Assembly: GCA_017415105.1 (NCBI GenBank)
Contig: JAFQJD010000033.1
Location: forward strand, 1-59,459
Source of the DNA: Clostridia bacterium
Lineage (GTDB): Bacteria; Bacillota; Clostridia; UBA1381
Direction: 5' to 3'
Length of the DNA stretch: 59,459 bases
Part shown: positions 1 through 59,459 of the stretch, in pieces
Layout of the letters: each line of letters begins with the position of its first letter
Position numbering within the stretch: the first letter of the stretch is position 1
Made by a program: the position numbers and the translations under genes
The notes under the pieces: model-generated
The model's input: only the letters and a program-made list of their open reading frames with translations
Database searches by the model: none
Told to the model about the DNA's origin: nothing

Positions 1-391
1 AACGGATTGCTGCCCAAGAAGCCATCTGCTTTTCAGGATATACAACCTGATCCGCACCGTTACGAAGCAGGAATTTTTCCTGTACATCACGCTCTGCTCT
101 TGAAACTATGAACTTTGCACCAAGTTCTTTAAGAAGTGATGTTGTCTCTAAAGAACTCTGAAAATCACCGCTGATTGCAACAAAGCAGATATCGAAATTT
201 CCTACACCGAGTGATAATAAAAATTCTTCATTTGTACTGTCTCCAATCTGTGCATTGGTGACATAGGGTAATACTTCATTGACAAGATCTTCTTTTTTAT
301 CTATCGCCATTACTTCATGGTTCAGTTCATTTAATTTTTTTGCAATATGTCTGCCAAAACGCCCAAGACCTATAAGTAATACTGATTTCAT
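1..391 (-). CDS. ktrA: Ktr/Trk potassium uptake regulatory subunit (TrkA/KtrA, RCK-N), 3' end cut by window
   Basis: About 130 N-terminal residues are visible; the gene runs off the left edge. The start MKSVLLIGLGRFGRHIAKK has the GxGxxG-type dinucleotide-binding turn of an RCK-N Rossmann domain (GLGRFG). An acidic residue at the end of the second strand (AIDKK) and the segment IGDSTNEEF are typical of TrkA/KtrA. In this family the cytosolic subunit binds NAD(H)/ATP and gates the KtrB membrane pore. The start is set by GGAGGAG at 398-404, which overlaps the stop codon of the upstream ktrB, so the two genes are translationally close and form one minus-strand operon. The C-terminal RCK-C (TrkA_C) domain is not seen because of the truncation. 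Confidence 0.9.
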   Translation of the reverse strand, partial: MKSVLLIGLGRFGRHIAKKLNELNHEVMAIDKKEDLVNEVLPYVTNAQIGDSTNEEFLLSLGVGNFDICFVAISGDFQSSLETTSLLKELGAKFIVSRAERDVQEKFLLRNGADQVVYPEKQMASWAAIR

Positions 392-404
392 ACTAAACTC
401 CTCC

Positions 405-1733
405 TTAACCTACAGTAATTCTTTCCTGTGGTTTTTTTGATATGTTATGTTGTTTATTAGATAATGCTGCAAATATAAGTGTAAGTCCGCCGACTCTTCC
501 AAAGAACATAAGCCCTATTAAAACAATTCTTGACACTGTGCCGAGAGCAGGTGTAATTCCAAGAGTAAGTCCTACTGTTCCTATTGCCGATGCTGATTCA
601 AACAAACACTCCATAAGCGGAAGGTTTTCAACACCGCTTATGATAATACCACCTGTAAGGAACAAGACCAGATACATCAAAAATATTGCCGCTGCATTTT
701 TAAGTGTTGCATCTGCAATTCTTCTGCCAAAGCACTCAACATCATCTTTCTTTCTGAATACTGATATTGCTGAAAATATAAGCACTGCTGTAGTTGTTGT
801 TTTCATACCACCTGCTGTTGAGCCTGGCGAACCACCAATCAGCATCAGTATAATTGTAATCACTTGCCCGATTTCGCTTATCTTTGTCAAATCCGCTGTA
901 TTAAATCCTGCTGTTCTCGGTGTTACCGACTGAAACAGGGAATTTAATATTCTTTCGTTTAGTGGCAATTCATTAAACTCTGTAAAGTAAAAATATATTG
1001 CAGGTGCGATTATCAAAAAAAGCGTGGCTGATAATACAACCTTTGTCTGCATACGATATTTCTTTATATGGTGTTTATTTGTCTTTATATCTTCCCATAC
1101 AAGAAAACCAATACCGCCTATGATAATGAGAAGCATTATAACTGCATTTATAAGGGGTTGTGCAGAATATGTTGTAAGGGATGAGAACGGAGCTTTTGTT
1201 CCCATTAGATCGAACCCTGCATTACAAAAAGCTGATACAGAATGAAATATACCGAGCCATATACCTTTCAAACCAAACTCTCTGCAAAATACTGTAGAGA
1301 GAAGAAATGCACCTATAAACTCAATTACAAAAGTTGTTTTTAATATAAAGCCTGTGAGTTTTACAATTCCTCCAACCTTCGGAGCTGATATTGCATCCTG
1401 CAGCGTACTTCTTTGCATAAATCCGATTTTTTTTCCTGCAAGCATTGCCATTGAAACAGATAGTGTTACAATTCCAAGACCTCCAACCTGAATGAGCAAT
1501 AGAATTATGAACTGTCCGAACATCGACCAATGTGTTGCAGTATCGTGTACAACAAGGCCCGTCACACACACCGCAGATGTTGAAGTAAATAACGCATCGG
1601 AAAACGGTGTCATATCTCCACTTGCCGATGAAATCGGGAGCATTAAGAGAAGTGCGCCTAAAATGATTGCTCCTGCAAAGCCGAATATTATTATCTGTGA
1701 AGAAGTAAAATGATTCTTAATTTTTACAATCAT
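405..1733 (-). CDS. ktrB: Ktr/Trk-type potassium transporter membrane subunit
   Basis: 442-residue polytopic membrane protein of the TrkH/KtrB superfamily. It carries pore-loop segments such as TSTSAVCVTGL, VSAFCNAGF, TPRTAGFNT and SASAIGTVGL, the four repeated selectivity-filter regions with a conserved Gly in each. It should move K+ (Na+-coupled in Ktr systems) together with the KtrA subunit encoded 13 bp downstream. I prefer the ATG at 1733 over the upstream 1748 codon because a TGGTGG site sits 8 bases before it and none precedes 1748. Length fits KtrB (about 440-450 residues). No clear upstream promoter was recognised. Confidence 0.92.
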   Translation of the reverse strand: MIVKIKNHFTSSQIIIFGFAGAIILGALLLMLPISSASGDMTPFSDALFTSTSAVCVTGLVVHDTATHWSMFGQFIILLLIQVGGLGIVTLSVSMAMLAGKKIGFMQRSTLQDAISAPKVGGIVKLTGFILKTTFVIEFIGAFLLSTVFCREFGLKGIWLGIFHSVSAFCNAGFDLMGTKAPFSSLTTYSAQPLINAVIMLLIIIGGIGFLVWEDIKTNKHHIKKYRMQTKVVLSATLFLIIAPAIYFYFTEFNELPLNERILNSLFQSVTPRTAGFNTADLTKISEIGQVITIILMLIGGSPGSTAGGMKTTTTAVLIFSAISVFRKKDDVECFGRRIADATLKNAAAIFLMYLVLFLTGGIIISGVENLPLMECLFESASAIGTVGLTLGITPALGTVSRIVLIGLMFFGRVGGLTLIFAALSNKQHNISKKPQERITVG

Positions 1734-1848
1734 AATCAAAACCACCATTCAAGTGTATCTTATTTTCTATTATTATTTTATCATAACGTTTTTTAAGATG
1801 GTATTAACGCTTCGGTGTCCGTATTAAGATTTCATTAAGAAAAAACAA

Positions 1849-1870
1849 AAAAGCCGCATTGCGGCTTTTT
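1849..1870 (-). terminator. Intrinsic terminator of tRNA-Thr
   Basis: Read on the minus strand, AAGCCGC-AAT-GCGGCTT forms a tight GC-rich hairpin flanked by A and T runs, directly after the tRNA CCA end. Confidence 0.85.
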
Positions 1871-1871
1871 C

Positions 1872-1947
1872 TGGAGCTGGTGAAGGGACTTGAACCCACG
1901 GCCTGCTCATTACGAATGAGCTGCTCTACCAACTGAGCTACACCAGC
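1872..1947 (-). tRNA. tRNA-Thr (anticodon CGU)
   Basis: 76-nt cloverleaf with encoded CCA. Acceptor GCTGGTG pairs with CACCAGC, the D-arm is GCTC...GAGC, the anticodon stem GCTCA/TGAGC encloses loop TTCGTAA giving anticodon CGT, and the T-loop is TTCAAGT. Discriminator base is T, usual for bacterial tRNA-Thr. The outer two pairs of the T-stem are weak (G-T and T-T). A rho-independent terminator follows. Confidence 0.95.
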
Positions 1948-1996
1948 GTAAAACGGAACAGCAAAGCTGTTCCGATTATTAACTATTGTGATATGG

Positions 1997-2440
1997 TTAT
2001 GAAAGGAGCTCTCTTGCGATTGCATTTATCTCCTTACCGTCTGCTCTGCCTTTTGTTTTTGGCATTACAGCCGCCATTATCTTTCCCATATCTTTGATTT
2101 CGGATGCACCCGTTTGCGTGATCGCATCCTTAACTATCTCAACAAGCTCGTCGTGTGTGAGCTGTTGAGGCAGATATTCCATCAAAAGTTCCATTTCTCT
2201 TTTAAGTTGAGCGATTAAGTCTTCACGCCCACTTTTTTCGTAATCCGGTAGCGAGTCTCTGCGTTGCTTTAACTGCTTTGCAATTACGTCTAAAACACCC
2301 TCGTCATCGAGAGTTATCTTTTTATCTTTTTCAACCTGCAAAACGCCTGCTTTTATGAGCTGAACAACATTCTTTCTGATTGTGTCCTTCTCGAGCATTG
2401 CAGTCTTCAGGTCGTCTTTAAGCTTATCTTTAATAGCCAT
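1997..2440 (-). CDS. yqeY: YqeY/GatB-YqeY domain protein
   Basis: 147 residues, all helical, matching the YqeY family: N-terminal MAIKDKLKDDLKTAML, the core motif RRDSLPDYEKSGREDL and a C-terminal segment with KGRADGKEIN. The family is homologous to the C-terminal tRNA-binding domain of GatB, but free-standing YqeY has no firmly established reaction. It lies 12 bp downstream of rpsU, the conserved Firmicutes arrangement, and shares the rpsU promoter. A GAGG site 6 bases upstream supports the start. Confidence 0.93.
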   Translation of the reverse strand: MAIKDKLKDDLKTAMLEKDTIRKNVVQLIKAGVLQVEKDKKITLDDEGVLDVIAKQLKQRRDSLPDYEKSGREDLIAQLKREMELLMEYLPQQLTHDELVEIVKDAITQTGASEIKDMGKIMAAVMPKTKGRADGKEINAIARELLS

Positions 2441-2452
2441 ACTAAGCCTCGA

Positions 2453-2626
2453 TTAATACTTTCTCTTTCTGGCAGCTTCTGACTTCTTCTTACGCTTAAC
2501 GCTCGGCTTTTCGTAGTGCTCACGCTTTCTTACTTCAGCCATAACACCTGACTTTGCACACTGACGCTTAAATCTTCTCAATGCACTGTCGAGTGATTCA
2601 TTCTCTTTAATTCTGATTTCAGACAT
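2453..2626 (-). CDS. rpsU: 30S ribosomal protein S21
   Basis: 57-residue, very basic protein beginning [20 protein letters not shown] and ending in an AARKRKY tail, which is S21 over its whole length. S21 sits on the 30S platform near the 16S 3' end and promotes initiation. The ribosome binding site GGGAGGAGG is unusually strong. The gene has its own promoter at 2714-2743 and an 88-base leader that contains a 9-bp hairpin. yqeY is cotranscribed downstream. Confidence 0.96.
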
Positions 2627-2683
2627 CCTTTATTCCCTCCTCCCGGCAAGTCAAATACTAAACGGACTTGATGGAAATAATCA

Positions 2684-2705
2684 GTCATACAAGGACTTGT
2701 ACGAC
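2684..2705 (-). promoter_or_regulatory. Leader hairpin in the rpsU 5' UTR
   Basis: On the minus strand the leader can form a 9-bp stem (GTCGTACAA / TTGTATGAC) with a GTCC tetraloop just downstream of the -10 box. It has no T-tract, so it is not a terminator; a role in rpsU autoregulation or mRNA stability is conjecture. Confidence 0.4.
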
Positions 2706-2713
2706 CAAAATTT

Positions 2714-2743
2714 ATTATACAACAAATAATAGCAATTTGTCAA
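2714..2743 (-). promoter_or_regulatory. Sigma-A promoter of rpsU-yqeY
   Basis: Minus-strand TTGACA (2738-2743), 18-bp spacer, TATAAT (2714-2719). Confidence 0.8.
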
Positions 2744-2770
2744 GTATTTCTTTAATTTTTTTGCGAAAAT

Positions 2771-4513
2771 TTATTTCATCGACAAAATAGCACCACGAAT
2801 ACCCGAAGATGCAACCACAACCGGATAGTTTATGAACACAACATCGTCAATTTCCATTCTGTCACAAAAGCTTTTAAGGTTAAACGAAGCATAGTTTCCA
2901 CCAAAGCCGTTAAAGCGTCTCGGATCAACAATACATACCTTTTTATAGTTGTGCAATGCCCATGTTGCAAAAGCATTTCCAAACGATTCTTTGATTATAA
3001 CAACAGATTCGTCGCTTGGTGCATCAGTATAAAAAACTGTCACAGGTGCATCGCCGCCAATGAAACACGAATATGCATTATTGGCAGAGTTTACCGCTTT
3101 TACAGTATATTGCGGACGACTCACTGCACAGTCTGCAAAAACAGTTCCCACAGTTGCGAATTTGGGCATAAAACGCTCCAGAAGCTCGGGACTGCCTTTC
3201 ATAATATTACCTGCTGTTGTACCACGGGCAAAACTCGCAAATGAGCCTACGTGGTTGTATGACGGAATGTTTGTAAATGTGGATAATTCATCAACAGAAC
3301 CGCCTTTGAGCTCTATAAATTCCTTATAGGCGTAATACGCACCTCTTTGCGTCCAGTGGTGGTCTGTTCCAAAATATATTTTCTCGTTGGCGTGTTCTTT
3401 TAATGTATCATATACATTGACAGGGATAACTCTGTCGCTTAGATTTTCGTAGACTGTGCGGATACCTTTTAACTGATTAGGATACATACTAAGTGGTGCA
3501 TAAAACTCAGCAGAAGTAGGAACAAGAATATTATATACGTCAATATCACTGTCCAGAGTTTCGGCAACAGCACTTATAACACCGGCATATTTCATAGCTT
3601 CCGCATCTGAGAATGAAACAAGCTCCATTCCGAATCCGTCAACAACAGTAACACCGCCGCCACGCACTACACTCCTGCCACCTAAACGGTATGCGTCGGT
3701 GCGTGTGGTATTTTGTAGTGTATCACGACCTTTGTACTCCCTTAGATTGCCATATGCCACAACATCAAATCCGGTTACAGCACGGAACATTTCGTTGCTT
3801 ATGTACATTATATTTGAAATATACACAGGGGTATATTCAAATGTATATTCTTTTCCTGCAACAACCTTGCCTTCGGTTGTATAGACATAGGAATAAACAC
3901 CGTCTTTGTAGCATATTACAACATTCTTTTCACTGTCCCAGCCAAGTGAGTAACCACAGGCAATAAATGCACTGTCAAGCGGAATATGAGTTTTTGAAAG
4001 ATAGCTGTACGGCTTTGCTTGAAATTCCGTTTCATCACCGTTTATAAAAGCCTTTTTACTTTCGGGAATAACAGTGATTACCCCGTATTCCTTCAAGTCT
4101 GCTTTTTTGTTCAAGGTTAAACCCGTTATCATTTCAATCGCTTCTTCGTTTATGTAAAAACGGTTATCCTTGATTATAGACGGTGCGTCAAGCCATAAAA
4201 ACTCACCGCTACATTCCACTTCGTTTCTGTCTGCATAGAGATAGTATGTTTTACCGTTATATATACAGATTTCTGCATTTCTTTCAATATCCCAGCCAAG
4301 ATTTCCGCCAAGTGCCGGCATTACATCCTCTATAGGAACATACATATACTCCTTATCCGTTTTATATAAAAACGGCAGTGATTTCAAGGGCATTTCGCCC
4401 CTTTCTGTCACTGCCTTGTTTTCATATATTTCTATTGTTGTTTCTGCATTCGTAAAGCATGGAAACAATAGTATGAGAACTAACGGCAGGAGCAAAGAAA
4501 AAATTTTTTTCAT
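2771..4513 (-). CDS. Exported DHHW/AlgX-like protein with copper-amine-oxidase-like N-terminal repeats
   Basis: 580 residues. MKKIFSLLLPLVLILLFPC is a signal peptide or N-terminal anchor. Residues about 30-260 hold two copies of the copper amine oxidase N-terminal-like fold (each with an LGWD motif), common in extracellular Firmicutes proteins. The C-terminal half carries GTDHHWTQRGAYYAYKEF near residue 385, the signature of the DHHW family, related to AlgX/AlgJ-type SGNH proteins that act on O-acetyl groups of surface polysaccharides. Start chosen at 4513 because AAAAGGATG lies at good spacing; an ATG three codons earlier has its SD directly abutting. It sits 18 bp after obg as the last gene of the operon. 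Substrate unknown. Confidence 0.8.
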   Translation of the reverse strand: MKKIFSLLLPLVLILLFPCFTNAETTIEIYENKAVTERGEMPLKSLPFLYKTDKEYMYVPIEDVMPALGGNLGWDIERNAEICIYNGKTYYLYADRNEVECSGEFLWLDAPSIIKDNRFYINEEAIEMITGLTLNKKADLKEYGVITVIPESKKAFINGDETEFQAKPYSYLSKTHIPLDSAFIACGYSLGWDSEKNVVICYKDGVYSYVYTTEGKVVAGKEYTFEYTPVYISNIMYISNEMFRAVTGFDVVAYGNLREYKGRDTLQNTTRTDAYRLGGRSVVRGGGVTVVDGFGMELVSFSDAEAMKYAGVISAVAETLDSDIDVYNILVPTSAEFYAPLSMYPNQLKGIRTVYENLSDRVIPVNVYDTLKEHANEKIYFGTDHHWTQRGAYYAYKEFIELKGGSVDELSTFTNIPSYNHVGSFASFARGTTAGNIMKGSPELLERFMPKFATVGTVFADCAVSRPQYTVKAVNSANNAYSCFIGGDAPVTVFYTDAPSDESVVIIKESFGNAFATWALHNYKKVCIVDPRRFNGFGGNYASFNLKSFCDRMEIDDVVFINYPVVVASSGIRGAILSMK

Positions 4514-4531
4514 AATACTCATCCTTTTATC

Positions 4532-5812
4532 TTAATAAACGAACTCAAATTCGATATCGCCTATCTGTACCATTTGTCCTTCTTCAATACCCATATTTAT
4601 AAGGTCCTCGATAACACCACGGTTTATGAGTGCACGTTGGAAATAACCAAGACTTTCGTTATCATCGAAGGTTACACTGTTTCCTACCGCTTCAATCCAG
4701 GAACCGGTAATGATAAATGTATCGCCCTCACGTGTTATCTCATAACCCTTGCCGGATTTGTCAACAAAGCGTTCTGCATCAAGGTCTACCTGCGGCTCGA
4801 ATGTTATTATCGGCGGTAACTTTTTCAGTTCCTCATATGTGTATTTCATAAGCTCGTCCACACCCTTGCCTGTTGCGGCGGAAATAGAAAACACCTTGTG
4901 TCCACGTTTTTCCATTTCAGCGACAAATGTATTATACACATCCTCGTCCTGTATTATATCAGTTTTGTTGGCTACTATAATCTGCGGTCTTTCCTCAAGT
5001 GCCATATCATAAGCTGAAAGCTCTTCGTTTATTATCTCGAAATCCTCTATCGGGTTGCGTCCCTCAATAGATGATACATCAACCACATGCAAAAGTACAC
5101 GTGTACGCTCGATATGCCTCAAAAACTCGTGTCCAAGACCTATGCCTTCCGATGCCCCCTCGATTATACCGGGAATATCTGCCATAACAAAGCTTCTTCT
5201 GTCACCCAAATCAACAACTCCAAGATTGGGCTCAAGTGTTGTAAAATGATAGTTGGCTATTTTGGGTTCAGCTTTGGTAGTCATCGAAAGCAATGTAGAT
5301 TTTCCGACATTCGGGAAACCTACCAGTCCGACATCTGCTAACAGCTTCAGTTCAAGTATGACCTCACGTTCCTCGCCCGGCTGACCGTTTTTTGCAAAGT
5401 TCGGGGCTTGTCTTACTGCTGTTGCAAAGTGAGAGTTACCCCAGCCACCGTTACCACCCTGTGCAACGACAACGTCTTTTCCGGGGTCTGATAAATCGGC
5501 AATAATCAGGTTCGATTCTGCATCTCTTACAAGCGTGCCTTGCGGTACACTTATAATAATATCATCACCGCTTCTTCCCTTTTTTCGACGCCCTGCACCG
5601 TCCATACCGGTTTTTGCAACATACTTACGTTTATATTTAAAGTCCATAAGTGTTGTCATACCTGTATCCACGCGGAAAATGACGTTACCGCCGTTACCAC
5701 CGTCACCACCGTCAGGTCCGCCTGCGGGAACATATTTCTCGCGTCGCCACGAAATTGCACCGTTACCGCCGTTACCGGCTTTAATAAATATTTTTGCTTT
5801 ATCGGTGAACAT
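4532..5812 (-). CDS. obg: GTPase Obg/CgtA
   Basis: 426 residues. The N-terminal glycine-rich Obg fold (GGNGGNGAISWRREK and several GGNGG turns) is followed by the G domain with GFPNVGKS (G1), DIPGIIEGA (G3) and NKTD (G4), and by a C-terminal OCT domain. Obg acts in late 50S assembly and in the stringent response. Start fixed at MFTDKAKIF by a GGAGGG site; the open frame extends 12 codons further upstream without support. It lies downstream of rplU and rpmA in the widespread L21-L27-Obg order, with an intrinsic terminator in between that probably lowers its expression relative to the ribosomal proteins. Confidence 0.97.
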   Translation of the reverse strand: MFTDKAKIFIKAGNGGNGAISWRREKYVPAGGPDGGDGGNGGNVIFRVDTGMTTLMDFKYKRKYVAKTGMDGAGRRKKGRSGDDIIISVPQGTLVRDAESNLIIADLSDPGKDVVVAQGGNGGWGNSHFATAVRQAPNFAKNGQPGEEREVILELKLLADVGLVGFPNVGKSTLLSMTTKAEPKIANYHFTTLEPNLGVVDLGDRRSFVMADIPGIIEGASEGIGLGHEFLRHIERTRVLLHVVDVSSIEGRNPIEDFEIINEELSAYDMALEERPQIIVANKTDIIQDEDVYNTFVAEMEKRGHKVFSISAATGKGVDELMKYTYEELKKLPPIITFEPQVDLDAERFVDKSGKGYEITREGDTFIITGSWIEAVGNSVTFDDNESLGYFQRALINRGVIEDLINMGIEEGQMVQIGDIEFEFVY

Positions 5813-5839
5813 ATACCTGCCCTCCTTTTTTTTGACAAA

Positions 5840-5868
5840 AAATCCCAAAACGATTTGTTTTGGGATTT
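5840..5868 (-). terminator. Terminator-like hairpin between rpmA and obg
   Basis: Minus-strand AAATCCCAAAAC / GTTTTGGGATTT (12 bp, 5-nt loop) followed by TTT, directly after the rpmA stop. It probably attenuates read-through into obg. Confidence 0.7.
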
Positions 5869-5881
5869 GTTTTTTCAGAAA

Positions 5882-6136
5882 TTAGTCAGCATATACGCTG
5901 CACTGCTTCTTGTCTCTGCCAAGTCTTTCGAACTTAACTTTACCGTCGATAAGAGCGAACAATGTATCATCTTTACCTTTACCCACATTGTTACCCGGAT
6001 GAATCTTTGTTCCTCTCTGTCTTACGAGGATGTTGCCGGCAAGAACAAACTGACCGTCTGCTCTCTTAACGCCGAGTCTTTTCGATTCACTGTCACGACC
6101 GTTTTTGGTACTTCCCACACCTTTTTTATGTGCCAT
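5882..6136 (-). CDS. rpmA: 50S ribosomal protein L27
   Basis: 84 residues starting [19 protein letters not shown], followed by the conserved core [21 protein letters not shown]27 reaches into the peptidyl-transferase centre with its N-terminus. Unlike most Firmicutes L27 proteins it has no cleavable extension of the LQFFA|SKKG type, and the gene for the processing protease Prp that normally sits between rplU and rpmA is missing here (only 49 bp separate the two). It therefore resembles the proteobacterial form. Confidence 0.97.
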
Positions 6137-6185
6137 GTGTTACACCTCCGTGAAAATCAAAATCGTAAATTTACTCTGAACAAGC

Positions 6186-6497
6186 TTAAGCATTAACTGC
6201 TGTGATCTCAACCTTTGTATAAGGCTGTCTGTGACCCTTCTTTTTACGCTCGTTCTTCTTTCTCTTCATCTTGAAAACAACGACCTTTTTACCTTTGCCG
6301 TTCTTAAGAGCCTTTGCTGTTACTGTAGCACCCTCAACAACCGGAGTACCTACCTTAACTGCATCACCCTCACCTGCCATAAGCACCTTATCAAAAGTAA
6401 TCTCTGCGCCTTCCTCAACGTTGAGCTTCTCAACGAAGATTACGTCACCCTCTGATACTTTGTACTGCTTACCGCCTGTTTCGATAACTGCGTACAT
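6186..6497 (-). CDS. rplU: 50S ribosomal protein L21
   Basis: 103 residues beginning [19 protein letters not shown], with the basic segment [20 protein letters not shown] that contacts 23S rRNA; L21 over its full length. First gene of rplU-rpmA-obg. It is preceded by AAGAGGAGG and a roughly 90-base leader from a near-consensus promoter. In Firmicutes this leader often carries the L21 autoregulatory element; I did not verify that fold here. Confidence 0.97.
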
Positions 6498-6588
6498 ATT
6501 GTTACACCTCCTCTTATTATTAATGAGGACACGCTAATTACGGTATGCTTGCACATTTAAAAAACCGTTTCTATGCGGTCACCACATA

Positions 6589-6617
6589 ATTGTAGCATAT
6601 TTGCCTGTAATTGTCAA
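6589..6617 (-). promoter_or_regulatory. Sigma-A promoter of rplU-rpmA-obg
   Basis: Minus-strand TTGACA (6612-6617), 17-bp spacer, TACAAT (6589-6594): near-perfect consensus with a full-length UTR downstream. Confidence 0.85.
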
Positions 6618-6635
6618 GACTTTTTTTATATTTAT

Positions 6636-7622
6636 TTATAACAATTCTTTGCGTAACTCTGCCCCGCTTTTTGGTGAAAGGTATGCAGGCGGAATATCAA
6701 ATACGGTTTTCGCACCTTTTGCACCTTCATTATAAAGACGTACAGCCGCTCTTGCATATGCAAGAATTACCGCTGTAGTAAACTCGGGATTCGAGTCAAG
6801 CTTTAAGCTGTACTCAATAATATGCGAATTTTCACCGTTCATTCCGGTCTTTCCGCTTCTTATTACAAAACCGCCGTGCGGAATACCGCTATGGTCACGT
6901 TTTAATTCTTCCTCTGTAATAAAATGAACTGTTGTATCGTAGTCTGCAAAATAGTTCGGCATTGTCTTGATGTCGTTTTCTATCTGTGCAAGGTCTGCAC
7001 CGTCTTCTGCTACAACATAGCATACACGTGTGTGCTTTTCGCGTGTAGTAAGCTCCGGATTTTCACCGTTTCTTACTGCCTCAAGTGCTACATCTACAGG
7101 AACTGTGTACTGTCTTGCATCCTTGACACCTTTTACCCTGCGTATTGCATCTGAGTGTCCCTGGCTGACGCCTTTACCCCAAAATGTATAATCCTTACCG
7201 TCTACAAGTATTGCATTGCCGTAAAGGCGGTTCAGAGAAAACATACCCGGATCCCAGCCGACCGAAATTATACCAACCTTACCGGATTGGCGTGCTGATG
7301 CATCTACCTTCTCAAAATGCTCCGGTATAGTTGCGTGTGTGTCGTAACTGTCAACTACATTAAAATACTTTGCATAATACGGTGTCTGCTCCGGAAGGTC
7401 AGTCGCAGAACCGCCGCAAAGCACTAAAACGTCAATTTCATCTTTATGTGCTATTGCATCGTCTGCATGATATACCGGAACATTCGGTGTCTGTATTTTT
7501 ACCGTTTCCGGATTACGGCGTGTGAACACCGCCGCAAGAGTTGTGTCGCTGTTCTGTGCAATGGCACATTCTATACCACGGCCCAAGTTTCCATAACCCA
7601 TTATACCTATTCTTATTGTCAT
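6636..7622 (-). CDS. ddh: meso-diaminopimelate D-dehydrogenase
   Basis: 328 residues. The N-terminal Rossmann motif GIMGYGNLGRGIE is followed by DAP-dehydrogenase hallmarks: LCGGSATDLPEQ, VDSYDTHATIPEHF, GWDPGMFSLNR and WGKGVSQGHSDAIRR. The enzyme reductively aminates L-2-amino-6-oxopimelate to meso-DAP with NADPH and ammonia, a one-step route to lysine and peptidoglycan DAP. The gene is monocistronic, AAAGGAG precedes the ATG, and its promoter is overlapped by a perfect palindrome (7704-7717), so it looks regulated. It is divergent from purL. Confidence 0.96.
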   Translation of the reverse strand: MTIRIGIMGYGNLGRGIECAIAQNSDTTLAAVFTRRNPETVKIQTPNVPVYHADDAIAHKDEIDVLVLCGGSATDLPEQTPYYAKYFNVVDSYDTHATIPEHFEKVDASARQSGKVGIISVGWDPGMFSLNRLYGNAILVDGKDYTFWGKGVSQGHSDAIRRVKGVKDARQYTVPVDVALEAVRNGENPELTTREKHTRVCYVVAEDGADLAQIENDIKTMPNYFADYDTTVHFITEEELKRDHSGIPHGGFVIRSGKTGMNGENSHIIEYSLKLDSNPEFTTAVILAYARAAVRLYNEGAKGAKTVFDIPPAYLSPKSGAELRKELL

Positions 7623-7698
7623 TTTACAACAACTCCTTTAATAAGATTTAATCTATCTTTTCCTTTGTTTGATGGTGTTACACATCCAAACCAATAAA

Positions 7699-7727
7699 AT
7701 TATAACACAGCTGTGTTTTCAATGCAA
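7699..7727 (-). promoter_or_regulatory. ddh promoter with an internal palindromic operator
   Basis: Minus-strand TTGCAT (7722-7727), 17-bp spacer, TATAAT (7699-7704). The spacer contains the perfect 14-bp palindrome AACACAGCTGTGTT (7704-7717), a likely repressor site; the regulator is unknown. Confidence 0.65.
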
Positions 7728-7767
7728 GAATATTTTAAAATTTTGATAAAAATGTAGCATAGACCTA

Positions 7768-7796
7768 TTGAAAATCGTGTCAAAATATGTTATTAT
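7768..7796 (+). promoter_or_regulatory. Sigma-A promoter of purL
   Basis: TTGAAA (7768-7773), 17-bp spacer, TATTAT (7791-7796). A TGCCAC/GTGGCA stem (7817-7835) lies in the 5' UTR. No purine or PurR-type element was recognised. Confidence 0.75.
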
Positions 7797-7892
7797 ATAT
7801 GTATATGTGCAAATAATGCCACCACTTATGTGGCAATCAAATATTTATACATCTGTGATAAATATGCAAAAGGATGAAAGGAGCTATTAAAA

Positions 7893-10800
7893 ATGGCTGA
7901 TGTAAGAAGAATTTACGTTGAAAAAAAGCCGGGCTTTGACGTCGAGGCAAAGGAAATACTTGCTGATTTGCGTGAAAACCTGAGTATGAAGGGACTCACC
8001 AATGTCCGTATCATAAACCGATACGACGTTGAGGGGATTACTGATGAGGAATACAGTAAAGCACGTTGCCTCATTTTCTCCGAGCCGCCTGTTGATAACG
8101 TATATGACGAGGATGTAGAAATAAAGGACGGAAAGGTTTTTGCAGTTGAATTTCTGCCCGGTCAGTTTGACCAGCGTGCGGCAAGTGCCGAGGAATGTAT
8201 TTCTATTCTTACTGCAAAGGACAGACCACGTGTAAGATACGCAAAGGTTTATGTACTTACAGGTGAGGTTTCTGACAGCGATGTTGAAGAAATAAAGACA
8301 TATGTTATAAATCCCGTAGAAGCACGTGAAGCATCACTTGAAAAGCCTGACTCTCTTGATATGGTTGTTGATTATCCCGAGGACGTTAAGTCAATCGACG
8401 CATTTATTGATATGGACGAGAATGCTATGCAGAGTTTCCTCTCGGAAATGGGCTTTGCAATGGACCTTGATGACCTTAAGTTCTGTCAGAACTATTTCAA
8501 GAACACAGAAAAACGTAACCCGACAGTTACAGAACTCCGTATGATTGATACATACTGGTCTGACCACTGCCGTCATACAACATTCTCTACAAAAATCAAT
8601 AATGTTACTATCCCCGATGGAAAGTACGCAGATGTTATAAGAGATGCTTTCGAGGAATACAAGACTGCAAAGGCAGAGCTTTATGCTCCCGACCGTAATA
8701 TGTGCCTTATGAATATGGCAACAATTATTGTTAAACAGTTAAAGGCAAAGGGTTATCTCAAAGAAATTGACGAATCAGAAGAGATAAATGCCTGCTCAAT
8801 TGTTATGCCGGTTGAAATCGACGGCAAAACTGAAGACTGGCTCATAATGTTCAAAAACGAAACACATAACCACCCGACAGAAATTGAGCCGTTCGGCGGT
8901 GCTGCAACTTGTCTTGGCGGTGCTATCCGTGACCCGTTGTCAGGTCGTTCATACGTCTATCAGGCAATGCGTGTAACTGGTGCAGGCGATCCGAGAAAGT
9001 CACTCAAGGAAACACTTCCCGGCAAGCTTATGCAGAGAAAGATTACAAAGCAGGCATCATCAGGCTACAGCTCATATGGTAACCAGATAGGTCTTGCAAC
9101 CGGTCAGGTTCAGGAAATATACCACGAGGGCTATGTTGCAAAAAGAATGGAAATCGGTGCTGTTATCGGTGCTGCTCCCAAGGCTAACGTAGTTCGAGAA
9201 GTTCCGTCAAAGGGCGATGTTATTGTTCTTCTTGGCGGACGTACAGGCCGTGACGGTATCGGCGGTGCTACAGGCTCATCAAAAGCTCACACTGAACAGA
9301 GTGTTGTTACCTGTGGTTCTGAAGTTCAGAAGGGTAATCCCCCGATAGAGAGAAAGCTTCAAAGACTTTTCCGTGACAACAAGGTTACTACACTTATCAA
9401 GCGTTGTAACGACTTTGGTGCAGGCGGTGTATCGGTTGCAATCGGTGAGCTTGCTGACGGTCTTAAGATTAACCTTGATAAAGTACCGAAAAAGTATGAA
9501 GGTCTTGACGGTACAGAGCTTGCAATAAGCGAATCACAGGAACGAATGGCAGTTGTTGTTCGTGAAAAGGACGTTGATACATTTATATCCTACGCCAACA
9601 AAGAAAACCTTGAAGCAACACCTGTTGCTGTTGTTACTGACGAAAACCGTCTTGTAATGACATGGCGTGACAAGGTTATATGCGATATTTCACGCGATTT
9701 TCTTAACACTAACGGTGCTGTAAAGAATACTGATATTGAAGTAGTTCTTCCGGATGAATCAGTTATGAAGCCTGAGGTTGTTACAGATGTTAAAGCAAAG
9801 TGGCTTGATACTTTAAAGAATCTCAATGTTTGTTCACAAAAGGGACTTGCAGAGAAATTTGACTCTACAATCGGTGCAGGTACTGTGCTTATGCCGTTTG
9901 CAGGTAAGTATCAGCTGACACCTGCTGACGGTATGGCAGCAAAGGTTCCGGTTCTTAATGGTACAACAAATTCAGCAACCATTATGACCTTCGGATACAA
10001 CCCGGAAATTTCAAAGTGGAGTCCGTATCACGGTGCAACATATGCTGTTGTTGAATCAGTTTCAAAGGCAGTTGCATTAGGTGCTGATTATAAGACAATA
10101 TATCTTACTTTCCAGGAATACTTTGAAAGACTCGGAAATGATCCGAAGCGTTGGGGTAAGCCTTTTGCGGCATTGCTTGGTGCATATAAAGCACAACTTG
10201 CACTCAATATCGCTGCAATAGGCGGAAAAGACTCAATGTCAGGTTCATTTAACGAACTTGATGTTCCCCCTACCCTTACATCTTTTGCAGTTGCACCTGC
10301 AAAGGCTGATAAGGTAGTTTCACAGGAGCTCAAACAGTCAGGTTCAAAGCTTGTTCTTTTCACTCTTAAACGTGATGAAAATGACTTGCCGAAATTTGAT
10401 GAACTTAAAGAGATGTACGAAAACGTACATAAACTCATTACTGATGGATACGTTCTTTCAGCATCAACAGTTAAAGGCTTCGGTCTTTGTGAAACAATAT
10501 CAAAGATGGCGTTTGGTAACAAGATAGGTGTTAAGCTCTATGATAATGTTACAAACGATATGCTGTTCTATGCTCCTATAGGCTCAATCGTACTTGAAAC
10601 AAGAAATGAAGTACCAGGTGGTATCGTTATCGGCGAAACTGTGAATATCCCTGTAATTGAAGGCTGTGGTATTGAGATTTCAATTGACGAAGCAATTGAT
10701 GCATGGACAGCTCCACTTGAGAAGGTTTATCCGACACGTGCAGGTGAATTTGATAAAGAACCTGAAACATATACATTTGACGGCAAGAGTCCGGCAATTG

Positions 10801-11615
10801 CAAAAGAGAAATTTGCAAAACCGAGAATATTTATCCCTGTATTCCCCGGCACTAACTGCGAATACGATACAGCTCGTGCATTTGAACGTGCAGGCGGTGC
10901 GGCAGATGTGTTTGTTATCCGTAACCTCACAGCAAGAGATGTTGAGGGATCACTTAACGAAATGAAGAAACGCATCGACCAGTCACAGATTGTTATGATC
11001 CCCGGCGGTTTCTCCGGTGGTGACGAGCCTGAAGGTTCAGGTAAGTTCATAGCAACTGCGTTCAGAAACCCGCAGGTTAAGGATGCTGTTATGAATATGC
11101 TCAATAACCGTGACGGTCTTATGCTTGGTATCTGTAACGGTTTCCAGGCACTTGTAAAGCTTGGTCTTGTACCATACGGTGAAATACGTGATCTTGATGC
11201 AGATATGCCCACACTTACTTTTAACACAATAGGCAGACATATTTCAAGAATGGCATACACAAGAATAGCTTCAAACAAGTCACCGTGGCTTGCAAATGTC
11301 GAAACAGGAGATGTTCATACAATCGCACTTTCACACGGTGAGGGCAGATTTGTTGCATCTGATGACATCATTAAGAAGCTTGCAGAAAACGGGCAGATTG
11401 CAACACAGTATGTAAACCTTAACGGCAAAGCTACTTACGACAGTGAGTGGAACCCGAACGGTTCAGTTGCCGCAATCGAGGGTATCTTAAGTCCTGACGG
11501 CAGAATCCTCGGTAAGATGGGACACAGTGAAAGAATCGGTGAAAATATCGCAGGAAATGTTCCCGGTAACAAAAACCAGAAGCTCTTTGAAGCAGGCGTT
11601 GCATACTTTAAATAA
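7893..11615 (+). CDS. purL: Phosphoribosylformylglycinamidine synthase, single-chain PurL-PurQ type
   Basis: 1240 residues: an N-terminal PurS-like region, two AIRS-like synthase halves, and a C-terminal class-I glutamine amidotransferase with PGGFSGGDEP and the nucleophile motif GICNGFQAL. ATP-binding and substrate motifs include FKNETHNHPTEIEPFGGAATCLGG and TDGM/GGKDSMSGS-type loops. It converts FGAR, glutamine and ATP to FGAM, step 4 of purine synthesis. The remaining purine genes visible here are 37 kb away in a separate operon. AAAGGAG precedes the ATG; a bidirectional terminator follows the stop. Clostridia commonly carry this large form instead of separate PurS/PurL/PurQ. Confidence 0.96.
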   Translation: MADVRRIYVEKKPGFDVEAKEILADLRENLSMKGLTNVRIINRYDVEGITDEEYSKARCLIFSEPPVDNVYDEDVEIKDGKVFAVEFLPGQFDQRAASAEECISILTAKDRPRVRYAKVYVLTGEVSDSDVEEIKTYVINPVEAREASLEKPDSLDMVVDYPEDVKSIDAFIDMDENAMQSFLSEMGFAMDLDDLKFCQNYFKNTEKRNPTVTELRMIDTYWSDHCRHTTFSTKINNVTIPDGKYADVIRDAFEEYKTAKAELYAPDRNMCLMNMATIIVKQLKAKGYLKEIDESEEINACSIVMPVEIDGKTEDWLIMFKNETHNHPTEIEPFGGAATCLGGAIRDPLSGRSYVYQAMRVTGAGDPRKSLKETLPGKLMQRKITKQASSGYSSYGNQIGLATGQVQEIYHEGYVAKRMEIGAVIGAAPKANVVREVPSKGDVIVLLGGRTGRDGIGGATGSSKAHTEQSVVTCGSEVQKGNPPIERKLQRLFRDNKVTTLIKRCNDFGAGGVSVAIGELADGLKINLDKVPKKYEGLDGTELAISESQERMAVVVREKDVDTFISYANKENLEATPVAVVTDENRLVMTWRDKVICDISRDFLNTNGAVKNTDIEVVLPDESVMKPEVVTDVKAKWLDTLKNLNVCSQKGLAEKFDSTIGAGTVLMPFAGKYQLTPADGMAAKVPVLNGTTNSATIMTFGYNPEISKWSPYHGATYAVVESVSKAVALGADYKTIYLTFQEYFERLGNDPKRWGKPFAALLGAYKAQLALNIAAIGGKDSMSGSFNELDVPPTLTSFAVAPAKADKVVSQELKQSGSKLVLFTLKRDENDLPKFDELKEMYENVHKLITDGYVLSASTVKGFGLCETISKMAFGNKIGVKLYDNVTNDMLFYAPIGSIVLETRNEVPGGIVIGETVNIPVIEGCGIEISIDEAIDAWTAPLEKVYPTRAGEFDKEPETYTFDGKSPAIAKEKFAKPRIFIPVFPGTNCEYDTARAFERAGGAADVFVIRNLTARDVEGSLNEMKKRIDQSQIVMIPGGFSGGDEPEGSGKFIATAFRNPQVKDAVMNMLNNRDGLMLGICNGFQALVKLGLVPYGEIRDLDADMPTLTFNTIGRHISRMAYTRIASNKSPWLANVETGDVHTIALSHGEGRFVASDDIIKKLAENGQIATQYVNLNGKATYDSEWNPNGSVAAIEGILSPDGRILGKMGHSERIGENIAGNVPGNKNQKLFEAGVAYFK

Positions 11616-11623
11616 TGACACAC

Positions 11624-11654
11624 AAAAAGCAGGTTTTATAAAACCTGCTTTTTT
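11624..11654. terminator. Bidirectional terminator between purL and the YARHG gene
   Basis: AAAAAGCAGGTTTTATAAAACCTGCTTTTTT: symmetric stem with A and T runs on both sides, serving two convergent genes. Confidence 0.85.
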
Positions 11655-11659
11655 GATGC

Positions 11660-12571
11660 TTATCTCCAACCCATTTTCTTCTGGTAATCAAATATTGTTT
11701 TGATGTTTCTTTTTTCGATAGAGTTAAACTGCGACTCAACCTTTGATATATCAGATGTGGTAGGCATATACCATTTGTGGTTATTCTCGAAATAGTCTGC
11801 AAGATCATCATCGAAGGTATATCCGTGACGTGCATATATTTCCCAGTAAATCCGCTTTATTTCAAGACGCGACATTTCTTTGAGCTCGCCTTCACTGATA
11901 AGATGTGTATCTGACGGATAGAGGTATTCTCCACCGCGTATAGCTACCGGATCCCCCGTTTCTACCGGTTCAGGAGTTCTTTCGGGAGCCTTGGTTGGTT
12001 CTTCTGTAGGTTCAGGAGTTTCCTCAACTTCAGCTTTCCAGTTCGGATCGGCAGTGTTTCGAGGTTTTTGGGTTTCTACAACTGTTGGTTCATCATCATT
12101 TTCTGATGCACCACCAATTCCCAATGAACCCGCAAGCTTAATTGCTCCATATACTGCCACTGAAAATAATATAATCATAAGCAATATTGAAAGAAAAATC
12201 TTTAGTGCTGTATTTTGCTTCTTTTTCTTTTTCTTCTTCTGAGCCATAATCTGATTCTCCCTTATTCTGTAATTTTCATTTGTGTATGCACGTTGACTTA
12301 CCTCTGCCACATCACATACAATACATTTTTGTGTTACACCATCAAGCGGTCTGCCACACTTTGAGCAAAAACCTTCCGGATTCCGCCTTGGCTGATATAT
12401 CTTCTCCCGGGCAACTGTATCAGGTGTGTGTTTTGGCGGCATTTCAATCTGACGCCGTACCGGTGGTACTGTCTTTTCTTCTTCTTTTTTCGTTGTTGCC
12501 ATAACATTACCGCAATATTTACAGATATTCTGTCCCTCCGGTATCTCTCCACCGCATATGTTACACTTCAT
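11660..12571 (-). CDS. Zinc-ribbon membrane protein with C-terminal YARHG domain
   Basis: 303 residues. Two Cys-x2-Cys zinc ribbons lie in the cytosolic part (CNICGG...CKYCG, then CSKCGRPL...CIVCD). A lysine-rich stop-transfer stretch is followed by one membrane segment (residues about 125-150), a Pro/Thr/Glu-rich extracellular linker with repeated EPT/TPEP units, and a YARHG domain (IYARHGYTFDDD). YARHG domains are extracellular modules of unknown binding function in Firmicutes. The start at 12571 fits AAGGTGG 8 bases upstream; a GTG four codons earlier is inside that site. Function unknown. Confidence 0.8.
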   Translation of the reverse strand: MKCNICGGEIPEGQNICKYCGNVMATTKKEEEKTVPPVRRQIEMPPKHTPDTVAREKIYQPRRNPEGFCSKCGRPLDGVTQKCIVCDVAEVSQRAYTNENYRIRENQIMAQKKKKKKKQNTALKIFLSILLMIILFSVAVYGAIKLAGSLGIGGASENDDEPTVVETQKPRNTADPNWKAEVEETPEPTEEPTKAPERTPEPVETGDPVAIRGGEYLYPSDTHLISEGELKEMSRLEIKRIYWEIYARHGYTFDDDLADYFENNHKWYMPTTSDISKVESQFNSIEKRNIKTIFDYQKKMGWR

Positions 12572-12626
12572 ACCAATCACCACCTTATATAATTACTTTT
12601 CCTCTGAATACGTATATCTTAGTATA

Positions 12627-12655
12627 ATTATAACACAACCAAAACTCTATGTCAA
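12627..12655 (-). promoter_or_regulatory. Promoter of the zinc-ribbon/YARHG gene
   Basis: Minus-strand TTGACA (12650-12655), 17-bp spacer, TATAAT (12627-12632). Confidence 0.8.
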
Positions 12656-12667
12656 TTACTGTTTATA

Positions 12668-12696
12668 TTGACTTTTTTTGAATTTTATTATATAAT
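12668..12696 (+). promoter_or_regulatory. Promoter of the SLOG gene
   Basis: TTGACT (12668-12673), 17-bp spacer, TATAAT (12691-12696); divergent from the neighbouring promoter. Confidence 0.75.
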
Positions 12697-12716
12697 ATCA
12701 ACTTAGGAGAGCAGAT

Positions 12717-13208
12717 ATGAATAATTTTAACAGATTAAACACCTGTTTTTTTACAGGTCACAGAATAATACCGGCAAAATCAAGAGAGCCACTGCGTAAT
12801 CGTGTCAGAGATTGCTGTATTTATCTTATAGAAAACCATAATGTAACTGATTTTATTGCAGGTGGTGCACTTGGTTTTGATACACTCGCAGCAATGGTTA
12901 TTCTTGAATTAAAGAGGCATTATCCAAACATAAAATTACACTTATATTTTCCGTGTACTGACCAGTCATCAAAATGGAAATTCTACGACAAAAAGATGTG
13001 GGACAGCATAAAACTGATGGCAGATGATTACAGATACATTTCTGATATGCCGTATGTGGCAGGCTGTATGCAGTTACGCAATAAAGCAATGGTAGATGCA
13101 TCAGATTACGGCATTGCATACTGCACCCGTAATTTGGGCGGTACTTTCTCTACTATAAAGTACGCCAAAGAAAAAAACAGAAAAATCACAATAATTTCAA
13201 ATATTTAA
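12717..13208 (+). CDS. SLOG-fold protein (YpsA/DUF1273-like)
   Basis: 163 residues with the features of the SLOG Rossmann superfamily (LOG/DprA/TIR-like nucleotide-binding fold). CFFTGHRIIP is the first strand-turn, FIAGGALGFDTLAA the glycine-rich nucleotide-binding loop, and DYGIAYCTRNLGGT the late loop, closest in order to YpsA/DUF1273. Members are thought to sense or process NAD- or nucleotide-derived ligands and are over-represented next to conflict systems, but this one stands alone with its own promoter and terminator. AGGAG precedes the ATG. The ligand is not known. Confidence 0.75.
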   Translation: MNNFNRLNTCFFTGHRIIPAKSREPLRNRVRDCCIYLIENHNVTDFIAGGALGFDTLAAMVILELKRHYPNIKLHLYFPCTDQSSKWKFYDKKMWDSIKLMADDYRYISDMPYVAGCMQLRNKAMVDASDYGIAYCTRNLGGTFSTIKYAKEKNRKITIISNI

Positions 13209-13236
13209 AAATCCCTTCACACGAAGGGATTTTTTT
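13207..13236. terminator. Bidirectional terminator
   Basis: AAAAATCCCTTC-ACAC-GAAGGGATTTTT, starting inside the SLOG stop codon and also ending the convergent ceramidase-like gene. Confidence 0.85.
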
Positions 13237-13241
13237 GATAT

Positions 13242-14537
13242 TTATAGTTGTTCAAGATTTTTTAGCGTTTCTGTGATAAGATTAAAATCAGCATTTGGTG
13301 CAAACGGCTGAAGATTTCTTGTTTTAAACATTTTGACCTCATAGCCACCTCGACAGAGCTGGTCCTCTGTCGGGAAATACCCCCATGTACCATTAGTGTC
13401 AGTCAGACTCAAAACGTGACCTATAGAACTCATTTTATCTATTCTCATACCTATTTCAGAGAAAAGCTCATAACCGAATCCAGCAAACGCTATATCACCT
13501 ATTCTGATTGCTACCTGCGGAACTTCCTTATATTCCTCTTCAACATAGCCGTTGTCGTATGAGGCAAGAACTTTTTCATAATAATCTCTTGACTGAGCAA
13601 GATGATTAACTTTTTCGTTTTTAAAAATCTCGTATTGCTCTTTCGCATACTCATACGGTATTCTTGATGAAAGCTTCATTTGAAGCTTGCGCTCTGATGT
13701 AGTCAGTGTAACATCGCAGTAATGCGATATTTTCTTATAGATATTAACGGCATCATAACCTGCAACCGCACCAATCTCCATAGCATATGAAATATCACCT
13801 TTTCCCGTAGTGCAACCGTTTGAAAGTCTGGGGCCAACATCACCCTCAGGGCCGTTAAAGAACGCAGTAACGGCACCACTCTCTTTTTCAAGCATATCAG
13901 TCATAACACCTGGCCAGTCACGAGAAACCTCGTGGTTACTTCCGGCAGCAGTTGCATGACAACCATAGTGAACCATATTCGCAATTACTTTCTTCTCACT
14001 ATCTCTGAATGAAATAACTGTCATTTTCGAATTAAACGGACCCCATGGGCATTGTCCAAGAACGACCTCATTATCCTTGTTAAGCTCACGACGGTTACAA
14101 CCAACAAAGCTGTCGCCGGTTGCATATCCCATTTCTACCGGAACTAAGTTAGCATTTGCCTCTTTTACGGCATCAAGAAGTCCCGGGAAGAAAATTTCAT
14201 CACAATATTTTTTGTCAGCATTACCCCAGCCTACTTGTGTTGCAGTAATTGGACCTGAATGAGTATGTATTGCCGATATCATTATATTATCGAACGGGAT
14301 ATTACAACTCTCATTTATCTGTTTCCGGAGATAATCACATATTTCATCCTCAATAACACACAGTGTGACACTTACCATCGCAGCTTTTGTGTCACCATAC
14401 TGAAACACAAATGCAGTTGCAGTAAGATTATCGTTTATTTTTTCTGAATATATATGCGGATTGTAACCCATAAGGTTACCACCAACTTCAGGTGTTATAT
14501 CACGACGCGAAACGCCCAACATCAATTTTTTACTCAT
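13242..14537 (-). CDS. Neutral/alkaline ceramidase-like hydrolase
   Basis: 431 residues. The start MSKKLMLGVSRRDITPEVGG is typical of the N-terminal domain of the neutral/alkaline non-lysosomal ceramidase family. Putative zinc ligands are in ISAIHTHSGP (HxH) and VHYGCHATA, and FFNGPEGDVGPR matches the conserved GDVSP-like stretch. There is no signal peptide, so it should be cytosolic, unlike secreted ceramidases. Clostridial members of this size are uncharacterised and may hydrolyse other amides or esters. Start at 14537 follows AAAGGAG. It is 20 bp after the GH1 gene, in the same operon. Confidence 0.75.
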   Translation of the reverse strand: MSKKLMLGVSRRDITPEVGGNLMGYNPHIYSEKINDNLTATAFVFQYGDTKAAMVSVTLCVIEDEICDYLRKQINESCNIPFDNIMISAIHTHSGPITATQVGWGNADKKYCDEIFFPGLLDAVKEANANLVPVEMGYATGDSFVGCNRRELNKDNEVVLGQCPWGPFNSKMTVISFRDSEKKVIANMVHYGCHATAAGSNHEVSRDWPGVMTDMLEKESGAVTAFFNGPEGDVGPRLSNGCTTGKGDISYAMEIGAVAGYDAVNIYKKISHYCDVTLTTSERKLQMKLSSRIPYEYAKEQYEIFKNEKVNHLAQSRDYYEKVLASYDNGYVEEEYKEVPQVAIRIGDIAFAGFGYELFSEIGMRIDKMSSIGHVLSLTDTNGTWGYFPTEDQLCRGGYEVKMFKTRNLQPFAPNADFNLITETLKNLEQL

Positions 14538-14557
14538 AAGAATTTTCTCCTTTATAT

Positions 14558-15901
14558 TTAGTCTACACAACAATCGTTTATTACTTTCTGATAATAATAC
14601 CAGCTCTTTTTACGGGTACGCTCACCTGTTTCAAAATCTATATAGTTAAGACCAAAGCGGTATGTATAGCCTGCAGTGTTTTCAAAACCATCAAAGTTTG
14701 ACCAGTAATAATAACCTTTGATATTTACACCTGCATCAATACTACGTGAAACCATACGCAAATGTTCACGGATATACTTGATTCTTATATCGTCATTTAT
14801 CATATCTTCTTTTCTGCCATTATCAAGAAGTCCGAGACCGTTTTCTGATATATAAATCTCAGGATTATTATAACGCTTCTTGACAAAAATCATAGCATCA
14901 TAAAGACCTGCAGGATAGTTTTCAAACTTCTGTCCTTCAACAATATAATAGTTTTCAATTTCAGTAGATTTTGATGGTGAGTCTTCTTCGTACTTTGCAA
15001 CACCGGGATAATAGTAATTAAGACCTATTATATCACAAGGAACAAACTCACTTGCAAGTTCTTCAGCATAACCTTCCGGCATCGCTTCAGCATATGCAGG
15101 ACAATCACGCAGTATATTCTCCGGATACTTACCTAAGAATATCGGGTCAAGCCACCATAATGTAGTAGTTTCCATAGAATATGTCGCACCCATTGTATCG
15201 TTGCTTGCAGGGTCAAGCGGATAAACAGGAACAATTGCAATAACAGCGCCTATTTTACCCGGTAAATTCATTTCACGGTACATTTTAACAGCACGATAGT
15301 GACATATCAAAGCATAGTGTGCTGATTCAAGTGCTTTTTTAAAGCTTTTTTCGTACGGTGGCCAATATCCATTCATCCACGCAGCATGACAGAAAACGCT
15401 TGGCTCATTCATTGTGCTCCAAAGCTTTACTCTGTCACCGAAACTCTCAAAACATACTTTCGCAAATTTAGTAAAGTAGTGTATGATTTCTTTATTTGAA
15501 AATCCGCCAATTTCCATAAGATAAAGCGGTAAATCCCAATGGAAAATATCTACAAAAGGCTCAATACCATTCTCCAGAAGAAGGTCTATAAGCTCATTAT
15601 AAAAATCAATTCCTTTCTGATTAATCTCACCGTCTTTTTCAGGAAAAATTCTTGTCCAAGAAATTGAAAAACGAAATGTTTTCAAGCCCTGTGCTTTCAT
15701 TTCACGAACATCCTCACGGAAGTTCTTATAAAAAGCTGATGAAGGTTCTGTTTTTGTATTCTTATATTTTTCGGGGTACATTCTTGTTGCCCAATCCCAC
15801 ATATTTTCAGTCTTTCCGTCAGCATACGTCGAACCTTCAAACTGATAGCAAGAAGAACCGGTACCAAACATAAAATCTTTTGGGAATTCAAATTTAATCA
15901 T
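14558..15901 (-). CDS. GH1 family beta-glucosidase / 6-phospho-beta-glucosidase
   Basis: 447 residues covering the full GH1 barrel: N-terminal FPKDFMFGTGSSCYQFEG, SISWTRIFP, acid/base glutamate in STMNEP (about residue 165), nucleophile glutamate in YISENGLG (residue 353), and the aglycone-site tail KGYYYWSNFDGFEN. No signal peptide, so it is cytosolic and would act on imported beta-glucosides; the WSNFDGFE sequence is more like beta-glucosidases than phospho-beta-glucosidases, but this is not decisive. First gene of a two-gene operon with a LacI-type palindrome at the transcription start. AAAGGAG precedes the ATG. Confidence 0.93.
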   Translation of the reverse strand: MIKFEFPKDFMFGTGSSCYQFEGSTYADGKTENMWDWATRMYPEKYKNTKTEPSSAFYKNFREDVREMKAQGLKTFRFSISWTRIFPEKDGEINQKGIDFYNELIDLLLENGIEPFVDIFHWDLPLYLMEIGGFSNKEIIHYFTKFAKVCFESFGDRVKLWSTMNEPSVFCHAAWMNGYWPPYEKSFKKALESAHYALICHYRAVKMYREMNLPGKIGAVIAIVPVYPLDPASNDTMGATYSMETTTLWWLDPIFLGKYPENILRDCPAYAEAMPEGYAEELASEFVPCDIIGLNYYYPGVAKYEEDSPSKSTEIENYYIVEGQKFENYPAGLYDAMIFVKKRYNNPEIYISENGLGLLDNGRKEDMINDDIRIKYIREHLRMVSRSIDAGVNIKGYYYWSNFDGFENTAGYTYRFGLNYIDFETGERTRKKSWYYYQKVINDCCVD

Positions 15902-15917
15902 AGTCGATCTCCTTTTT

Positions 15918-15931
15918 CTAAAACGTTTTAG
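15918..15931. promoter_or_regulatory. LacI-family-type operator of the GH1 operon
   Basis: Perfect 14-bp palindrome CTAAAACGTTTTAG with a central CG, the layout of LacI/CcpA-family operators. It lies immediately downstream of the -10 box, so bound repressor would block initiation. No LacI gene is in the window. Confidence 0.7.
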
Positions 15932-15933
15932 TT

Positions 15934-15962
15934 ATTATATCATATCTTTTTAAACTTTTCAA
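15934..15962 (-). promoter_or_regulatory. Promoter of the GH1/ceramidase-like operon
   Basis: Minus-strand TTGAAA (15957-15962), 17-bp spacer, TATAAT (15934-15939). Confidence 0.8.
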
Positions 15963-16003
15963 GTAAATTTTTAAAAAAGCAAAAAGTTTTTACGGTGATA
16001 TAA

Positions 16004-16035
16004 AAACCAGACATCTTAAATTTGATGTCTGGTTT
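16004..16035 (-). terminator. Terminator of the decarboxylase operon
   Basis: Minus-strand AAACCAGACATC / GATGTCTGGTTT (12 bp, 8-nt loop) followed by a T-rich tail, 7 bp beyond the last gene. Confidence 0.85.
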
Positions 16036-16041
16036 GAAAAT

Positions 16042-17475
16042 TTACACGGGATAAACCTGATTATCTCTGTCTACCCAATCATTGTCTATGCTATCAAGTT
16101 CAGCCTCACGGTGCTGGAAATACTTAACTGCGACCTGATCAAATAGTGCATATGAAAGAATGTCCTCATCCTGACGTATCCAGTCAGCACAAGCTCTGCT
16201 CATATTTACAAACTCAGGCTCAAGCTTATCAGCCGGTCTGCAGGTTATTCTTTCATCGTCACCGATAATCTTCTTAACAAGCTCAGGATCAATCTCGCCC
16301 GGACACTTACCGTATTCACCACGAACAAGAGCCTTTGTTTCCTTTGAAACCATCTTATATCTCTCGCCCATCAATACGTTAAGAACTGCCTGTGTACCAA
16401 CAATCTGTGATGAAGGTGTAACAAGCGGAGGATAGCCAAGGTCTGCTCTTACTCTCGGTACTTCCTCAAGAACTGCATCAAATGCATCCTCTCTGCCCTG
16501 CTGTTTAAGCTGTGAAACAAGGTTTGAAAGCATACCACCCGGTACCTGGTACTTTAATGTGTTAACATCAACGCCCATTACCTTCGGGTTCATAAGTCCG
16601 CTTTCGATATACTTCTCACGCAACGGCTTGAAATAGTTTGATGCTTCGATAAGCTTATCCATATCAAGACCTGTATCGTACGGTGTGCCCTGCAAAGCTG
16701 CAACAAGCGGCTCTGTAGGCGGCTGTGATGTTCCCATTGCGAGTGGTGACATAGCACAGTCAACAACGTCAATACCAGCTTCAATAGCCTTAAGGTAAAC
16801 CATTGAACCCTCACCTGATGTATAGTGAGTGTGAAGCTGAATCGGAATCTTAACAGCTTCCTTCATTTTTGAAACAAGGTCGTATGTTACATACGGCTTT
16901 AACAGACCTGCCATATCCTTAATACAGATAGAATCCGCACCCATACCCTCAAGCTGCTTTGCAAGCTCTACAAAGCTCTCGTTTGTATGGAATTCTGATG
17001 TTGTATAGCAGACAGTAGCCTGAACGTGACCTCTGCCCTCTTTTTCGCAGTATTCCTTTGTTGCGTTTATAGCACACTCAAGGTTACGTACATCGTTAAG
17101 AGCATCAAATATTCTCAAAACATCAATACCGTTTGCAATTGATGCCTGAACAAAATAACGTACTATATCGTCAGCATAGTGACGGTAGCCGAGGATATTC
17201 TGTCCACGGAAAAGCATCTGCAAAGGTGTGTTCTTTGCCTTGTCTTTAATCTTTCTAAGTCTCTCCCACGGATCCTCGTTCAAGAATCTCAAACATGAGT
17301 CGAATGTAGCACCGCCCCATGCTTCAAGTGAATGATAACCGATACCGTCAAGCTTTTCTACTATCGGGAGAATTTCGTCTGTTGTCATTCTTGTAGCTAT
17401 CAAGCTCTGGTGTGCGTCACGGAGAACTGTCTCTGTAATGCCAACCGGCTTGGGCTGAATAATATTGTTTGCCAT
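16042..17475 (-). CDS. oadA: Oxaloacetate/pyruvate carboxyltransferase subunit (OadA / transcarboxylase 5S type), lacking a biotin domain
   Basis: 477 residues of the HMGL-like TIM-barrel carboxyltransferase: ITETVLRDAHQSLIATRM at the start, EAWGGATFD, IFDALNDVRN, the metal-binding LHTHYTSG, and CAMSPLAMGTSQPPTE, followed by the PYC_OADA region. It moves CO2 between biotin and pyruvate/oxaloacetate. The protein stops before any biotinyl domain, so it must use the separate carrier protein encoded in the same operon, as in transcarboxylase 5S and some OadA proteins. Last gene of the operon, 16 bp after the beta subunit. Specificity is inferred from family. Confidence 0.9.
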   Translation of the reverse strand: MANNIIQPKPVGITETVLRDAHQSLIATRMTTDEILPIVEKLDGIGYHSLEAWGGATFDSCLRFLNEDPWERLRKIKDKAKNTPLQMLFRGQNILGYRHYADDIVRYFVQASIANGIDVLRIFDALNDVRNLECAINATKEYCEKEGRGHVQATVCYTTSEFHTNESFVELAKQLEGMGADSICIKDMAGLLKPYVTYDLVSKMKEAVKIPIQLHTHYTSGEGSMVYLKAIEAGIDVVDCAMSPLAMGTSQPPTEPLVAALQGTPYDTGLDMDKLIEASNYFKPLREKYIESGLMNPKVMGVDVNTLKYQVPGGMLSNLVSQLKQQGREDAFDAVLEEVPRVRADLGYPPLVTPSSQIVGTQAVLNVLMGERYKMVSKETKALVRGEYGKCPGEIDPELVKKIIGDDERITCRPADKLEPEFVNMSRACADWIRQDEDILSYALFDQVAVKYFQHREAELDSIDNDWVDRDNQVYPV

Positions 17476-17491
17476 AACTGTTTCCTCCTAA

Positions 17492-18715
17492 TTATATTCC
17501 GGTAAACATTGAAAGGAATACACCGGCAGCAACCGCTGAACCGATAACACCTGCAACATTCGGGCCCATAGCGTGCATCAAGAGGAAGTTAGACGGATTT
17601 TCTTTCTGTCCAACCATCTGTGAAACACGTGCTGCCATAGGCACTGCACTAACACCTGCTGAACCGATAAGCGGATTAACCTTACCTTTTGTAAGAACAT
17701 ACATAAGGTCACCAAGGAGCAAACCGCCGATTGTTGAGAATATGAACGCAATAAGTCCCAATGCAATGATACCAAGTGTTGCAGGAGAAAGGAAAGCTTC
17801 AGCTGTTGCTGTAGCACCCACTGTAACACCAAGGAATATCGTTATAATATTCATAAGCTCGTTCTGTGCAGTCTTTGCAAGTCTGTCACAAACACCCGAT
17901 TCCTTAAGTAAGTTACCAAGCATCAGACATCCGACAAGTGATACCGCATCAGGAATAACCAATGCAACAACTATTGTAACCACTATCGGGAATATTATTT
18001 TCTCTGTTTTTGAAACAGGTCTTAACTGTTCCATTACAACGCTTCTTGCCTTCTTTGTTGTAAATAGCTTCATAAACGGCGGCTGAATGATAGGAATCAA
18101 TGCCATATATGAATATGCTGCAACTGCAATTGCAGGCAACAATGCCGGAGCAAGAGTTTTTGTAACATAAATTGCTGTCGGACCGTCAGCACCGCCGATA
18201 ATACCGATTGATGCAGCTTCCTTAACACCCCATGAGATGCTTGGGATCAATGCACTGATTACCAATGCACCAACAAATGTAAAGAATACACCGAACTGTG
18301 CTGCCGCACCAAGAAGGATGCTCTTCGGATTAGCAATAAGCGGGCCAAAGTCTGTCATACAACCGATACCCAGGAATATAAGCGGCGGATATATTCCGAG
18401 CTTAACACCAAGGTAGAGTAGGTCTAACAAGCCACCTTCTCTACATATTTTCCCAACTTCCAAAACTTTTCCGGTAAAAAACTCCGGATGCATCATTATT
18501 GCACTTGAATCTTTAATCATTGGTAAGTTTGTGAGAAGCATACCGAATGCTATAGGCAAAAGCAATAACGGCTCGAATTTTTTAACAATAGCCAGATACA
18601 AAAGCACACACGCAACTGCAAGCATTATAATAATCTTGACTGCATCTACTACACCGTCCTGAAAAAGTGCAGCTACACCTGTACTTTGCAAAAAGCTTGC
18701 AAAACTTTCTAACAC
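17492..18715 (-). CDS. oadB: Na+-translocating decarboxylase beta subunit (OadB/MmdB/GcdB)
   Basis: 407 residues, about nine to ten membrane segments, with the family signature IGGADGPTAIYV that carries the essential aspartate for Na+ translocation, plus the conserved GVGxTxEAF-like segment (GATATAEAFLSP). It decarboxylates carboxybiotin and couples the energy to outward Na+ pumping. The coding frame opens with GTG (18713-18715), preceded only by a weak GGTGA site. It lies between the biotin carrier and the 5S-type carboxyltransferase. Confidence 0.93.
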   Translation of the reverse strand: MLESFASFLQSTGVAALFQDGVVDAVKIIIMLAVACVLLYLAIVKKFEPLLLLPIAFGMLLTNLPMIKDSSAIMMHPEFFTGKVLEVGKICREGGLLDLLYLGVKLGIYPPLIFLGIGCMTDFGPLIANPKSILLGAAAQFGVFFTFVGALVISALIPSISWGVKEAASIGIIGGADGPTAIYVTKTLAPALLPAIAVAAYSYMALIPIIQPPFMKLFTTKKARSVVMEQLRPVSKTEKIIFPIVVTIVVALVIPDAVSLVGCLMLGNLLKESGVCDRLAKTAQNELMNIITIFLGVTVGATATAEAFLSPATLGIIALGLIAFIFSTIGGLLLGDLMYVLTKGKVNPLIGSAGVSAVPMAARVSQMVGQKENPSNFLLMHAMGPNVAGVIGSAVAAGVFLSMFTGI

Positions 18716-18754
18716 TGTTTAGTCACCACTTTCTATTGATTTTCATTGTGTTGA

Positions 18755-19123
18755 TTAGTTTATTGAAACCAATACATCGCCTGTGTTTACACTGTCGCCT
18801 GCGTTTGCATTGATTGATGCAACAACGCCGTCAGCACCTGCGAAAATTTCGTTTTCCATCTTCATAGCCTCAAGTACAGCTACCAATGTACCACTCTCTA
18901 CCTTATCGCCTACGTTAACCTTTATTGATACAACAGTACCCGGCATCGGAGCTGTTACTGTCTTTGAACCTGTTGCTGCAGCGGGAGCCGGAGCTGCCTT
19001 AGGTGCCGGTGCGGGAGCTGCAGCGGGAGCCGGAGCTGCCTTAGGTGCAACCTGTCCAGCCTTTACTTCCTCTACTTCTACTTCGTATGATTTTCCATTA
19101 ACTGTGATATTAAACTTTTTCAT
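18755..19123 (-). CDS. Biotin carboxyl carrier protein of the decarboxylase (MmdC/GcdC/1.3S-like)
   Basis: 122 residues. MKKFNITVNGKSYEVEVEEV leads into a long flexible Ala-Pro linker (repeated APAPAAAP units, residues about 28-52) and then a biotinyl domain with the canonical EAMKMEN, whose lysine is biotinylated. The carrier shuttles CO2 from a carboxyltransferase to the OadB-type membrane subunit. The linker DNA contains two near-identical GCAGCGGGAGCCGGAGC repeats. One carrier serves the two different carboxyltransferases encoded on either side. Confidence 0.94.
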   Translation of the reverse strand: MKKFNITVNGKSYEVEVEEVKAGQVAPKAAPAPAAAPAPAPKAAPAPAAATGSKTVTAPMPGTVVSIKVNVGDKVESGTLVAVLEAMKMENEIFAGADGVVASINANAGDSVNTGDVLVSIN

Positions 19124-19156
19124 GATATTTTTCCTTCCTTTTTTATAAATTTTAAA

Positions 19157-19531
19157 TTATAATTTGTTTTCCATTGCTTCTTTGCGTCCTGCTCTGTTCC
19201 ATACGGGCGAATCAGTGTGTACACGCTTATAGGTATTTATTCTTACCCTATTTGCTGATGTTTGAAGAGTTGCCGCAACTGCAGCTGTAAGAACTGCAAC
19301 AAGCTCTTCTTCATCTTCTTCGCTTGCTGATGCAGTTTCTGTAACCACTTCTTTTTTCATCTTTTCAGGGGATTTATAAAATATTAATTTAAACAGATAG
19401 AGTACAATCATAAGTATCAGCAATATGCCAAAAACTATCGCCAAACCTACTACAGTTGTCATACCGCCAAATCCCAGAGCTTCTGACAATGTTACACCAA
19501 TACCTGTTCTTAATGATTCTGATACATTCAT
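19157..19531 (-). CDS. Decarboxylase gamma/delta small membrane subunit (OadG/MmdD family)
   Basis: 124 residues: one N-terminal membrane helix (TTVVGLAIVFGILLILMIVL), a cytosolic stretch rich in Glu and Ala, and a C-terminal tail with the VAVLTAAVAATL...VRINTYKRV pattern of MmdD-type subunits. In the family it anchors the carboxyltransferase to the beta subunit and stabilises the complex. ATG at 19531 chosen because AGGAGG lies 9 bases upstream; a TTG two codons earlier is too close to it. It sits directly after the 12S-type subunit. Confidence 0.85.
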   Translation of the reverse strand: MNVSESLRTGIGVTLSEALGFGGMTTVVGLAIVFGILLILMIVLYLFKLIFYKSPEKMKKEVVTETASASEEDEEELVAVLTAAVAATLQTSANRVRINTYKRVHTDSPVWNRAGRKEAMENKL

Positions 19532-19555
19532 ATGCAATTTCCTCCTTTCGTAATA

Positions 19556-21106
19556 TTAGACAGGAAGATTACCGTGCTTTTTAGCCGGTCTTGAGTCACG
19601 CTTTGAGCTGAGCATTTCAAGTGCCGCAATTATTCTCGGTCTTGTTGAATCCGGCTCAATAACATCGTCTACATAGCCTCTCTGCGCTGCTGCAAACGGT
19701 GTAGCGAACTTGTTCTTGTATTCCTGAATTTTGTCTGCTCTTGTTGCAATAGGATTATCGCTTTGTGCAATATCATTCTTAAAAATGATGTTTGCCGCAC
19801 CTTCAGGGCCCATAACAGCAATTTCTGCCGTAGGCCATGCCATTACAACGTCTGTATCAAGATGCTTAGAGCTCATTGCAATATATGCACCGCCGTAAGC
19901 TTTTCTTGTGATAATATTGATTTTCGGAACAGTAGCCTCTGCATATGCATAAAGAAGCTTTGCTCCGTGGCGGATAATTCCACCGTGTTCCTCTGTAACT
20001 CCCGGGAAATATCCGGGGGTATCTGTGAAAGTAATAATCGGGATATTAAACGCATCACAGGTTCTTATAAATCTTGCAGCCTTATCAGATGCGTCACGGT
20101 CAAGTGAACCTGCTTTAACTCTCGGCTGATTTGCAACTATACCAACGCTTCTACCGTTCATTCTTGCATAGCCTATAACAATGTTCTGTGCAAAATCCTT
20201 CTGTACTTCAAAGAATTTACCGTTATCAACAACCTCTTTGATGACTTCTTTTACATCGTATGCCTGATTTGTGTTATCAGGTACAATTGTTGTAAGCTTT
20301 TCTGAAATTCTGTTTACATCGTCAGTGGGTTCTTCATACGGTGCATCATCAAGGTTATTTGACGGAAGATATGCCAGAAGTTCACGAATCTGTGCAATAC
20401 ATTCTTCATCACTTGATGCCGTAAAATGACATACACCTGATTTTGATGCGTGTACCTTGCTTCCACCAAGCTCTTCCGCTGATACCTTCTCACCTGTTAC
20501 TGATTCTATTACCTGCGGGCCTGTGATAAACATCTTAGAGGTCTTGTCCACCATAAATATAAAATCAGTGATTGCCGGTGAATACACTGCACCACCTGCA
20601 CACGGACCCATTATAACACTAATCTGCGGAACAACTCCGCTGTTTATAGTGTTACGGAAGAATATTTCGCCAAAACCTGAAAGTGCATCAATGCCTTCCT
20701 GGATTCTTGCACCACCTGAATCGTTCATACCGATTATAGGTGCACCCATCTTTGCAGCCATATCCATAACCTTGCAAATCTTCTTAGCATGCATTTCACC
20801 AAGCGAGCCGCCAATTACTGTGAAATCCTGTGAATAGACATACACAAGACGGCCGTCAACAGTACCGTAACCGGTGACAACACCTTCTCCCGGAGCTTCT
20901 GTTGCATCCATGCCAAACTCTGTGCATCTGTGAGTTACAAAAGCATCAATCTCAACGAAGCTGTCTGCATCCATAAGAGCATTTATACGTTCTCTGGCAG
21001 TTAACTTATCAGAATCATGTTGCTTTTTGATTTTCGCCTCACCACCGCCGTTTTCGATTTTACTTCTGCGGTATTGAAGCTCTGTCAGTTTGTCAACTGT
21101 TCCCAT
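19556..21106 (-). CDS. mmdA: Acyl-CoA carboxyltransferase (methylmalonyl-CoA decarboxylase alpha / 12S type)
   Basis: 516 residues with both crotonase-fold carboxyltransferase domains. The first half has NDSGGARIQEGIDALSGFGE and GPCAGGAVYSPA (oxyanion glycines). The second half has NQPRVKAGSLDRDASDKAARF, TDTPGYFPGVTEEHGGIIRHGAK and KAYGGAYIAMSSKHL. It matches MmdA, propionyl-CoA carboxylase beta and transcarboxylase 12S. With the OadB-type subunit the expected reaction is (S)-methylmalonyl-CoA to propionyl-CoA plus CO2 with Na+ export; glutaconyl-CoA is a less likely substrate. First gene of the operon; GGAGG precedes the ATG. Confidence 0.92.
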   Translation of the reverse strand: MGTVDKLTELQYRRSKIENGGGEAKIKKQHDSDKLTARERINALMDADSFVEIDAFVTHRCTEFGMDATEAPGEGVVTGYGTVDGRLVYVYSQDFTVIGGSLGEMHAKKICKVMDMAAKMGAPIIGMNDSGGARIQEGIDALSGFGEIFFRNTINSGVVPQISVIMGPCAGGAVYSPAITDFIFMVDKTSKMFITGPQVIESVTGEKVSAEELGGSKVHASKSGVCHFTASSDEECIAQIRELLAYLPSNNLDDAPYEEPTDDVNRISEKLTTIVPDNTNQAYDVKEVIKEVVDNGKFFEVQKDFAQNIVIGYARMNGRSVGIVANQPRVKAGSLDRDASDKAARFIRTCDAFNIPIITFTDTPGYFPGVTEEHGGIIRHGAKLLYAYAEATVPKINIITRKAYGGAYIAMSSKHLDTDVVMAWPTAEIAVMGPEGAANIIFKNDIAQSDNPIATRADKIQEYKNKFATPFAAAQRGYVDDVIEPDSTRPRIIAALEMLSSKRDSRPAKKHGNLPV

Positions 21107-21189
21107 TATCCTACCTCCGTTCTTTGTTATTTTAAAAGAAACATTTCAGATAAAATCCAAATTATATGCATTTTATCATATTATATACC

Positions 21190-21218
21190 ATTATATCATT
21201 TTATTGGATTTTTTTCAA
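21190..21218 (-). promoter_or_regulatory. Promoter of the decarboxylase operon
   Basis: Minus-strand TTGAAA (21213-21218), 17-bp spacer, TATAAT (21190-21195). Confidence 0.75.
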
Positions 21219-21308
21219 TGTTTTTATTTTGATTTATGTCATAGAAAATATTCATTTTTTTCGTTCTTTTTTGTTGGTTTTGCATACTGTTTTTTTAACA
21301 AAAAACTA

Positions 21309-21337
21309 TTGACAAATGTTTTAAGTTGTGGTATCAT
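21309..21337 (+). promoter_or_regulatory. Promoter of tRNA-Gln
   Basis: TTGACA (21309-21314), 17-bp spacer, TATCAT (21332-21337). Confidence 0.75.
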
Positions 21338-21362
21338 ATAATAGTTGTTTGAAACAACATAT

Positions 21363-21436
21363 TGCGGAATTGTGTAAGGGTAGCACTAGTGACTCTGACT
21401 CACTCTGTTCGGGTTCGAATCCTGATTCCGCAGCCA
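21363..21436 (+). tRNA. tRNA-Gln (anticodon CUG)
   Basis: 74 nt with encoded CCA. Acceptor TGCGGAA/TTCCGCA (the U1-A72 pair is typical of tRNA-Gln), D-stem GTGT/GCAC, anticodon stem AGTGA/TCACT with loop CTCTGAC giving anticodon CTG, T-loop TTCGAAT, discriminator G. It reads CAG. It has its own promoter and terminator. Confidence 0.95.
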
Positions 21437-21466
21437 AAAAGCGTACTGATGTTCAGTACGCTTTTT
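21436..21466 (+). terminator. Terminator of tRNA-Gln
   Basis: AAAAAGCGTACTGA-TGT-TCAGTACGCTTTTT, a perfect stem ending in a T run. Confidence 0.85.
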
Positions 21467-21483
21467 ACTATTCCCTACAAGTA

Positions 21484-21511
21484 AAAGCGATGCAGTTTTC
21501 TGCATCGCTTT
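21484..21511 (-). terminator. Probable terminator of the AGCS symporter gene
   Basis: AAAGCGATGCAG / CTGCATCGCTTT 12-bp stem directly after the stop; the minus-strand T tract is short (TTTT). Confidence 0.6.
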
Positions 21512-21516
21512 ATGTT

Positions 21517-22989
21517 TTATTTATTTTCTTTCTTTGTACGCTTTACTACCCCTACCATTCTTGCCAATGCAATAAGTGCAATTACGTTAGGAAGAACCAT
21601 TAAGTAGTTAAAGAAGTCTGTAAGCTCCCATACAAGGTCATTCTGCAATATTGAACCAAGGAATATGAATACAATTGCGATTACCGAATAAATAATCACA
21701 CCTGTTTTTTCCTTTTTACCGCACAGATACTGCATATTAAGCTTTCCAAAGAAATTCCAGCTGATAATTGTTGAGAAAGCAAAGAACAACAGACAGACTG
21801 CAACGAATATATTACCGAAGTTTCCGAAAAATGCCGGAAGTGCCTGTGTATAAGCAGTCTGCATAGCAGTAGCCTTTGTAACAACGCCGTTACCGATAGC
21901 CTGTGTATACGCATCGCCAACTACGCCTGCAAGCGGTCCGTTTCCGTTATAAAGTGTAGAAATTACTACGAGAGCTGTCATTGTAAGAACTACAAATGTA
22001 TCAATAAATACACCTATCATTGCAACAACACCCTGATCATGAGGTCTCTCAACATTTGCCTGTGCGTGAGCGTGAGGTGTAGAACCCATACCCGCTTCGT
22101 TTGAGAACAAGCCTCTCTTTGCACCCTGGCTGATTGCTGTTTTAAGAGCTGCACCTATTCCACCACCAATCAGAGCCTGCGGAGTAAACGCATACTTAAA
22201 TATCATACCGAATGTCGGTAAAATGTAACGGTAGTTAAATGCAAGAACAATAACTCCACCTGCAAGGAAAAGTACTGCCATAAGCGGTACAAGCTTTTCA
22301 GTAACTGCCGCAATTCTCTGAACACCGCCAAGGAATATAAATGCTGCTACCAATGCAATAATAGCACCAACTATTACAGCTGTAAGTGTAACATCATATG
22401 AACCGATTGTGAACAAAATATTAGCCTTATTCGGGTCAACCACCTTCTCGACTGCACCTGCAATTGAGTTTGACTGTACCATTGAGCCCATAAATCCAAG
22501 AGCGAGAATAGCTGCTACTGCAAAGAATACTGCAAGGAACTTACCAAAACCACCCTTGAACGCTGTCTTTATGTAGTAAACCGGTCCGCCCAACACTGAA
22601 CCGTCCTCTTTAACCACACGTGTTTCCTGTGCGAGAGTTGCTTCGGCATAGATTGTTGCCATGCCAAAGAATGCAATAATCCACATCCAGAATATAGCTC
22701 CGGGACCGCCTGTAAGAATAGCACCTGATGCACCTACGATGTTACCCGTACCAACCTGTGCTGCAATTGCGGTTGCAAGTGCCTGGAATGAACTCAATCC
22801 ACCCTCGTTCTTGCCGCCGCGAAGCTTGATGTTACCGAAAACCCTTCTCATACCCTCACCAAAACAACGTACCTGTACGAACTTTGTTTTGATTGTGTAG
22901 AAAAGACCTGTACCTACCAACAGAAATATAAGAATATAGTCTGTGAGATAGGTGTTGATTGTCTGAACAATTTTTAATAAAGTGTCCAT
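21517..22989 (-). CDS. Sodium:alanine/glycine symporter (AGCS family)
   Basis: 490 residues, about eleven membrane segments, with AGCS signatures: GGLSSFQALATAIAAQVGTGNIVG near residue 60, FWMWIIAFFGMATIYAEATLAQ, and AISQGAKRGLFSNEAGMGS. The family imports alanine, glycine or D-alanine with Na+. The glycine riboswitch in its leader points to glycine as a physiological substrate or signal. AGGAGGG precedes the ATG by a few bases, and the riboswitch terminator lies 18 bp upstream of the start. Confidence 0.94.
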   Translation of the reverse strand: MDTLLKIVQTINTYLTDYILIFLLVGTGLFYTIKTKFVQVRCFGEGMRRVFGNIKLRGGKNEGGLSSFQALATAIAAQVGTGNIVGASGAILTGGPGAIFWMWIIAFFGMATIYAEATLAQETRVVKEDGSVLGGPVYYIKTAFKGGFGKFLAVFFAVAAILALGFMGSMVQSNSIAGAVEKVVDPNKANILFTIGSYDVTLTAVIVGAIIALVAAFIFLGGVQRIAAVTEKLVPLMAVLFLAGGVIVLAFNYRYILPTFGMIFKYAFTPQALIGGGIGAALKTAISQGAKRGLFSNEAGMGSTPHAHAQANVERPHDQGVVAMIGVFIDTFVVLTMTALVVISTLYNGNGPLAGVVGDAYTQAIGNGVVTKATAMQTAYTQALPAFFGNFGNIFVAVCLLFFAFSTIISWNFFGKLNMQYLCGKKEKTGVIIYSVIAIVFIFLGSILQNDLVWELTDFFNYLMVLPNVIALIALARMVGVVKRTKKENK

Positions 22990-23007
22990 AATACCCTCCT
23001 GAAAATT

Positions 23008-23033
23008 AAAAAAAGTTGCTTAAAATCAGCAAC
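23008..23033 (-). terminator. Riboswitch-controlled intrinsic terminator
   Basis: Minus-strand GTTGCT-GATTTTA-AGCAAC followed by seven T, between the glycine aptamer and the symporter start: the expression platform. Confidence 0.8.
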
Positions 23034-23078
23034 CCCGAATTATCACGCATAAACACATTTTTAGCAGGTTAAAAATGC

Positions 23079-23165
23079 ACTCTGTCCTTTTGCCTGAGAG
23101 ATTCGATTATATAATAATCTTGCACCTTCGGCACCCGTTTGCGAGATTCTCCAGAGTTTCCTCCG
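23079..23165 (-). ncRNA. Glycine riboswitch, single aptamer
   Basis: Read on the minus strand this has the glycine aptamer landmarks in order: CTCTGGAGA, then GGTGCCGAAGGTGCAAG, a variable AT-rich arm, then ATCTCTCAGGCAAAAGGACAGAG. Only one aptamer is recognisable. Just 5' of it is an 8-bp stem (GGTTTCGG/CCGAAACC at 23165-23193) that may be the ghost-aptamer remnant stabilising a singlet riboswitch. Terminator and AGCS symporter follow. Direction of the switch (on or off with glycine) cannot be read from sequence alone. Confidence 0.9.
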
Positions 23166-23214
23166 GTTTCGGTTTCTTTTGGATTCCGAAACCATCAAAG
23201 GATGATTTTAATAT

Positions 23215-23243
23215 ATTATATCACTTTATGAACTGCGTGTCAA
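23215..23243 (-). promoter_or_regulatory. Promoter of the riboswitch-symporter transcript
   Basis: Minus-strand TTGACA (23238-23243), 17-bp spacer, TATAAT (23215-23220): perfect hexamers. Confidence 0.88.
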
Positions 23244-23304
23244 TAGTTTATGTCGAAATTTTTAAGAGGATGTCGCAAAAAATACAACATCCTCTTATTT
23301 ACGG

Positions 23305-24372
23305 TTAAATATCGGTCTTTATAACCTCATTTTTCTCCCAAGACTGCATCGCTGCCTGCATAACCTTTATTACTCTCAATGCCTGTTCAGGCTTGATTGT
23401 AAGTTCTGCCTTGCCCTCGATGGCATCAACCATCTGACGGTAAACGGGATCAAGATTATCTTCAACATCCAACGGCTCGGATAGTGTTATAGTTTCAACA
23501 CTGTTGGGGTTTCTCGGTGCCATTGTCTTTGTGGGACCTGCTTTTGTATAAACAATCTCCTCTGCCCACTTATCTTCTTTATCAATGCAACGCACCACTT
23601 TACCGTCACAATTCCAGTCGTCAATCTGAAGTGTACCGTTCTCACCAAGAACATACCATCTCGGATGAGTTATGTAGTTATTTGTAGCAACTTCAACTCT
23701 TGCCTCAACACCGTTAGCGAAAATCATTACCATCCTGAAGTTATCGTCAACCTCCGGGTACTGCAAGCTGTTCTTTGTACAATAAACGCTTGTTACCTTT
23801 TCATCGAACATATACATAAGCTGGTCAATGAGATGTACGCCCCAGTCGAGCATCATACCGCCGCCAAGAGCTTTTATAGTACGCCAGCCTGACGGCATAC
23901 CACGTGAGCCCTCAACGCGTGATTCGATAACATACGGTTTTCCTATAACGCCCGATTCAACAGTTTTCTTCATAAGAACGAAGTCTTTATTTGTACGTCT
24001 GTTCTGATCTACTGTAAATACTTTATTGTATTTTTTTGCAGCTTCCATAACGAGCAGAAGTTCCTCAGCTGTAGGTGTTACAGGTTTTTCGCAAATAACG
24101 TGCTTTCCACATTCCATTGCCTCGATTGCAAGCTCTGCGTGCACCTCGTTTGTTGTAGAAACAAGAACTATATCAATTTCAGGATCGTTTAAAAGCTCTT
24201 CCTTTGAAGAATATGCTACAAGTCCTTTTTTCTTTGCTGCTTCGAGTCTTGCCGGATTTATATCAAATACACCTTTTATACTTACTTTTGTGTTTCCTTT
24301 AGAAAGCTGCGTATAATGGTGTCCTGCCATTCCACCAAAACCTATTATACCAAGTAAATACTTATCTTTCAT
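23305..24372 (-). CDS. Gfo/Idh/MocA family oxidoreductase
   Basis: 355 residues. N-terminal GIIGFGGMAGHHYTQL (GxGxxA/G NAD(P)-binding turn), the family motif CEKPVT near residue 95, and GGGMMLDWGVHLIDQLMYMF, which contains the catalytic-region Asp and His. Members oxidise or reduce sugar or inositol hydroxyls, mostly at C3. Start at 24372 overlaps the stop of the preceding gene (TAATG), so the two are translationally coupled. It ends a four-gene minus-strand cluster divergent from an AraC regulator. Substrate not determinable from sequence. Confidence 0.85.
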   Translation of the reverse strand: MKDKYLLGIIGFGGMAGHHYTQLSKGNTKVSIKGVFDINPARLEAAKKKGLVAYSSKEELLNDPEIDIVLVSTTNEVHAELAIEAMECGKHVICEKPVTPTAEELLLVMEAAKKYNKVFTVDQNRRTNKDFVLMKKTVESGVIGKPYVIESRVEGSRGMPSGWRTIKALGGGMMLDWGVHLIDQLMYMFDEKVTSVYCTKNSLQYPEVDDNFRMVMIFANGVEARVEVATNNYITHPRWYVLGENGTLQIDDWNCDGKVVRCIDKEDKWAEEIVYTKAGPTKTMAPRNPNSVETITLSEPLDVEDNLDPVYRQMVDAIEGKAELTIKPEQALRVIKVMQAAMQSWEKNEVIKTDI

Positions 24373-25343
24373 TATATCCACCACGCTTCTCCGGGTTGTT
24401 CATATATAATTACGTCCTGAAGGAATGAAATTGCCTTTTCAAGACCTTCTTTCGGGCTCATAAGTGAGTCTTCATGTTCAATGCTTATTACACCATCGTA
24501 GCCTACTGCTTTTAATTTACTGATAACCGCATTCCACATTTCTTTGCCATTACCATACCCTACTGTTCTGAATACCCATGAACGGTCAAGGACGTTTGCA
24601 TAAGAACCAACATCCAGCACACCGTTAACACTTGTATTTCTGTTATCAATCTTGGTATCCTTGGCATGGAAATGATGAATTGCATTATTCTTTCCAAGCT
24701 CTTTTATGACTTCAACCGGATCCATTCCCTGCCACAAAAGATGGCTTGGGTCAACATTAGCACCGATTATATCACCAACTGCCGCTCTTAACTTCAGAAG
24801 TGACGATGTGTTATACACACAGAATCCCGGATGCATCTCAAATGCAATCTTTTTTATTCCGTGATTTTTACAAAATTCCGCTTCCTTCTTCCAGTATGGA
24901 ATAAGCACCTCATTCCACTGCCATTCAAGAATTTCAAGATAGTCGTTCGGCCATGAACATGTTACCCAGTTCGGGTTTGTGCTTGTTTCACTGTCACCCG
25001 GACAACCAGAAAAACCTACTATTGTATCGATGCCAAGTTTTTCTGCAAGAAGAACTGCATTTTCAAAATCGTTGTGAAACTCTTTTGCAATTTTCTCGTT
25101 CGGATGAACAGCATTGCCGTGACAGCTTATAGCCGCAATTGACATATTGTTATCTGAAAGAATTTTCTTGATTTCTTCTATTTTTGATTCATCTCCAAGA
25201 AGAACCTCAGGATCAAAATGAGCTTTACCCGGATATCCGCCGGCACCCATTTCAAGCTGTTGTACACCAAGCGATGACAGATACTCTACCATTTCCTTAA
25301 ATGACATCTGTGCCAATACGGGACTGAAAACACCTAATTTCAT
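24372..25343 (-). CDS. Sugar phosphate isomerase/epimerase-type TIM barrel
   Basis: 323 residues of the AP-endonuclease-2/xylose-isomerase-like TIM barrel. It shows MKLGVFSPVLAQMSFKEMVEY, EMHPGFCVYNTSSLLKL, GANVDPSHLLWQGMDP (metal-binding Asp/His), HFHAKDTKID (HxH metal site) and SIEHEDSL (a late acidic ligand). Such proteins epimerise or isomerise sugars, or eliminate the aglycone of 3-keto glycosides together with a Gfo/Idh/MocA partner. Its stop overlaps the start of that partner. AAGGAG precedes the ATG. Confidence 0.82.
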   Translation of the reverse strand: MKLGVFSPVLAQMSFKEMVEYLSSLGVQQLEMGAGGYPGKAHFDPEVLLGDESKIEEIKKILSDNNMSIAAISCHGNAVHPNEKIAKEFHNDFENAVLLAEKLGIDTIVGFSGCPGDSETSTNPNWVTCSWPNDYLEILEWQWNEVLIPYWKKEAEFCKNHGIKKIAFEMHPGFCVYNTSSLLKLRAAVGDIIGANVDPSHLLWQGMDPVEVIKELGKNNAIHHFHAKDTKIDNRNTSVNGVLDVGSYANVLDRSWVFRTVGYGNGKEMWNAVISKLKAVGYDGVISIEHEDSLMSPKEGLEKAISFLQDVIIYEQPGEAWWI

Positions 25344-25382
25344 AACATTTTCTCCTTGTAATATTTTATCAGAATATAAACC

Positions 25383-25414
25383 AAGCTAAATGACCGAATC
25401 CGGTCATTTAGCTT
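25383..25414 (-). terminator. Perfect 14-bp stem-loop in the sugar cluster
   Basis: AAGCTAAATGACCG-AATC-CGGTCATTTAGCTT between two cluster genes. No clear T tract on the minus strand, so it may be an mRNA-processing or differential-expression hairpin rather than a terminator. Confidence 0.5.
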
Positions 25415-25423
25415 AAATGTTAG

Positions 25424-26251
25424 TTAAAGACCAAGACTCTTAAGATAGTCTCTGCTCATCTTTGCAGCTTCAATCGGATCTCTGTCTACTGACATATCCT
25501 GCTCAACTATTACATAGTCTATACCTGCATCTTCAGCAGCTGAAAGTATACTCTCCCAATCCTGAATACCTGAACCTACCGGAACAAACTTGAAGCCTGA
25601 CTCGTCCCTGCTCTGCGGTTTCATTTCGTTACCGTCTTCATCTATCAACGCATAGACCGGACCGCCACCAAGTTTTTCGCAAACGAAGTCCTTAAGGTGA
25701 AGAACCTTCATCCTACCACTGTATTTTCTTACATATTCAGCCGGATTTACACCTGCATAATGTACCCAGCAGGTATCAAGCTGAGGCATAAGTACATCAC
25801 TCGGAAGTGTGCTGTAAAGCTTATCAAGAATGTATTCGCCGTCAATCTTTCCAAACTCAAAGTCGTGGTTGTGATACATAAGCTGAATGTTGCCCTTTTT
25901 AAGAAGCTCGCTTACTGCTGCGAATTTCTTTACAGTTTCATCCCAGTTGTTGTAATACTTGTCAGCTTCATACCACGGGATTGCACAATACTTTGCACCG
26001 ATTGTGTTAAGATAGTCAACCGCTGCCTTGCCCTCTTCTTCAAAAAGACCTATAGCCTGATGTACTGATATACACTCAAGACCATATTTGTCAAGCATAG
26101 CTCTTACTTCTTCTGCAGATTTACCAAAGTATCCTGCAAACTCAACATAGTCATAGCCCATTTCTTTTACAGCCTTAAGTGTTGCATCCATATCCTTTTC
26201 CATTGCGTCACGAAGACTGTAGAGCTGAATACCAACTTTAAATTTTTTCAT
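25424..26251 (-). CDS. Sugar phosphate isomerase/epimerase-type TIM barrel (second copy)
   Basis: 275 residues, same superfamily as its downstream neighbour but only distantly similar. It has KVGIQLYSLRDAMEKDMDATL, YDYVEFAGYFG, MYHNHDFEF (Glu/His metal site), QLDTCWVHYAGVNP and VLHLKDF; the last two provide the Asp and His ligands. The opening GIQLYSLR is typical of 2-keto-myo-inositol dehydratase/IolE-like and ketoglycoside-acting proteins. AAGGTGG precedes the ATG. It is 26 bp after the first oxidoreductase gene and in the same operon. Confidence 0.82.
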   Translation of the reverse strand: MKKFKVGIQLYSLRDAMEKDMDATLKAVKEMGYDYVEFAGYFGKSAEEVRAMLDKYGLECISVHQAIGLFEEEGKAAVDYLNTIGAKYCAIPWYEADKYYNNWDETVKKFAAVSELLKKGNIQLMYHNHDFEFGKIDGEYILDKLYSTLPSDVLMPQLDTCWVHYAGVNPAEYVRKYSGRMKVLHLKDFVCEKLGGGPVYALIDEDGNEMKPQSRDESGFKFVPVGSGIQDWESILSAAEDAGIDYVIVEQDMSVDRDPIEAAKMSRDYLKSLGL

Positions 26252-26277
26252 TTTTCCGTACCACCTTTTACGTATAT

Positions 26278-27447
26278 TTATATTTCAGGAATCTCTATTT
26301 CGATTTCTTTACCAAGCTTACTTGACTTAACAATACCGTCAATGATTGCCTGATTGATGATTATCTGCTCTGACGGAATCGGAGCTTTGCCGCCTGTCTT
26401 AACTGCATCAAGGAATGATCTCATCTTGTAGTAGAAGCCACTGTGTGCACGCGGCGGAAGCATCGGGAATTCTGTGCATACGTCCTTGCCTGCTACTCTC
26501 TGATACAACTTAAGGTCACCGCCGATTGTACCGTTCCAGCACTCGGTTGAGGGGATTCTCAAGCTACCCTTTGTACCCATGATGATTGTATCACCAGGTG
26601 TGTCAAGATGCATTGCCCATGCAATTCTGAAATCAAGGATTATACCGCCCTCAAGACGTACAAAACCTGCAGCAAAGTCCTCAACGCCGAATATATCAGC
26701 ATACTCTGCCGGCTTACCGTCTGCTGTGAAGTATTCCGGATCCTTACCAAAGAAGTTTGATGTATAACCCGTTACTGTTAACGGCTTCGGATAACCAATA
26801 GCATTAAGAACCATATCAAGTGAGTAACAACCGATATCACCCATTGCTCCGATAACACCTGTATCCTCCTGAATGAATGTTGTACCGAACGGTGTAGGAA
26901 TACCGTGTCTTCTGCCGCCACCTGTCTGGATGTAATATATATCACCAAGAGCACCTGACTGAACAATGTCCTTAACCATCTTCATATTATCGTCAAATCT
27001 CGGCTGGAAACCGATTGAAAGAATTTTGCCGCTTGCCTTTTCAGCTTTACGGATTGCAACTGCTTCATCAAGAGTTACACACATCGGCTTCTCAAGAAGA
27101 ACGTGCATACCGTGCTCAAGTGCATATATAGCACATTCAGCGTGTGTTGCATTATATGTACAGATAGTTACGGCATCAACCTCACCTGCATCAATAAGCT
27201 CTTTATGACTCGGATAGAATTTGATGTTTGATGCATCAACATTGTTGTCAGCAAAAAACTTCTCAGCCTTACCCGGAACAATGTCAGCTGCAGCAACGAT
27301 TTCTGCATCCGGCATCTGTAGTAGCTGCTCAAGGTGTGCACCTGCTATCCAGCCTGTACCGATGATACCTATTTTTACTTTCTTAGAAGCATCAATCTCC
27401 TCTGTTGTCTGGTCGAATTTAAAAGCGTCCAAACTGTTCTTTGACAT
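26278..27447 (-). CDS. Gfo/Idh/MocA family oxidoreductase (first gene of the sugar cluster)
   Basis: 389 residues. GIIGTGWIAGAHLEQLLQ is the NAD(P)-binding turn, LLEKPMCVTLDEA holds the conserved EKP motif, and TGVIGAMGDIGCYSLDMVLN includes the catalytic Asp region. The RRHGIP insertion and large C-terminal beta sheet resemble glycoside/sugar 3-dehydrogenases of the family. Start at 27447 follows AAAGGAG; the frame stays open 12 codons further upstream without a binding site. Divergent from the AraC gene with 130 bp between, so probably controlled by it. Confidence 0.85.
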   Translation of the reverse strand: MSKNSLDAFKFDQTTEEIDASKKVKIGIIGTGWIAGAHLEQLLQMPDAEIVAAADIVPGKAEKFFADNNVDASNIKFYPSHKELIDAGEVDAVTICTYNATHAECAIYALEHGMHVLLEKPMCVTLDEAVAIRKAEKASGKILSIGFQPRFDDNMKMVKDIVQSGALGDIYYIQTGGGRRHGIPTPFGTTFIQEDTGVIGAMGDIGCYSLDMVLNAIGYPKPLTVTGYTSNFFGKDPEYFTADGKPAEYADIFGVEDFAAGFVRLEGGIILDFRIAWAMHLDTPGDTIIMGTKGSLRIPSTECWNGTIGGDLKLYQRVAGKDVCTEFPMLPPRAHSGFYYKMRSFLDAVKTGGKAPIPSEQIIINQAIIDGIVKSSKLGKEIEIEIPEI

Positions 27448-27488
27448 AATAATCTCTCCTTTGCTATTGATTTTTAAAATCAATTATG

Positions 27489-27563
27489 TTATACTTGTAG
27501 TATAAGACATTACACATTGAATTTCTATATTAATTTTGACTTAAAGTTGTACAATTTTGACTT
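27489..27563. promoter_or_regulatory. Divergent regulatory region with AraC-type direct repeats
   Basis: Two copies of AATTTTGACTT start at 27532 and 27553, exactly 21 bp apart (two helical turns), as expected for adjacent AraC half-sites. An inverted repeat TTATAC-TTGTA-GTATAA lies at 27489-27505 on the oxidoreductase side. No good -35/-10 pair is seen toward the sugar operon, which fits an activator-dependent promoter. Confidence 0.5.
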
Positions 27564-27577
27564 TTTGAGGTGTTTTT

Positions 27578-28450
27578 ATGTATGAACAGATAATCCAATA
27601 CCGTCCGGACTCTCCTGTACACGCAAGCGGAGGCGATTTACCACCTGCTCCGAGAGTAAATGTCGGTTTGATTTGTGATATGCATTTGCATAAGGAATAT
27701 GAGTTTCTATACATTCCCAGCGGTCGCCTGAGATGCGTAACAATGGATGATGAATACATTCTTGAAGCAGGTGACATCCTTTTTGTAAATTCATACGTTC
27801 CGCACAGTACATATGCCGAAACCGAAGATACATTTACAACAATGGTACAGTTCAACTCTCCCATTGTTGCAGATTCATCTCTGCATTATATAACAAGATT
27901 CTTTAAGTTTTTCGATACTCCGGCATATGTTTTTAAAAGCGGAAAAACAGAAACAGAAGAAATACGCACCTGTATGAACACCATCACACAGGAGCACAAA
28001 AACCATTCACCATTCTGGCGTGATTATGTAAATGCAAACATCTTTATGCTTATCGCAATCCTACGCCGATACGGTATTCTTTCAGATTTTACTCACAATC
28101 AGAAAAATGAGATAAAGAAAATTCTGCCGGCAATTGAATATATGAACAATAACTTTGCACAGCAGATAACAACTGCTGAATTAAGTTCTACACTCAGTTT
28201 TAACGAATCTTATTTCTGCCGTCTTTTCAAAAACATACTCGGAACAACCGCAACTGAGTACCTGAACTTTGTCAGAGTATGTAAAGCCGAAACAATGCTT
28301 AAAAATGGTGCAAGTATATCAGATGCATCTTATAAATCGGGATTTTCATCTCTTTCATACTTCAATAGAATTTTCAAGAAGTATAAACACTATACACCAA
28401 GCGAATTCAGAAAAATAATCAAAAACCGTGAAGCTGATTTCAGATCATAA
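27578..28450 (+). CDS. AraC family transcriptional regulator
   Basis: 290 residues. An N-terminal cupin-like sensor (ICDMHLHKEYEFLYIPSG, then EAGDILFVNSYVPHS) is followed by a C-terminal pair of helix-turn-helix units, with FNESYFCRLFKNILG and the AraC signature SDASYKSGFSSLSYFNRIFKKY. Such proteins bind a sugar in the cupin and activate a neighbouring operon. It is divergent from the oxidoreductase/isomerase operon and cotranscribed with the aldo/keto reductase. GAGGTG precedes the ATG. Confidence 0.92.
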   Translation: MYEQIIQYRPDSPVHASGGDLPPAPRVNVGLICDMHLHKEYEFLYIPSGRLRCVTMDDEYILEAGDILFVNSYVPHSTYAETEDTFTTMVQFNSPIVADSSLHYITRFFKFFDTPAYVFKSGKTETEEIRTCMNTITQEHKNHSPFWRDYVNANIFMLIAILRRYGILSDFTHNQKNEIKKILPAIEYMNNNFAQQITTAELSSTLSFNESYFCRLFKNILGTTATEYLNFVRVCKAETMLKNGASISDASYKSGFSSLSYFNRIFKKYKHYTPSEFRKIIKNREADFRS

Positions 28451-28468
28451 AAAAACGGAGATAATATT

Positions 28469-29347
28469 ATGAACTATATCAATCTCGCCGGAATGAATTT
28501 GTCACAGATTGTTCTCGGCACAGACGGATACTCGGAGCGTATTGACAAAAAAACCGCTTTTGAGATTATGAATTTGTACATTGAAAACGGCGGGAATGTC
28601 ATTGACACTGCACGCCTTTACTGTAACGGAATGAGTGAAGCATTTGTTGGAGAATTCATAAAAGGAAAACGCCACAAACTTTATATTTCAACAAAATGCT
28701 CACATCCCCCGCTTTCTGATATGTCACACAGCAGATTAAACGAAGAAGATATTGAAAGCGATATTGATAAAAGTCTTAAAACCATCGGAATTGATTATAT
28801 CGACATTGTCTGGCTCCACCGTGATGATATAACAAAACCCGTCGCTCCGATTATTGATGCCCTTAATAAAATGGTAAAGAAAGGCAAAGTAAGACATTTT
28901 GGTGCATCCAACTGGAGATTTGACAGAATTTCAGAAGCAAATGAATATGCCATAAAAACCGGTCAGCTTGGTTTTACAGCAAGCCAGCCACTCTATAACA
29001 TGGCAATACGGTCAAAAGTGTGGGATGACACCCTTGTGTGCATTGAAGGTAAAGAAAAACAAAAATATGACAAAACCCACTTCCCCGTTTTTGCTTTTTC
29101 ATCACAGGCAAAGGGTTTTTTTGAAAAATATGCAACTAACTCGCTTTCCCCAAAAGCCATTGACCGTTATCTCAACGATAACACTATTACAATATACGAG
29201 CAGATTTGCAAGCGTGCAAAAGAAGAAAATACTACTATTTCTGCCACAGCACTCAATATGCTGATTGAACAAAGTGATTTCGATGTATTTCCAATAATTG
29301 GCCCGTCAAATGTTAGTCAGCTAAAATCAACATTAAACATAAAATGA
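28469..29347 (+). CDS. Aldo/keto reductase
   Basis: 292 residues of the AKR (beta/alpha)8 barrel: GGNVIDTARLYCNGMSE contains the catalytic Asp and Tyr, YISTKCSHP holds the Lys, and IDIVWLHRDD the His. FPIIGPSNVSQL near the C-terminus is the NADPH-binding loop. It probably reduces or oxidises a sugar carbonyl belonging to the same pathway as the divergent cluster. It lies 18 bp after the AraC gene; its stop codon falls inside the terminator stem. Confidence 0.88.
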   Translation: MNYINLAGMNLSQIVLGTDGYSERIDKKTAFEIMNLYIENGGNVIDTARLYCNGMSEAFVGEFIKGKRHKLYISTKCSHPPLSDMSHSRLNEEDIESDIDKSLKTIGIDYIDIVWLHRDDITKPVAPIIDALNKMVKKGKVRHFGASNWRFDRISEANEYAIKTGQLGFTASQPLYNMAIRSKVWDDTLVCIEGKEKQKYDKTHFPVFAFSSQAKGFFEKYATNSLSPKAIDRYLNDNTITIYEQICKRAKEENTTISATALNMLIEQSDFDVFPIIGPSNVSQLKSTLNIK

Positions 29348-29371
29348 CACCGCATTATGCGATGTCATTTT
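29341..29371. terminator. Bidirectional terminator between the aldo/keto reductase gene and carB
   Basis: AAAATGACAcCGCA / TGCGaTGTCATTTT, a 14-bp stem with one A-C mismatch. Confidence 0.8.
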
Positions 29372-29374
29372 AAA

Positions 29375-32300
29375 TTACTTTATTTCTTTGTGGAAATCCT
29401 GCAATGACTTAACGCCGCCGATGCCCTTCTGCAGTGATTTTATACCCGCAATTGAAGCCTTTGTTTCGGCCATAGTTGTCATATACGGAACACGTGTCTT
29501 GATTATAGCTTTTCTGATATAGCTGTCATCAGTTACACCCTTCTTATCGTTAGGAGTATTGATAACCATACTGACTTCATTGTTAGTGATGATATCAAGT
29601 ACATTAGGTCTGCCCTCACCAAGCTTTGCGATTGGTGTAGCCTCTATGCCGTTAGCTTTCATAAACTCACAGCATCCCTTTGTTGCAATTATTTCAAATC
29701 CACAGTCAATAAATCCTTTTGCTACCTCTACAAGCTCATCCTTATCACGGTCATTAACACTTATAAGAACCTTACCGCCTGTGGGCAATTTTGTCTGTGT
29801 AGCTTCCTGTGCCTTTGAGAATGCCTCGCCAAAGCTTTCTGCCATGCCGAGAACCTCACCGGTTGAACGCATTTCAGGTCCCAATACCGGGTCAACCTCC
29901 TGGAACATATTGAACGGGAATACAGCTTCTTTTACGCCGTAATGACCTATATGTCTGTCCTTAAGTTCAGGAATTGGTGACTGTCTTCCGGTAAGCGGTG
30001 CAGTTATTATATCAGTTGCAAGCGGTACCATACGTATATCACATACCTTTGATACAAGAGGAACAGTTCTTGATGCTCTCGGGTTTGCTTCGAGCACATA
30101 AACCTTTCCGTCCTCGATTGCATACTGCATATTCATAAGACCGCGTACATTCATTTCCTTCGCAATCTTCTTTGTATAATCCTTGATGGTTTCAACGTGC
30201 TCGGGTGAAATGTTCATTGACGGCAAGATACATGCAGAGTCACCCGAATGTATTCCGGCAAGCTCAATATGTTCCATAACTGCAGGAACAAATACATTTA
30301 CGCCATCACTTATAGCATCAGCCTCACACTCTGTTGCGTGACCAAGGAAACGGTCGATAAGGATAGGTCTGTCAGGCGTTACTCCTACAGCCGCACCCAT
30401 ATATATACGCAGACTCTCTTCGTCATGGACAACCTCCATACCGCGTCCGCCCAATACATATGACGGACGAACCATTACAGGGTATCCGATTTCGTTTGCG
30501 ATTTCTATAGCTTCATCAACATTTACAGCCATTCCCGACTCAGGCATTGGTATTTCGAGCTTGTCCATCATTTCACGGAACAAATCTCTGTCCTCTGCAA
30601 GGTCAATTGTTTCAGGCGTTGTACCAAGAATGTTTACGCCGTTCTTCTTAAGGTCAGCCGCAAGGTTAAGCGGTGTCTGACCGCCAAACTGTGCGATTAC
30701 GCCAACCGGCTTCTCTTTCTCGTGGATGCTTAATACATCCTCAAGTGTCAACGGCTCAAAGTACAGCTTATCTGATGTGTCATAGTCAGTAGAAACCGTC
30801 TCCGGATTACAGTTAACTATGATAGTTTCAAAACCAAGCTTCTTAAGTGCCATTGATGCGTGAACACAGCAATAGTCAAACTCAATACCCTGTCCTATTC
30901 TGTTCGGACCACCGCCAAGAATCATTATCTTGGGCTTGTCTGTATTTACAGGGCTCTTGTCTTCTATATTATATGATGAATAGTAGTATGCAGAATCCTC
31001 TGTACTGCTTACGTGGACGCCTTCCCATGCCTCTTTGATTCCGGCAGCAAGACGTGCGTTTCTTACCTCTTCTTCAGTTACACCAAGAATGTCGCTCAGA
31101 TATCTGTCAGAGAAACCGTTCTTTTTTGCAGTTTCAAGAACTTCAGCCGGCGGAACCGCACCGTTATAGCCTTTGAGCATTTCCTCTTCTTCAACAAGCT
31201 CTTTCATCTGCTCAATAAAATATGACTTAATCTTTGTAAGGTTCTCAAGCTCTTCTACAGTAGCTCCCTTTCTTAATGCTTCGTACATTATAAACTGTCT
31301 TTCACTTGTTGCACTGTTAAGCATAACAAGAAGCTCGTCCTTTGTCTTTGATGCAAAGTCCTTTGCACCGCCAAGACCGTATCTGCCTGTTTCAAGTGAA
31401 CGTATAGCCTTCTGGAAAGCTTCTTTATAGGTCTTGCCTATACTCATTACCTCACCAACTGCACGCATCTGTGTACCGAGCTTATCCTGTGCACCTTTGA
31501 ACTTTTCAAATGCCCAGCGTGCGAACTTGATTACTATATAATCACCATCCGGATAGTACTTGTCAAGTGTACCGTATTTGCCGCACGGAATATCACAAAG
31601 GTCAAGACCTGCAGCAAGCAGTGCTGATACATACGCTATCGGGAAACCTGTAGCCTTTGAAGCCAATGCCGATGAACGTGATGTTCTCGGGTTAATTTCA
31701 ATTACTATGATACGTCCGTCTTTAGGATTACGTCCGAACTGCACATTTGTTCCGCCTATAACCTCGATTGCTTCAACAATCTTATATGCCTGACGCTGCA
31801 GCTCTTTCTGAACATCCTCAGCAATTGTAAGCATCGGTGCTGAACAGAATGAGTCGCCTGTATGAACACCAAGCGGGTCGATATTTTCAATCATACATAC
31901 AGTTATCATATTGTTCTGTGAGTCACGGACAACCTCAACCTCAAGTTCTTCCCAACCTAAAATTGATTCCTCAACAAGAACCTGACCTACAAGACTTGCC
32001 TGAAGTCCGCGTTCACAAACTGTTTTCAATTCTTCTGTGTTATATACAAGGCCGCCGCCTTCGCCGCCCATAGTGTATGCCGGACGCAAAACAACCGGAT
32101 AGCTGAGCTTTTCAGCAATCGCAAGTGCCTCATCAACAGTATATGCAACCTCACTGCGTGCCATTGCAATACCAAGTGATTCCATAGTCTTTTTGAACTC
32201 TATTCTGTCCTCACCACGGTCAATAGCATCAACCTGAACGCCGATTACTTTGACATTATATTTATCAAGAACGCCTTCCTTTGCAAGCTCTGAACACAAA

Positions 32301-32590
32301 TTCAGACCTGACTGTCCGCCAAGGTTTGGCAACAATGCATCAGGACGTTCCTTTTCGATAATCTGTGTCAGACGCTTTACGTTAAGCGGTTCTATATATG
32401 TTACATCCGCAGTCTCGGGGTCTGTCATAATTGTAGCCGGATTTGAGTTAACCAGCACAATTTCATAGCCAAGCTTTCTCAGCGCCTTGCACGCCTGCGT
32501 ACCTGAATAGTCAAACTCACACGCCTGACCTATTATAATCGGGCCTGAACCGATTATCAGCACCTTGTTGATGTCGTCACGTTTCTTCAT
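29375..32590 (-). CDS. carB: Carbamoyl-phosphate synthase large subunit
   Basis: 1071 residues with the full CarB architecture: two homologous ATP-grasp halves beginning INKVLIIGSGPIIIGQACEFDYSG and KIMILGGGPNRIGQGIEFDYC, an oligomerisation segment between them, and a C-terminal MGS-like regulatory domain (residues about 935-1071). It makes carbamoyl phosphate for pyrimidines and arginine from glutamine-derived ammonia, bicarbonate and two ATP. The small subunit carA, normally adjacent, is not in this window. AAGGAG lies 10 bases before the ATG; near-consensus promoter upstream. Confidence 0.97.
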   Translation of the reverse strand: MKKRDDINKVLIIGSGPIIIGQACEFDYSGTQACKALRKLGYEIVLVNSNPATIMTDPETADVTYIEPLNVKRLTQIIEKERPDALLPNLGGQSGLNLCSELAKEGVLDKYNVKVIGVQVDAIDRGEDRIEFKKTMESLGIAMARSEVAYTVDEALAIAEKLSYPVVLRPAYTMGGEGGGLVYNTEELKTVCERGLQASLVGQVLVEESILGWEELEVEVVRDSQNNMITVCMIENIDPLGVHTGDSFCSAPMLTIAEDVQKELQRQAYKIVEAIEVIGGTNVQFGRNPKDGRIIVIEINPRTSRSSALASKATGFPIAYVSALLAAGLDLCDIPCGKYGTLDKYYPDGDYIVIKFARWAFEKFKGAQDKLGTQMRAVGEVMSIGKTYKEAFQKAIRSLETGRYGLGGAKDFASKTKDELLVMLNSATSERQFIMYEALRKGATVEELENLTKIKSYFIEQMKELVEEEEMLKGYNGAVPPAEVLETAKKNGFSDRYLSDILGVTEEEVRNARLAAGIKEAWEGVHVSSTEDSAYYYSSYNIEDKSPVNTDKPKIMILGGGPNRIGQGIEFDYCCVHASMALKKLGFETIIVNCNPETVSTDYDTSDKLYFEPLTLEDVLSIHEKEKPVGVIAQFGGQTPLNLAADLKKNGVNILGTTPETIDLAEDRDLFREMMDKLEIPMPESGMAVNVDEAIEIANEIGYPVMVRPSYVLGGRGMEVVHDEESLRIYMGAAVGVTPDRPILIDRFLGHATECEADAISDGVNVFVPAVMEHIELAGIHSGDSACILPSMNISPEHVETIKDYTKKIAKEMNVRGLMNMQYAIEDGKVYVLEANPRASRTVPLVSKVCDIRMVPLATDIITAPLTGRQSPIPELKDRHIGHYGVKEAVFPFNMFQEVDPVLGPEMRSTGEVLGMAESFGEAFSKAQEATQTKLPTGGKVLISVNDRDKDELVEVAKGFIDCGFEIIATKGCCEFMKANGIEATPIAKLGEGRPNVLDIITNNEVSMVINTPNDKKGVTDDSYIRKAIIKTRVPYMTTMAETKASIAGIKSLQKGIGGVKSLQDFHKEIK

Positions 32591-32682
32591 ACACTATTGT
32601 CTCCTTCGTTTATTGTCTTGCAAAGGAATAATGAATATAATCATTTTTCACTTTAACCTTACCTAAAAATATCCTACCTAAT

Positions 32683-32711
32683 AGTATCTAACATTTTAGC
32701 AAATTTGTCAA
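32683..32711 (-). promoter_or_regulatory. Promoter of carB
   Basis: Minus-strand TTGACA (32706-32711), 17-bp spacer, GATACT (32683-32688). I see no PyrR attenuator in the roughly 90-base leader. Confidence 0.7.
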
Positions 32712-32763
32712 GTAGTTTTCCAAATTTTTGTTGTATTTTTTTTGCCGTTTTTTTTCGGATTTA

Positions 32764-33570
32764 TTATGCAATTTTGATAAAATTTATCACAATCAGTAAA
32801 AATATAAAGACTGAGAGCATCATCAGATACATAATTTTACCCGGAGTTTTGCTATACCACATACTCCTTAATATCTCATAGGTTATAATAACACTGCCGA
32901 CAAGACCGCAGATAATAAGAAGAATGAAGGTTGTCTGTGAAAACAGACCAAGAATGACACTTGCTGCACCAAGCAATGAAAGCGGGAGTGCCACAAACGC
33001 AAACCGTTTCACAAACTCACGGTACGGCGAAAACTGCCGCATTATCCATTTATTTATTATATAGAAGATTCCGGAATAGATATAAAATACAAGTATTCCG
33101 CCAAGAGCACCCGATACTGCCGCAAGTGCCCAGCCTTTTATAACTTCATATCCTGCCATTCCTTTGAATCCCATAGCATTCCCAAGAAAGCTTATCGGGC
33201 CGCGTACCGCACCTGTTACGACTGAGAATACACATAAACCTCCTATAATACCCTGGAATATAACAAGAATTATTATAGTTGCCCAGCTCATTTCACCCGG
33301 ATTCATAACTGTATCCGCAGGTGATTTTATAAAAGAGATAAATAGTTGCCATGCTCTTAAAAATGCATTTTTAGCATCTGCATTTACTCTTTCACGCTTT
33401 ATTTTCGGACGTTTAACCCGTTGTTTTTTCTCCTTCGGAGGTTTCTGTTTTTTTATATTTTCACTCTTTTGTGTACTGCCCTCTTTTTCCATACGCTTTG
33501 CTACGCTCATGGCACAGGTGCATTTCTCACCTTTTTCCAAAGCTCTTCCGCAATAAATACATTCACGCAC
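32764..33570 (-). CDS. YIP1-like membrane protein with N-terminal zinc-ribbon half
   Basis: About 268 residues. RECIYCGRALEKGEKCTC is a short Cys-x2-Cys...Cys-x-Cys metal-binding head, followed by a long Lys/Arg-rich cytosolic linker and five predicted membrane segments in the YIP1/DUF1282 pattern (MNPGEMSWATIIILVIFQ onward). Such proteins are common and uncharacterised in Clostridia. GTG at 33570 is preferred (AAAGG 10 bases upstream); an in-frame GTG at 33579 sits too close to that site. Last gene after the SNF2 helicase and GT39-like genes. Confidence 0.7.
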   Translation of the reverse strand: MRECIYCGRALEKGEKCTCAMSVAKRMEKEGSTQKSENIKKQKPPKEKKQRVKRPKIKRERVNADAKNAFLRAWQLFISFIKSPADTVMNPGEMSWATIIILVIFQGIIGGLCVFSVVTGAVRGPISFLGNAMGFKGMAGYEVIKGWALAAVSGALGGILVFYIYSGIFYIINKWIMRQFSPYREFVKRFAFVALPLSLLGAASVILGLFSQTTFILLIICGLVGSVIITYEILRSMWYSKTPGKIMYLMMLSVFIFLLIVINFIKIA

Positions 33571-33594
33571 AGCAATCACTACCTTTCTTCATAT

Positions 33595-35232
33595 TTATTT
33601 ATAGAGTTTGAGTTCAAACTCTGTTTTTGCAGTTTTTGAAACATCACCTGCACGTTTGTAAAGACTTATGTCTATGTTACCCACTTTAAACTTAAAATCA
33701 TTTATTTTTGAGAAAGAACGTGCAATATCAGTACCATTCTTAAAACTTTCAACAGCCTGTATTACTATCGTCTGCTGCGACGGTGCAAGATGTGTCTGTG
33801 CAGGTGTTGCAACAAGGATATAATCGCAGGTATATATTTCCTCAAGTCTCCAGTAGTCACGTGAATCAACCTCAGGCAAACCTACAATATATGAATCCTC
33901 CCTCACCTCTTTCATATTAAGCGACGGCACTACATTCATAAGAATACTGCTGTTTAATGTAAATGATGATGAGAGCACTCCGCATTTTGCACCCTCAGGT
34001 ATCTTTTTGTCAAGTGTGCGTTTCAATGCAAGCACGGAGTTTATATCTGAGCGATTCTTTGGTTTTACAGAATATGAGGGGAACAATGCAAGCGACTTGA
34101 TTTCCTGAATATTGTTCGGCTGTTTACGGCTTATGCACGGGCTTAAAAAATTCAGCAGTGCAACAACGCACAATCCGAAAATAACCGAATTTTTATCAAT
34201 TGCGTTTATTGCAAATATAATTATCATTACTAATGCAGGGATATATAAAAACAAATGCTGTTGACCGTGTGTCTGTGTTGATACAAACATAGTTGCACAA
34301 ACAAGTATCTGTAAAAGTGAAAATGCACTTCGCAGTTCTTTTCGCTTTATTACCGATATTATAACCGACGCAATAATCCCTATAATGAACACTGCACCAA
34401 AATACCTTGTTATAAGCTTCATATCTGTCCATACAGAATATTTGTATCCGGCATAAAGTGTTCCGTAATCCTTCAGCAGTATATTTCTAAAGAAGGGATA
34501 GAAAACCACAAGCAACATAAATGCAACTGTTGCAAGAGTAACTGCAAGCTGTTTGTAATTACGCTTTATGAGTATCGTATCAACAACCATAAGTGTTATA
34601 AACGACACAGAGAAAAATGCAAAGTATCTGCGTGTTAATATAGCAAGAACAAGCAGTATTCCGAGTAATACATTTTTCAGATACGGTTTTTTATCAAGTG
34701 TATCCGTCATATATAAAAGATAGCACACAAGACCTATAAGAACACCGGCAACATCAATAAAGCCTATCACTGTTATATACCATAACGCAGGAATAAGCAT
34801 AAGCGTTATTACACAGGTAAAACCCGGTGTTTTTGAAAGCTTTTTTGCAAGAACGTATATAACTATCTGTGACGGTATCAGATAAAAAAGTATTACTGAT
34901 ACAATGTATGATACACGTGTTATTCCGAATATCTTCATCCATATCGCAACAGGAACTGCAACAAGATAGTTATAGTCACTCGTACCGATTGATATGTATA
35001 TTTCTTTTAAAAAGCTGAAATTCAAAGGTTTTCCTGCGAGCATTCTTCCAATATCCCAATAGGTAGAATCATCCCAGAAATAAACTGTTTTGCTCATAAG
35101 CACATAAATTATTCCGAAAACAAGCGATAAAAGGCATATAGCTCCCACAAAACACAGCTCAAAATATTTTGAGTCTGTGAGTTTTTTGTGTGAGTTTTGA
35201 TTGTTCTTTTCCACCCATTCAAGAAGCTCCAC
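33595..35232 (-). CDS. Polytopic membrane glycosyltransferase-like protein (GT39/ArnT-like fold)
   Basis: 545 residues with roughly ten to eleven membrane segments. The first extracytosolic loop carries YFWDDSTYWDIGRMLAG, an acidic motif placed like the catalytic Asp/Glu of GT39/GT83 (dolichol- or undecaprenyl-phosphate-sugar using) enzymes, and the C-terminal 130 residues are soluble and extracytosolic. Likely role is transfer of a sugar from a lipid carrier to a surface polymer; acceptor unknown. GTG start with AGGAGG 8 bases upstream. It lies 12 bp after the SNF2 gene. Confidence 0.7.
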   Translation of the reverse strand: MELLEWVEKNNQNSHKKLTDSKYFELCFVGAICLLSLVFGIIYVLMSKTVYFWDDSTYWDIGRMLAGKPLNFSFLKEIYISIGTSDYNYLVAVPVAIWMKIFGITRVSYIVSVILFYLIPSQIVIYVLAKKLSKTPGFTCVITLMLIPALWYITVIGFIDVAGVLIGLVCYLLYMTDTLDKKPYLKNVLLGILLVLAILTRRYFAFFSVSFITLMVVDTILIKRNYKQLAVTLATVAFMLLVVFYPFFRNILLKDYGTLYAGYKYSVWTDMKLITRYFGAVFIIGIIASVIISVIKRKELRSAFSLLQILVCATMFVSTQTHGQQHLFLYIPALVMIIIFAINAIDKNSVIFGLCVVALLNFLSPCISRKQPNNIQEIKSLALFPSYSVKPKNRSDINSVLALKRTLDKKIPEGAKCGVLSSSFTLNSSILMNVVPSLNMKEVREDSYIVGLPEVDSRDYWRLEEIYTCDYILVATPAQTHLAPSQQTIVIQAVESFKNGTDIARSFSKINDFKFKVGNIDISLYKRAGDVSKTAKTEFELKLYK

Positions 35233-35244
35233 TTTCCTATCCTC

Positions 35245-38200
35245 CTATATTTCAAATAAAGACATTATCTCATCATCAGTAAGATTACCGAGTGTTTTGT
35301 TATTGACCTGAATTATATCATCGGCAAGACTGCGTTTTTTCGCCTCAAGCTTCAGAATTTTTTCTTCAATTGTTCCGTGAGATGCAAGCTTAATAACCTG
35401 TACGGCTCTTTTCTGTCCAATTCTATATGCACGGTCAGTTGCCTGATCGGTAACTGCTGGATTCCACCACGGATCGTAATGAATCACAGTATCGGCACCT
35501 GTGAGATTTATACCGGTACCGCCCGCTTTTAGTGAAACAAGAACTGCATCACCAGCTCCGCTGTTAAAGCTGTCACATATTCTCACTCTTTCCTCTGCCG
35601 GAACATCACCTGTTATTGAAAAGCACCGTATTCCAAGCTGTGAAAGCTCTTTTTCAATTATATCAAGCATTGTACGGAACTGTGAAAAAATAAGCATACG
35701 GTGTCCGCCAGAACGTGCAGTCATTGCAATGTCTTTTAATAACTCGAGCTTTCCGCTTGACATTTTTTCAGTTCCTGAAAACAGTGCCGGATGACAGCAA
35801 ATCTGACGCAATCGCAAAATATTGGTCAGAATAGTCATTTTTCCGCTACTCGTTCCCAAAAGTCCGAGTGCTTCACTGCGTGCGATTTCAACATATGCCT
35901 GATACAGACCTTTTTGTTCACGACTGAGCTCTGCTACCATTGTTGTTTCTATCTTTTCAGGCAGTTCATTTAAAACGTCCTTCTTCATTCTTCTCAGAAC
36001 GAACGGACGTATTATGTTTCTTAACGATTCTGAAATTTCCTCATCATCGCTCACGTTTTCAAAACGGTCTGCAAAAGACTTTGCAGAACCAAGATATCCC
36101 GGCATAATATAATCAAAAATTGACCAAAGCTCCATTATTGAATTTTCAATGGGAGTGCCTGTAAGGGCAAATCTGTGTTCTGCATTAATACGCTTAACAC
36201 TGATAGCATTCATTGTTTTACGGTTTTTAATATATTGTGCTTCATCTATCACGCAATACGAAAACTCAATATCCTTATAAAGGTTAATATCGCGTCTTAA
36301 AAGCGGGTATGATGTGATAATAATTTCATAACCGTCAATTGTTTTTATCAGATTTTCTCTTGTTTCCTTAACTCCGTTTATAAGAAGATATCCGGCATTG
36401 GGGATAAACTTCTCTATCTCTTTCTGCCAGTTATATATAAGGGTGCTCGGTGCTACAATAAGAGTAGGCTTTTCGGGCTTTATGCTGTGTATATAAGCAA
36501 TTGTCTGTAATGTCTTTCCAAGTCCCATATCATCAGCAAGTATTCCGCCCATACCAAGCTCTGAAAGCTCATAAAACCATGAAAGTGCCTCAACCTGATA
36601 TCCTCGCATTTCGCCGCATAAATCACCAGGGATTTCAGGTTTATGAGTACGGATTTTTTGAAGATATTCTTTAATTGTTTTATCTTTTCTGACATCTGTT
36701 GTTGCCTCAATGCGGAGCAGTTCAAATTTCGGGATTTTAACCTTACCTTTTGCTATTTCTTTTCCTGTAATACCTAAATTAACAAGAAGTTCAAAAACTT
36801 CACGTTTTTTATTGTTCTTAAAATCAAGGTACCTTCCGTCGTTTGTGCGGTAATATTCTTCCCTTAACCGCAAAGATTTCAGAAGCTCGTTTATTTCCTC
36901 ATTTGACAGCTCGGAATCAAAGCTGATTTCAAGATAATCTTCCTTTTCGTTGTATGATGCATTAACAGAAAAATTAAAGTCATCTTTAATCTCAAGGTTC
37001 TTAAATCTGTCGCTTACAACGACATCAGAAAATGCCGACAATAATTTGATATCCCGTGTTATAAAATTATAAATCAATGCGTCATCAGACAGACTATAGG
37101 AGGTTTTGCTTCTATCAAATTTATCAAAAAAAGATAGCACCCTCTCCTCCGCCTCAAAATCACGGATAATTATTTTCTCATCGTCTGTTATGTGCGGTGC
37201 TGGTAATTTAATCTGCATTGTTCCGTAATTTACGGTAACTACTGCGGTTATTGCATCTTTTTCACTGTCAAAAAAAACAGTGAACTGTGGTGTGTCATCC
37301 ACAATGATTTCGTCTACACCGTTTATTACAACCCCGTGACGGTTACGCAATTTCGGCAAAACATATGCTGCAAAATGCATTGCATTGTCGCCTTTAAATG
37401 TTATCTGTGTGCGTTTTACATCCGAAAGCGAACGGTATATAGGCATAAAATAGTCTCGCCACCCAGGTGTGGTATTGTAAATCTTATCATTATAGAAAAA
37501 CCACTCACCGTTCGGTGTTATTGCAAAACCACTCTCTGATAATGACATTATAATGTCCTTTTCGACTGCTTCTACGTCTATCAGAATATCGGGATCTTCA
37601 TTCAATATCTGTACACCGTTTATAGTCATTCCGTCAAATATAAGTTTGAAATCCATTTGTGCAAGGTACGGTAACATTCTGCGTATTACAGCCGAACCAA
37701 ACGAGGTTTTAGACGAAAGCTTACGGTATAGACCAATCCCTGATGAGCGTGTCTGATATACTTCCGCCATGATTTTAATGATATTATCCTCATTTGGCGA
37801 AAAATACATATTCCGTCTTGAATACACATTCGTTCTGTCTACCTTGAACTCCTTATAATTCAGATAGCAGTCAAGGAAATTTTCAAGTCCCTGTATTCTT
37901 CCACCGCAATCCGGTAAAGAAAGTGACATTTCAAATTCGGGATCTACCTCTGTGTCGCGGTTGGGTTTTATAAAAAGCTCAAATGATGCATGAATTTTCT
38001 GCCGTTCACCGTATGAGGAAAATTCACGGCACAAAGCAGATGCGATTTTGTCATTTTCATTCTCGGTATGCGTGTTGTCATTCAGCTCTGCCATACGTTC
38101 CTGCAATACGGCAACAATATGCTTGCAAGGTGATTGCATAGTCTGATAATATGTGCATGTACAAAGCTCATTGCTGATTTTCCCGTCCATAAAAGAAATA

Positions 38201-38355
38201 TATACATTATATAATTCTTCGCCGTCAACAGCCGCACTTATTTCTGTCTCGGAGCGTTTTTTGATATGGACACGTCCGTCACGAAAATACTCTTCGCCAC
38301 GTCTGTAAACCATATCAGAGCACAGTCCTCTTATCATATCGTCGGTTATCCGCAT
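35245..38355 (-). CDS. SNF2-family DEAD/DEAH helicase with SWIM zinc finger
   Basis: 1036 residues. N-terminal SWIM zinc finger (CTCTYYQTMQSPCKH, CxC-xn-CxH) near residue 75-95, a long middle region of the bacterial SNF2 type, then the ATPase: Walker A DDMGLGKT, DEAQ box, GTPIENS, and helicase-C motifs GGTGINLTGADTVIHYDPWWNPAV and QATDRAYRIGQ. Family members are ATP-dependent dsDNA translocases that remodel protein-DNA complexes; in Firmicutes they occur as single chromosomal genes. Start at 38355 (MRITDD) has AAAGGTG 8 bases upstream. First gene of a three-gene operon with two unrelated membrane proteins. Confidence 0.93.
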   Translation of the reverse strand: MRITDDMIRGLCSDMVYRRGEEYFRDGRVHIKKRSETEISAAVDGEELYNVYISFMDGKISNELCTCTYYQTMQSPCKHIVAVLQERMAELNDNTHTENENDKIASALCREFSSYGERQKIHASFELFIKPNRDTEVDPEFEMSLSLPDCGGRIQGLENFLDCYLNYKEFKVDRTNVYSRRNMYFSPNEDNIIKIMAEVYQTRSSGIGLYRKLSSKTSFGSAVIRRMLPYLAQMDFKLIFDGMTINGVQILNEDPDILIDVEAVEKDIIMSLSESGFAITPNGEWFFYNDKIYNTTPGWRDYFMPIYRSLSDVKRTQITFKGDNAMHFAAYVLPKLRNRHGVVINGVDEIIVDDTPQFTVFFDSEKDAITAVVTVNYGTMQIKLPAPHITDDEKIIIRDFEAEERVLSFFDKFDRSKTSYSLSDDALIYNFITRDIKLLSAFSDVVVSDRFKNLEIKDDFNFSVNASYNEKEDYLEISFDSELSNEEINELLKSLRLREEYYRTNDGRYLDFKNNKKREVFELLVNLGITGKEIAKGKVKIPKFELLRIEATTDVRKDKTIKEYLQKIRTHKPEIPGDLCGEMRGYQVEALSWFYELSELGMGGILADDMGLGKTLQTIAYIHSIKPEKPTLIVAPSTLIYNWQKEIEKFIPNAGYLLINGVKETRENLIKTIDGYEIIITSYPLLRRDINLYKDIEFSYCVIDEAQYIKNRKTMNAISVKRINAEHRFALTGTPIENSIMELWSIFDYIMPGYLGSAKSFADRFENVSDDEEISESLRNIIRPFVLRRMKKDVLNELPEKIETTMVAELSREQKGLYQAYVEIARSEALGLLGTSSGKMTILTNILRLRQICCHPALFSGTEKMSSGKLELLKDIAMTARSGGHRMLIFSQFRTMLDIIEKELSQLGIRCFSITGDVPAEERVRICDSFNSGAGDAVLVSLKAGGTGINLTGADTVIHYDPWWNPAVTDQATDRAYRIGQKRAVQVIKLASHGTIEEKILKLEAKKRSLADDIIQVNNKTLGNLTDDEIMSLFEI

Positions 38356-38454
38356 ATGCTTTTCACCTTTCAAAATTTAGTATCATATTATTATACCATT
38401 TTTTTGAATAAATTACAATATTTTTCCTAAAATTCAGTTGTAAATTTTTTAAGA

Positions 38455-38482
38455 ACGAAAAAAGAGATGCATAACATCTCTT
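38455..38482 (-). terminator. Terminator of the 38.5-kb small-gene patch
   Basis: Minus-strand AAGAGATG-TTATG-CATCTCTT followed by a T run. Nearly the same stem occurs at 39846-39867. Confidence 0.75.
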
Positions 38483-38509
38483 GTCTTCTGAAAATGATGC
38501 CCTTAAAGA

Positions 38510-38917
38510 TTAAAAACAACCACAATACAAACTGCATCTTGCTAAGATAGCATTCTTATCTTCTAGAATTTTAAAATATTCCGCTGGATAAAAGTAACAA
38601 TCAAATGATTCATCCATCACCAAATACATTCCGTTTTTATCACACCCAATAGATTTGTACCTTTTCCCGTACTTAATTTCATTACAATTATGTGTTACAC
38701 ATTCAACAATGGCTTCGTATGAGTTCAAAACATTATTTTCATCCGATACAACTTCAAAATCATCAAAACTATTAAATGCGGTTATCTGACCATCATCACC
38801 ACGAGCGTGCAAACTTTTGCATTCACCTTGCCAATATTCCAAAAGAAATGCTTCGTACTCTTTTCCATGAGTAAAAGTACCCCAATTGGTATTTTTCCCT
38901 TCTCCAATAAATTTCAC
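38510..38917 (-). CDS. Hypothetical protein, two SH3-like repeats
   Basis: 135 residues, not recognised. It reads as two similar halves: residues 1-60 (GTFTHGKEYEAFLLE...DDFEVV) and 68-120 (NEIKYGKRYKSIGCD...AEYFKIL). Each has a short beta-rich unit with a K-x-Y opening and an aromatic/acidic end, like small immunity-type proteins or tandem SH3-like domains. It opens with GTG and no good ribosome binding site, so the start is uncertain. Composition is more AT-rich than the neighbouring core genes. It lies 39 bp after another small unknown gene. Confidence 0.55.
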   Translation of the reverse strand: MKFIGEGKNTNWGTFTHGKEYEAFLLEYWQGECKSLHARGDDGQITAFNSFDDFEVVSDENNVLNSYEAIVECVTHNCNEIKYGKRYKSIGCDKNGMYLVMDESFDCYFYPAEYFKILEDKNAILARCSLYCGCF

Positions 38918-38956
38918 AATTGCCGGTTTTTTATTGCACGTGTTTATATTGTCATA

Positions 38957-39163
38957 TTATATGGAAGTATTAGTCAAATGTTTGGTTTTTTCAAATCCCA
39001 CTAAAACACTTTCTCCAGTCTCAATAATTAATCGCATTACAAGCAAAAAAGATTCTTGGGTTATTGTTGAGGGCATACCGATAAAATCAACAGGTTTTCC
39101 CCATCGTTTTTCATAAATCGCTTCTAATTCCTGTATTTCTTTCATAACTGCGACATCATTCAT
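38957..39163 (-). CDS. Small hypothetical protein
   Basis: 68 residues, unrecognised; a helical start (VMKEIQELEAIYEKRWG) is followed by a mixed segment ending VGFEKTK. A good AAGGAG site 5 bases upstream argues that it is real. Its ATG overlaps (ATGA) the stop of the upstream remnant, which suggests the two were once a translationally coupled pair. Confidence 0.5.
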   Translation of the reverse strand: MNDVAVMKEIQELEAIYEKRWGKPVDFIGMPSTITQESFLLVMRLIIETGESVLVGFEKTKHLTNTSI

Positions 39164-39440
39164 CGTTTCTTCTCCTTCAAACCACTATTTGGTATAATAA
39201 GATTTAACAATCTATAGCTGCGTAAAGCATAGCCATCATTAACTTCAGACAGTAATGTTCTTCCTCCGTCTGTTACAACATTTTCTCGTTTACGTTTCTT
39301 GAGTTCTTCCGGTGTACAAAATATCAATCTTTCAAATCATACTTTTTTGAGTTCCTGATAGGTATTGCAAAAAAGCAACTATATGAATATACTCTTTTGT
39401 AGCCCATATACACTTTCAGCTATAATCATTTCAAAATCAT
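39160..39440 (-). pseudogene. Gene remnant with broken frames
   Basis: The frame ending at 39160-39162 is open only back to an in-frame TGA at 39337-39339 and has no start codon. It reads as a protein C-terminus (TPEELKKRKRENVVTDGG...LRSYRLLNLIIP). Further upstream, protein-like pieces appear in other frames (for example NLHDFEMIIAESVYGLQ around 39380-39440), separated by stops. Best read as a decayed gene of unknown family. This accounts for most of the 324-bp gap here; in 39441-39487 I see nothing. Confidence 0.45.
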
Positions 39441-39487
39441 GCAGATTTTTCTACTGAAATTTATCTATTATCTTTATACATCTTTGT

Positions 39488-39769
39488 TTACGGACATAAA
39501 GGTTTTAGCAATTCGTAAGCTTCCCTTAACTCCGCATAAAAGTGTTTTTCCTTTTCACTCTCTGTTCCCGGTTCATCTACATAGAATAAACATGCATCAG
39601 GAATAATTTCTTTGTATATTTCAAAAAAATCCGTGTGTTCTATGAAACATGCATTTTCAGAATAATACTGTTCTGCAAGATAAGCAAATTCACTTTTTTC
39701 TATTTTATTATGCAAGCATTGTTCTATTTGATTTAACAGAGTGAGTTTTACCTCTAAAGGAGTTATCAT
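39488..39769 (-). CDS. Hypothetical small acidic protein
   Basis: 93 residues beginning MITPLEVKLTLLNQIEQCL, mostly helical and acidic, with a YVDEPGTESEKEKHF loop; no family recognised with confidence. Size, acidity and isolation among decayed genes are compatible with an immunity or antitoxin protein, which is inference only. Start at 39769 chosen for the GAGGTG site 5 bases upstream; the frame is open 11 codons further. Confidence 0.55.
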   Translation of the reverse strand: MITPLEVKLTLLNQIEQCLHNKIEKSEFAYLAEQYYSENACFIEHTDFFEIYKEIIPDACLFYVDEPGTESEKEKHFYAELREAYELLKPLCP

Positions 39770-39845
39770 ATTACACCTCGTTTTAAAAATATTCATAATC
39801 ATGAACTGTTCTTTACTGTATATATCTCGAATATTTTTTCAGAAA

Positions 39846-39867
39846 AAGAGATGCTTCTGCATCTCTT
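39846..39867 (-). terminator. Terminator of the DUF5685-DnaJ-prmC operon
   Basis: Minus-strand AAGAGATGC-AGAA-GCATCTCTT followed by TTT; the stem overlaps the last codon of the preceding gene. Confidence 0.8.
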
Positions 39868-40309
39868 ATATTTCAAATTCTTCTTCGATAATTCTTACGG
39901 CATCCTTTACAAGGTCAACGCAAGGTCTTTTCTGATAATACTCCGCTGTTCGTGCCTCGGGATTTGGATTTGTTTCGCCCGATTTATTTAATCCCAATAA
40001 ATCAGCACAAACCGTTGAGCCGTTCATCTCCTTAAACTTAGCGGCAAGCTCCTGCACCTTACTGTATACTTTTGCTCTCGCATCGCCGTCTTTTTCACCA
40101 CGAGAGAGCATCATACCGGTAACCATAACCATACCCGACACCGCACCGCAGGTAAGACGCATACGGCCTATGCCGCCGCCAAAGCCTTCCGACAGCTTCA
40201 TTGTTGTGTCAAAATCAAGCCCTAAATCATCACAAAATGCACCGATAACAGATTGCGAACAGTTATATCCCGACTTGAATAATTCTTCAGCTTTTTCTAC
40301 TCTGTCCAT
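39866..40309 (-). CDS. C_GCAxxG_C_C family redox protein
   Basis: 147 residues with the invariant cysteines of the family: YNCSQSV (first Cys), TCGAVSG (the C-GCAxxG motif), VCADLLG and RPCVDLV near the end. Members are small cytosolic proteins of presumed redox or metal-binding function in anaerobes; no reaction is established. It begins one base after prmC ends and closes the operon. AGGAGAATAAA precedes the ATG, overlapping the prmC stop. Confidence 0.85.
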   Translation of the reverse strand: MDRVEKAEELFKSGYNCSQSVIGAFCDDLGLDFDTTMKLSEGFGGGIGRMRLTCGAVSGMVMVTGMMLSRGEKDGDARAKVYSKVQELAAKFKEMNGSTVCADLLGLNKSGETNPNPEARTAEYYQKRPCVDLVKDAVRIIEEEFEI

Positions 40310-40310
40310 T

Positions 40311-41165
40311 TTATTCTCCTAACGAAATTAAATCAGAAAACAACGATGCCTTGTACTTTCCTGTTACAACACGGTCGTTTTCACACGGGTCTTTTATGAC
40401 CTTTATTCCCGAAAACTCTGCCTCGTCAAGAATTTCAGAAACAGACTCACCCTGATTATAACCGATTTCAAACGCGATATAGCTGTTCTCCTCCATTATT
40501 TCCGGTGCTATCTCTGTTATTCTCTGGTAGAACATAAGCCCGTCAAAACCACCGTCAAGTGCCTCAGGCGGTTCATAGCTCGTTACAATGTTATCAAGGC
40601 TGAAAATGGTATCTGTTTCAATATACGGCGGGTTAGATACAATAACATCGTATTTACCCTCCGGTATTTCTTCTAATATGTCACAGTGCAGAAGTTTAAC
40701 ATCTACACCGTTGAGCTTTGCGTTTTCGCCTGCCACTTCAAGGATTGCCTCGCTGTAATCAAGCAGAGTAACCTCTGCATTCGGACAAAGTTTTGCAATA
40801 CTTATACCAATGCATCCGCTTCCCGTTCCGATATCAAGGACTTTTACTTCTTTATCCTTAATCTTTTTGATTACCGTTTCTACAAGCGTTTCAGTATCCT
40901 GACGCGGTATAAGAACAAGCTCATTTACCTTGAACTTAAGTCCCATAAATTCAGTCTCGCCAAGTATGTATTGTAATGGCTCTCCCGAATTACGGCGTGA
41001 AACTATATCCATAATTTCAACTGCCTCGTCTGCAGTTATTTCTCTCGGATTTTTAATAAAATCCTCCTGTGACATTTTTGTGACATGAGAGATAATCCAA
41101 TCCGCCTCATGTTCGTTTTCTCCTAATTCTTTTCGCACCTCAGTACGCAAACTCCCGACTACCAT
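40311..41165 (-). CDS. prmC: Release factor glutamine N5-methyltransferase
   Basis: 284 residues. An N-terminal helical domain that binds the release factor is followed by a SAM methyltransferase domain with VLDIGTGSGCIGISIAKL (SAM loop) and the catalytic VSNPPYIE (NPPY). It methylates the GGQ glutamine of RF1/RF2, which is needed for efficient termination. It overlaps the upstream DUF1385 gene by 7 bp, a pairing conserved in Firmicutes. AGGAGG lies 4 bases before the ATG. Confidence 0.95.
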   Translation of the reverse strand: MVVGSLRTEVRKELGENEHEADWIISHVTKMSQEDFIKNPREITADEAVEIMDIVSRRNSGEPLQYILGETEFMGLKFKVNELVLIPRQDTETLVETVIKKIKDKEVKVLDIGTGSGCIGISIAKLCPNAEVTLLDYSEAILEVAGENAKLNGVDVKLLHCDILEEIPEGKYDVIVSNPPYIETDTIFSLDNIVTSYEPPEALDGGFDGLMFYQRITEIAPEIMEENSYIAFEIGYNQGESVSEILDEAEFSGIKVIKDPCENDRVVTGKYKASLFSDLISLGE

Positions 41166-42136
41166 TTGTCCTCCTCTTTGTTCTCAGGTATACACGGTTT
41201 CATTGACTCAATCGCAACCTCAATCTGACTTTCATCCGGCTCACGTGTTGTAAGCTTCTGAAGCCATAAACCGGGTTTTGAAAGGAATCCAACACATTTG
41301 TTTTTACTTCTTCCTGCCCATTTGATAACTTCATACGACAAGCCTGCTACAATAGGCAGACACAGCAGTCTTGTTCCCATTCTTAAAAGAATTGCTATTA
41401 TTTTTCCGTATTCATCAAATCTTGGCAAAAACGCATAGACGATGATACTTATTATCATTACAAAAAGCAAAAAGCTCGTTCCGCATCTCGGATGAAAACG
41501 TGTGTATTTTTTCACATTCTCAACCGTAAGCTCCTCTCCTGCTTCATAACAGGCAATCGTTTTATGTTCTGCACCGTGGTATTCAAACACGCGCTTGATT
41601 TCTTTCATCTGCGATACAAGAGCCATATACCCAAGGAAAATTAGCATTCGCATTATACCCTCAAATATACTGGTAAAAAGCTTGTGACCGGTAAGCCACT
41701 GTAGTTGCGGTATCGCCTCAACCGCACCTGATACTATTGACGGAAGTAATATAAACAGTCCCACACTCATTATGATTGAAAGGAATACTGCGAAGTATAT
41801 TACAACATCCTTTATCTTATCGCCAAGCTTATCCTCAAGCCATTTTTCAAATTTGCTTTCAGATTCTTCTTCGTCCTCAATATCTACAAATTCAGCACTG
41901 TACATAAGTGCTTTCATTCCTATCACGAGACTGTCAATAAAATTGATACAACCTCTTAAAATAGGAAGCTTCCATATTCTGGCACGTTTTTTTGTGCCGT
42001 TTTCGTCAATTTTGGTCACAATTTCACCGTCGGATTTGCGTACTGACACTGCCGTTTCGTATGGTCCACGCATCATAACGCCTTCCATTACAGCCTGACC
42101 ACCGATTGACGTTTTATGTTGTTGTTCTTCAGCCAT
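41159..42136 (-). CDS. DUF1385 membrane protein (YqhQ-like)
   Basis: 325 residues. It starts KTSIGGQAVMEGVMMRGP, the family hallmark, continues with TAVSVRKSDGEIV, and has several membrane segments plus FEYHGAEHKTIACYEAGEELT and RFHPRCGTSFLLFVMI. The HGAEHK and HPRCGT motifs are conserved and look metal-binding. The role is unknown; genomic linkage to prmC is widespread. It overlaps prmC by 7 bp. Confidence 0.92.
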   Translation of the reverse strand: MAEEQQHKTSIGGQAVMEGVMMRGPYETAVSVRKSDGEIVTKIDENGTKKRARIWKLPILRGCINFIDSLVIGMKALMYSAEFVDIEDEEESESKFEKWLEDKLGDKIKDVVIYFAVFLSIIMSVGLFILLPSIVSGAVEAIPQLQWLTGHKLFTSIFEGIMRMLIFLGYMALVSQMKEIKRVFEYHGAEHKTIACYEAGEELTVENVKKYTRFHPRCGTSFLLFVMIISIIVYAFLPRFDEYGKIIAILLRMGTRLLCLPIVAGLSYEVIKWAGRSKNKCVGFLSKPGLWLQKLTTREPDESQIEVAIESMKPCIPENKEEDKW

Positions 42137-42162
42137 TTTGGTTTGTTTTTTCTCCTTTCAGA

Positions 42163-42801
42163 TTAACAGCAATCCGGTGAGCATAGACATTCACATAAAC
42201 ACCCACCGATACACAAATATGGACATATGTAAACGAAAAGACATCCGCCTAAACAGCAGTCCGCACCGTAATTTTTTTGTTTCTCGCCCTCGTTATCATA
42301 ATGACTTGCTCTATCATTCAGTGTATCTAACGCATTCTTATATTCAGAATTGTCAGGCTCCATACTGATTGCAGTTTTAATATAGTTAACTGCATTATTA
42401 TATCTTCCGCGTGCAATTTCTGCAACACCCGACAAATAATACCATTCTGCATTTCTGGGTAATTTTTTTAACACATCAACAGCATCTTCCGTTAATCCAA
42501 GTTCCAACAAATATCTTACTCTATTAAAGGATATTTCTTCGTCTGAATATTTGTTTTTATCAGATTCATTGGAATATGTTTTCTCACCTTTGTTTTCATC
42601 TTTAATATGTTGAGATTTTCCGTTGTTTTCAATCATATCATAAGCGACATTAATCTCTTTTAATTTTTCTGAGGCAAGATCTGCCAACGGGTTATTAACA
42701 TATCTATCAGGATGATACTTTCTAACAAGGTTTCTGTATGCCTTTTTGACGGTTTCCTGGTCAGCATTTTCGGAAACCCCTAAAATTTCGTATGGATTCA
42801 T
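42163..42801 (-). CDS. J-domain protein with TPR and Cys-rich tail (copy 2)
   Basis: 212 residues. N-terminal J domain ([20 protein letters not shown]..., with HPD in [11 protein letters not shown]), a low-complexity linker, a TPR-like pair ([27 protein letters not shown]), and a C-terminal tail with about 12 cysteines in CxxxC/CxC spacing ending CSPDCC. J domains stimulate DnaK ATPase; the tail may bind metal or insert in a membrane. Clearly a tandem paralogue of the next gene upstream. Confidence 0.85.
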
Positions 42802-42822
42802 CGTTATCCTTTCTTCTTTAGA

Positions 42823-43419
42823 TTAGCAGCAAGGTCCAGGGCATGGTCCTCCGCACATACATGGCAGGCATAAGCATGGTAACGGGCATCCTCCGCCTGA
42901 AGAGTACATTCCACCGCCTGTGTTATAGCTGTTTGCACGGTTTTTTACGCTGTTTAGTGTATCACTGTATTCTGTGTTATTCGGTTCCATTCTCACCGCT
43001 GTTTCAAGAAAGCTTATACCGTCAGTATATCTTCCTGATTTAATATTTGCAAGCCCCGACAAAAAATACCATTCAGCGGTTTTTGGCAAGTTTTGAAGCA
43101 TCATAAGAGCCTGCATAGTCATTCCCATAGTCAACATCTGACGTACCGTTGAAAATGACGGAGTCGCACCGGTATATCCGCCACGATTCCCGTAACCGCC
43201 ATAGCCGCCGTAACCGCCGGAAGCCTGCGACGTTGTACCTTTTTTCATTATAGCATCATATGCCTGATTAACTTCCTTCATTTTCTCAGCCGCAAGGTCT
43301 GCCAAAGGATTATTTACATATTTATCAGGATGATATTTTTTCACAAGCTCCTTATATGCTTTCTTGACGGTTTCTTCGTCTGCATTTTCGGGAACTCCGA
43401 GAACTTCGTACGGATTCAT
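42823..43419 (-). CDS. J-domain protein with TPR and Cys-rich tail (copy 1)
   Basis: 198 residues, same plan as copy 2: J domain with [20 protein letters not shown], a Gly/Tyr-rich linker (GGYGGYGGYGNRGGY), TPR-like pair (EWYFLSGLANIKSGRYTDGISFL), and a shorter Cys-Pro-rich tail (CPLPCLCLPCMCGGPCPGPCC). Start at 43419 with AAAGGA 5 bases upstream. Its first 68 bases overlap the 3' end of the DUF5685 gene in another frame, which is unusually long. Confidence 0.85.
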   Translation of the reverse strand: MNPYEVLGVPENADEETVKKAYKELVKKYHPDKYVNNPLADLAAEKMKEVNQAYDAIMKKGTTSQASGGYGGYGGYGNRGGYTGATPSFSTVRQMLTMGMTMQALMMLQNLPKTAEWYFLSGLANIKSGRYTDGISFLETAVRMEPNNTEYSDTLNSVKNRANSYNTGGGMYSSGGGCPLPCLCLPCMCGGPCPGPCC

Positions 43420-44263
43420 TGCTGTCCTTTCTATCACCGCTTAAAATACTCTGTTGCTTTTCTTTTAAGCTAATATATATTATCTTTGCTATCAAATCTC
43501 TGTTTTTCTTAAAGTCAATAAGTTCAAATGAAGTTGCAATACCGTCAAGAGTTAATGTAAGACTTAACTCTATATCACCGGCACACTTTTCAAGGTCAGT
43601 ATATCCCATTTTAATTAACGGATTATACGAGCCTGATTTTAAATCTCTTTCAAGGTCATTTACTGCATCTATTACATAAATCCATCTGCCGAGATTAAAA
43701 CCTAACCACGCAAGTGTTCGTCTTTCCTTTTCACCGGTTATAAATTCCGGTGTAAAAAGACACTCAAGAATTTTACCGAATGCCTCTGCAGTATCATCAA
43801 TTGAGCTGCTGCCACTTTTTTCATACTCGCTAAGAACCGCAAGCTGTTTTTCTATAATCTCACATTCTCTGTCAAGATGCTTTTTTGCCTTACTGTAGCC
43901 ATGGTAAAAACCAAGCATACCGAAAAGTGCTTTTATACTTTTATCATCTCTCCAGTCATCCTTGAGCTTTAAATATGTCAAGACTACCCCAGCCGCCGAT
44001 GCATACGAAACAGCTTTATCATCCGTAACGCAACTACGTTTTTTGAACGGATGAACTATACATCTTTTCTGACAGCTTTGTGCATCTGTTGTAAGTGATG
44101 ACAGCACAAGTGCAAGAAATGTTATATCATAGCTTAAACCCAAACGTGACATCTGCGAAGCAACCTTACCCGTTGCCTTGCATACTCCGCAATAATAGGA
44201 CGAAAATACAGAGTATTCCTCCTCTGTCATCTGATTATTGCCGACTGTCACATAACCGAACAT
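43352..44263 (-). CDS. DUF5685 family protein
   Basis: 303 residues. It starts MFGYVTVGNNQMTEEEYSVF and YYCGVCKATG, with conserved CxxC and later CQKRCIVHPFKK cysteines, then helical segments such as ASAAGVVLTYLKLKDDWRDDK and WLGFNLGRWIYVIDAVNDLE, which recall the Asp-rich helices of prenyl-synthase-like folds. The family is uncharacterised and is often next to J-domain genes. Start at 44263 (AAGGA 9 bases upstream) rather than 41 codons earlier. The Ser/Arg-rich last 30 residues overlap the downstream J-domain gene and look like read-through beyond a lost stop. Confidence 0.8.
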   Translation of the reverse strand: MFGYVTVGNNQMTEEEYSVFSSYYCGVCKATGKVASQMSRLGLSYDITFLALVLSSLTTDAQSCQKRCIVHPFKKRSCVTDDKAVSYASAAGVVLTYLKLKDDWRDDKSIKALFGMLGFYHGYSKAKKHLDRECEIIEKQLAVLSEYEKSGSSSIDDTAEAFGKILECLFTPEFITGEKERRTLAWLGFNLGRWIYVIDAVNDLERDLKSGSYNPLIKMGYTDLEKCAGDIELSLTLTLDGIATSFELIDFKKNRDLIAKIIYISLKEKQQSILSGDRKDSNESVRSSRSSRKCRRRNRQESI

Positions 44264-44306
44264 ATTTCTATTCCTTTTCTGTTTCAGATTAAAGCTATAC
44301 ACGGTA

Positions 44307-44335
44307 AGTATATCATAAACATTTTGAAATCTCAA
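44307..44335 (-). promoter_or_regulatory. Promoter of the DUF5685-DnaJ-prmC operon
   Basis: Minus-strand TTGAGA (44330-44335), 17-bp spacer, TATACT (44307-44312). It lies within the longer open frame, supporting the internal start at 44263. Confidence 0.65.
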
Positions 44336-44416
44336 TACTTTTTTAAAAATTATTTTTAAAATTAATAATTTGTACATATTCTGCAAAAACTACTATATAA
44401 CGAAAGGAGTATTGCT

Positions 44417-44854
44417 ATGAATATGTCAAACGAAGAATATATCAATTATGTAAACGAAAAAAGTCCCAAATCAAAGCTTGGAATTGACTGCCTTAAAGCT
44501 TTTGTTATAGGCGGTCTTATATGCACAATAGGACAATGTTTCTTAAATCTATACAAATATTTGGGTGCAGATAAAGAAACCGCATCAACACTTGTTACTG
44601 TTACAATGGTGTTTTTAGGTGCACTTCTCACAGGGCTTAATATCTACCCTAAAATTGCAAAACACGGTGGTGCAGGTACGCTTGTGCCGGTTACAGGCTT
44701 TGCAAATGCGGTCACTGCCCCTGCACTTGAAGCAAAAACCGAAGGGTATGTCCTCGGCGTGGGTGCAAAGATATTCACAATTGCAGGTCCGGTAATACTT
44801 TTTGGTACACTCTCCTCCGTGGTATGCGGTATAATATATTTTTTTATCTATTAG
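44417..44854 (+). CDS. spoVAC: Stage V sporulation protein AC
   Basis: 145 residues, membrane protein with the SpoVAC signature: VNEKSPKSKLGIDCLKAFVIGGLICTIGQ, then LTGLNIYPKIAKHGGAGTLVPVTGFAN and PALEAKTEGYVLGVGAKIF. SpoVAC is a mechanosensitive channel of the spore inner membrane that passes Ca-dipicolinate. It is normally encoded with spoVAD and spoVAE; here it stands alone between a divergent operon and the purine operon. AAAGGAG lies 7 bases before the ATG. Its TAG stop is inside a strong stem (44850-44887). Confidence 0.92.
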   Translation: MNMSNEEYINYVNEKSPKSKLGIDCLKAFVIGGLICTIGQCFLNLYKYLGADKETASTLVTVTMVFLGALLTGLNIYPKIAKHGGAGTLVPVTGFANAVTAPALEAKTEGYVLGVGAKIFTIAGPVILFGTLSSVVCGIIYFFIY

Positions 44855-44949
44855 GAAATTACTACTTTTTTGCTGTAATTTCCTAATAGCAAAAAAGTTT
44901 ACATATTGAAGTGAACTATGCGAACGACTATCTAGATAGTAACTTTTTT
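44850..44949. repeat. Nested palindromes between spoVAC and purE
   Basis: Stem 1: ATTAGGAAATTAC (44850-44862) with GTAATTTCCTAAT (44875-44887). Its loop holds ACTTTTTTGCT (44864-44874), fully complementary to AGCAAAAAAGT (44888-44898), a mutually exclusive stem 2. A perfect palindrome ACTATCTAGATAGT follows at 44927-44940, then GTAACTTTTTT (44939-44949), which can also pair with the A-run. The segment AGTGAACTATGCGAACGA (44910-44927) recurs with two differences, inverted, at 51139-51156. Confidence 0.6.
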
Positions 44950-44969
44950 ATTAAATAGTAAAATAATAC

Positions 44970-44998
44970 TTGAAAAAACAAGAGTTTTGTTATATAAT
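44970..44998 (+). promoter_or_regulatory. Promoter of the purE-D operon
   Basis: TTGAAA (44970-44975), 17-bp spacer, TATAAT (44993-44998). No guanine/PRPP riboswitch was recognised between it and purE. Confidence 0.78.
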
Positions 44999-45062
44999 GT
45001 ATTGATAGAATATTATGGTCTTTATGACATATTTTATTTTTACAGAAAGGACTTATAAAAAT

Positions 45063-45563
45063 ATGGCAAATCCAAAGGTTGCCCTCATTATGGGCTCTGA
45101 CTCAGACTTTGACAAAGTTAAGGGTTGTATAACAAAGCTTAAAGAATTTAACGTCGAGGTTGAGGTGAATGTAATATCTGCTCACCGTACACCTGAAAAG
45201 GCTATGGAGTATGCAAAAAATGCAGAGGACAACGGTATAGATGTTATAATCTGTGCAGCAGGTATGGCGGCACATCTTGGCGGCGTGGTTGCAGCTAATA
45301 CCACTCTCCCCGTTATCGGTATTCCGATTGAATCAACTTTTTCAGGAATGGATGCACTTTTAGCAACCGTTCAGATGCCTCCGGGTATCCCCGTTGCAAC
45401 AGTAGGCGTTAATAACGGCACAAACGCAGGAATACTTGCAGCAGAAATGCTGTCATTAAAATATGATTATATTAAACCGATGCTAAAAGACGCACGCCGC
45501 AAAATGGCAGAAGCTGTCGAAGCAAAGGATGCAATAATAAAAGAAAAAGCGGCATCGCTTTAA
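45063..45563 (+). CDS. purE: 5-(carboxyamino)imidazole ribonucleotide mutase
   Basis: 166 residues: ALIMGSDSDFDKVKGC at the start, the active-site SAHRTPEKAMEYA, and AAGMAAHLGGVVAA with GMDALLATVQMPPGIPVAT. It rearranges N5-CAIR to CAIR (class I). No purK or purC is adjacent. Start set at MANPKVALI, with AAAGGA 10 bases upstream; the open frame begins 16 codons earlier. First gene of the purine operon. Confidence 0.95.
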   Translation: MANPKVALIMGSDSDFDKVKGCITKLKEFNVEVEVNVISAHRTPEKAMEYAKNAEDNGIDVIICAAGMAAHLGGVVAANTTLPVIGIPIESTFSGMDALLATVQMPPGIPVATVGVNNGTNAGILAAEMLSLKYDYIKPMLKDARRKMAEAVEAKDAIIKEKAASL

Positions 45564-45586
45564 CATAAGAAAAGGAGATAATAATT

Positions 45587-46624
45587 ATGGCAACAGATGC
45601 ATACAAGAAAGCAGGCGTAGACGTTGAAGCGGGTTACGAATCTGTAAAACTAATCAAAAACGATGTAAAGAGAACAGCAATTGAGGGTGTTCTTGGCGGA
45701 ATAGGCGGTTTCGGCGGTTTGTTTGAAATTCCTGAGGGTTATAAGAACCCTGTATTGGTTTCTGGTACAGACGGCGTAGGAACAAAGCTCCGTATCGCAT
45801 TTTTAATGGACAAGCACGACACTATCGGTCAGGACTGTGTTGCAATGTGTGTTAACGACGTTGCATGCTCAGGTGCAAAGCCGTTGTTCTTCCTTGACTA
45901 CCTTGCAGTTGGCAAGAACTATCCTGAAAAGATAGCACAAATCGTAAAGGGTGTTGCTGACGGCTGTGTTGCAGCAGGCTGTGCATTGGTTGGCGGTGAA
46001 ACAGCAGAAATGCCGGGCTTCTACCCCATTGATGAATACGACCTTGCAGGCTTTAGCGTAGGTATAGTTGAAAAGGACAAGATTACCGACGGCAATCGTG
46101 CAAAAGCCGGAGACAAGCTTATCGGTATCGCATCAAGCGGTGTTCATTCAAACGGCTATTCACTTGTAAGAACACTCTTTGACTTAAACGGTGAAAAGGC
46201 AAAGGAAAACCTTTCAGAGTACAGTGACAAGCTCGGTATGACAATAGGCGAAGCACTTCTTACACCGACAAGAATTTATGTTAAACCGCTCTTAAAGCTT
46301 ATTGACGAGGTTGGTATCAATACAGTATCACATATCACAGGTGGCGGTTTTGTTGAGAACGTGCCGAGAATGCTCCCCGACGGACTTAAGGCAGTTATAC
46401 ATAAGGGTACATGGGACGTACTTCCGATATTTGATATTATGCAGGAAAAGGGCAATATCCCCGAAGCTGATATGTACAACACATTTAATATGGGTATCGG
46501 TATGATAGTTGCTGTTGATGCTGATAAGGCAGATGCGGCTGTTAAATGCCTTGAAGCTGCAGGTGAAAAGGCAAGCATCATCGGTGAGCTTGTTGCAGGC
46601 GAAAAGGATGTTGAAATAGTATGA
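45587..46624 (+). CDS. purM: Phosphoribosylformylglycinamidine cyclo-ligase (AIR synthetase)
   Basis: 345 residues with the PurM core: [68 protein letters not shown] and [15 protein letters not shown]. It converts FGAM to AIR with ATP. AAAGGAG precedes the ATG; its stop overlaps the purN start by 4 bp (ATGA). Confidence 0.96.
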
Positions 46625-47214
46625 AAAACATCGGCGTACTGATTTCAGGCGGAGGCACAAACCTCCAGGCACTGATTGACAAACAAGGCAGTGTTATAAA
46701 AAGCGGCAGAATTGTCTGTGTATGCTCAAACAGTGCAGATGCATACGGACTTACACGTGCAAAGAATGCCGGAATACCTACTAAAGTAATACGCAAGAAC
46801 GCAGACTGCGGTGGAAGCATAAACGAGCTTAACCGACAGATTTGTGCATATATGAAAGAAATGAACGTTGACGTTATAGTTCTTGCAGGATTTCTTGCAA
46901 TACTCGGCGGTGAGCTGTTGGAGGAATATGCAGACAGAATAGTTAATATTCATCCGTCACTTATCCCCTCTTTCTGTGGCGACGGTTACTACGGACTTAA
47001 AGTTCACGAAGAAGCTTTAAAGTACGGTGTAAAGGTTACAGGTGCTACGGCACATCTCGTTAACGAAATAACTGATGGCGGAAAAATACTTATGCAGAAA
47101 GCAGTAGAAGTTCAGGAAGGTGACACACCTGAAATTCTGCAGAAACGTGTTATGGAGCAGGCTGAATGGATAATTCTCCCCGAAGCCGTAGAAAAGCTAT
47201 GTGCATCACTTTAA
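46621..47214 (+). CDS. purN: Phosphoribosylglycinamide formyltransferase (folate type)
   Basis: 197 residues: [16 protein letters not shown], the substrate/folate region [17 protein letters not shown], and the catalytic [17 protein letters not shown], with [15 protein letters not shown] later. It transfers formyl from 10-formyl-THF to GAR. Translationally coupled to purM by a 4-bp overlap. Confidence 0.95.
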
Positions 47215-47232
47215 ATGAAAGGACTAAAGAAA

Positions 47233-47946
47233 ATGGCTACAATTGATATTTATAAAGAGCTTAAAGAAAATTCATATCCCGGCCGTGGTATTGTAATCGG
47301 CAAGAGCGAGGACGGAAAGAGTGCTGTTACTGCATATTTTATTATGGGCAGAAGCGTGAACAGCCGTAACCGTGTATTTGTAGAAGACGGCGACGGAATA
47401 CGCACACAGGCGTTTGACCCGTCAAAGCTCACAGATCCGCATCTTATTATTTACGCACCGGTGCGTGTGCTTGGTAATAAGACAATCGTAACAAACGGTG
47501 ACCAGACCGACACAATATATGACCTTATGAATCAGCAGATGACCTTTGAGCAGTCTCTGCGTACACGTGAGTTTGAGGACGATGCTCCCAACTACACACC
47601 GAGAATTTCAGGTATCATAAAGACAGATGTTGATGATTTTAATTATGCTATGTCAATTCTGAAAAGTGCTGACGGTGATCCGTCATCATGCAGAAGATAT
47701 ACATTCTCATATAACAATCCTCAGGCAGGTGTGGGACATTTTATCCATACATATATGTCAGACGGGAATCCCCTGCCCTCATTCTCAGGTGAGCCGAAAC
47801 AGGTATCTATCCCCAACTGCATCGAGGAGTTCACAAACGGATTGTGGACATCACTTAACGAGGATAACAAGGTTTCGTTGTTTGTAAGATACATCAACCT
47901 TGAAACAGGAAAAACAGATACAAGAATTATAAATAAAAATGTATGA
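47233..47946 (+). CDS. IMP cyclohydrolase (PurO-like family)
   Basis: 237 residues of the IMP_cyclohyd family related to archaeal PurO: SYPGRGIVIGKSEDGKSAVTAY, YFIMGRSVNSRNRVF, and DDFNYAMSILKSADGDPSSC with FSYNNPQAGVGHFIHTY. It would close FAICAR to IMP, the function done by the N-terminal half of bifunctional PurH. It lies directly before a free-standing AICAR transformylase, so the pair replaces PurH. Start at MATIDIYK with AAAGGA 9 bases upstream; an ATG six codons earlier lacks a site. Confidence 0.9.
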   Translation: MATIDIYKELKENSYPGRGIVIGKSEDGKSAVTAYFIMGRSVNSRNRVFVEDGDGIRTQAFDPSKLTDPHLIIYAPVRVLGNKTIVTNGDQTDTIYDLMNQQMTFEQSLRTREFEDDAPNYTPRISGIIKTDVDDFNYAMSILKSADGDPSSCRRYTFSYNNPQAGVGHFIHTYMSDGNPLPSFSGEPKQVSIPNCIEEFTNGLWTSLNEDNKVSLFVRYINLETGKTDTRIINKNV

Positions 47947-47951
47947 TATTT

Positions 47952-48023
47952 CTCATCGGGGAGTATCAGTTCAGAATGCTAAAGAGTTTTGAAATGCATT
48001 CTTCGCTGACACTCCCCGACGAG
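47952..48023 (+). promoter_or_regulatory. Long intergenic RNA hairpin between the IMP cyclohydrolase and AICAR transformylase genes
   Basis: Outer stem 47952-47969 with 48006-48023: 18 positions, 16 paired (TCGGGGAGT/ACTCCCCGA core), two A-C mismatches. Inner stem AGAATGC (47973-47979) with GCATTCT (47996-48002) and a 16-nt loop. No T tract, so not an intrinsic terminator; candidate mRNA-processing or regulatory structure. Confidence 0.6.
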
Positions 48024-48054
48024 TTCACTCATAAAAGCGAAAGGAATAAAACAA

Positions 48055-49227
48055 ATGAAAGAAATGCAATTAAAATATGGCTGTAACCCAAATCAGGTAC
48101 CGTCAAGAGTATACTTAAAAGATGGTGAGCTTCCGTTTGAGGTATTATGCGGACGTCCGGGATACATAAACTTACTTGATGCACTTAACGGCTGGCAGCT
48201 CGTATCAGAGCTCAAAAAGGCTACAGGTTTACCTGCGGCAACGTCGTTTAAGCACGTATCACCTGCCGGTGCTGCTGTTGGTCTGCCGTTAACAGATACA
48301 TTAAAGAAGATATACTTTGTTGATGATGTTGAGCTTACACCGATGGCTAATGCTTATGCAAGAGCAAGAGGTGCTGACAGAATGTCATCATTCGGTGATT
48401 TTATCGCACTTTCTGATGAATGTGACAAAGCAACCGCACTTCTTATAAAGAAAGAAGTTTCAGACGGTATTATTGCACCGTCATATTCAGATGAAGCTCT
48501 TGAAATATTAAAGGCTAAAAAGAACGGTAACTACTGTGTTCTGAAGATTGATCCGGCATATAAGCCCAACCCGATAGAGTGCAAGGAAGTATTCGGCATA
48601 ACATTTGAGCAGGGACGTAACGAGCTTCCGATAAATGATGATTTACTTGCAGACATCGTTACAGACAACAAAGATATGCCCGAGAGTGCAAAACGTGATT
48701 TGTTGATTTCTCTTATTACACTTAAATATACACAGTCAAACAGTGTATGCTACGTTAAGGACGGTCAGGCAATCGGTATCGGTGCGGGTCAGCAGTCAAG
48801 AATCCACTGCACACGCCTTGCAGGTAATAAAGCGGATATATGGTGGCTTCGTCAGGCACCGCAGGTTTTAAATCTTCAGTTTGTTGACGGTATTCGCCGA
48901 GCAGACAGAGATAATACTATTGATGTTTATATTTCAGACGAATATGAGGACGTATTAAAGGACGGAGTATGGCAGACGCTGTTTAAGATTAAGCCGGAGC
49001 CGTTTACAAAGGCAGAACAGAAAGAATGGCTTAAAAAGAACTCTGATGTTGCATTGGGTTCAGATGCATTCTTCCCATTTGGCGACAACATTGAACGTGC
49101 ATATAAGTCAGGTGTTAAGTACATAGCACAGCCGGGCGGTTCTGTTCGTGATGACAATGTTATTGAAACCTGCAACAAATATAATATGGCAATGAGCTTT
49201 ACAAAAATCCGCTTGTTCCACCACTAA
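48055..49227 (+). CDS. purH: Phosphoribosylaminoimidazolecarboxamide formyltransferase, stand-alone
   Basis: 390 residues equivalent to the AICAR transformylase half of PurH only: LKYGCNPNQVPSRVY, the catalytic TSFKHVSPAGAAVG (Lys-His), RGADRMSSFGDF, LKYTQSNSVCYVKDGQAIGIGAGQQSR, and the C-terminal QPGGSVRDDNVI. It formylates AICAR from 10-formyl-THF. There is no MGS-like cyclohydrolase domain; that activity is supplied by the preceding PurO-like gene. AAAGGA precedes the ATG. Confidence 0.93.
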   Translation: MKEMQLKYGCNPNQVPSRVYLKDGELPFEVLCGRPGYINLLDALNGWQLVSELKKATGLPAATSFKHVSPAGAAVGLPLTDTLKKIYFVDDVELTPMANAYARARGADRMSSFGDFIALSDECDKATALLIKKEVSDGIIAPSYSDEALEILKAKKNGNYCVLKIDPAYKPNPIECKEVFGITFEQGRNELPINDDLLADIVTDNKDMPESAKRDLLISLITLKYTQSNSVCYVKDGQAIGIGAGQQSRIHCTRLAGNKADIWWLRQAPQVLNLQFVDGIRRADRDNTIDVYISDEYEDVLKDGVWQTLFKIKPEPFTKAEQKEWLKKNSDVALGSDAFFPFGDNIERAYKSGVKYIAQPGGSVRDDNVIETCNKYNMAMSFTKIRLFHH

Positions 49228-49241
49228 TTTAAGTAATAAGT

Positions 49242-49262
49242 AATAGTGAATAGTGAATAGTG
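49242..49262 (+). repeat. Tandem 7-mer repeat
   Basis: Three exact copies of AATAGTG followed by AATAAG, in the short gap before purD and just upstream of its ribosome binding site. Confidence 0.8.
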
Positions 49263-49286
49263 AATAAGTTATGAAAGGGTAAAAAA

Positions 49287-50549
49287 ATGAAAATATTAGT
49301 AGTAGGCGGCGGTGGCCGTGAGCATACAATAGTATGGAAAGTAGCACAGTCAGACAAGGTTTCAAAAATATACTGTGCACCCGGAAACGGTGGTATCTCG
49401 AAGCTTGCAGAATGTGTTGACATTTCAGCTACAGATATCGACTCAATGGTTGCATTTGCAAAAGAAAAGGAAATTGACCTTGTTATGGTAGCACCGGATG
49501 ACCCGTTGGTGCTTGGTATGGTTGACGCAATGGAAGCTGCAGGCATCCGTGCATTCGGTCCGCGTAAAAATGCGGCTATAATTGAGGGTAGTAAGGTTTT
49601 CTCAAAGGACCTTATGAAAAAGTACAACATTCCTACAGCAGGCTATGAAGTGTTCTGCGATTCCACTTCTGCAATTGAGTATCTTAAAGCACAGAACTCC
49701 TATCCTGCAGTTATAAAGGCAGAGGGACTTGCACTTGGTAAGGGTGTTATAATTGCACTTAATGAAGAAGAAGCAATTGCAGGCATACACGAAATAATGG
49801 ATGACAAGAAGTTTGGTGACAGCGGTAACCGTGTTGTTATTGAAGAATTTCTGACAGGTCCGGAGGTTTCTGTTCTTGCATTCACAGACGGTAAAACAGT
49901 AAAGCCGATGGTATCTGCACAGGACCACAAGCGTGCATATGATAACGACAAGGGTCCCAACACCGGTGGTATGGGTACATTCTCTCCCTCTCGTCTTTAC
50001 GATGATGCAAAAGCTAAAGAGTGTATGGACAATATCTTTATTCCCACTATTAACGCAATGAATGCCGAGGGCAGACCGTTTAAGGGTGTTCTGTATTTCG
50101 GACTTATGATGACAGAAAAAGGTGTTAAGGTTATTGAATATAACTGCCGTTTCGGTGACCCCGAAACACAGGTTGTTCTTCCCCGCCTTAAAACTGATCT
50201 TGTTGATATTATGGAAGCAGTTGTTGACGAAAAACTTGCAGACATAGAAATTGAATGGGCAGATAATGCCGCTGTTTGCGTTGTTATGGCATCGGGCGGT
50301 TACCCCGTTTCGTACGAGAAGGGACACTTAATATCAGGCATTGAAGACGCAGAAGCAATGGATAACGTAACAGTATTCCACGCAGGAACAAAACTCACAA
50401 ACGAAGGATATACCAACGCCGGCGGTCGTGTTCTTGGCGTTACTGCAACCGATAATGACCTTGACCTCGCAATCCGACGTGCATACGATGCAGTAAGTAA
50501 GATTTCATGGAAGGATGAATTCCACAGAAACGATATCGGTGTTAAATAA
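49287..50549 (+). CDS. purD: Phosphoribosylamine-glycine ligase (GAR synthetase)
   Basis: 420 residues: KILVVGGGGREHTIVWK, APDDPLVLGMVD, the ATP-grasp segments AVIKAEGLALGKGVII and NTGGMGTFSP, and metal/substrate motif EYNCRFGDPETQVVLPRL. It joins phosphoribosylamine and glycine with ATP. Last recognised purine gene of the operon; AAAGGG precedes the ATG. Confidence 0.96.
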   Translation: MKILVVGGGGREHTIVWKVAQSDKVSKIYCAPGNGGISKLAECVDISATDIDSMVAFAKEKEIDLVMVAPDDPLVLGMVDAMEAAGIRAFGPRKNAAIIEGSKVFSKDLMKKYNIPTAGYEVFCDSTSAIEYLKAQNSYPAVIKAEGLALGKGVIIALNEEEAIAGIHEIMDDKKFGDSGNRVVIEEFLTGPEVSVLAFTDGKTVKPMVSAQDHKRAYDNDKGPNTGGMGTFSPSRLYDDAKAKECMDNIFIPTINAMNAEGRPFKGVLYFGLMMTEKGVKVIEYNCRFGDPETQVVLPRLKTDLVDIMEAVVDEKLADIEIEWADNAAVCVVMASGGYPVSYEKGHLISGIEDAEAMDNVTVFHAGTKLTNEGYTNAGGRVLGVTATDNDLDLAIRRAYDAVSKISWKDEFHRNDIGVK

Positions 50550-50571
50550 CTAATCGAAAGGTTTTGATTTT

Positions 50572-51048
50572 ATGAGAAACGATTATATTACCTGGGATGA
50601 GTATTTTATGGGCATTGCACTTTTGAGTGCTATGCGTTCAAAGGATGAAAACACACAGGTTGGTGCATGTATAGTAAACGATGAGAACAAAATTCTGTCT
50701 CTCGGCTATAACGGTATGCCCATCGGCTGCAGTGATAGCGAAATGCCGTGGAAACGTAACGGTGCACCGATTGACACAAAGTATATGTATGTGTGTCACG
50801 CAGAGTTTAACGCAATTTTAAACAGCCCTGCACCGTCACTTAAAGGTGCAAAAATTTATGTAACTCTCTTCCCCTGCAACGAATGTGCAAAGGCAATCAT
50901 ACAAAGCGGTATTAAAGAGATAGTGTATCTTTCCGATAAGTATTCGGGAACTGATGCGGACCTTGCCGCAAAGCGTATGTTTGATATGACAGGCGTTACA
51001 TACAGGAAATATGAGCCGACAGGTAACGAGATATCAATCAGTTTGTGA
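50572..51048 (+). CDS. dCMP deaminase family protein (ComEB-like)
   Basis: 158 residues: zinc-site motifs CHAEFNAIL (His-Ala-Glu) and PCNECAKAI (PCxxC), plus NTQVGACIVNDENKILSLGYNG. It deaminates dCMP to dUMP, feeding dTMP synthesis. It lies 22 bp after purD with its own AAAGG site and may be cotranscribed. The stop is followed within 4 bases by the 154-bp inverted-repeat element. Confidence 0.9.
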   Translation: MRNDYITWDEYFMGIALLSAMRSKDENTQVGACIVNDENKILSLGYNGMPIGCSDSEMPWKRNGAPIDTKYMYVCHAEFNAILNSPAPSLKGAKIYVTLFPCNECAKAIIQSGIKEIVYLSDKYSGTDADLAAKRMFDMTGVTYRKYEPTGNEISISL

Positions 51049-51051
51049 GGT

Positions 51052-51205
51052 AAAGTCTGAATAAATCACTCATATAGCACTTCAGCTGTGCATAAGTTCC
51101 ACCAACGAAAAACAAGTTTTCGGGTGTCACTTGTATGCTCGTTCGCATAGACCACTATAGCCTCACTTGCATATCAGCACTCTCTGAGCAATTTATTCAA
51201 ACTTT
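51052..51205. repeat. 154-bp multi-hairpin element with inverted-repeat ends
   Basis: Ends AAAGTCTGAATAAAT (51052-51066) and ATTTATTCAAACTTT (51191-51205) are inverted, 14 of 15 matching; CTCA/TGAG continues the stem. Inside are GCAC-TTCAGCT-GTGC (51077-51091), a hairpin with CACC..CGAAAA / TTTTCG-GGTG (51100-51126) extended by CATA/TATG, ATGC-TCGTTC-GCAT (51135-51148), and TATAG/CTATA (51073-51077, 51155-51159). It fills the whole dcd-NUDIX gap and contains the motif shared with 44910-44927. MITE-like repeat or structured RNA. Confidence 0.6.
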
Positions 51206-51226
51206 TTGAAAGGAATTGATCCCAAA

Positions 51227-51760
51227 ATGGCATTTAAAGAAACTATCATCAGCACGGAAGACATTTACAGCGGAAAGGTCTTTGACGTAAAAAAACACAC
51301 CGTAGAGCTACTTAACGGTGATACTGTTACACGTGAGCAGATACTTCATAACGGCGGTGTAGCTGTTGTTGCAATTGACGATGACGGTATGGTGTTTATG
51401 GTACGTCAGTACCGGTTCGGTGCAGGAGTAGAAACTCTTGAAATTCCTGCCGGAAAGCTTGAAAAGGGTGAAGACCCATATGAAGCCGGTATGCGTGAGC
51501 TTCGCGAGGAAACAGGATACAAAACCGACAAGCTTATAAGTCTTGGCGAGTGTCTACCCACCCCTGCATACTGCAGTGAAAAGATTTATCTATATATGGC
51601 AAAAAATCTTGAATACTGCGGTCAGGACCTTGATGATGACGAGTTCCTTGCAGTTGAGAAATATCCTTTGGACACACTCCACGAAATGATTCTCAATAAC
51701 GAAATCACCGATTCAAAAACTTTAATCGCATTACTTAAAGCAAAAGCAATATTGAAATGA
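51227..51760 (+). CDS. NUDIX hydrolase, ADP-ribose pyrophosphatase type
   Basis: 177 residues. The Nudix box is GKLEKGEDPYEAGMRELREE followed by TGY, after VRQYRFGAGVETLEIPAG, which is the arrangement in ADP-ribose pyrophosphatases. It splits ADP-ribose to AMP and ribose-5-phosphate. ATG at 51227; AAAGGA is 12 bases upstream, right beside the 3' arm of the inverted-repeat element, so the element could influence its translation. A GC-rich terminator follows. Confidence 0.92.
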   Translation: MAFKETIISTEDIYSGKVFDVKKHTVELLNGDTVTREQILHNGGVAVVAIDDDGMVFMVRQYRFGAGVETLEIPAGKLEKGEDPYEAGMRELREETGYKTDKLISLGECLPTPAYCSEKIYLYMAKNLEYCGQDLDDDEFLAVEKYPLDTLHEMILNNEITDSKTLIALLKAKAILK

Positions 51761-51762
51761 CG

Positions 51763-51788
51763 AAGACCGCCGGATTTCCGGCGGTCTT
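51763..51788. terminator. Terminator after the NUDIX gene
   Basis: AAGACCGCCGG-ATTT-CCGGCGGTCTT, strong 11-bp GC-rich stem between convergent genes. Confidence 0.85.
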
Positions 51789-51792
51789 TAGC

Positions 51793-52245
51793 TTACTGAT
51801 AATTTTTATAGACACTATTTATAAATACATTCAAAAAATTTCTTGCATCGTTTTCAATGAAAATCACGAGCTCATTATAATCTTTTTCATATTCATAGTA
51901 ATACTGCATTTCTTCATCTGAAATTGTTTCTTTAATTTTCTTTAAAAAATTCCGTATCTCTTTTTCCATACGGAAAAACACTTTGTTTTTCATTAAAAGT
52001 TCAGACTTTCTTTCAGGTTTTATGACACCAAGAACGGCACACATAAGTTTATGTTCAAGCAATTTACTTGTCTTCTCACGCAAATTTTCAAATACACTCC
52101 AAAGCTTTTTATCATTTATACACGAGCGAAGATAATTTGACGAAAGTTCAAAAGTTCTCACTTTTTCTCCGAATTCTTCGCACTGAAATCTCATTTCTCT
52201 GTATATGAGCATCCCGATAGTTCCTGTTAATTCAAAAGCATCCAT
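51793..52245 (-). CDS. Hypothetical helical protein behind an RNA attenuator
   Basis: 150 residues, not recognised. Almost entirely helical and charged (FGEKVRTFELSSNYLRSC, EKEIRNFLKKIKETISDEE, YYYEYEKDYNELVIFIEND), with no signal peptide or membrane segment; a four-helix-bundle-like fold is plausible. GGGAGAAAGAAT precedes the ATG, which lies only 15 bases after the T run of the upstream terminator, so its expression depends on read-through of that structure. Confidence 0.65.
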   Translation of the reverse strand: MDAFELTGTIGMLIYREMRFQCEEFGEKVRTFELSSNYLRSCINDKKLWSVFENLREKTSKLLEHKLMCAVLGVIKPERKSELLMKNKVFFRMEKEIRNFLKKIKETISDEEMQYYYEYEKDYNELVIFIENDARNFLNVFINSVYKNYQ

Positions 52246-52259
52246 ATTCTTTCTCCCAT

Positions 52260-52407
52260 AAAAAAAGTGCGTCCTGCAAGAGAACGCACCGAAAAAGTGT
52301 TCTCAAGCAACCACGCTATTTAATACTCCAGCAAGAGAGACTAATAGAGAAACACCTTTTACCATTGGTATTTCCCTTGCGGATAAAAATATTAAATAAC
52401 GTGGTTG
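52260..52407 (-). ncRNA. Candidate structured regulatory RNA (leader with terminator/antiterminator)
   Basis: Transcript from a TTGAAA-17-TATCAT promoter. P1 is a 20-bp stem (52390-52409 with 52306-52325, one G-U). Inside it, GGGAAATACC pairs with GGTGTTTCTC (10 bp, two G-U). After P1 comes GAGAACAC, able to pair with GTGCGTTCTC, which competes with the terminator stem GTGCGT/ACGCAC followed by seven T (52260-52289). CTCTTGC-x-GGA occurs twice, once in the core and once in the terminator loop. No known riboswitch class recognised. It could be a riboswitch-like attenuator or a small RNA that ends at this terminator. Confidence 0.65.
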
Positions 52408-52412
52408 CTATT

Positions 52413-52441
52413 ATGATACCACATATTGAGGAAAATTTCAA
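52413..52441 (-). promoter_or_regulatory. Promoter of the structured RNA
   Basis: Minus-strand TTGAAA (52436-52441), 17-bp spacer, TATCAT (52413-52418). Confidence 0.75.
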
Positions 52442-52460
52442 GTATTTCTCGCAAAATAAT

Positions 52461-52488
52461 AAAGAGGACTTTTTCAAGTCCCCTCTTT
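52461..52488 (-). terminator. Terminator of the polysaccharide deacetylase gene
   Basis: AAAGAGG and CCTCTTT with ACTT/AAGT inside form an imperfect hairpin next to the stop. Confidence 0.65.
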
Positions 52489-52491
52489 GAA

Positions 52492-53310
52492 TTACTTATT
52501 AAGATAAATCTCTTCACCCGGCTTTATTTCCAATGTGATAGCACTGTCGATAAAATCCTGATCACTGTAAATAAGCGAGAGCGTCGTTGTTGTTGGATTG
52601 TATATGTAATTACTATCAACTGACATAATAAGGTTTTTGAATGCTGAAATATAGTCACAGATTTCAATGTTTGTTGCGTACCATATATCGTCTCTTCCGC
52701 TTACTGCCTTAAAAAGCTCTTCCATTCTTTCCCACTGATTACCTCTGTCAAGCTCGTGTGCATGACCGTAAACATAGAAAAGATGGCATTGATTAAAAAT
52801 CGGATCTCTTTCTAAGAAATCGTTACAATAATCCATCAGTTTGTCACTCTTATGGTCACATGTAGGATGCCAACGATACCAGTCGCTCGGCATAGTAATT
52901 TTACCTGAACATGAAGCAGTTCTTGCATAAACTATACCACAATTCTGCAAAAGCTGCGGAGTATCGTGATTGAACGCCGTATAAGGATATGCAAATCCTC
53001 TTATACTTCCTCCAAAGACCTTTTCAAGGTTTTCTCTGTCCTTAATTATTTCATAGGTTGCTGTCTGCGGTGCTACTCTGTCTAAGTAAACGTGAGTAAG
53101 AGCATGAACAGCTACTTCCTGACCCTTATACACTTCTACCGGATCAGGTATATCAGTAAATCTTCTGTCTCCGCTGTTTATATTGAACGTACCCTTTAAA
53201 GCGTATTTGTTCATAAGTTTAATAAGCGGTCTGTCTTGTGGCCATGCATCGTCATAGCTCAAAGTAAATGCTTTTCTTTTTCCTCCCGGAAATATTGGAT
53301 AAACTGCCAT
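52492..53310 (-). CDS. Polysaccharide deacetylase family protein (CE4/NodB-like)
   Basis: 272 residues. NodB-domain motifs: TLSYDDAWP (the Asp pair), VAVHALTHVYLD (H-x3-H zinc site), and FAYPYTAFN (the substrate-groove RxxxPY-like region). Late HLFYVYGHAHELD supplies the C-terminal His. No signal peptide is seen, which is unusual for a peptidoglycan or chitin deacetylase and suggests a cytosolic or intracellular-sugar substrate. Own promoter and GGAGGG site; convergent with nothing. Confidence 0.85.
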   Translation of the reverse strand: MAVYPIFPGGKRKAFTLSYDDAWPQDRPLIKLMNKYALKGTFNINSGDRRFTDIPDPVEVYKGQEVAVHALTHVYLDRVAPQTATYEIIKDRENLEKVFGGSIRGFAYPYTAFNHDTPQLLQNCGIVYARTASCSGKITMPSDWYRWHPTCDHKSDKLMDYCNDFLERDPIFNQCHLFYVYGHAHELDRGNQWERMEELFKAVSGRDDIWYATNIEICDYISAFKNLIMSVDSNYIYNPTTTTLSLIYSDQDFIDSAITLEIKPGEEIYLNK

Positions 53311-53332
53311 ATCTTATCCCTCCTTTTCGACT

Positions 53333-53361
53333 ATGATACCATATACAAAAAATTTTTTCAA
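53333..53361 (-). promoter_or_regulatory. Promoter of the polysaccharide deacetylase gene
   Basis: Minus-strand TTGAAA (53356-53361), 17-bp spacer, TATCAT (53333-53338). Confidence 0.72.
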
Positions 53362-53399
53362 GTATATATTTCAAAAAACTTACAAAACTGTCCAAAAAC

Positions 53400-53428
53400 T
53401 TGACATTATAGCAGTTTGGTGGTATACT
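53400..53428 (+). promoter_or_regulatory. Promoter of the SLH-glucosaminidase gene
   Basis: TTGACA (53400-53405), 17-bp spacer, TATACT (53423-53428). It lies downstream of the earliest possible start of the open frame, supporting a start near 53480. Confidence 0.8.
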
Positions 53429-53476
53429 TTTTACAGAATAAAACCAATGATTTTACATATAATTTCATATAAGGAG

Positions 53477-54619
53477 ATGATTACCATAGTTAAGAAAACC
53501 GTTTCTTTTTTACTCGCACTTTCTCTTACAAGTGCAATATCAGTCACTGCTTGTGCCACCGAAAACTACGATTGGGCAAAAACTGAAATCGAATACTGCC
53601 AAAAGAATAATATAATGACCGGAGATGAAAACGGTAACCTCAACCCCGGCGGTACTCTGACACGTGCCGAAATGGCAAAGATGCTTACCGAATCATTCGA
53701 TTTAAAAACTGATGAGAGTGCAGCATTTAATGATGTCGACACCGATGACTGGTACTACAACTACGCAAAATCAATTAAACCGTGTATGACAGCACCGGGT
53801 GCGAATTTCTACCCGAACGAAGCTGTAACGCGTGAGGAGTTTGCAGCAACACTTGTACTTGCATCAGGACTTAAAGCATCGTATCTTTGTAATCTTCGTA
53901 TATTGAGTGATAACTTCTATGATGCTGACAAGGTAAGCACAAAATATAAAACACTGCTTTCTGTCGCAGTTGAGCGTGCATACTATCGTGGCTCGGACTA
54001 CTACCTCCGCCCCACCGACACGCTAAAACGTGCCGAGGTATGTGCAATGCTATACCGTGTTCTTGAAAAACAGAAAGGTTATCTTGCTATTACCCGTTAT
54101 GATCTGGGCGTACCAGAAACCAATACGCCAATTATGGGCGAAAGCACAATTTCAATGGAATCGGCTATTGCATGGGCAAAGGCGAACAATGCATCCGATT
54201 TATTTATAGATGCGGCACAGTATTACTGGAAATATGGTGAACTTACCGGCATCCGCCCCGAAATCCTCTATGCACAGGCGGCAAAGGAAACAGGCTATGG
54301 CAGGTATGGCGGCAGAGTTCTGCCTGAAATGAATAATTTCGCAGGAATTAAAAAATACGGTGCTGTAAACGACGCAACCGAAGACCACGAAACCTTTGCA
54401 ACACGTGAAGACGGAGTACGCGGTCATTTCAATCATATGAGTGCATATGTCGGAATTGAACCTATAGGCGAAGTGCACGGAAGATATAATTCTGTTAAAA
54501 CCCTTGCATGGGCGGGTACTATCAAGTATGTTGAAGACCTTGGCGGCAGATGGTGTCCCGACCTCTACTACGGCTATGCAATTATCAAAGACTTAATAAA
54601 TAAAATGGAGCAATACTAA
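53477..54619 (+). CDS. S-layer-homology glucosaminidase (cell-wall hydrolase)
   Basis: 380 residues: signal peptide (KKTVSFLLALSLTSAIS), three SLH domains (residues about 30-200, with LTRAEMAKML, VTREEFAATL and LKRAEVCAML), then an N-acetylglucosaminidase domain with EILYAQAAKETGYGRYGG, whose Glu is the likely catalytic acid, and NNFAGIKKYG. It should be anchored to the cell wall and trim peptidoglycan. Start is uncertain: the ATG at 53477 directly abuts AAGGAG, whereas ATA at 53486 has ideal spacing. Six bases separate it from the next gene. Confidence 0.85.
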   Translation: MITIVKKTVSFLLALSLTSAISVTACATENYDWAKTEIEYCQKNNIMTGDENGNLNPGGTLTRAEMAKMLTESFDLKTDESAAFNDVDTDDWYYNYAKSIKPCMTAPGANFYPNEAVTREEFAATLVLASGLKASYLCNLRILSDNFYDADKVSTKYKTLLSVAVERAYYRGSDYYLRPTDTLKRAEVCAMLYRVLEKQKGYLAITRYDLGVPETNTPIMGESTISMESAIAWAKANNASDLFIDAAQYYWKYGELTGIRPEILYAQAAKETGYGRYGGRVLPEMNNFAGIKKYGAVNDATEDHETFATREDGVRGHFNHMSAYVGIEPIGEVHGRYNSVKTLAWAGTIKYVEDLGGRWCPDLYYGYAIIKDLINKMEQY

Positions 54620-54625
54620 AGAACA

Positions 54626-55558
54626 ATGGACATTAAAATACTTATTTCACAAATGACTATGCTTTTCCTTATAATGGCTTTGGGCTACGTTATTTTAAAA
54701 CTCAAGGTTGTTGATGAAAGCTTTACAAAAACATTCAGCAAGCTTATATTGCGTGTAACAATGCCGGCTATGGTGCTATCATCTGTTCTTGACCTCACCG
54801 AACGTCAACCAATTACAGATGTACTTTTAGCACTGGGCATTGCGTTTGCTATGTTCTTTATGATTTTACCGCTATCAGGACTTTTGCTTGCCAAGCTATT
54901 TCGCGTTAAGAAAAACAGTACCGGCTTGTATGTCTTTATGAATACATTTTCAAATGTCGGTTTTATGGGTTTTCCTGTTATTGAGGCACTTTCCGGCTCT
55001 GTAGGTCTCTTTTATGCGGCAATCTATAATCTTGTGTTCAATCTTTCTGTATTCACACTCGGAGTATGGCTGATGAACAAGGATAAAGGTCAGAACGAAA
55101 AATTTGATATTAAACTTTTACTTACACCCGGTGTAATAGTCGCTGTTCTTGCACTTGTGGTATATTTTGCAAACCTTAAGCTACCGACACTTATGTGCGA
55201 TGCCATACGTTCAGTCGGCTCTATAACTTCTCCGGCAGCAATGCTTATAATAGGATGTACCCTTGCAAAAATGGATATTAAATCCGTATTTGCAGACTGG
55301 CGTATCTATCCGTGGACAATTGTCAAGCAGCTAATTATCCCGCTTCTTTTGTGGATACCGTTCTCAATGCTGATAACAAACGAAATACTTCTCACTGTTA
55401 CTTTTATACTTTTTGCAATGCCCGTTGCCAATAATGCTGTGCTTTTTGCAAATACATATGACGGTGATTCAAATCTCGCGGCAAGGTCTGTTTTTATAAC
55501 AACCTTATTCTCGCTTATAACTGTACCACTATGTGTATGGCTGATACAATTTATATAA
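54626..55558 (+). CDS. AEC (auxin efflux carrier) family transporter
   Basis: 310 residues, ten predicted membrane segments in two halves. MTMLFLIMALGYVILKLKVVD opens the protein, NTFSNVGFMGFPVIEAL is the conserved first-half crossover, and PVANNAVLFANTYDGDSNLAARSVFITTLFSLI the second. Bacterial members export or import small carboxylates such as malate. It lies 6 bp after the glucosaminidase gene; its own ribosome binding site is weak, so coupling to the upstream gene is likely. Confidence 0.9.
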   Translation: MDIKILISQMTMLFLIMALGYVILKLKVVDESFTKTFSKLILRVTMPAMVLSSVLDLTERQPITDVLLALGIAFAMFFMILPLSGLLLAKLFRVKKNSTGLYVFMNTFSNVGFMGFPVIEALSGSVGLFYAAIYNLVFNLSVFTLGVWLMNKDKGQNEKFDIKLLLTPGVIVAVLALVVYFANLKLPTLMCDAIRSVGSITSPAAMLIIGCTLAKMDIKSVFADWRIYPWTIVKQLIIPLLLWIPFSMLITNEILLTVTFILFAMPVANNAVLFANTYDGDSNLAARSVFITTLFSLITVPLCVWLIQFI

Positions 55559-55572
55559 AGGAAATCTAATCT

Positions 55573-56715
55573 ATGGCTGTTGGAATTATTGCGGAATTTA
55601 ATCCGTTCCATAACGGACATAAATATCTATTTGAAACAGTAAAACAGAAAACTAATGAACGCATCGTTGTAATTATGAGCGGTGCGTTTGTTCAACGTGG
55701 CGGAATTGCTGTAACGGACAAGCTTACACGAGCAAGGATGGCACTTCTTAATGGTGCCGACCTTGTAATCGAGCTACCTGTTGCATTTTCTCACAATACA
55801 GCACAGAAATTTGCTATGGGTGCTGTAGCTACACTTGGTGCATGCGGAGTAATTGATACACTTGCATTCGGCTCAGAATCCGGTGATACCATCGGCATCA
55901 AAAAAGCCGCAGATATACTTGCCAATGAACCGTCAGAAGTTTCAGAGAAAATCAAAAAACTTATGTTAGACGGTGCACCCTACCCATCAGCACGTCAGAT
56001 AGCATACGACGGTTACTTTGATACTGAGCTTTTATCAACTCCTAACGACATTCTTGCAATTGAATATATGCGTGCCTGCCGTGTACTGGGTTTTTATTTT
56101 AAACCGCTTGCCATTAAGCGGAAAGGAACAAATCACGACAGTGAGAATGTTACCGATACAATCGCAAGTGCCACTGAAATCAGACGCAGGATTTCTCTGG
56201 GTGATAGTTTTTCCGACTTTATGCCGTCCTCTGATTTTGAAGTGTATTCACCAACACAGCTTGATACGGCTGTAATTTCAAATCTGAGGCTGATAAGTGC
56301 CGAAACACTATCCAGCATCAGCGAAGTCACAGAAGGGCTTGAAAACAAATTTATAGCTGTTTCCCGCGAAGTTGATAATGTCAATGACCTTTGTATGGCA
56401 GTTAAATCAAAACGGTACACATTAAGTCGCATACGCCGTATTGCCTACTCTTCGCTTATCGGACTTACGAAAGATATTGCAGACTTGCCACCGTCATACA
56501 TACGTGTACTTGGTGCAAACGAAGCAGGACGGACACTCTTACGTGAAATGAAAGAGAAAGCAACACTTCCTGTTATCACAAAACCTGCTGATTATGCAGG
56601 AGATGCGATATTTAATCTTAATTCACGTGCAGAGGATATTTTCTCCTTATGTGCAAAAAACAAAAATTTACGACGTGCAGGTAGTGACCTGCGTATGACA
56701 CCCGTAATTATTTAA
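55573..56715 (+). CDS. tmcAL: tRNA(Met) cytidine acetate ligase
   Basis: 380 residues: GIIAEFNPFHNGHKYLFE, where HNGH is the nucleotidyltransferase HxGH motif; MSGAFVQRGGIAVTDKLTRARMAL; and TATEIRRR-type substrate loop (SATEIRRRISLG). TmcAL uses acetate and ATP to make ac4C34 in elongator tRNA-Met. The Firmicutes homologue was earlier called YlbM. AAAGGAAA lies upstream of the ATG. It is 14 bp before the GTPase-nuclease fusion. Confidence 0.93.
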   Translation: MAVGIIAEFNPFHNGHKYLFETVKQKTNERIVVIMSGAFVQRGGIAVTDKLTRARMALLNGADLVIELPVAFSHNTAQKFAMGAVATLGACGVIDTLAFGSESGDTIGIKKAADILANEPSEVSEKIKKLMLDGAPYPSARQIAYDGYFDTELLSTPNDILAIEYMRACRVLGFYFKPLAIKRKGTNHDSENVTDTIASATEIRRRISLGDSFSDFMPSSDFEVYSPTQLDTAVISNLRLISAETLSSISEVTEGLENKFIAVSREVDNVNDLCMAVKSKRYTLSRIRRIAYSSLIGLTKDIADLPPSYIRVLGANEAGRTLLREMKEKATLPVITKPADYAGDAIFNLNSRAEDIFSLCAKNKNLRRAGSDLRMTPVII

Positions 56716-56729
56716 TATCGGAGATTTAT

Positions 56730-59279
56730 ATGAAACAGATAGTTACAGGCATACTCGCCCATGTCGATTCGGGCAAAACAACGCTTTCTGAAGCAATGCT
56801 TTATAAAAGCGGTACAATCCGTTCACACGGCAGAGTCGACCACGGCAACGCATTTTTAGATACAAACGAAATAGAACGCGAAAAAGGTATTACTATATTT
56901 TCAAAACAGGCGATTATGACATTTTCTGATACCTCTCTCACCCTTCTTGACACGCCCGGACATATTGATTTTTCTACCGAGACCGAGCGTACTCTTGGTG
57001 TGCTTGATTATTGTATTCTTGTTATAAGCGGTACTGACGGTGTACAGAGCCATACGCAGACGCTATGGAAGCTTCTTGAGCGATATAATGTTCCGACCTT
57101 TATTTTCGTTAATAAAATGGATATTTCTCATATTGAAAAATCTGAAATAATCGCCGATATAAGAAAGTACCTTTCAGAAAACTGCGTTGAGTTATCTGAT
57201 ACTGATTCTCTTGTACTGTGTGATGAAAGTATTATGGATGAATATCTGAATACTGACAGTGTTTCAGATATATCTATAACTAACGCAATCGCAAACCGAA
57301 CGGTATTTCCGTGCTTTTTCGGTGCGGCACTCAAAATGGACGGTGTTGAAGAGTTTTTATCGGCACTTGACAGATACACAAAAATGCCCACTGCTGTTTC
57401 AGAGTTTGGTGCAAAGGTATATAAAATTTCACACGATGCTGACGGTAAACGCCTTACACACATCAAAATCACCGGCGGTACTCTAAAATCAAAATCACAG
57501 CTTGAAATAAGAAATGATGACGGAACAAATGAAACAGAAAAAGTTGACACATTACGAATATACTCGGGCGAAAAATACACAATGACCGATTGTGCTACGC
57601 AGGGTATGGTATGTGCAGTAACAGGACTTACAAAAACCGTTGCCGGTATGGGACTCGGTTTTGAGTGCAATACAGAAAAGCCCGTACTCGAACCTGTTCT
57701 CACATACAAGCTTGAAATACTTGATAACACAGATGTTCACACAGCACTTACCAAGTTACGTATTTTAGAACAGGAAGATCCTCAGCTTCGTATAATCTGG
57801 AATGAGATTTTACGTGAAATACATCTTCAGCTTATGGGTGAGGTTCAGATTGAGGTGCTACGCAGAATTATTTCGGAACGGTTTGATATGAAAACAGATT
57901 TTTCAGAAGGTGCTATCTCCTACCGTGAAACGATTGCAGACACGGTTGAGGGTGTCGGACATTTTGAGCCGTTACGTCATTACAGCGAAGTACATCTTAT
58001 ACTCGAACCCGGCAAACGTGGCAGTGGCGTCGTTATTAAATCAGACTGCAGTGAAGATTTGCTTGATAAGAACTGGCAAAGACTTATTCTTACACATATT
58101 GCCGAAAAGACACATACAGGAGTTCTTACCAACTCACCTATAACTGATATTAAAATAACTCTTGTTTCCGGTAAGGCACACAAGAAGCATACCGAAGGCG
58201 GAGATTTCCGTCAGGCAACCTACCGTGCAATCCGTCAGGGGCTTATGCAGGCAGAAAGTGTATTACTTGAGCCGTATTACAGCTTCAGGCTTGAAATCCC
58301 GACCGAAAGTGTCGGACGTGCAATGACAGATTTGCAACAAATGTGTGCTGAATTTTCTGCACCCGAGCTAAAAGATGAAATGAGCATAATTAAAGGCACA
58401 GCACCGGTCAGTACCATGCGTGGATATGCATCAGAAATTACAGCATATACCTCCGGCAAAGGTAAGCTTTTGACGACACTCAAAGGCTATGAACCATGTC
58501 ATAATTCTGATGAGGTAATAGCTGATGCCGGATATAACCCCGACAGTGACACACTTAATCCGTCCGGCAGTGTTTTCTGTGCACACGGTGCAGGATTTAA
58601 TGTCCCATGGAACGAGGTCGAGGACTATATGCACCTTGAAAGTGTGCTCAAGTCCGATAGAGAGGAAGCACATAATAATACACGTGTAAGCGAATACGTT
58701 AACACTGTCATAAACGACGAGGAGCTTTTACGGATTTTTGAAAAGACGTATGGTCCTGTTAAGGTGAAATCCTATACAGCCATGCAAAAGCGAAAATCCC
58801 CTGCCCCAAAACCTGCAAAGTATGCAAAGCCCAGGCATATTTACGATGGTCCGGTCTATGTGCTTGTTGACGGTTATAATATCATATTTGCGTGGGACGA
58901 GTTAAAAGAGATTGCAAAAGAAAGCCTTGATGCCGCACGCGAAATATTGGTTAATCGACTGTGCAACTACAAAGGCTTTACTGAATGCAATCTGATACTT
59001 GTCTTTGATGCATACAAGGTAAAAGGCGGTGTCGGCTCTGTTGAACATATAAATGGCATTGACGTTGTATATACCAAAGAAGCAGAAACTGCCGATGCGT
59101 ATATCGAAAAAGTAACACACGAGCTTACAAAAAAGCACCGTGTTCGTGTTGCAACCTCGGACGGTCTTGAACAGCTTATAATTCTCGGCAGCGGTGCACA
59201 ACGTGTACCTGCATCAGAGTTTTTAAAGGAAGTAACGGAGACGGAAAATAAGATAAGGGAATTTATAAGGAATATGTGA
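56730..59279 (+). CDS. TetM/EF-G-like ribosomal GTPase fused to a YacP/Rae1-type NYN nuclease domain
   Basis: 849 residues. Residues 1-660 follow the Tet(M)/EF-G plan: G1 AHVDSGKTT, switch II LDTPGHIDFSTE, G4 NKMD, domain II, then domains III-V with EVQIEVLRRIISERF and GSVFCAHGAGFNVPWNEVEDYMHLE. After a basic linker (about 690-705), residues 708-849 are a NYN/YacP domain: YVLVDGYNIIFAWDEL, LILVFDAYKVKGG, KEAETADAYIEK and VATSDGLEQ contain the acidic catalytic residues. YacP (Rae1) cleaves mRNA in the ribosomal A site. Fusion to an A-site-targeting GTPase suggests a ribosome-directed nuclease. Tandem terminators follow. Confidence 0.9.
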   Translation: MKQIVTGILAHVDSGKTTLSEAMLYKSGTIRSHGRVDHGNAFLDTNEIEREKGITIFSKQAIMTFSDTSLTLLDTPGHIDFSTETERTLGVLDYCILVISGTDGVQSHTQTLWKLLERYNVPTFIFVNKMDISHIEKSEIIADIRKYLSENCVELSDTDSLVLCDESIMDEYLNTDSVSDISITNAIANRTVFPCFFGAALKMDGVEEFLSALDRYTKMPTAVSEFGAKVYKISHDADGKRLTHIKITGGTLKSKSQLEIRNDDGTNETEKVDTLRIYSGEKYTMTDCATQGMVCAVTGLTKTVAGMGLGFECNTEKPVLEPVLTYKLEILDNTDVHTALTKLRILEQEDPQLRIIWNEILREIHLQLMGEVQIEVLRRIISERFDMKTDFSEGAISYRETIADTVEGVGHFEPLRHYSEVHLILEPGKRGSGVVIKSDCSEDLLDKNWQRLILTHIAEKTHTGVLTNSPITDIKITLVSGKAHKKHTEGGDFRQATYRAIRQGLMQAESVLLEPYYSFRLEIPTESVGRAMTDLQQMCAEFSAPELKDEMSIIKGTAPVSTMRGYASEITAYTSGKGKLLTTLKGYEPCHNSDEVIADAGYNPDSDTLNPSGSVFCAHGAGFNVPWNEVEDYMHLESVLKSDREEAHNNTRVSEYVNTVINDEELLRIFEKTYGPVKVKSYTAMQKRKSPAPKPAKYAKPRHIYDGPVYVLVDGYNIIFAWDELKEIAKESLDAAREILVNRLCNYKGFTECNLILVFDAYKVKGGVGSVEHINGIDVVYTKEAETADAYIEKVTHELTKKHRVRVATSDGLEQLIILGSGAQRVPASEFLKEVTETENKIREFIRNM

Positions 59280-59286
59280 TAATATA

Positions 59287-59321
59287 AAAGGAAATGAAAC
59301 TTTTTAAGTTTCATTTCCTTT
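59287..59321 (+). terminator. Terminator of the GTPase-nuclease gene
   Basis: AAAGGAAATGAAACTT-TTT-AAGTTTCATTTCCTTT, a perfect 16-bp stem just after the stop. Confidence 0.8.
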
Positions 59322-59330
59322 CAGACTGTC

Positions 59331-59377
59331 GAAGAACCCGACTTTGCATCAAGCAAAAATCGGGTTCTTCTTCGTTT
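59331..59377 (+). terminator. Second, tandem terminator
   Basis: GAAGAACCCGA / TCGGGTTCTTC (11 bp) with an inner TTGC/GCAA, followed by TTCGTTTTT. Confidence 0.75.
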
Positions 59378-59397
59378 TTATTAAAAATTCGACAAAA

Positions 59398-59459
59398 TCA
59401 AATAATTTGGAAGGGGTATTGTTCCTCTTCCATTTCCATTTTGCAAGCTTTTTCAAATT
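59398..59459 (-). CDS. Possible C-terminus of a convergent gene (partial)
   Basis: A minus-strand frame entering from the right edge ends FEKACKMEMEEEQYPFQII then TGA at 59398-59400. Too short to identify; it could also be non-coding. The tandem terminators just beyond it are what one expects between convergent genes. Confidence 0.3.
   Translation of the reverse strand, partial: FEKACKMEMEEEQYPFQII

Follow-up and report, generated by a model that had tools for sequence, protein, structure and literature searches.

A GTPase–Rae1 nuclease fusion that takes the place of separate rae1 in Clostridia

Introduction

In bacteria, the factors that bind stalled ribosomes and the factors that cut the mRNA on them are usually separate proteins. 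Domain IV of both EF-G and the Tet proteins reaches the decoding region. The protein described here has two closest solved relatives. Over residues 1–590 these are Tet(M) and Tet(O), which have the same five-domain EF-G-type fold, a matching length and the same G motifs; over its C-terminal part it resembles Rae1/YacP of Bacillus subtilis (PDB 5mq8 and 5mq9; Pfam PF05991), which has the same NYN domain with its four acids and its DGYN and TSD..EQ motifs. In Tet proteins, domain-IV loops dislodge tetracycline from the ribosome (PMC4342817). Fusions of a Tet-like protein to an NYN domain were noted in ten Clostridiales in 2015 and read as a possible new resistance mechanism (Atkinson 2015, PMC4342817); they have the architecture analyzed here and, as presented in the excerpts of that account used here, very probably belong to the same family. 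Replacement of Rae1, loss of its tail and placement of the GTPase outside the Tet proteins are absent from those excerpts. Our literature search found no experiment or biochemistry on any fusion member and no printed statement that the fusion replaces Rae1, which the literature on Rae1 distribution could mention. The architecture is already in print; its evolutionary logic appears to be new.

Results

Architecture of the fusion protein

The window (the whole 59,459-nucleotide stretch of DNA that was analyzed) contains an uninterrupted open reading frame with an ATG start and a TGA stop. A preliminary description made from the letters alone had claimed a single 849-residue GTPase–nuclease protein, and we find that protein with every motif it had named. 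We confirmed the order of its parts: an EF-G-type GTPase with five domains comes first, followed by a tail specific to its clade, a flexible linker and, at the C terminus, an NYN/YacP (Rae1) domain:

56730..59279, + strand: whole fusion gene, uninterrupted, 849 aa
56742..57380, + strand: GTPase (G) domain, residues 5–217 (Pfam PF00009, GTP_EFTU, 162 bits)
56757–56783, + strand: G1 motif, AHVDSGKTT
56949–56963, + strand: G3 motif, DTPGH
57111–57122, + strand: G4 motif, NKMD
57453..57902, + strand: EF-G domains II and III, residues 242–391, divergent (PF03144 and PF14492, under the curated cut-off)
57912..58253, + strand: EF-G domain IV, residues 395–508 (PF03764, EFG_IV, 72 bits)
58170..58211, + strand: domain-IV loop III, GKAHKKHTEGGDFR, clade-specific by alignment
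58260..58508, + strand: EF-G domain V, residues 511–593 (PF00679, EFG_C, 67 bits)
58497..58640, + strand: C-terminal tail common to the unfused sister GTPases, residues 590–637, by alignment
58650..58853, + strand: linker, residues 641–708, with low confidence at 642–655 and 677–702 and a helix at 649–674
58716..58757, + strand: conserved linker motif DEELLRIFEKTYGP, residues 663–676, a loose pattern
58860..59267, + strand: NYN/YacP (Rae1) nuclease domain, residues 711–846 (PF05991, 162.3 bits, cut-off 24.6)
58869..59162, + strand: presumed catalytic acids D714, D760, D789 and D811, from conservation in fused proteins

Its G motifs and five-domain EF-G fold place the protein in the translational GTPase superfamily (EF2 family), and seven G-domain residues (D13, K16, T17, H78, N128, K129 and D131) are invariant in an alignment of 56 fusions. 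Domains II and III are recognizable yet below the Pfam thresholds (21.4 bits against 30.3 and 23.1 against 27, respectively), and their region forms strands and helices in the predicted structure. Matches in the PDB are to Tet(O)/Tet(M) and EF-G across residues 1–590 and to B. subtilis YacP across residues 711–847; the latter (5mq8/5mq9, E 3e-27) identify the C-terminal domain as NYN. The predicted structure (mean pLDDT 80.4) shows an EF-G fold up to about residue 606 and then a separate NYN fold past low-confidence linker stretches, with low confidence also at residues 37–58 and with a mutual packing of the domains that is unreliable at a pTM of 0.54. The list of structural matches scarcely covers the NYN part because GTPase matches fill it. 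The linker is long and mostly poorly conserved, and the loose pattern of its motif is found in 122 of 137 fused proteins. A search of this genome for the DNA pattern of the motif returned the fusion gene as its sole occurrence, and we therefore rejected the idea of a docking motif common to other proteins.

The GTPase half lies outside the Tet proteins

Judged by its clade and its domain-IV loop III, the GTPase half is not a Tet protein. It scores 415.6 bits on the Tet model NF012153 (NCBIfam; cut-off 775) and 274.7 bits on the EF-G model TIGR00484 (cut-off 659.4), which two other proteins of the same genome exceed. In the tree of GTPase halves, fused and unfused proteins form a clade with 100/100 support on a long branch (1.55), outside 10 Tet-like rows. 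Within it, the sequences place the fused proteins in one clade (98/98), sister to the unfused GTPases. Loop III reads GKAHKKHTEGGDFR in the fusion, SYHEVDSSEMAF in the genome's own EF-G and YYSPVSTPADF in Tet, which we take to be the drug-dislodging loop, with its residues, of Tet(M)/Tet(O). Residues H484, K486, H487, T488 and G490–R494 of this loop are invariant in the 56 aligned fusions, and the GKAHKKHTEGGDFR pattern is common to fused and unfused sisters, being altered in the most divergent rows. A different C-terminal tail and the added RNase further set the fusion apart from Tet(M)/Tet(O). The label 'TetM-like' in the preliminary description thus holds for the fold and fails for family membership, as loop III and clade differ.

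The unfused sister GTPases, clostridial proteins of about 640–725 aa, share 40–47% identity with the GTPase half in the window, the same loop III pattern and the same SVFC tail, but they end where the fusion linker starts and have no NYN domain. In this tail C590 and C617 are invariant, and H619 and H635 nearly so, in the fusion alignment. Proteins similar to the unfused sisters, annotated TetM/TetW/TetO/TetS, also occur on Ligilactobacillus salivarius plasmids.

The fusion takes the place of separate rae1

The fusion is present in 106 of the 291 Clostridia genomes of the class sample, in full or nearly full form in 99, three of which (G070, G081 and G125) are incompletely covered. Two further fragmentary cases were counted from an NYN domain on a contig other than that of the GTPase piece: the G224 fragment has the linker motif upstream and adjoins in the tree the fused row of its own genus, and the G180 fragment is a 313-aa open frame close to the beginning of its contig. 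One genome (G133) has two fusions. In public genomes, a full-length open fusion is present at each of the 80 top-ranked loci from 588 relatives, on which ground we rejected a chance join or an assembly error; the carriers include many MAGs and also isolates (Ruminococcus flavefaciens and Faecalibacterium prausnitzii). We regard the fusion as genuine and old. The two-domain architecture for which the preliminary description proposed a database search is therefore widespread in Clostridia, in public genomes and the class sample alike, and its halves are not always separate genes, the case that description had named as fatal to its reading, because the fusion is intact in many genomes.

The same description had asked whether genomes with the fusion lack a stand-alone yacP, and they do. 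None of the 106 fusion genomes has a separate NYN_YacP above the cut-off, whereas 84 of the 185 others have a separate rae1 (83 above the cut-off and one, in G248, below it). Fisher's test gives 5.5e-21 (6.6e-21 with the 83, and 8.8e-20 if fusions are restricted to the 99 in full or nearly full form), a plain value that overstates the evidence because the genomes are related. Within families, 4.0 coexistences were expected and none was observed (z −3.9), a contrast that rests on four families. For these counts, a single unplaced match among the NYN matches listed for a fusion genome was taken as the fusion's own NYN, and second matches in G136, G201 and G242 were rejected as separate yacP (21 bits over 47 model positions, below the cut-off). 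Separate rae1 sequences were retrieved from 23 genomes, and the rest of the 84 were counted from the match list. Neither gene is found in 101 of the 291 genomes; the function is therefore dispensable. Among the GTPase matches listed, which reach down to about E 3e-70, an unfused GTPase accompanies the fusion in 0 of 106 genomes and occurs in 16 of the 185 fusion-free ones, 10 of which also have a separate rae1 elsewhere in the genome.

One genus of 11 genomes offers a natural comparison: seven have only the fusion, four only a separate rae1 and none both. All 11 keep mrnC–rlmB–sigH. The rae1 slot between rlmB and sigH holds an intact yacP in four, nothing recognizable in six and, in G025, a decayed yacP (68% identical at the DNA level across 477 bases, with 37 gaps and stops in every frame). 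Overall, the fusion fills the place of B. subtilis-type Rae1/YacP in gene content, and its gene lies outside the mrnC–rlmB–rae1–sigH locus.

The NYN half keeps its acids and lacks the Rae1 C-terminal element

The nuclease site is predicted to be intact. Acids D714, D760, D789 and D811 are kept in 135, 135, 135 and 134 of 135 fused proteins, respectively, so the loss of acidic residues across homologs that the preliminary description had held against its own reading is not seen. In the nearest pair of sequences both halves are under purifying selection (dN/dS about 0.07 and 0.11, with synonymous sites near saturation); the ratio is undefined for most of the other nine pairs.

The NYN domain in the window covers positions 1–138 of the 166-position PF05991 profile, and the last ~28, which are real sequence in stand-alone Rae1, are absent. 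The motif of this C-terminal element is present in 19 of 23 separate proteins against 2 of 137 fused ones, the window protein not among them, and the C-terminal 40 residues have a median net charge of +5 in separate proteins and −2 in fused ones. In B. subtilis Rae1, which carries its NYN domain as a free protein rather than at the C terminus of a GTPase, the element contains residues 164 and R166, and the authors of one study, in the excerpts used here, group R166P with loss-of-function alleles (PMC6613710). Seven separate rae1 genes from genomes that also bear an unfused GTPase keep the element (six by pattern and L086 by eye), which ties its loss to covalent fusion. We infer that the element serves to dock Rae1 on the ribosome and that the GTPase made it redundant. 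The tail loss could also be mere end erosion, and a long, degenerate C-terminal tail persists in some fused lineages. The loss of this element lends indirect support to the earlier proposal of a nuclease delivered to ribosomes by the GTPase.

On the NYN side, a single fused clade has no support in the best tree, which needs four changes (at least two of them forced by starred branches), or in the bootstraps, in which it appears in 0% of 200 trees; a separate gene, L088 of G243, nests among the fused sequences (96/92). With 142 columns only, one fused clade is not rejected (AU p 0.30).

Genomic surroundings

The neighboring tmcAL, which had been taken as a clue to a role in translation quality, is not a recurrent partner: of 106 loci, 4 have it close to the fusion, namely the window and the three loci that head the list from public genomes (flanks of up to ~6 kb, many shorter). 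The commonest cluster of open reading frames occurs at 22 loci, with no constant side or strand, and looks like a common transporter family; no other exceeds 10. We therefore rejected neighborhood as a functional clue. In the window itself, the neighbors are of housekeeping type. Collections of plasmids and phages each gave two records at ≥80% cover. Monoglobus 'plasmid 12' carries secA as well as the fusion, and phage record MT835563 is an unverified scaffold with bacterial genes beside the fusion, so a mobile or phage origin was rejected; another phage-collection match, MT835514, is a record without annotation. The copy on a 252-kb plasmid of Agathobacter rectalis may be real, and the fusion may have been transferred between Clostridia. 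A search with PADLOC defense models returned 0 families for the fusion protein at E 0.001, and a link to anti-phage defense was rejected.

Discussion

The fusion is probably a GTPase-delivered Rae1, one polypeptide that has assumed the task of the stand-alone protein and cuts A-site mRNA of stalled ribosomes. The EF-G-type half, with GTP, would bind a ribosome at its factor site when the A site is empty or blocked, as its EF-G fold and invariant G motifs suggest. Domain IV with its clade-specific loop would probe or clear the decoding region and depart after GTP hydrolysis; because the 30S A site should not hold domain IV together with a Rae1-like domain, the steps should be sequential. By analogy with Rae1, the NYN domain, on a mostly flexible tether of ~70 residues, would then enter the vacated A site and cut the codon. 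The truncated message and its ribosome would pass to tmRNA rescue, and a tmRNA gene is present in this genome. The GTPase would thereby supply the docking formerly given by the Rae1 tail and yield a GTP-dependent A-site mRNA nuclease. We lean slightly against a bolder version: a one-chain bacterial no-go-decay machine in which the GTPase recognizes the stalled ribosome, opens the A site by hydrolysis and passes it to the tethered endonuclease. GTP and the state of the ribosome would then gate mRNA cleavage, and this gated form would have replaced a free, self-docking Rae1. If so, the unfused sister GTPase, sometimes labeled tetracycline resistance, would be a general stalled-ribosome factor.

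The GTPase and Rae1 might instead belong to the same pathway and act independently on a flexible tether, the fusion fixing their ratio with no GTP-dependent delivery. The long, mostly poorly conserved linker with its low-confidence stretches is what such an arrangement would predict, and the unfused GTPases with a distant rae1 (among the matches listed) indicate that both functions can coexist unlinked. We nevertheless consider co-expression alone unlikely, as the absence of the Rae1 C-terminal element from the fused form, together with the conserved motif in the linker, suggests mechanical dependence, and the fusion excludes the unfused GTPase among the matches listed. It is appreciably less likely that the GTPase carries the NYN domain to the ribosome to cut rRNA or A-site tRNA, rather than mRNA, during growth arrest, hibernation or a phage response. 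PIN/NYN folds do cut many kinds of RNA, but by gene content and synteny the replaced gene is that of an mRNA nuclease, the residues common with Rae1 are retained, and neither a PADLOC match nor a neighbor in more than 22 of 106 loci points elsewhere.

Very improbable, too, is the resistance reading, in which a Tet protein with an RNase protects or reprograms drug-bound ribosomes, as proposed in the excerpted account (PMC4342817). The fold and the best solved sequence relatives are those of Tet(O)/Tet(M), and NCBI labels the A. rectalis fusion and unfused relatives TetM/TetW/TetO/TetS. Against this stand the low score on the Tet model, the position outside the Tet clade and a loop III without the Tet sequence. 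At least 5 of the 106 fusion genomes (G048, G152, G026, G282 and G035) also hold a Tet-like protein, the window neighbors and the gene that the fusion replaces are of housekeeping type, and the ≥80%-cover plasmid and phage matches include one replicon with secA and one unverified scaffold with bacterial genes.

The GTPase-delivered Rae1 that we favor would join two acts that bacteria usually keep apart. That the fusion displaces free Rae1 in about one-third of the sampled Clostridia, and also in common commensals of the gut, suggests that both acts belong together. A natural experiment is already at hand in the genus with seven fusion and four separate-gene genomes. The finding suggests a purpose for the Rae1 C-terminal element and indicates a role for a clade of GTPases about which little is known. 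Part of that clade is currently annotated as tetracycline resistance, which may give rise to false resistance calls in gut metagenomes.

A Rae1-like nuclease domain on an EF-G-type GTPase

The GTPase–NYN fusion noticed in the preliminary description is confirmed as an intact ORF, listed here with two other reading frames of the window:

56730–59279, + strand: fusion protein, 849 residues
48055–49227: PurH-like protein, 390 residues, matching the AICARFT/IMPCHase model at profile positions 75–311 only
51793–52245, − strand: ORF of 150 residues without a Pfam match, flanked by a NUDIX gene and a polysaccharide deacetylase gene

Pfam places an EF-G-type G domain, domain IV, domain V and NYN_YacP well above cut-off, with divergent domains II and III. 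Among the best 25 of 34 NCBIfam rows, the sole model above its own cut-off is a generic small GTP-binding domain; the Tet and EF-G models score 415.6 bits (cut-off 775) and 274.7 bits (cut-off 659.4). Among solved structures, residues 1–590 come closest by sequence to Tet(O)/Tet(M) and EF-G, and residues 711–847 to Bacillus subtilis YacP (Rae1). An AlphaFold2 model built with 56 sequences shows an EF-G fold and a separate NYN domain, joined through a helix (649–674) flanked by low-confidence stretches (642–655 and 677–702). Residues 1–606 superpose on EF-G structures (Foldseek and VIA-align); the packing of the domains in the model is untrustworthy (pTM of 0.54). A full-length fusion of 836–898 residues is present at all 80 loci representing the best 80 of 588 relatives in public genomes. 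The architecture is already known, because passages of Atkinson 2015 (PMC4342817) describe Tet proteins of ten Clostridiales species that gained a YacP-like NYN RNase domain, which may be a new resistance mechanism.

A linker motif, D(K/E)EL..IFE(R/K)TYGP (58716–58757), stands out from the remainder of the linker by its conservation; it lies on the predicted helix and is degenerate in a single fused lineage. Two fusion genes (L042 in genome G221 and L107 in G051) are interrupted by a stop or split over two frames, which may reflect sequencing error or decay. An unverified 'Bacteriophage sp.' faecal scaffold (MT835563.1, locus L245), in which the fusion adjoins bacterial genes, is probably a mislabelled bacterial contig.

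The GTPase is not a Tet protein

In a tree of 57 GTPase rows (of 85) over 592 columns, 32 fused proteins form one clade (98/98), with 15 unfused GTPases beside it (92/71); together they split from 10 Tet-like proteins at 100/100 on a branch whose length is 1.55 (changes per column). The unfused sisters (about 640–725 residues, 40–47% identical to the window's GTPase half) stop just past a shared tail (SVFC..G, ..H), at the point from which the linker of the fusion runs on. Domain-IV loop III in this joint clade is typically G(R/K)AH.KHTEGGDFR, with deviations in its most divergent rows (L040 and L043), whereas Tet(M)/Tet(O)-like rows from the sampled genomes carry YYSPVSTPADF, with variation among Tet-like rows further off; the EF-G of the window's genome has SYHEVDSSEMAF. 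Because of the separate clade and the different loop III, the GTPase is, as judged from sequence, an EF-G/Tet chassis but not a Tet protein; the earlier Tet label holds for the chassis and otherwise needs correcting. The window's genome has two further EF-G matches above cut-off.

Within the tail shared with the unfused sisters (residues 590–635; 58497–58634), C590 and C617 are invariant and H619 and H635 nearly so across 56 aligned fusions; this tail might be a metal site or a ribosome contact. Ligilactobacillus salivarius plasmids (records H3–H12) carry an unfused GTPase annotated TetM/TetW/TetO/TetS, which by similarity (about 48%, ending at residue 637) would belong with the non-Tet clade.

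No sampled genome has both the fusion and a separate rae1

Among 291 Clostridia genomes, the fusion occurs in 106. In 99 of these it is complete or almost so, counting three with incomplete coverage (G070, G081 and G125); in the other 7 it is broken or truncated (G221, G051, G139, G215, G224, G131 and G180). Another 84 have an NYN_YacP match without the fusion (83 above cut-off), 101 have neither gene, and none of the 291 has both, which answers a check proposed in the preliminary description. Fisher's test, which ignores kinship, gives 5.5e-21 (6.6e-21 with 83; 8.8e-20 minus the 7 broken copies). Stratified by family, 4.0 separate genes are expected in fusion genomes and 0 observed (z −3.9); four families (f22, f23, f27 and f28) hold both states. 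Unfused GTPases occur in 16 genomes, none with the fusion (p 7.8e-4) and 10 with a separate rae1. The earlier argument from the neighbouring tmcAL fails, as tmcAL is found at 4 of 106 loci.

Separate rae1 lies in the order rlmB–rae1–sigH in 20 of 23 fetched genomes; two others have sigH only (one at a contig end) and G243 has neither neighbour. Of 21 fusion genomes with a fetched rlmB locus, 7 have rlmB beside sigH with no intact rae1, and 14, including the window's, have no sigH inside the ~1.5-kb flank of rlmB. The genus of G025 and G059 (11 genomes searched) comprises 7 genomes with only the fusion and 4 with only separate rae1, all 11 keeping mrnC–rlmB–sigH. The rae1 slot is intact in those 4 and holds nothing recognisable in 6 of the 7 fusion carriers; the seventh, G025, has a decayed rae1 there (L121:2269–2717; its DNA is 68% identical across 477 bases, 37 gaps included, and it yields two protein pieces in different frames with stops). 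G025 looks like replacement of rae1 by the fusion caught half-way. A literature search, whose coverage left out key Rae1 papers, found nothing on such replacement.

The NYN tree, resting on 142 columns, recovers a single fused clade in 0% of 200 bootstrap trees, and its starred branches require 2 changes or more; on the same columns, the AU test does not reject one fused clade (p 0.30). One separate gene (L088 of G243) nests among fused NYN domains (96/92). It keeps the Rae1 C-terminal element despite this grouping, and may represent a donor lineage or a secondary separation.

The fused nuclease has lost a C-terminal element

All 135 fused proteins keep D714, D760, D789, DG(Y/F)N, TAD and Q815, and 134 keep D811. 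In the closest pair, selection on either half looks purifying, a comparison subject to saturation. After R825, separate proteins have 50–54 residues (21 rows) versus a median of 26 in fused ones (135 rows). A C-terminal basic element of type LEK.RR is matched by regular expression in 19 of 23 separate versus 2 of 137 fused proteins; by eye, two more separate proteins have LEEIRR or LENIRR, and L094 and L097 lack it. Aligned to the solved B. subtilis protein, the element contains R166 as well as residue 164, which is a Trp in 5mq8 and a Leu in 5mq9. Passages of PMC6613710 report that in B. subtilis R166P was selected as an efp-mutant suppressor, like rae1 disruptions, and group it with loss-of-function alleles.

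The element is kept in all seven separate genes fetched from genomes with an unfused GTPase (by pattern in L080, L082, L084, L088, L090 and L096, and by eye in L086). Loss of the element is thus tied to covalent fusion rather than to presence of the GTPase. Long tails with a degenerate motif persist in some fused lineages, and the loss was therefore gradual.

A model for the fused protein

Passages of PMC12320835 and PMC6613710 report that Rae1 attacks mRNA within the ribosomal A site, which PMC10100781 puts forward as a proposal; the first adds that cleavage frees the A site for tmRNA. The window's genome has tmRNA. EF-G and Tet proteins place domain IV in the same region as Rae1, so the GTPase and nuclease would have to work one after the other, or else on adjacent ribosomes; a linker of ~70 residues could permit both.

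The main rival, plain co-expression of GTPase and nuclease, we consider rather unlikely. We lean towards an order in which the GTPase half would bind the ribosome, clear the site and hydrolyse GTP, upon which the NYN domain would swing in and cut the mRNA. Counted against this reading are the fused clade unrecovered on the NYN side, the long tails, the roughly one-third of genomes with neither gene and the low pTM. Delivery of the nuclease to ribosomes by the GTPase, as originally suggested, is a plausible idea that now has more support. On the simplest reading, free Rae1 would dock on the ribosome through its C-terminal element, a task that the GTPase would have taken over in the fused form.
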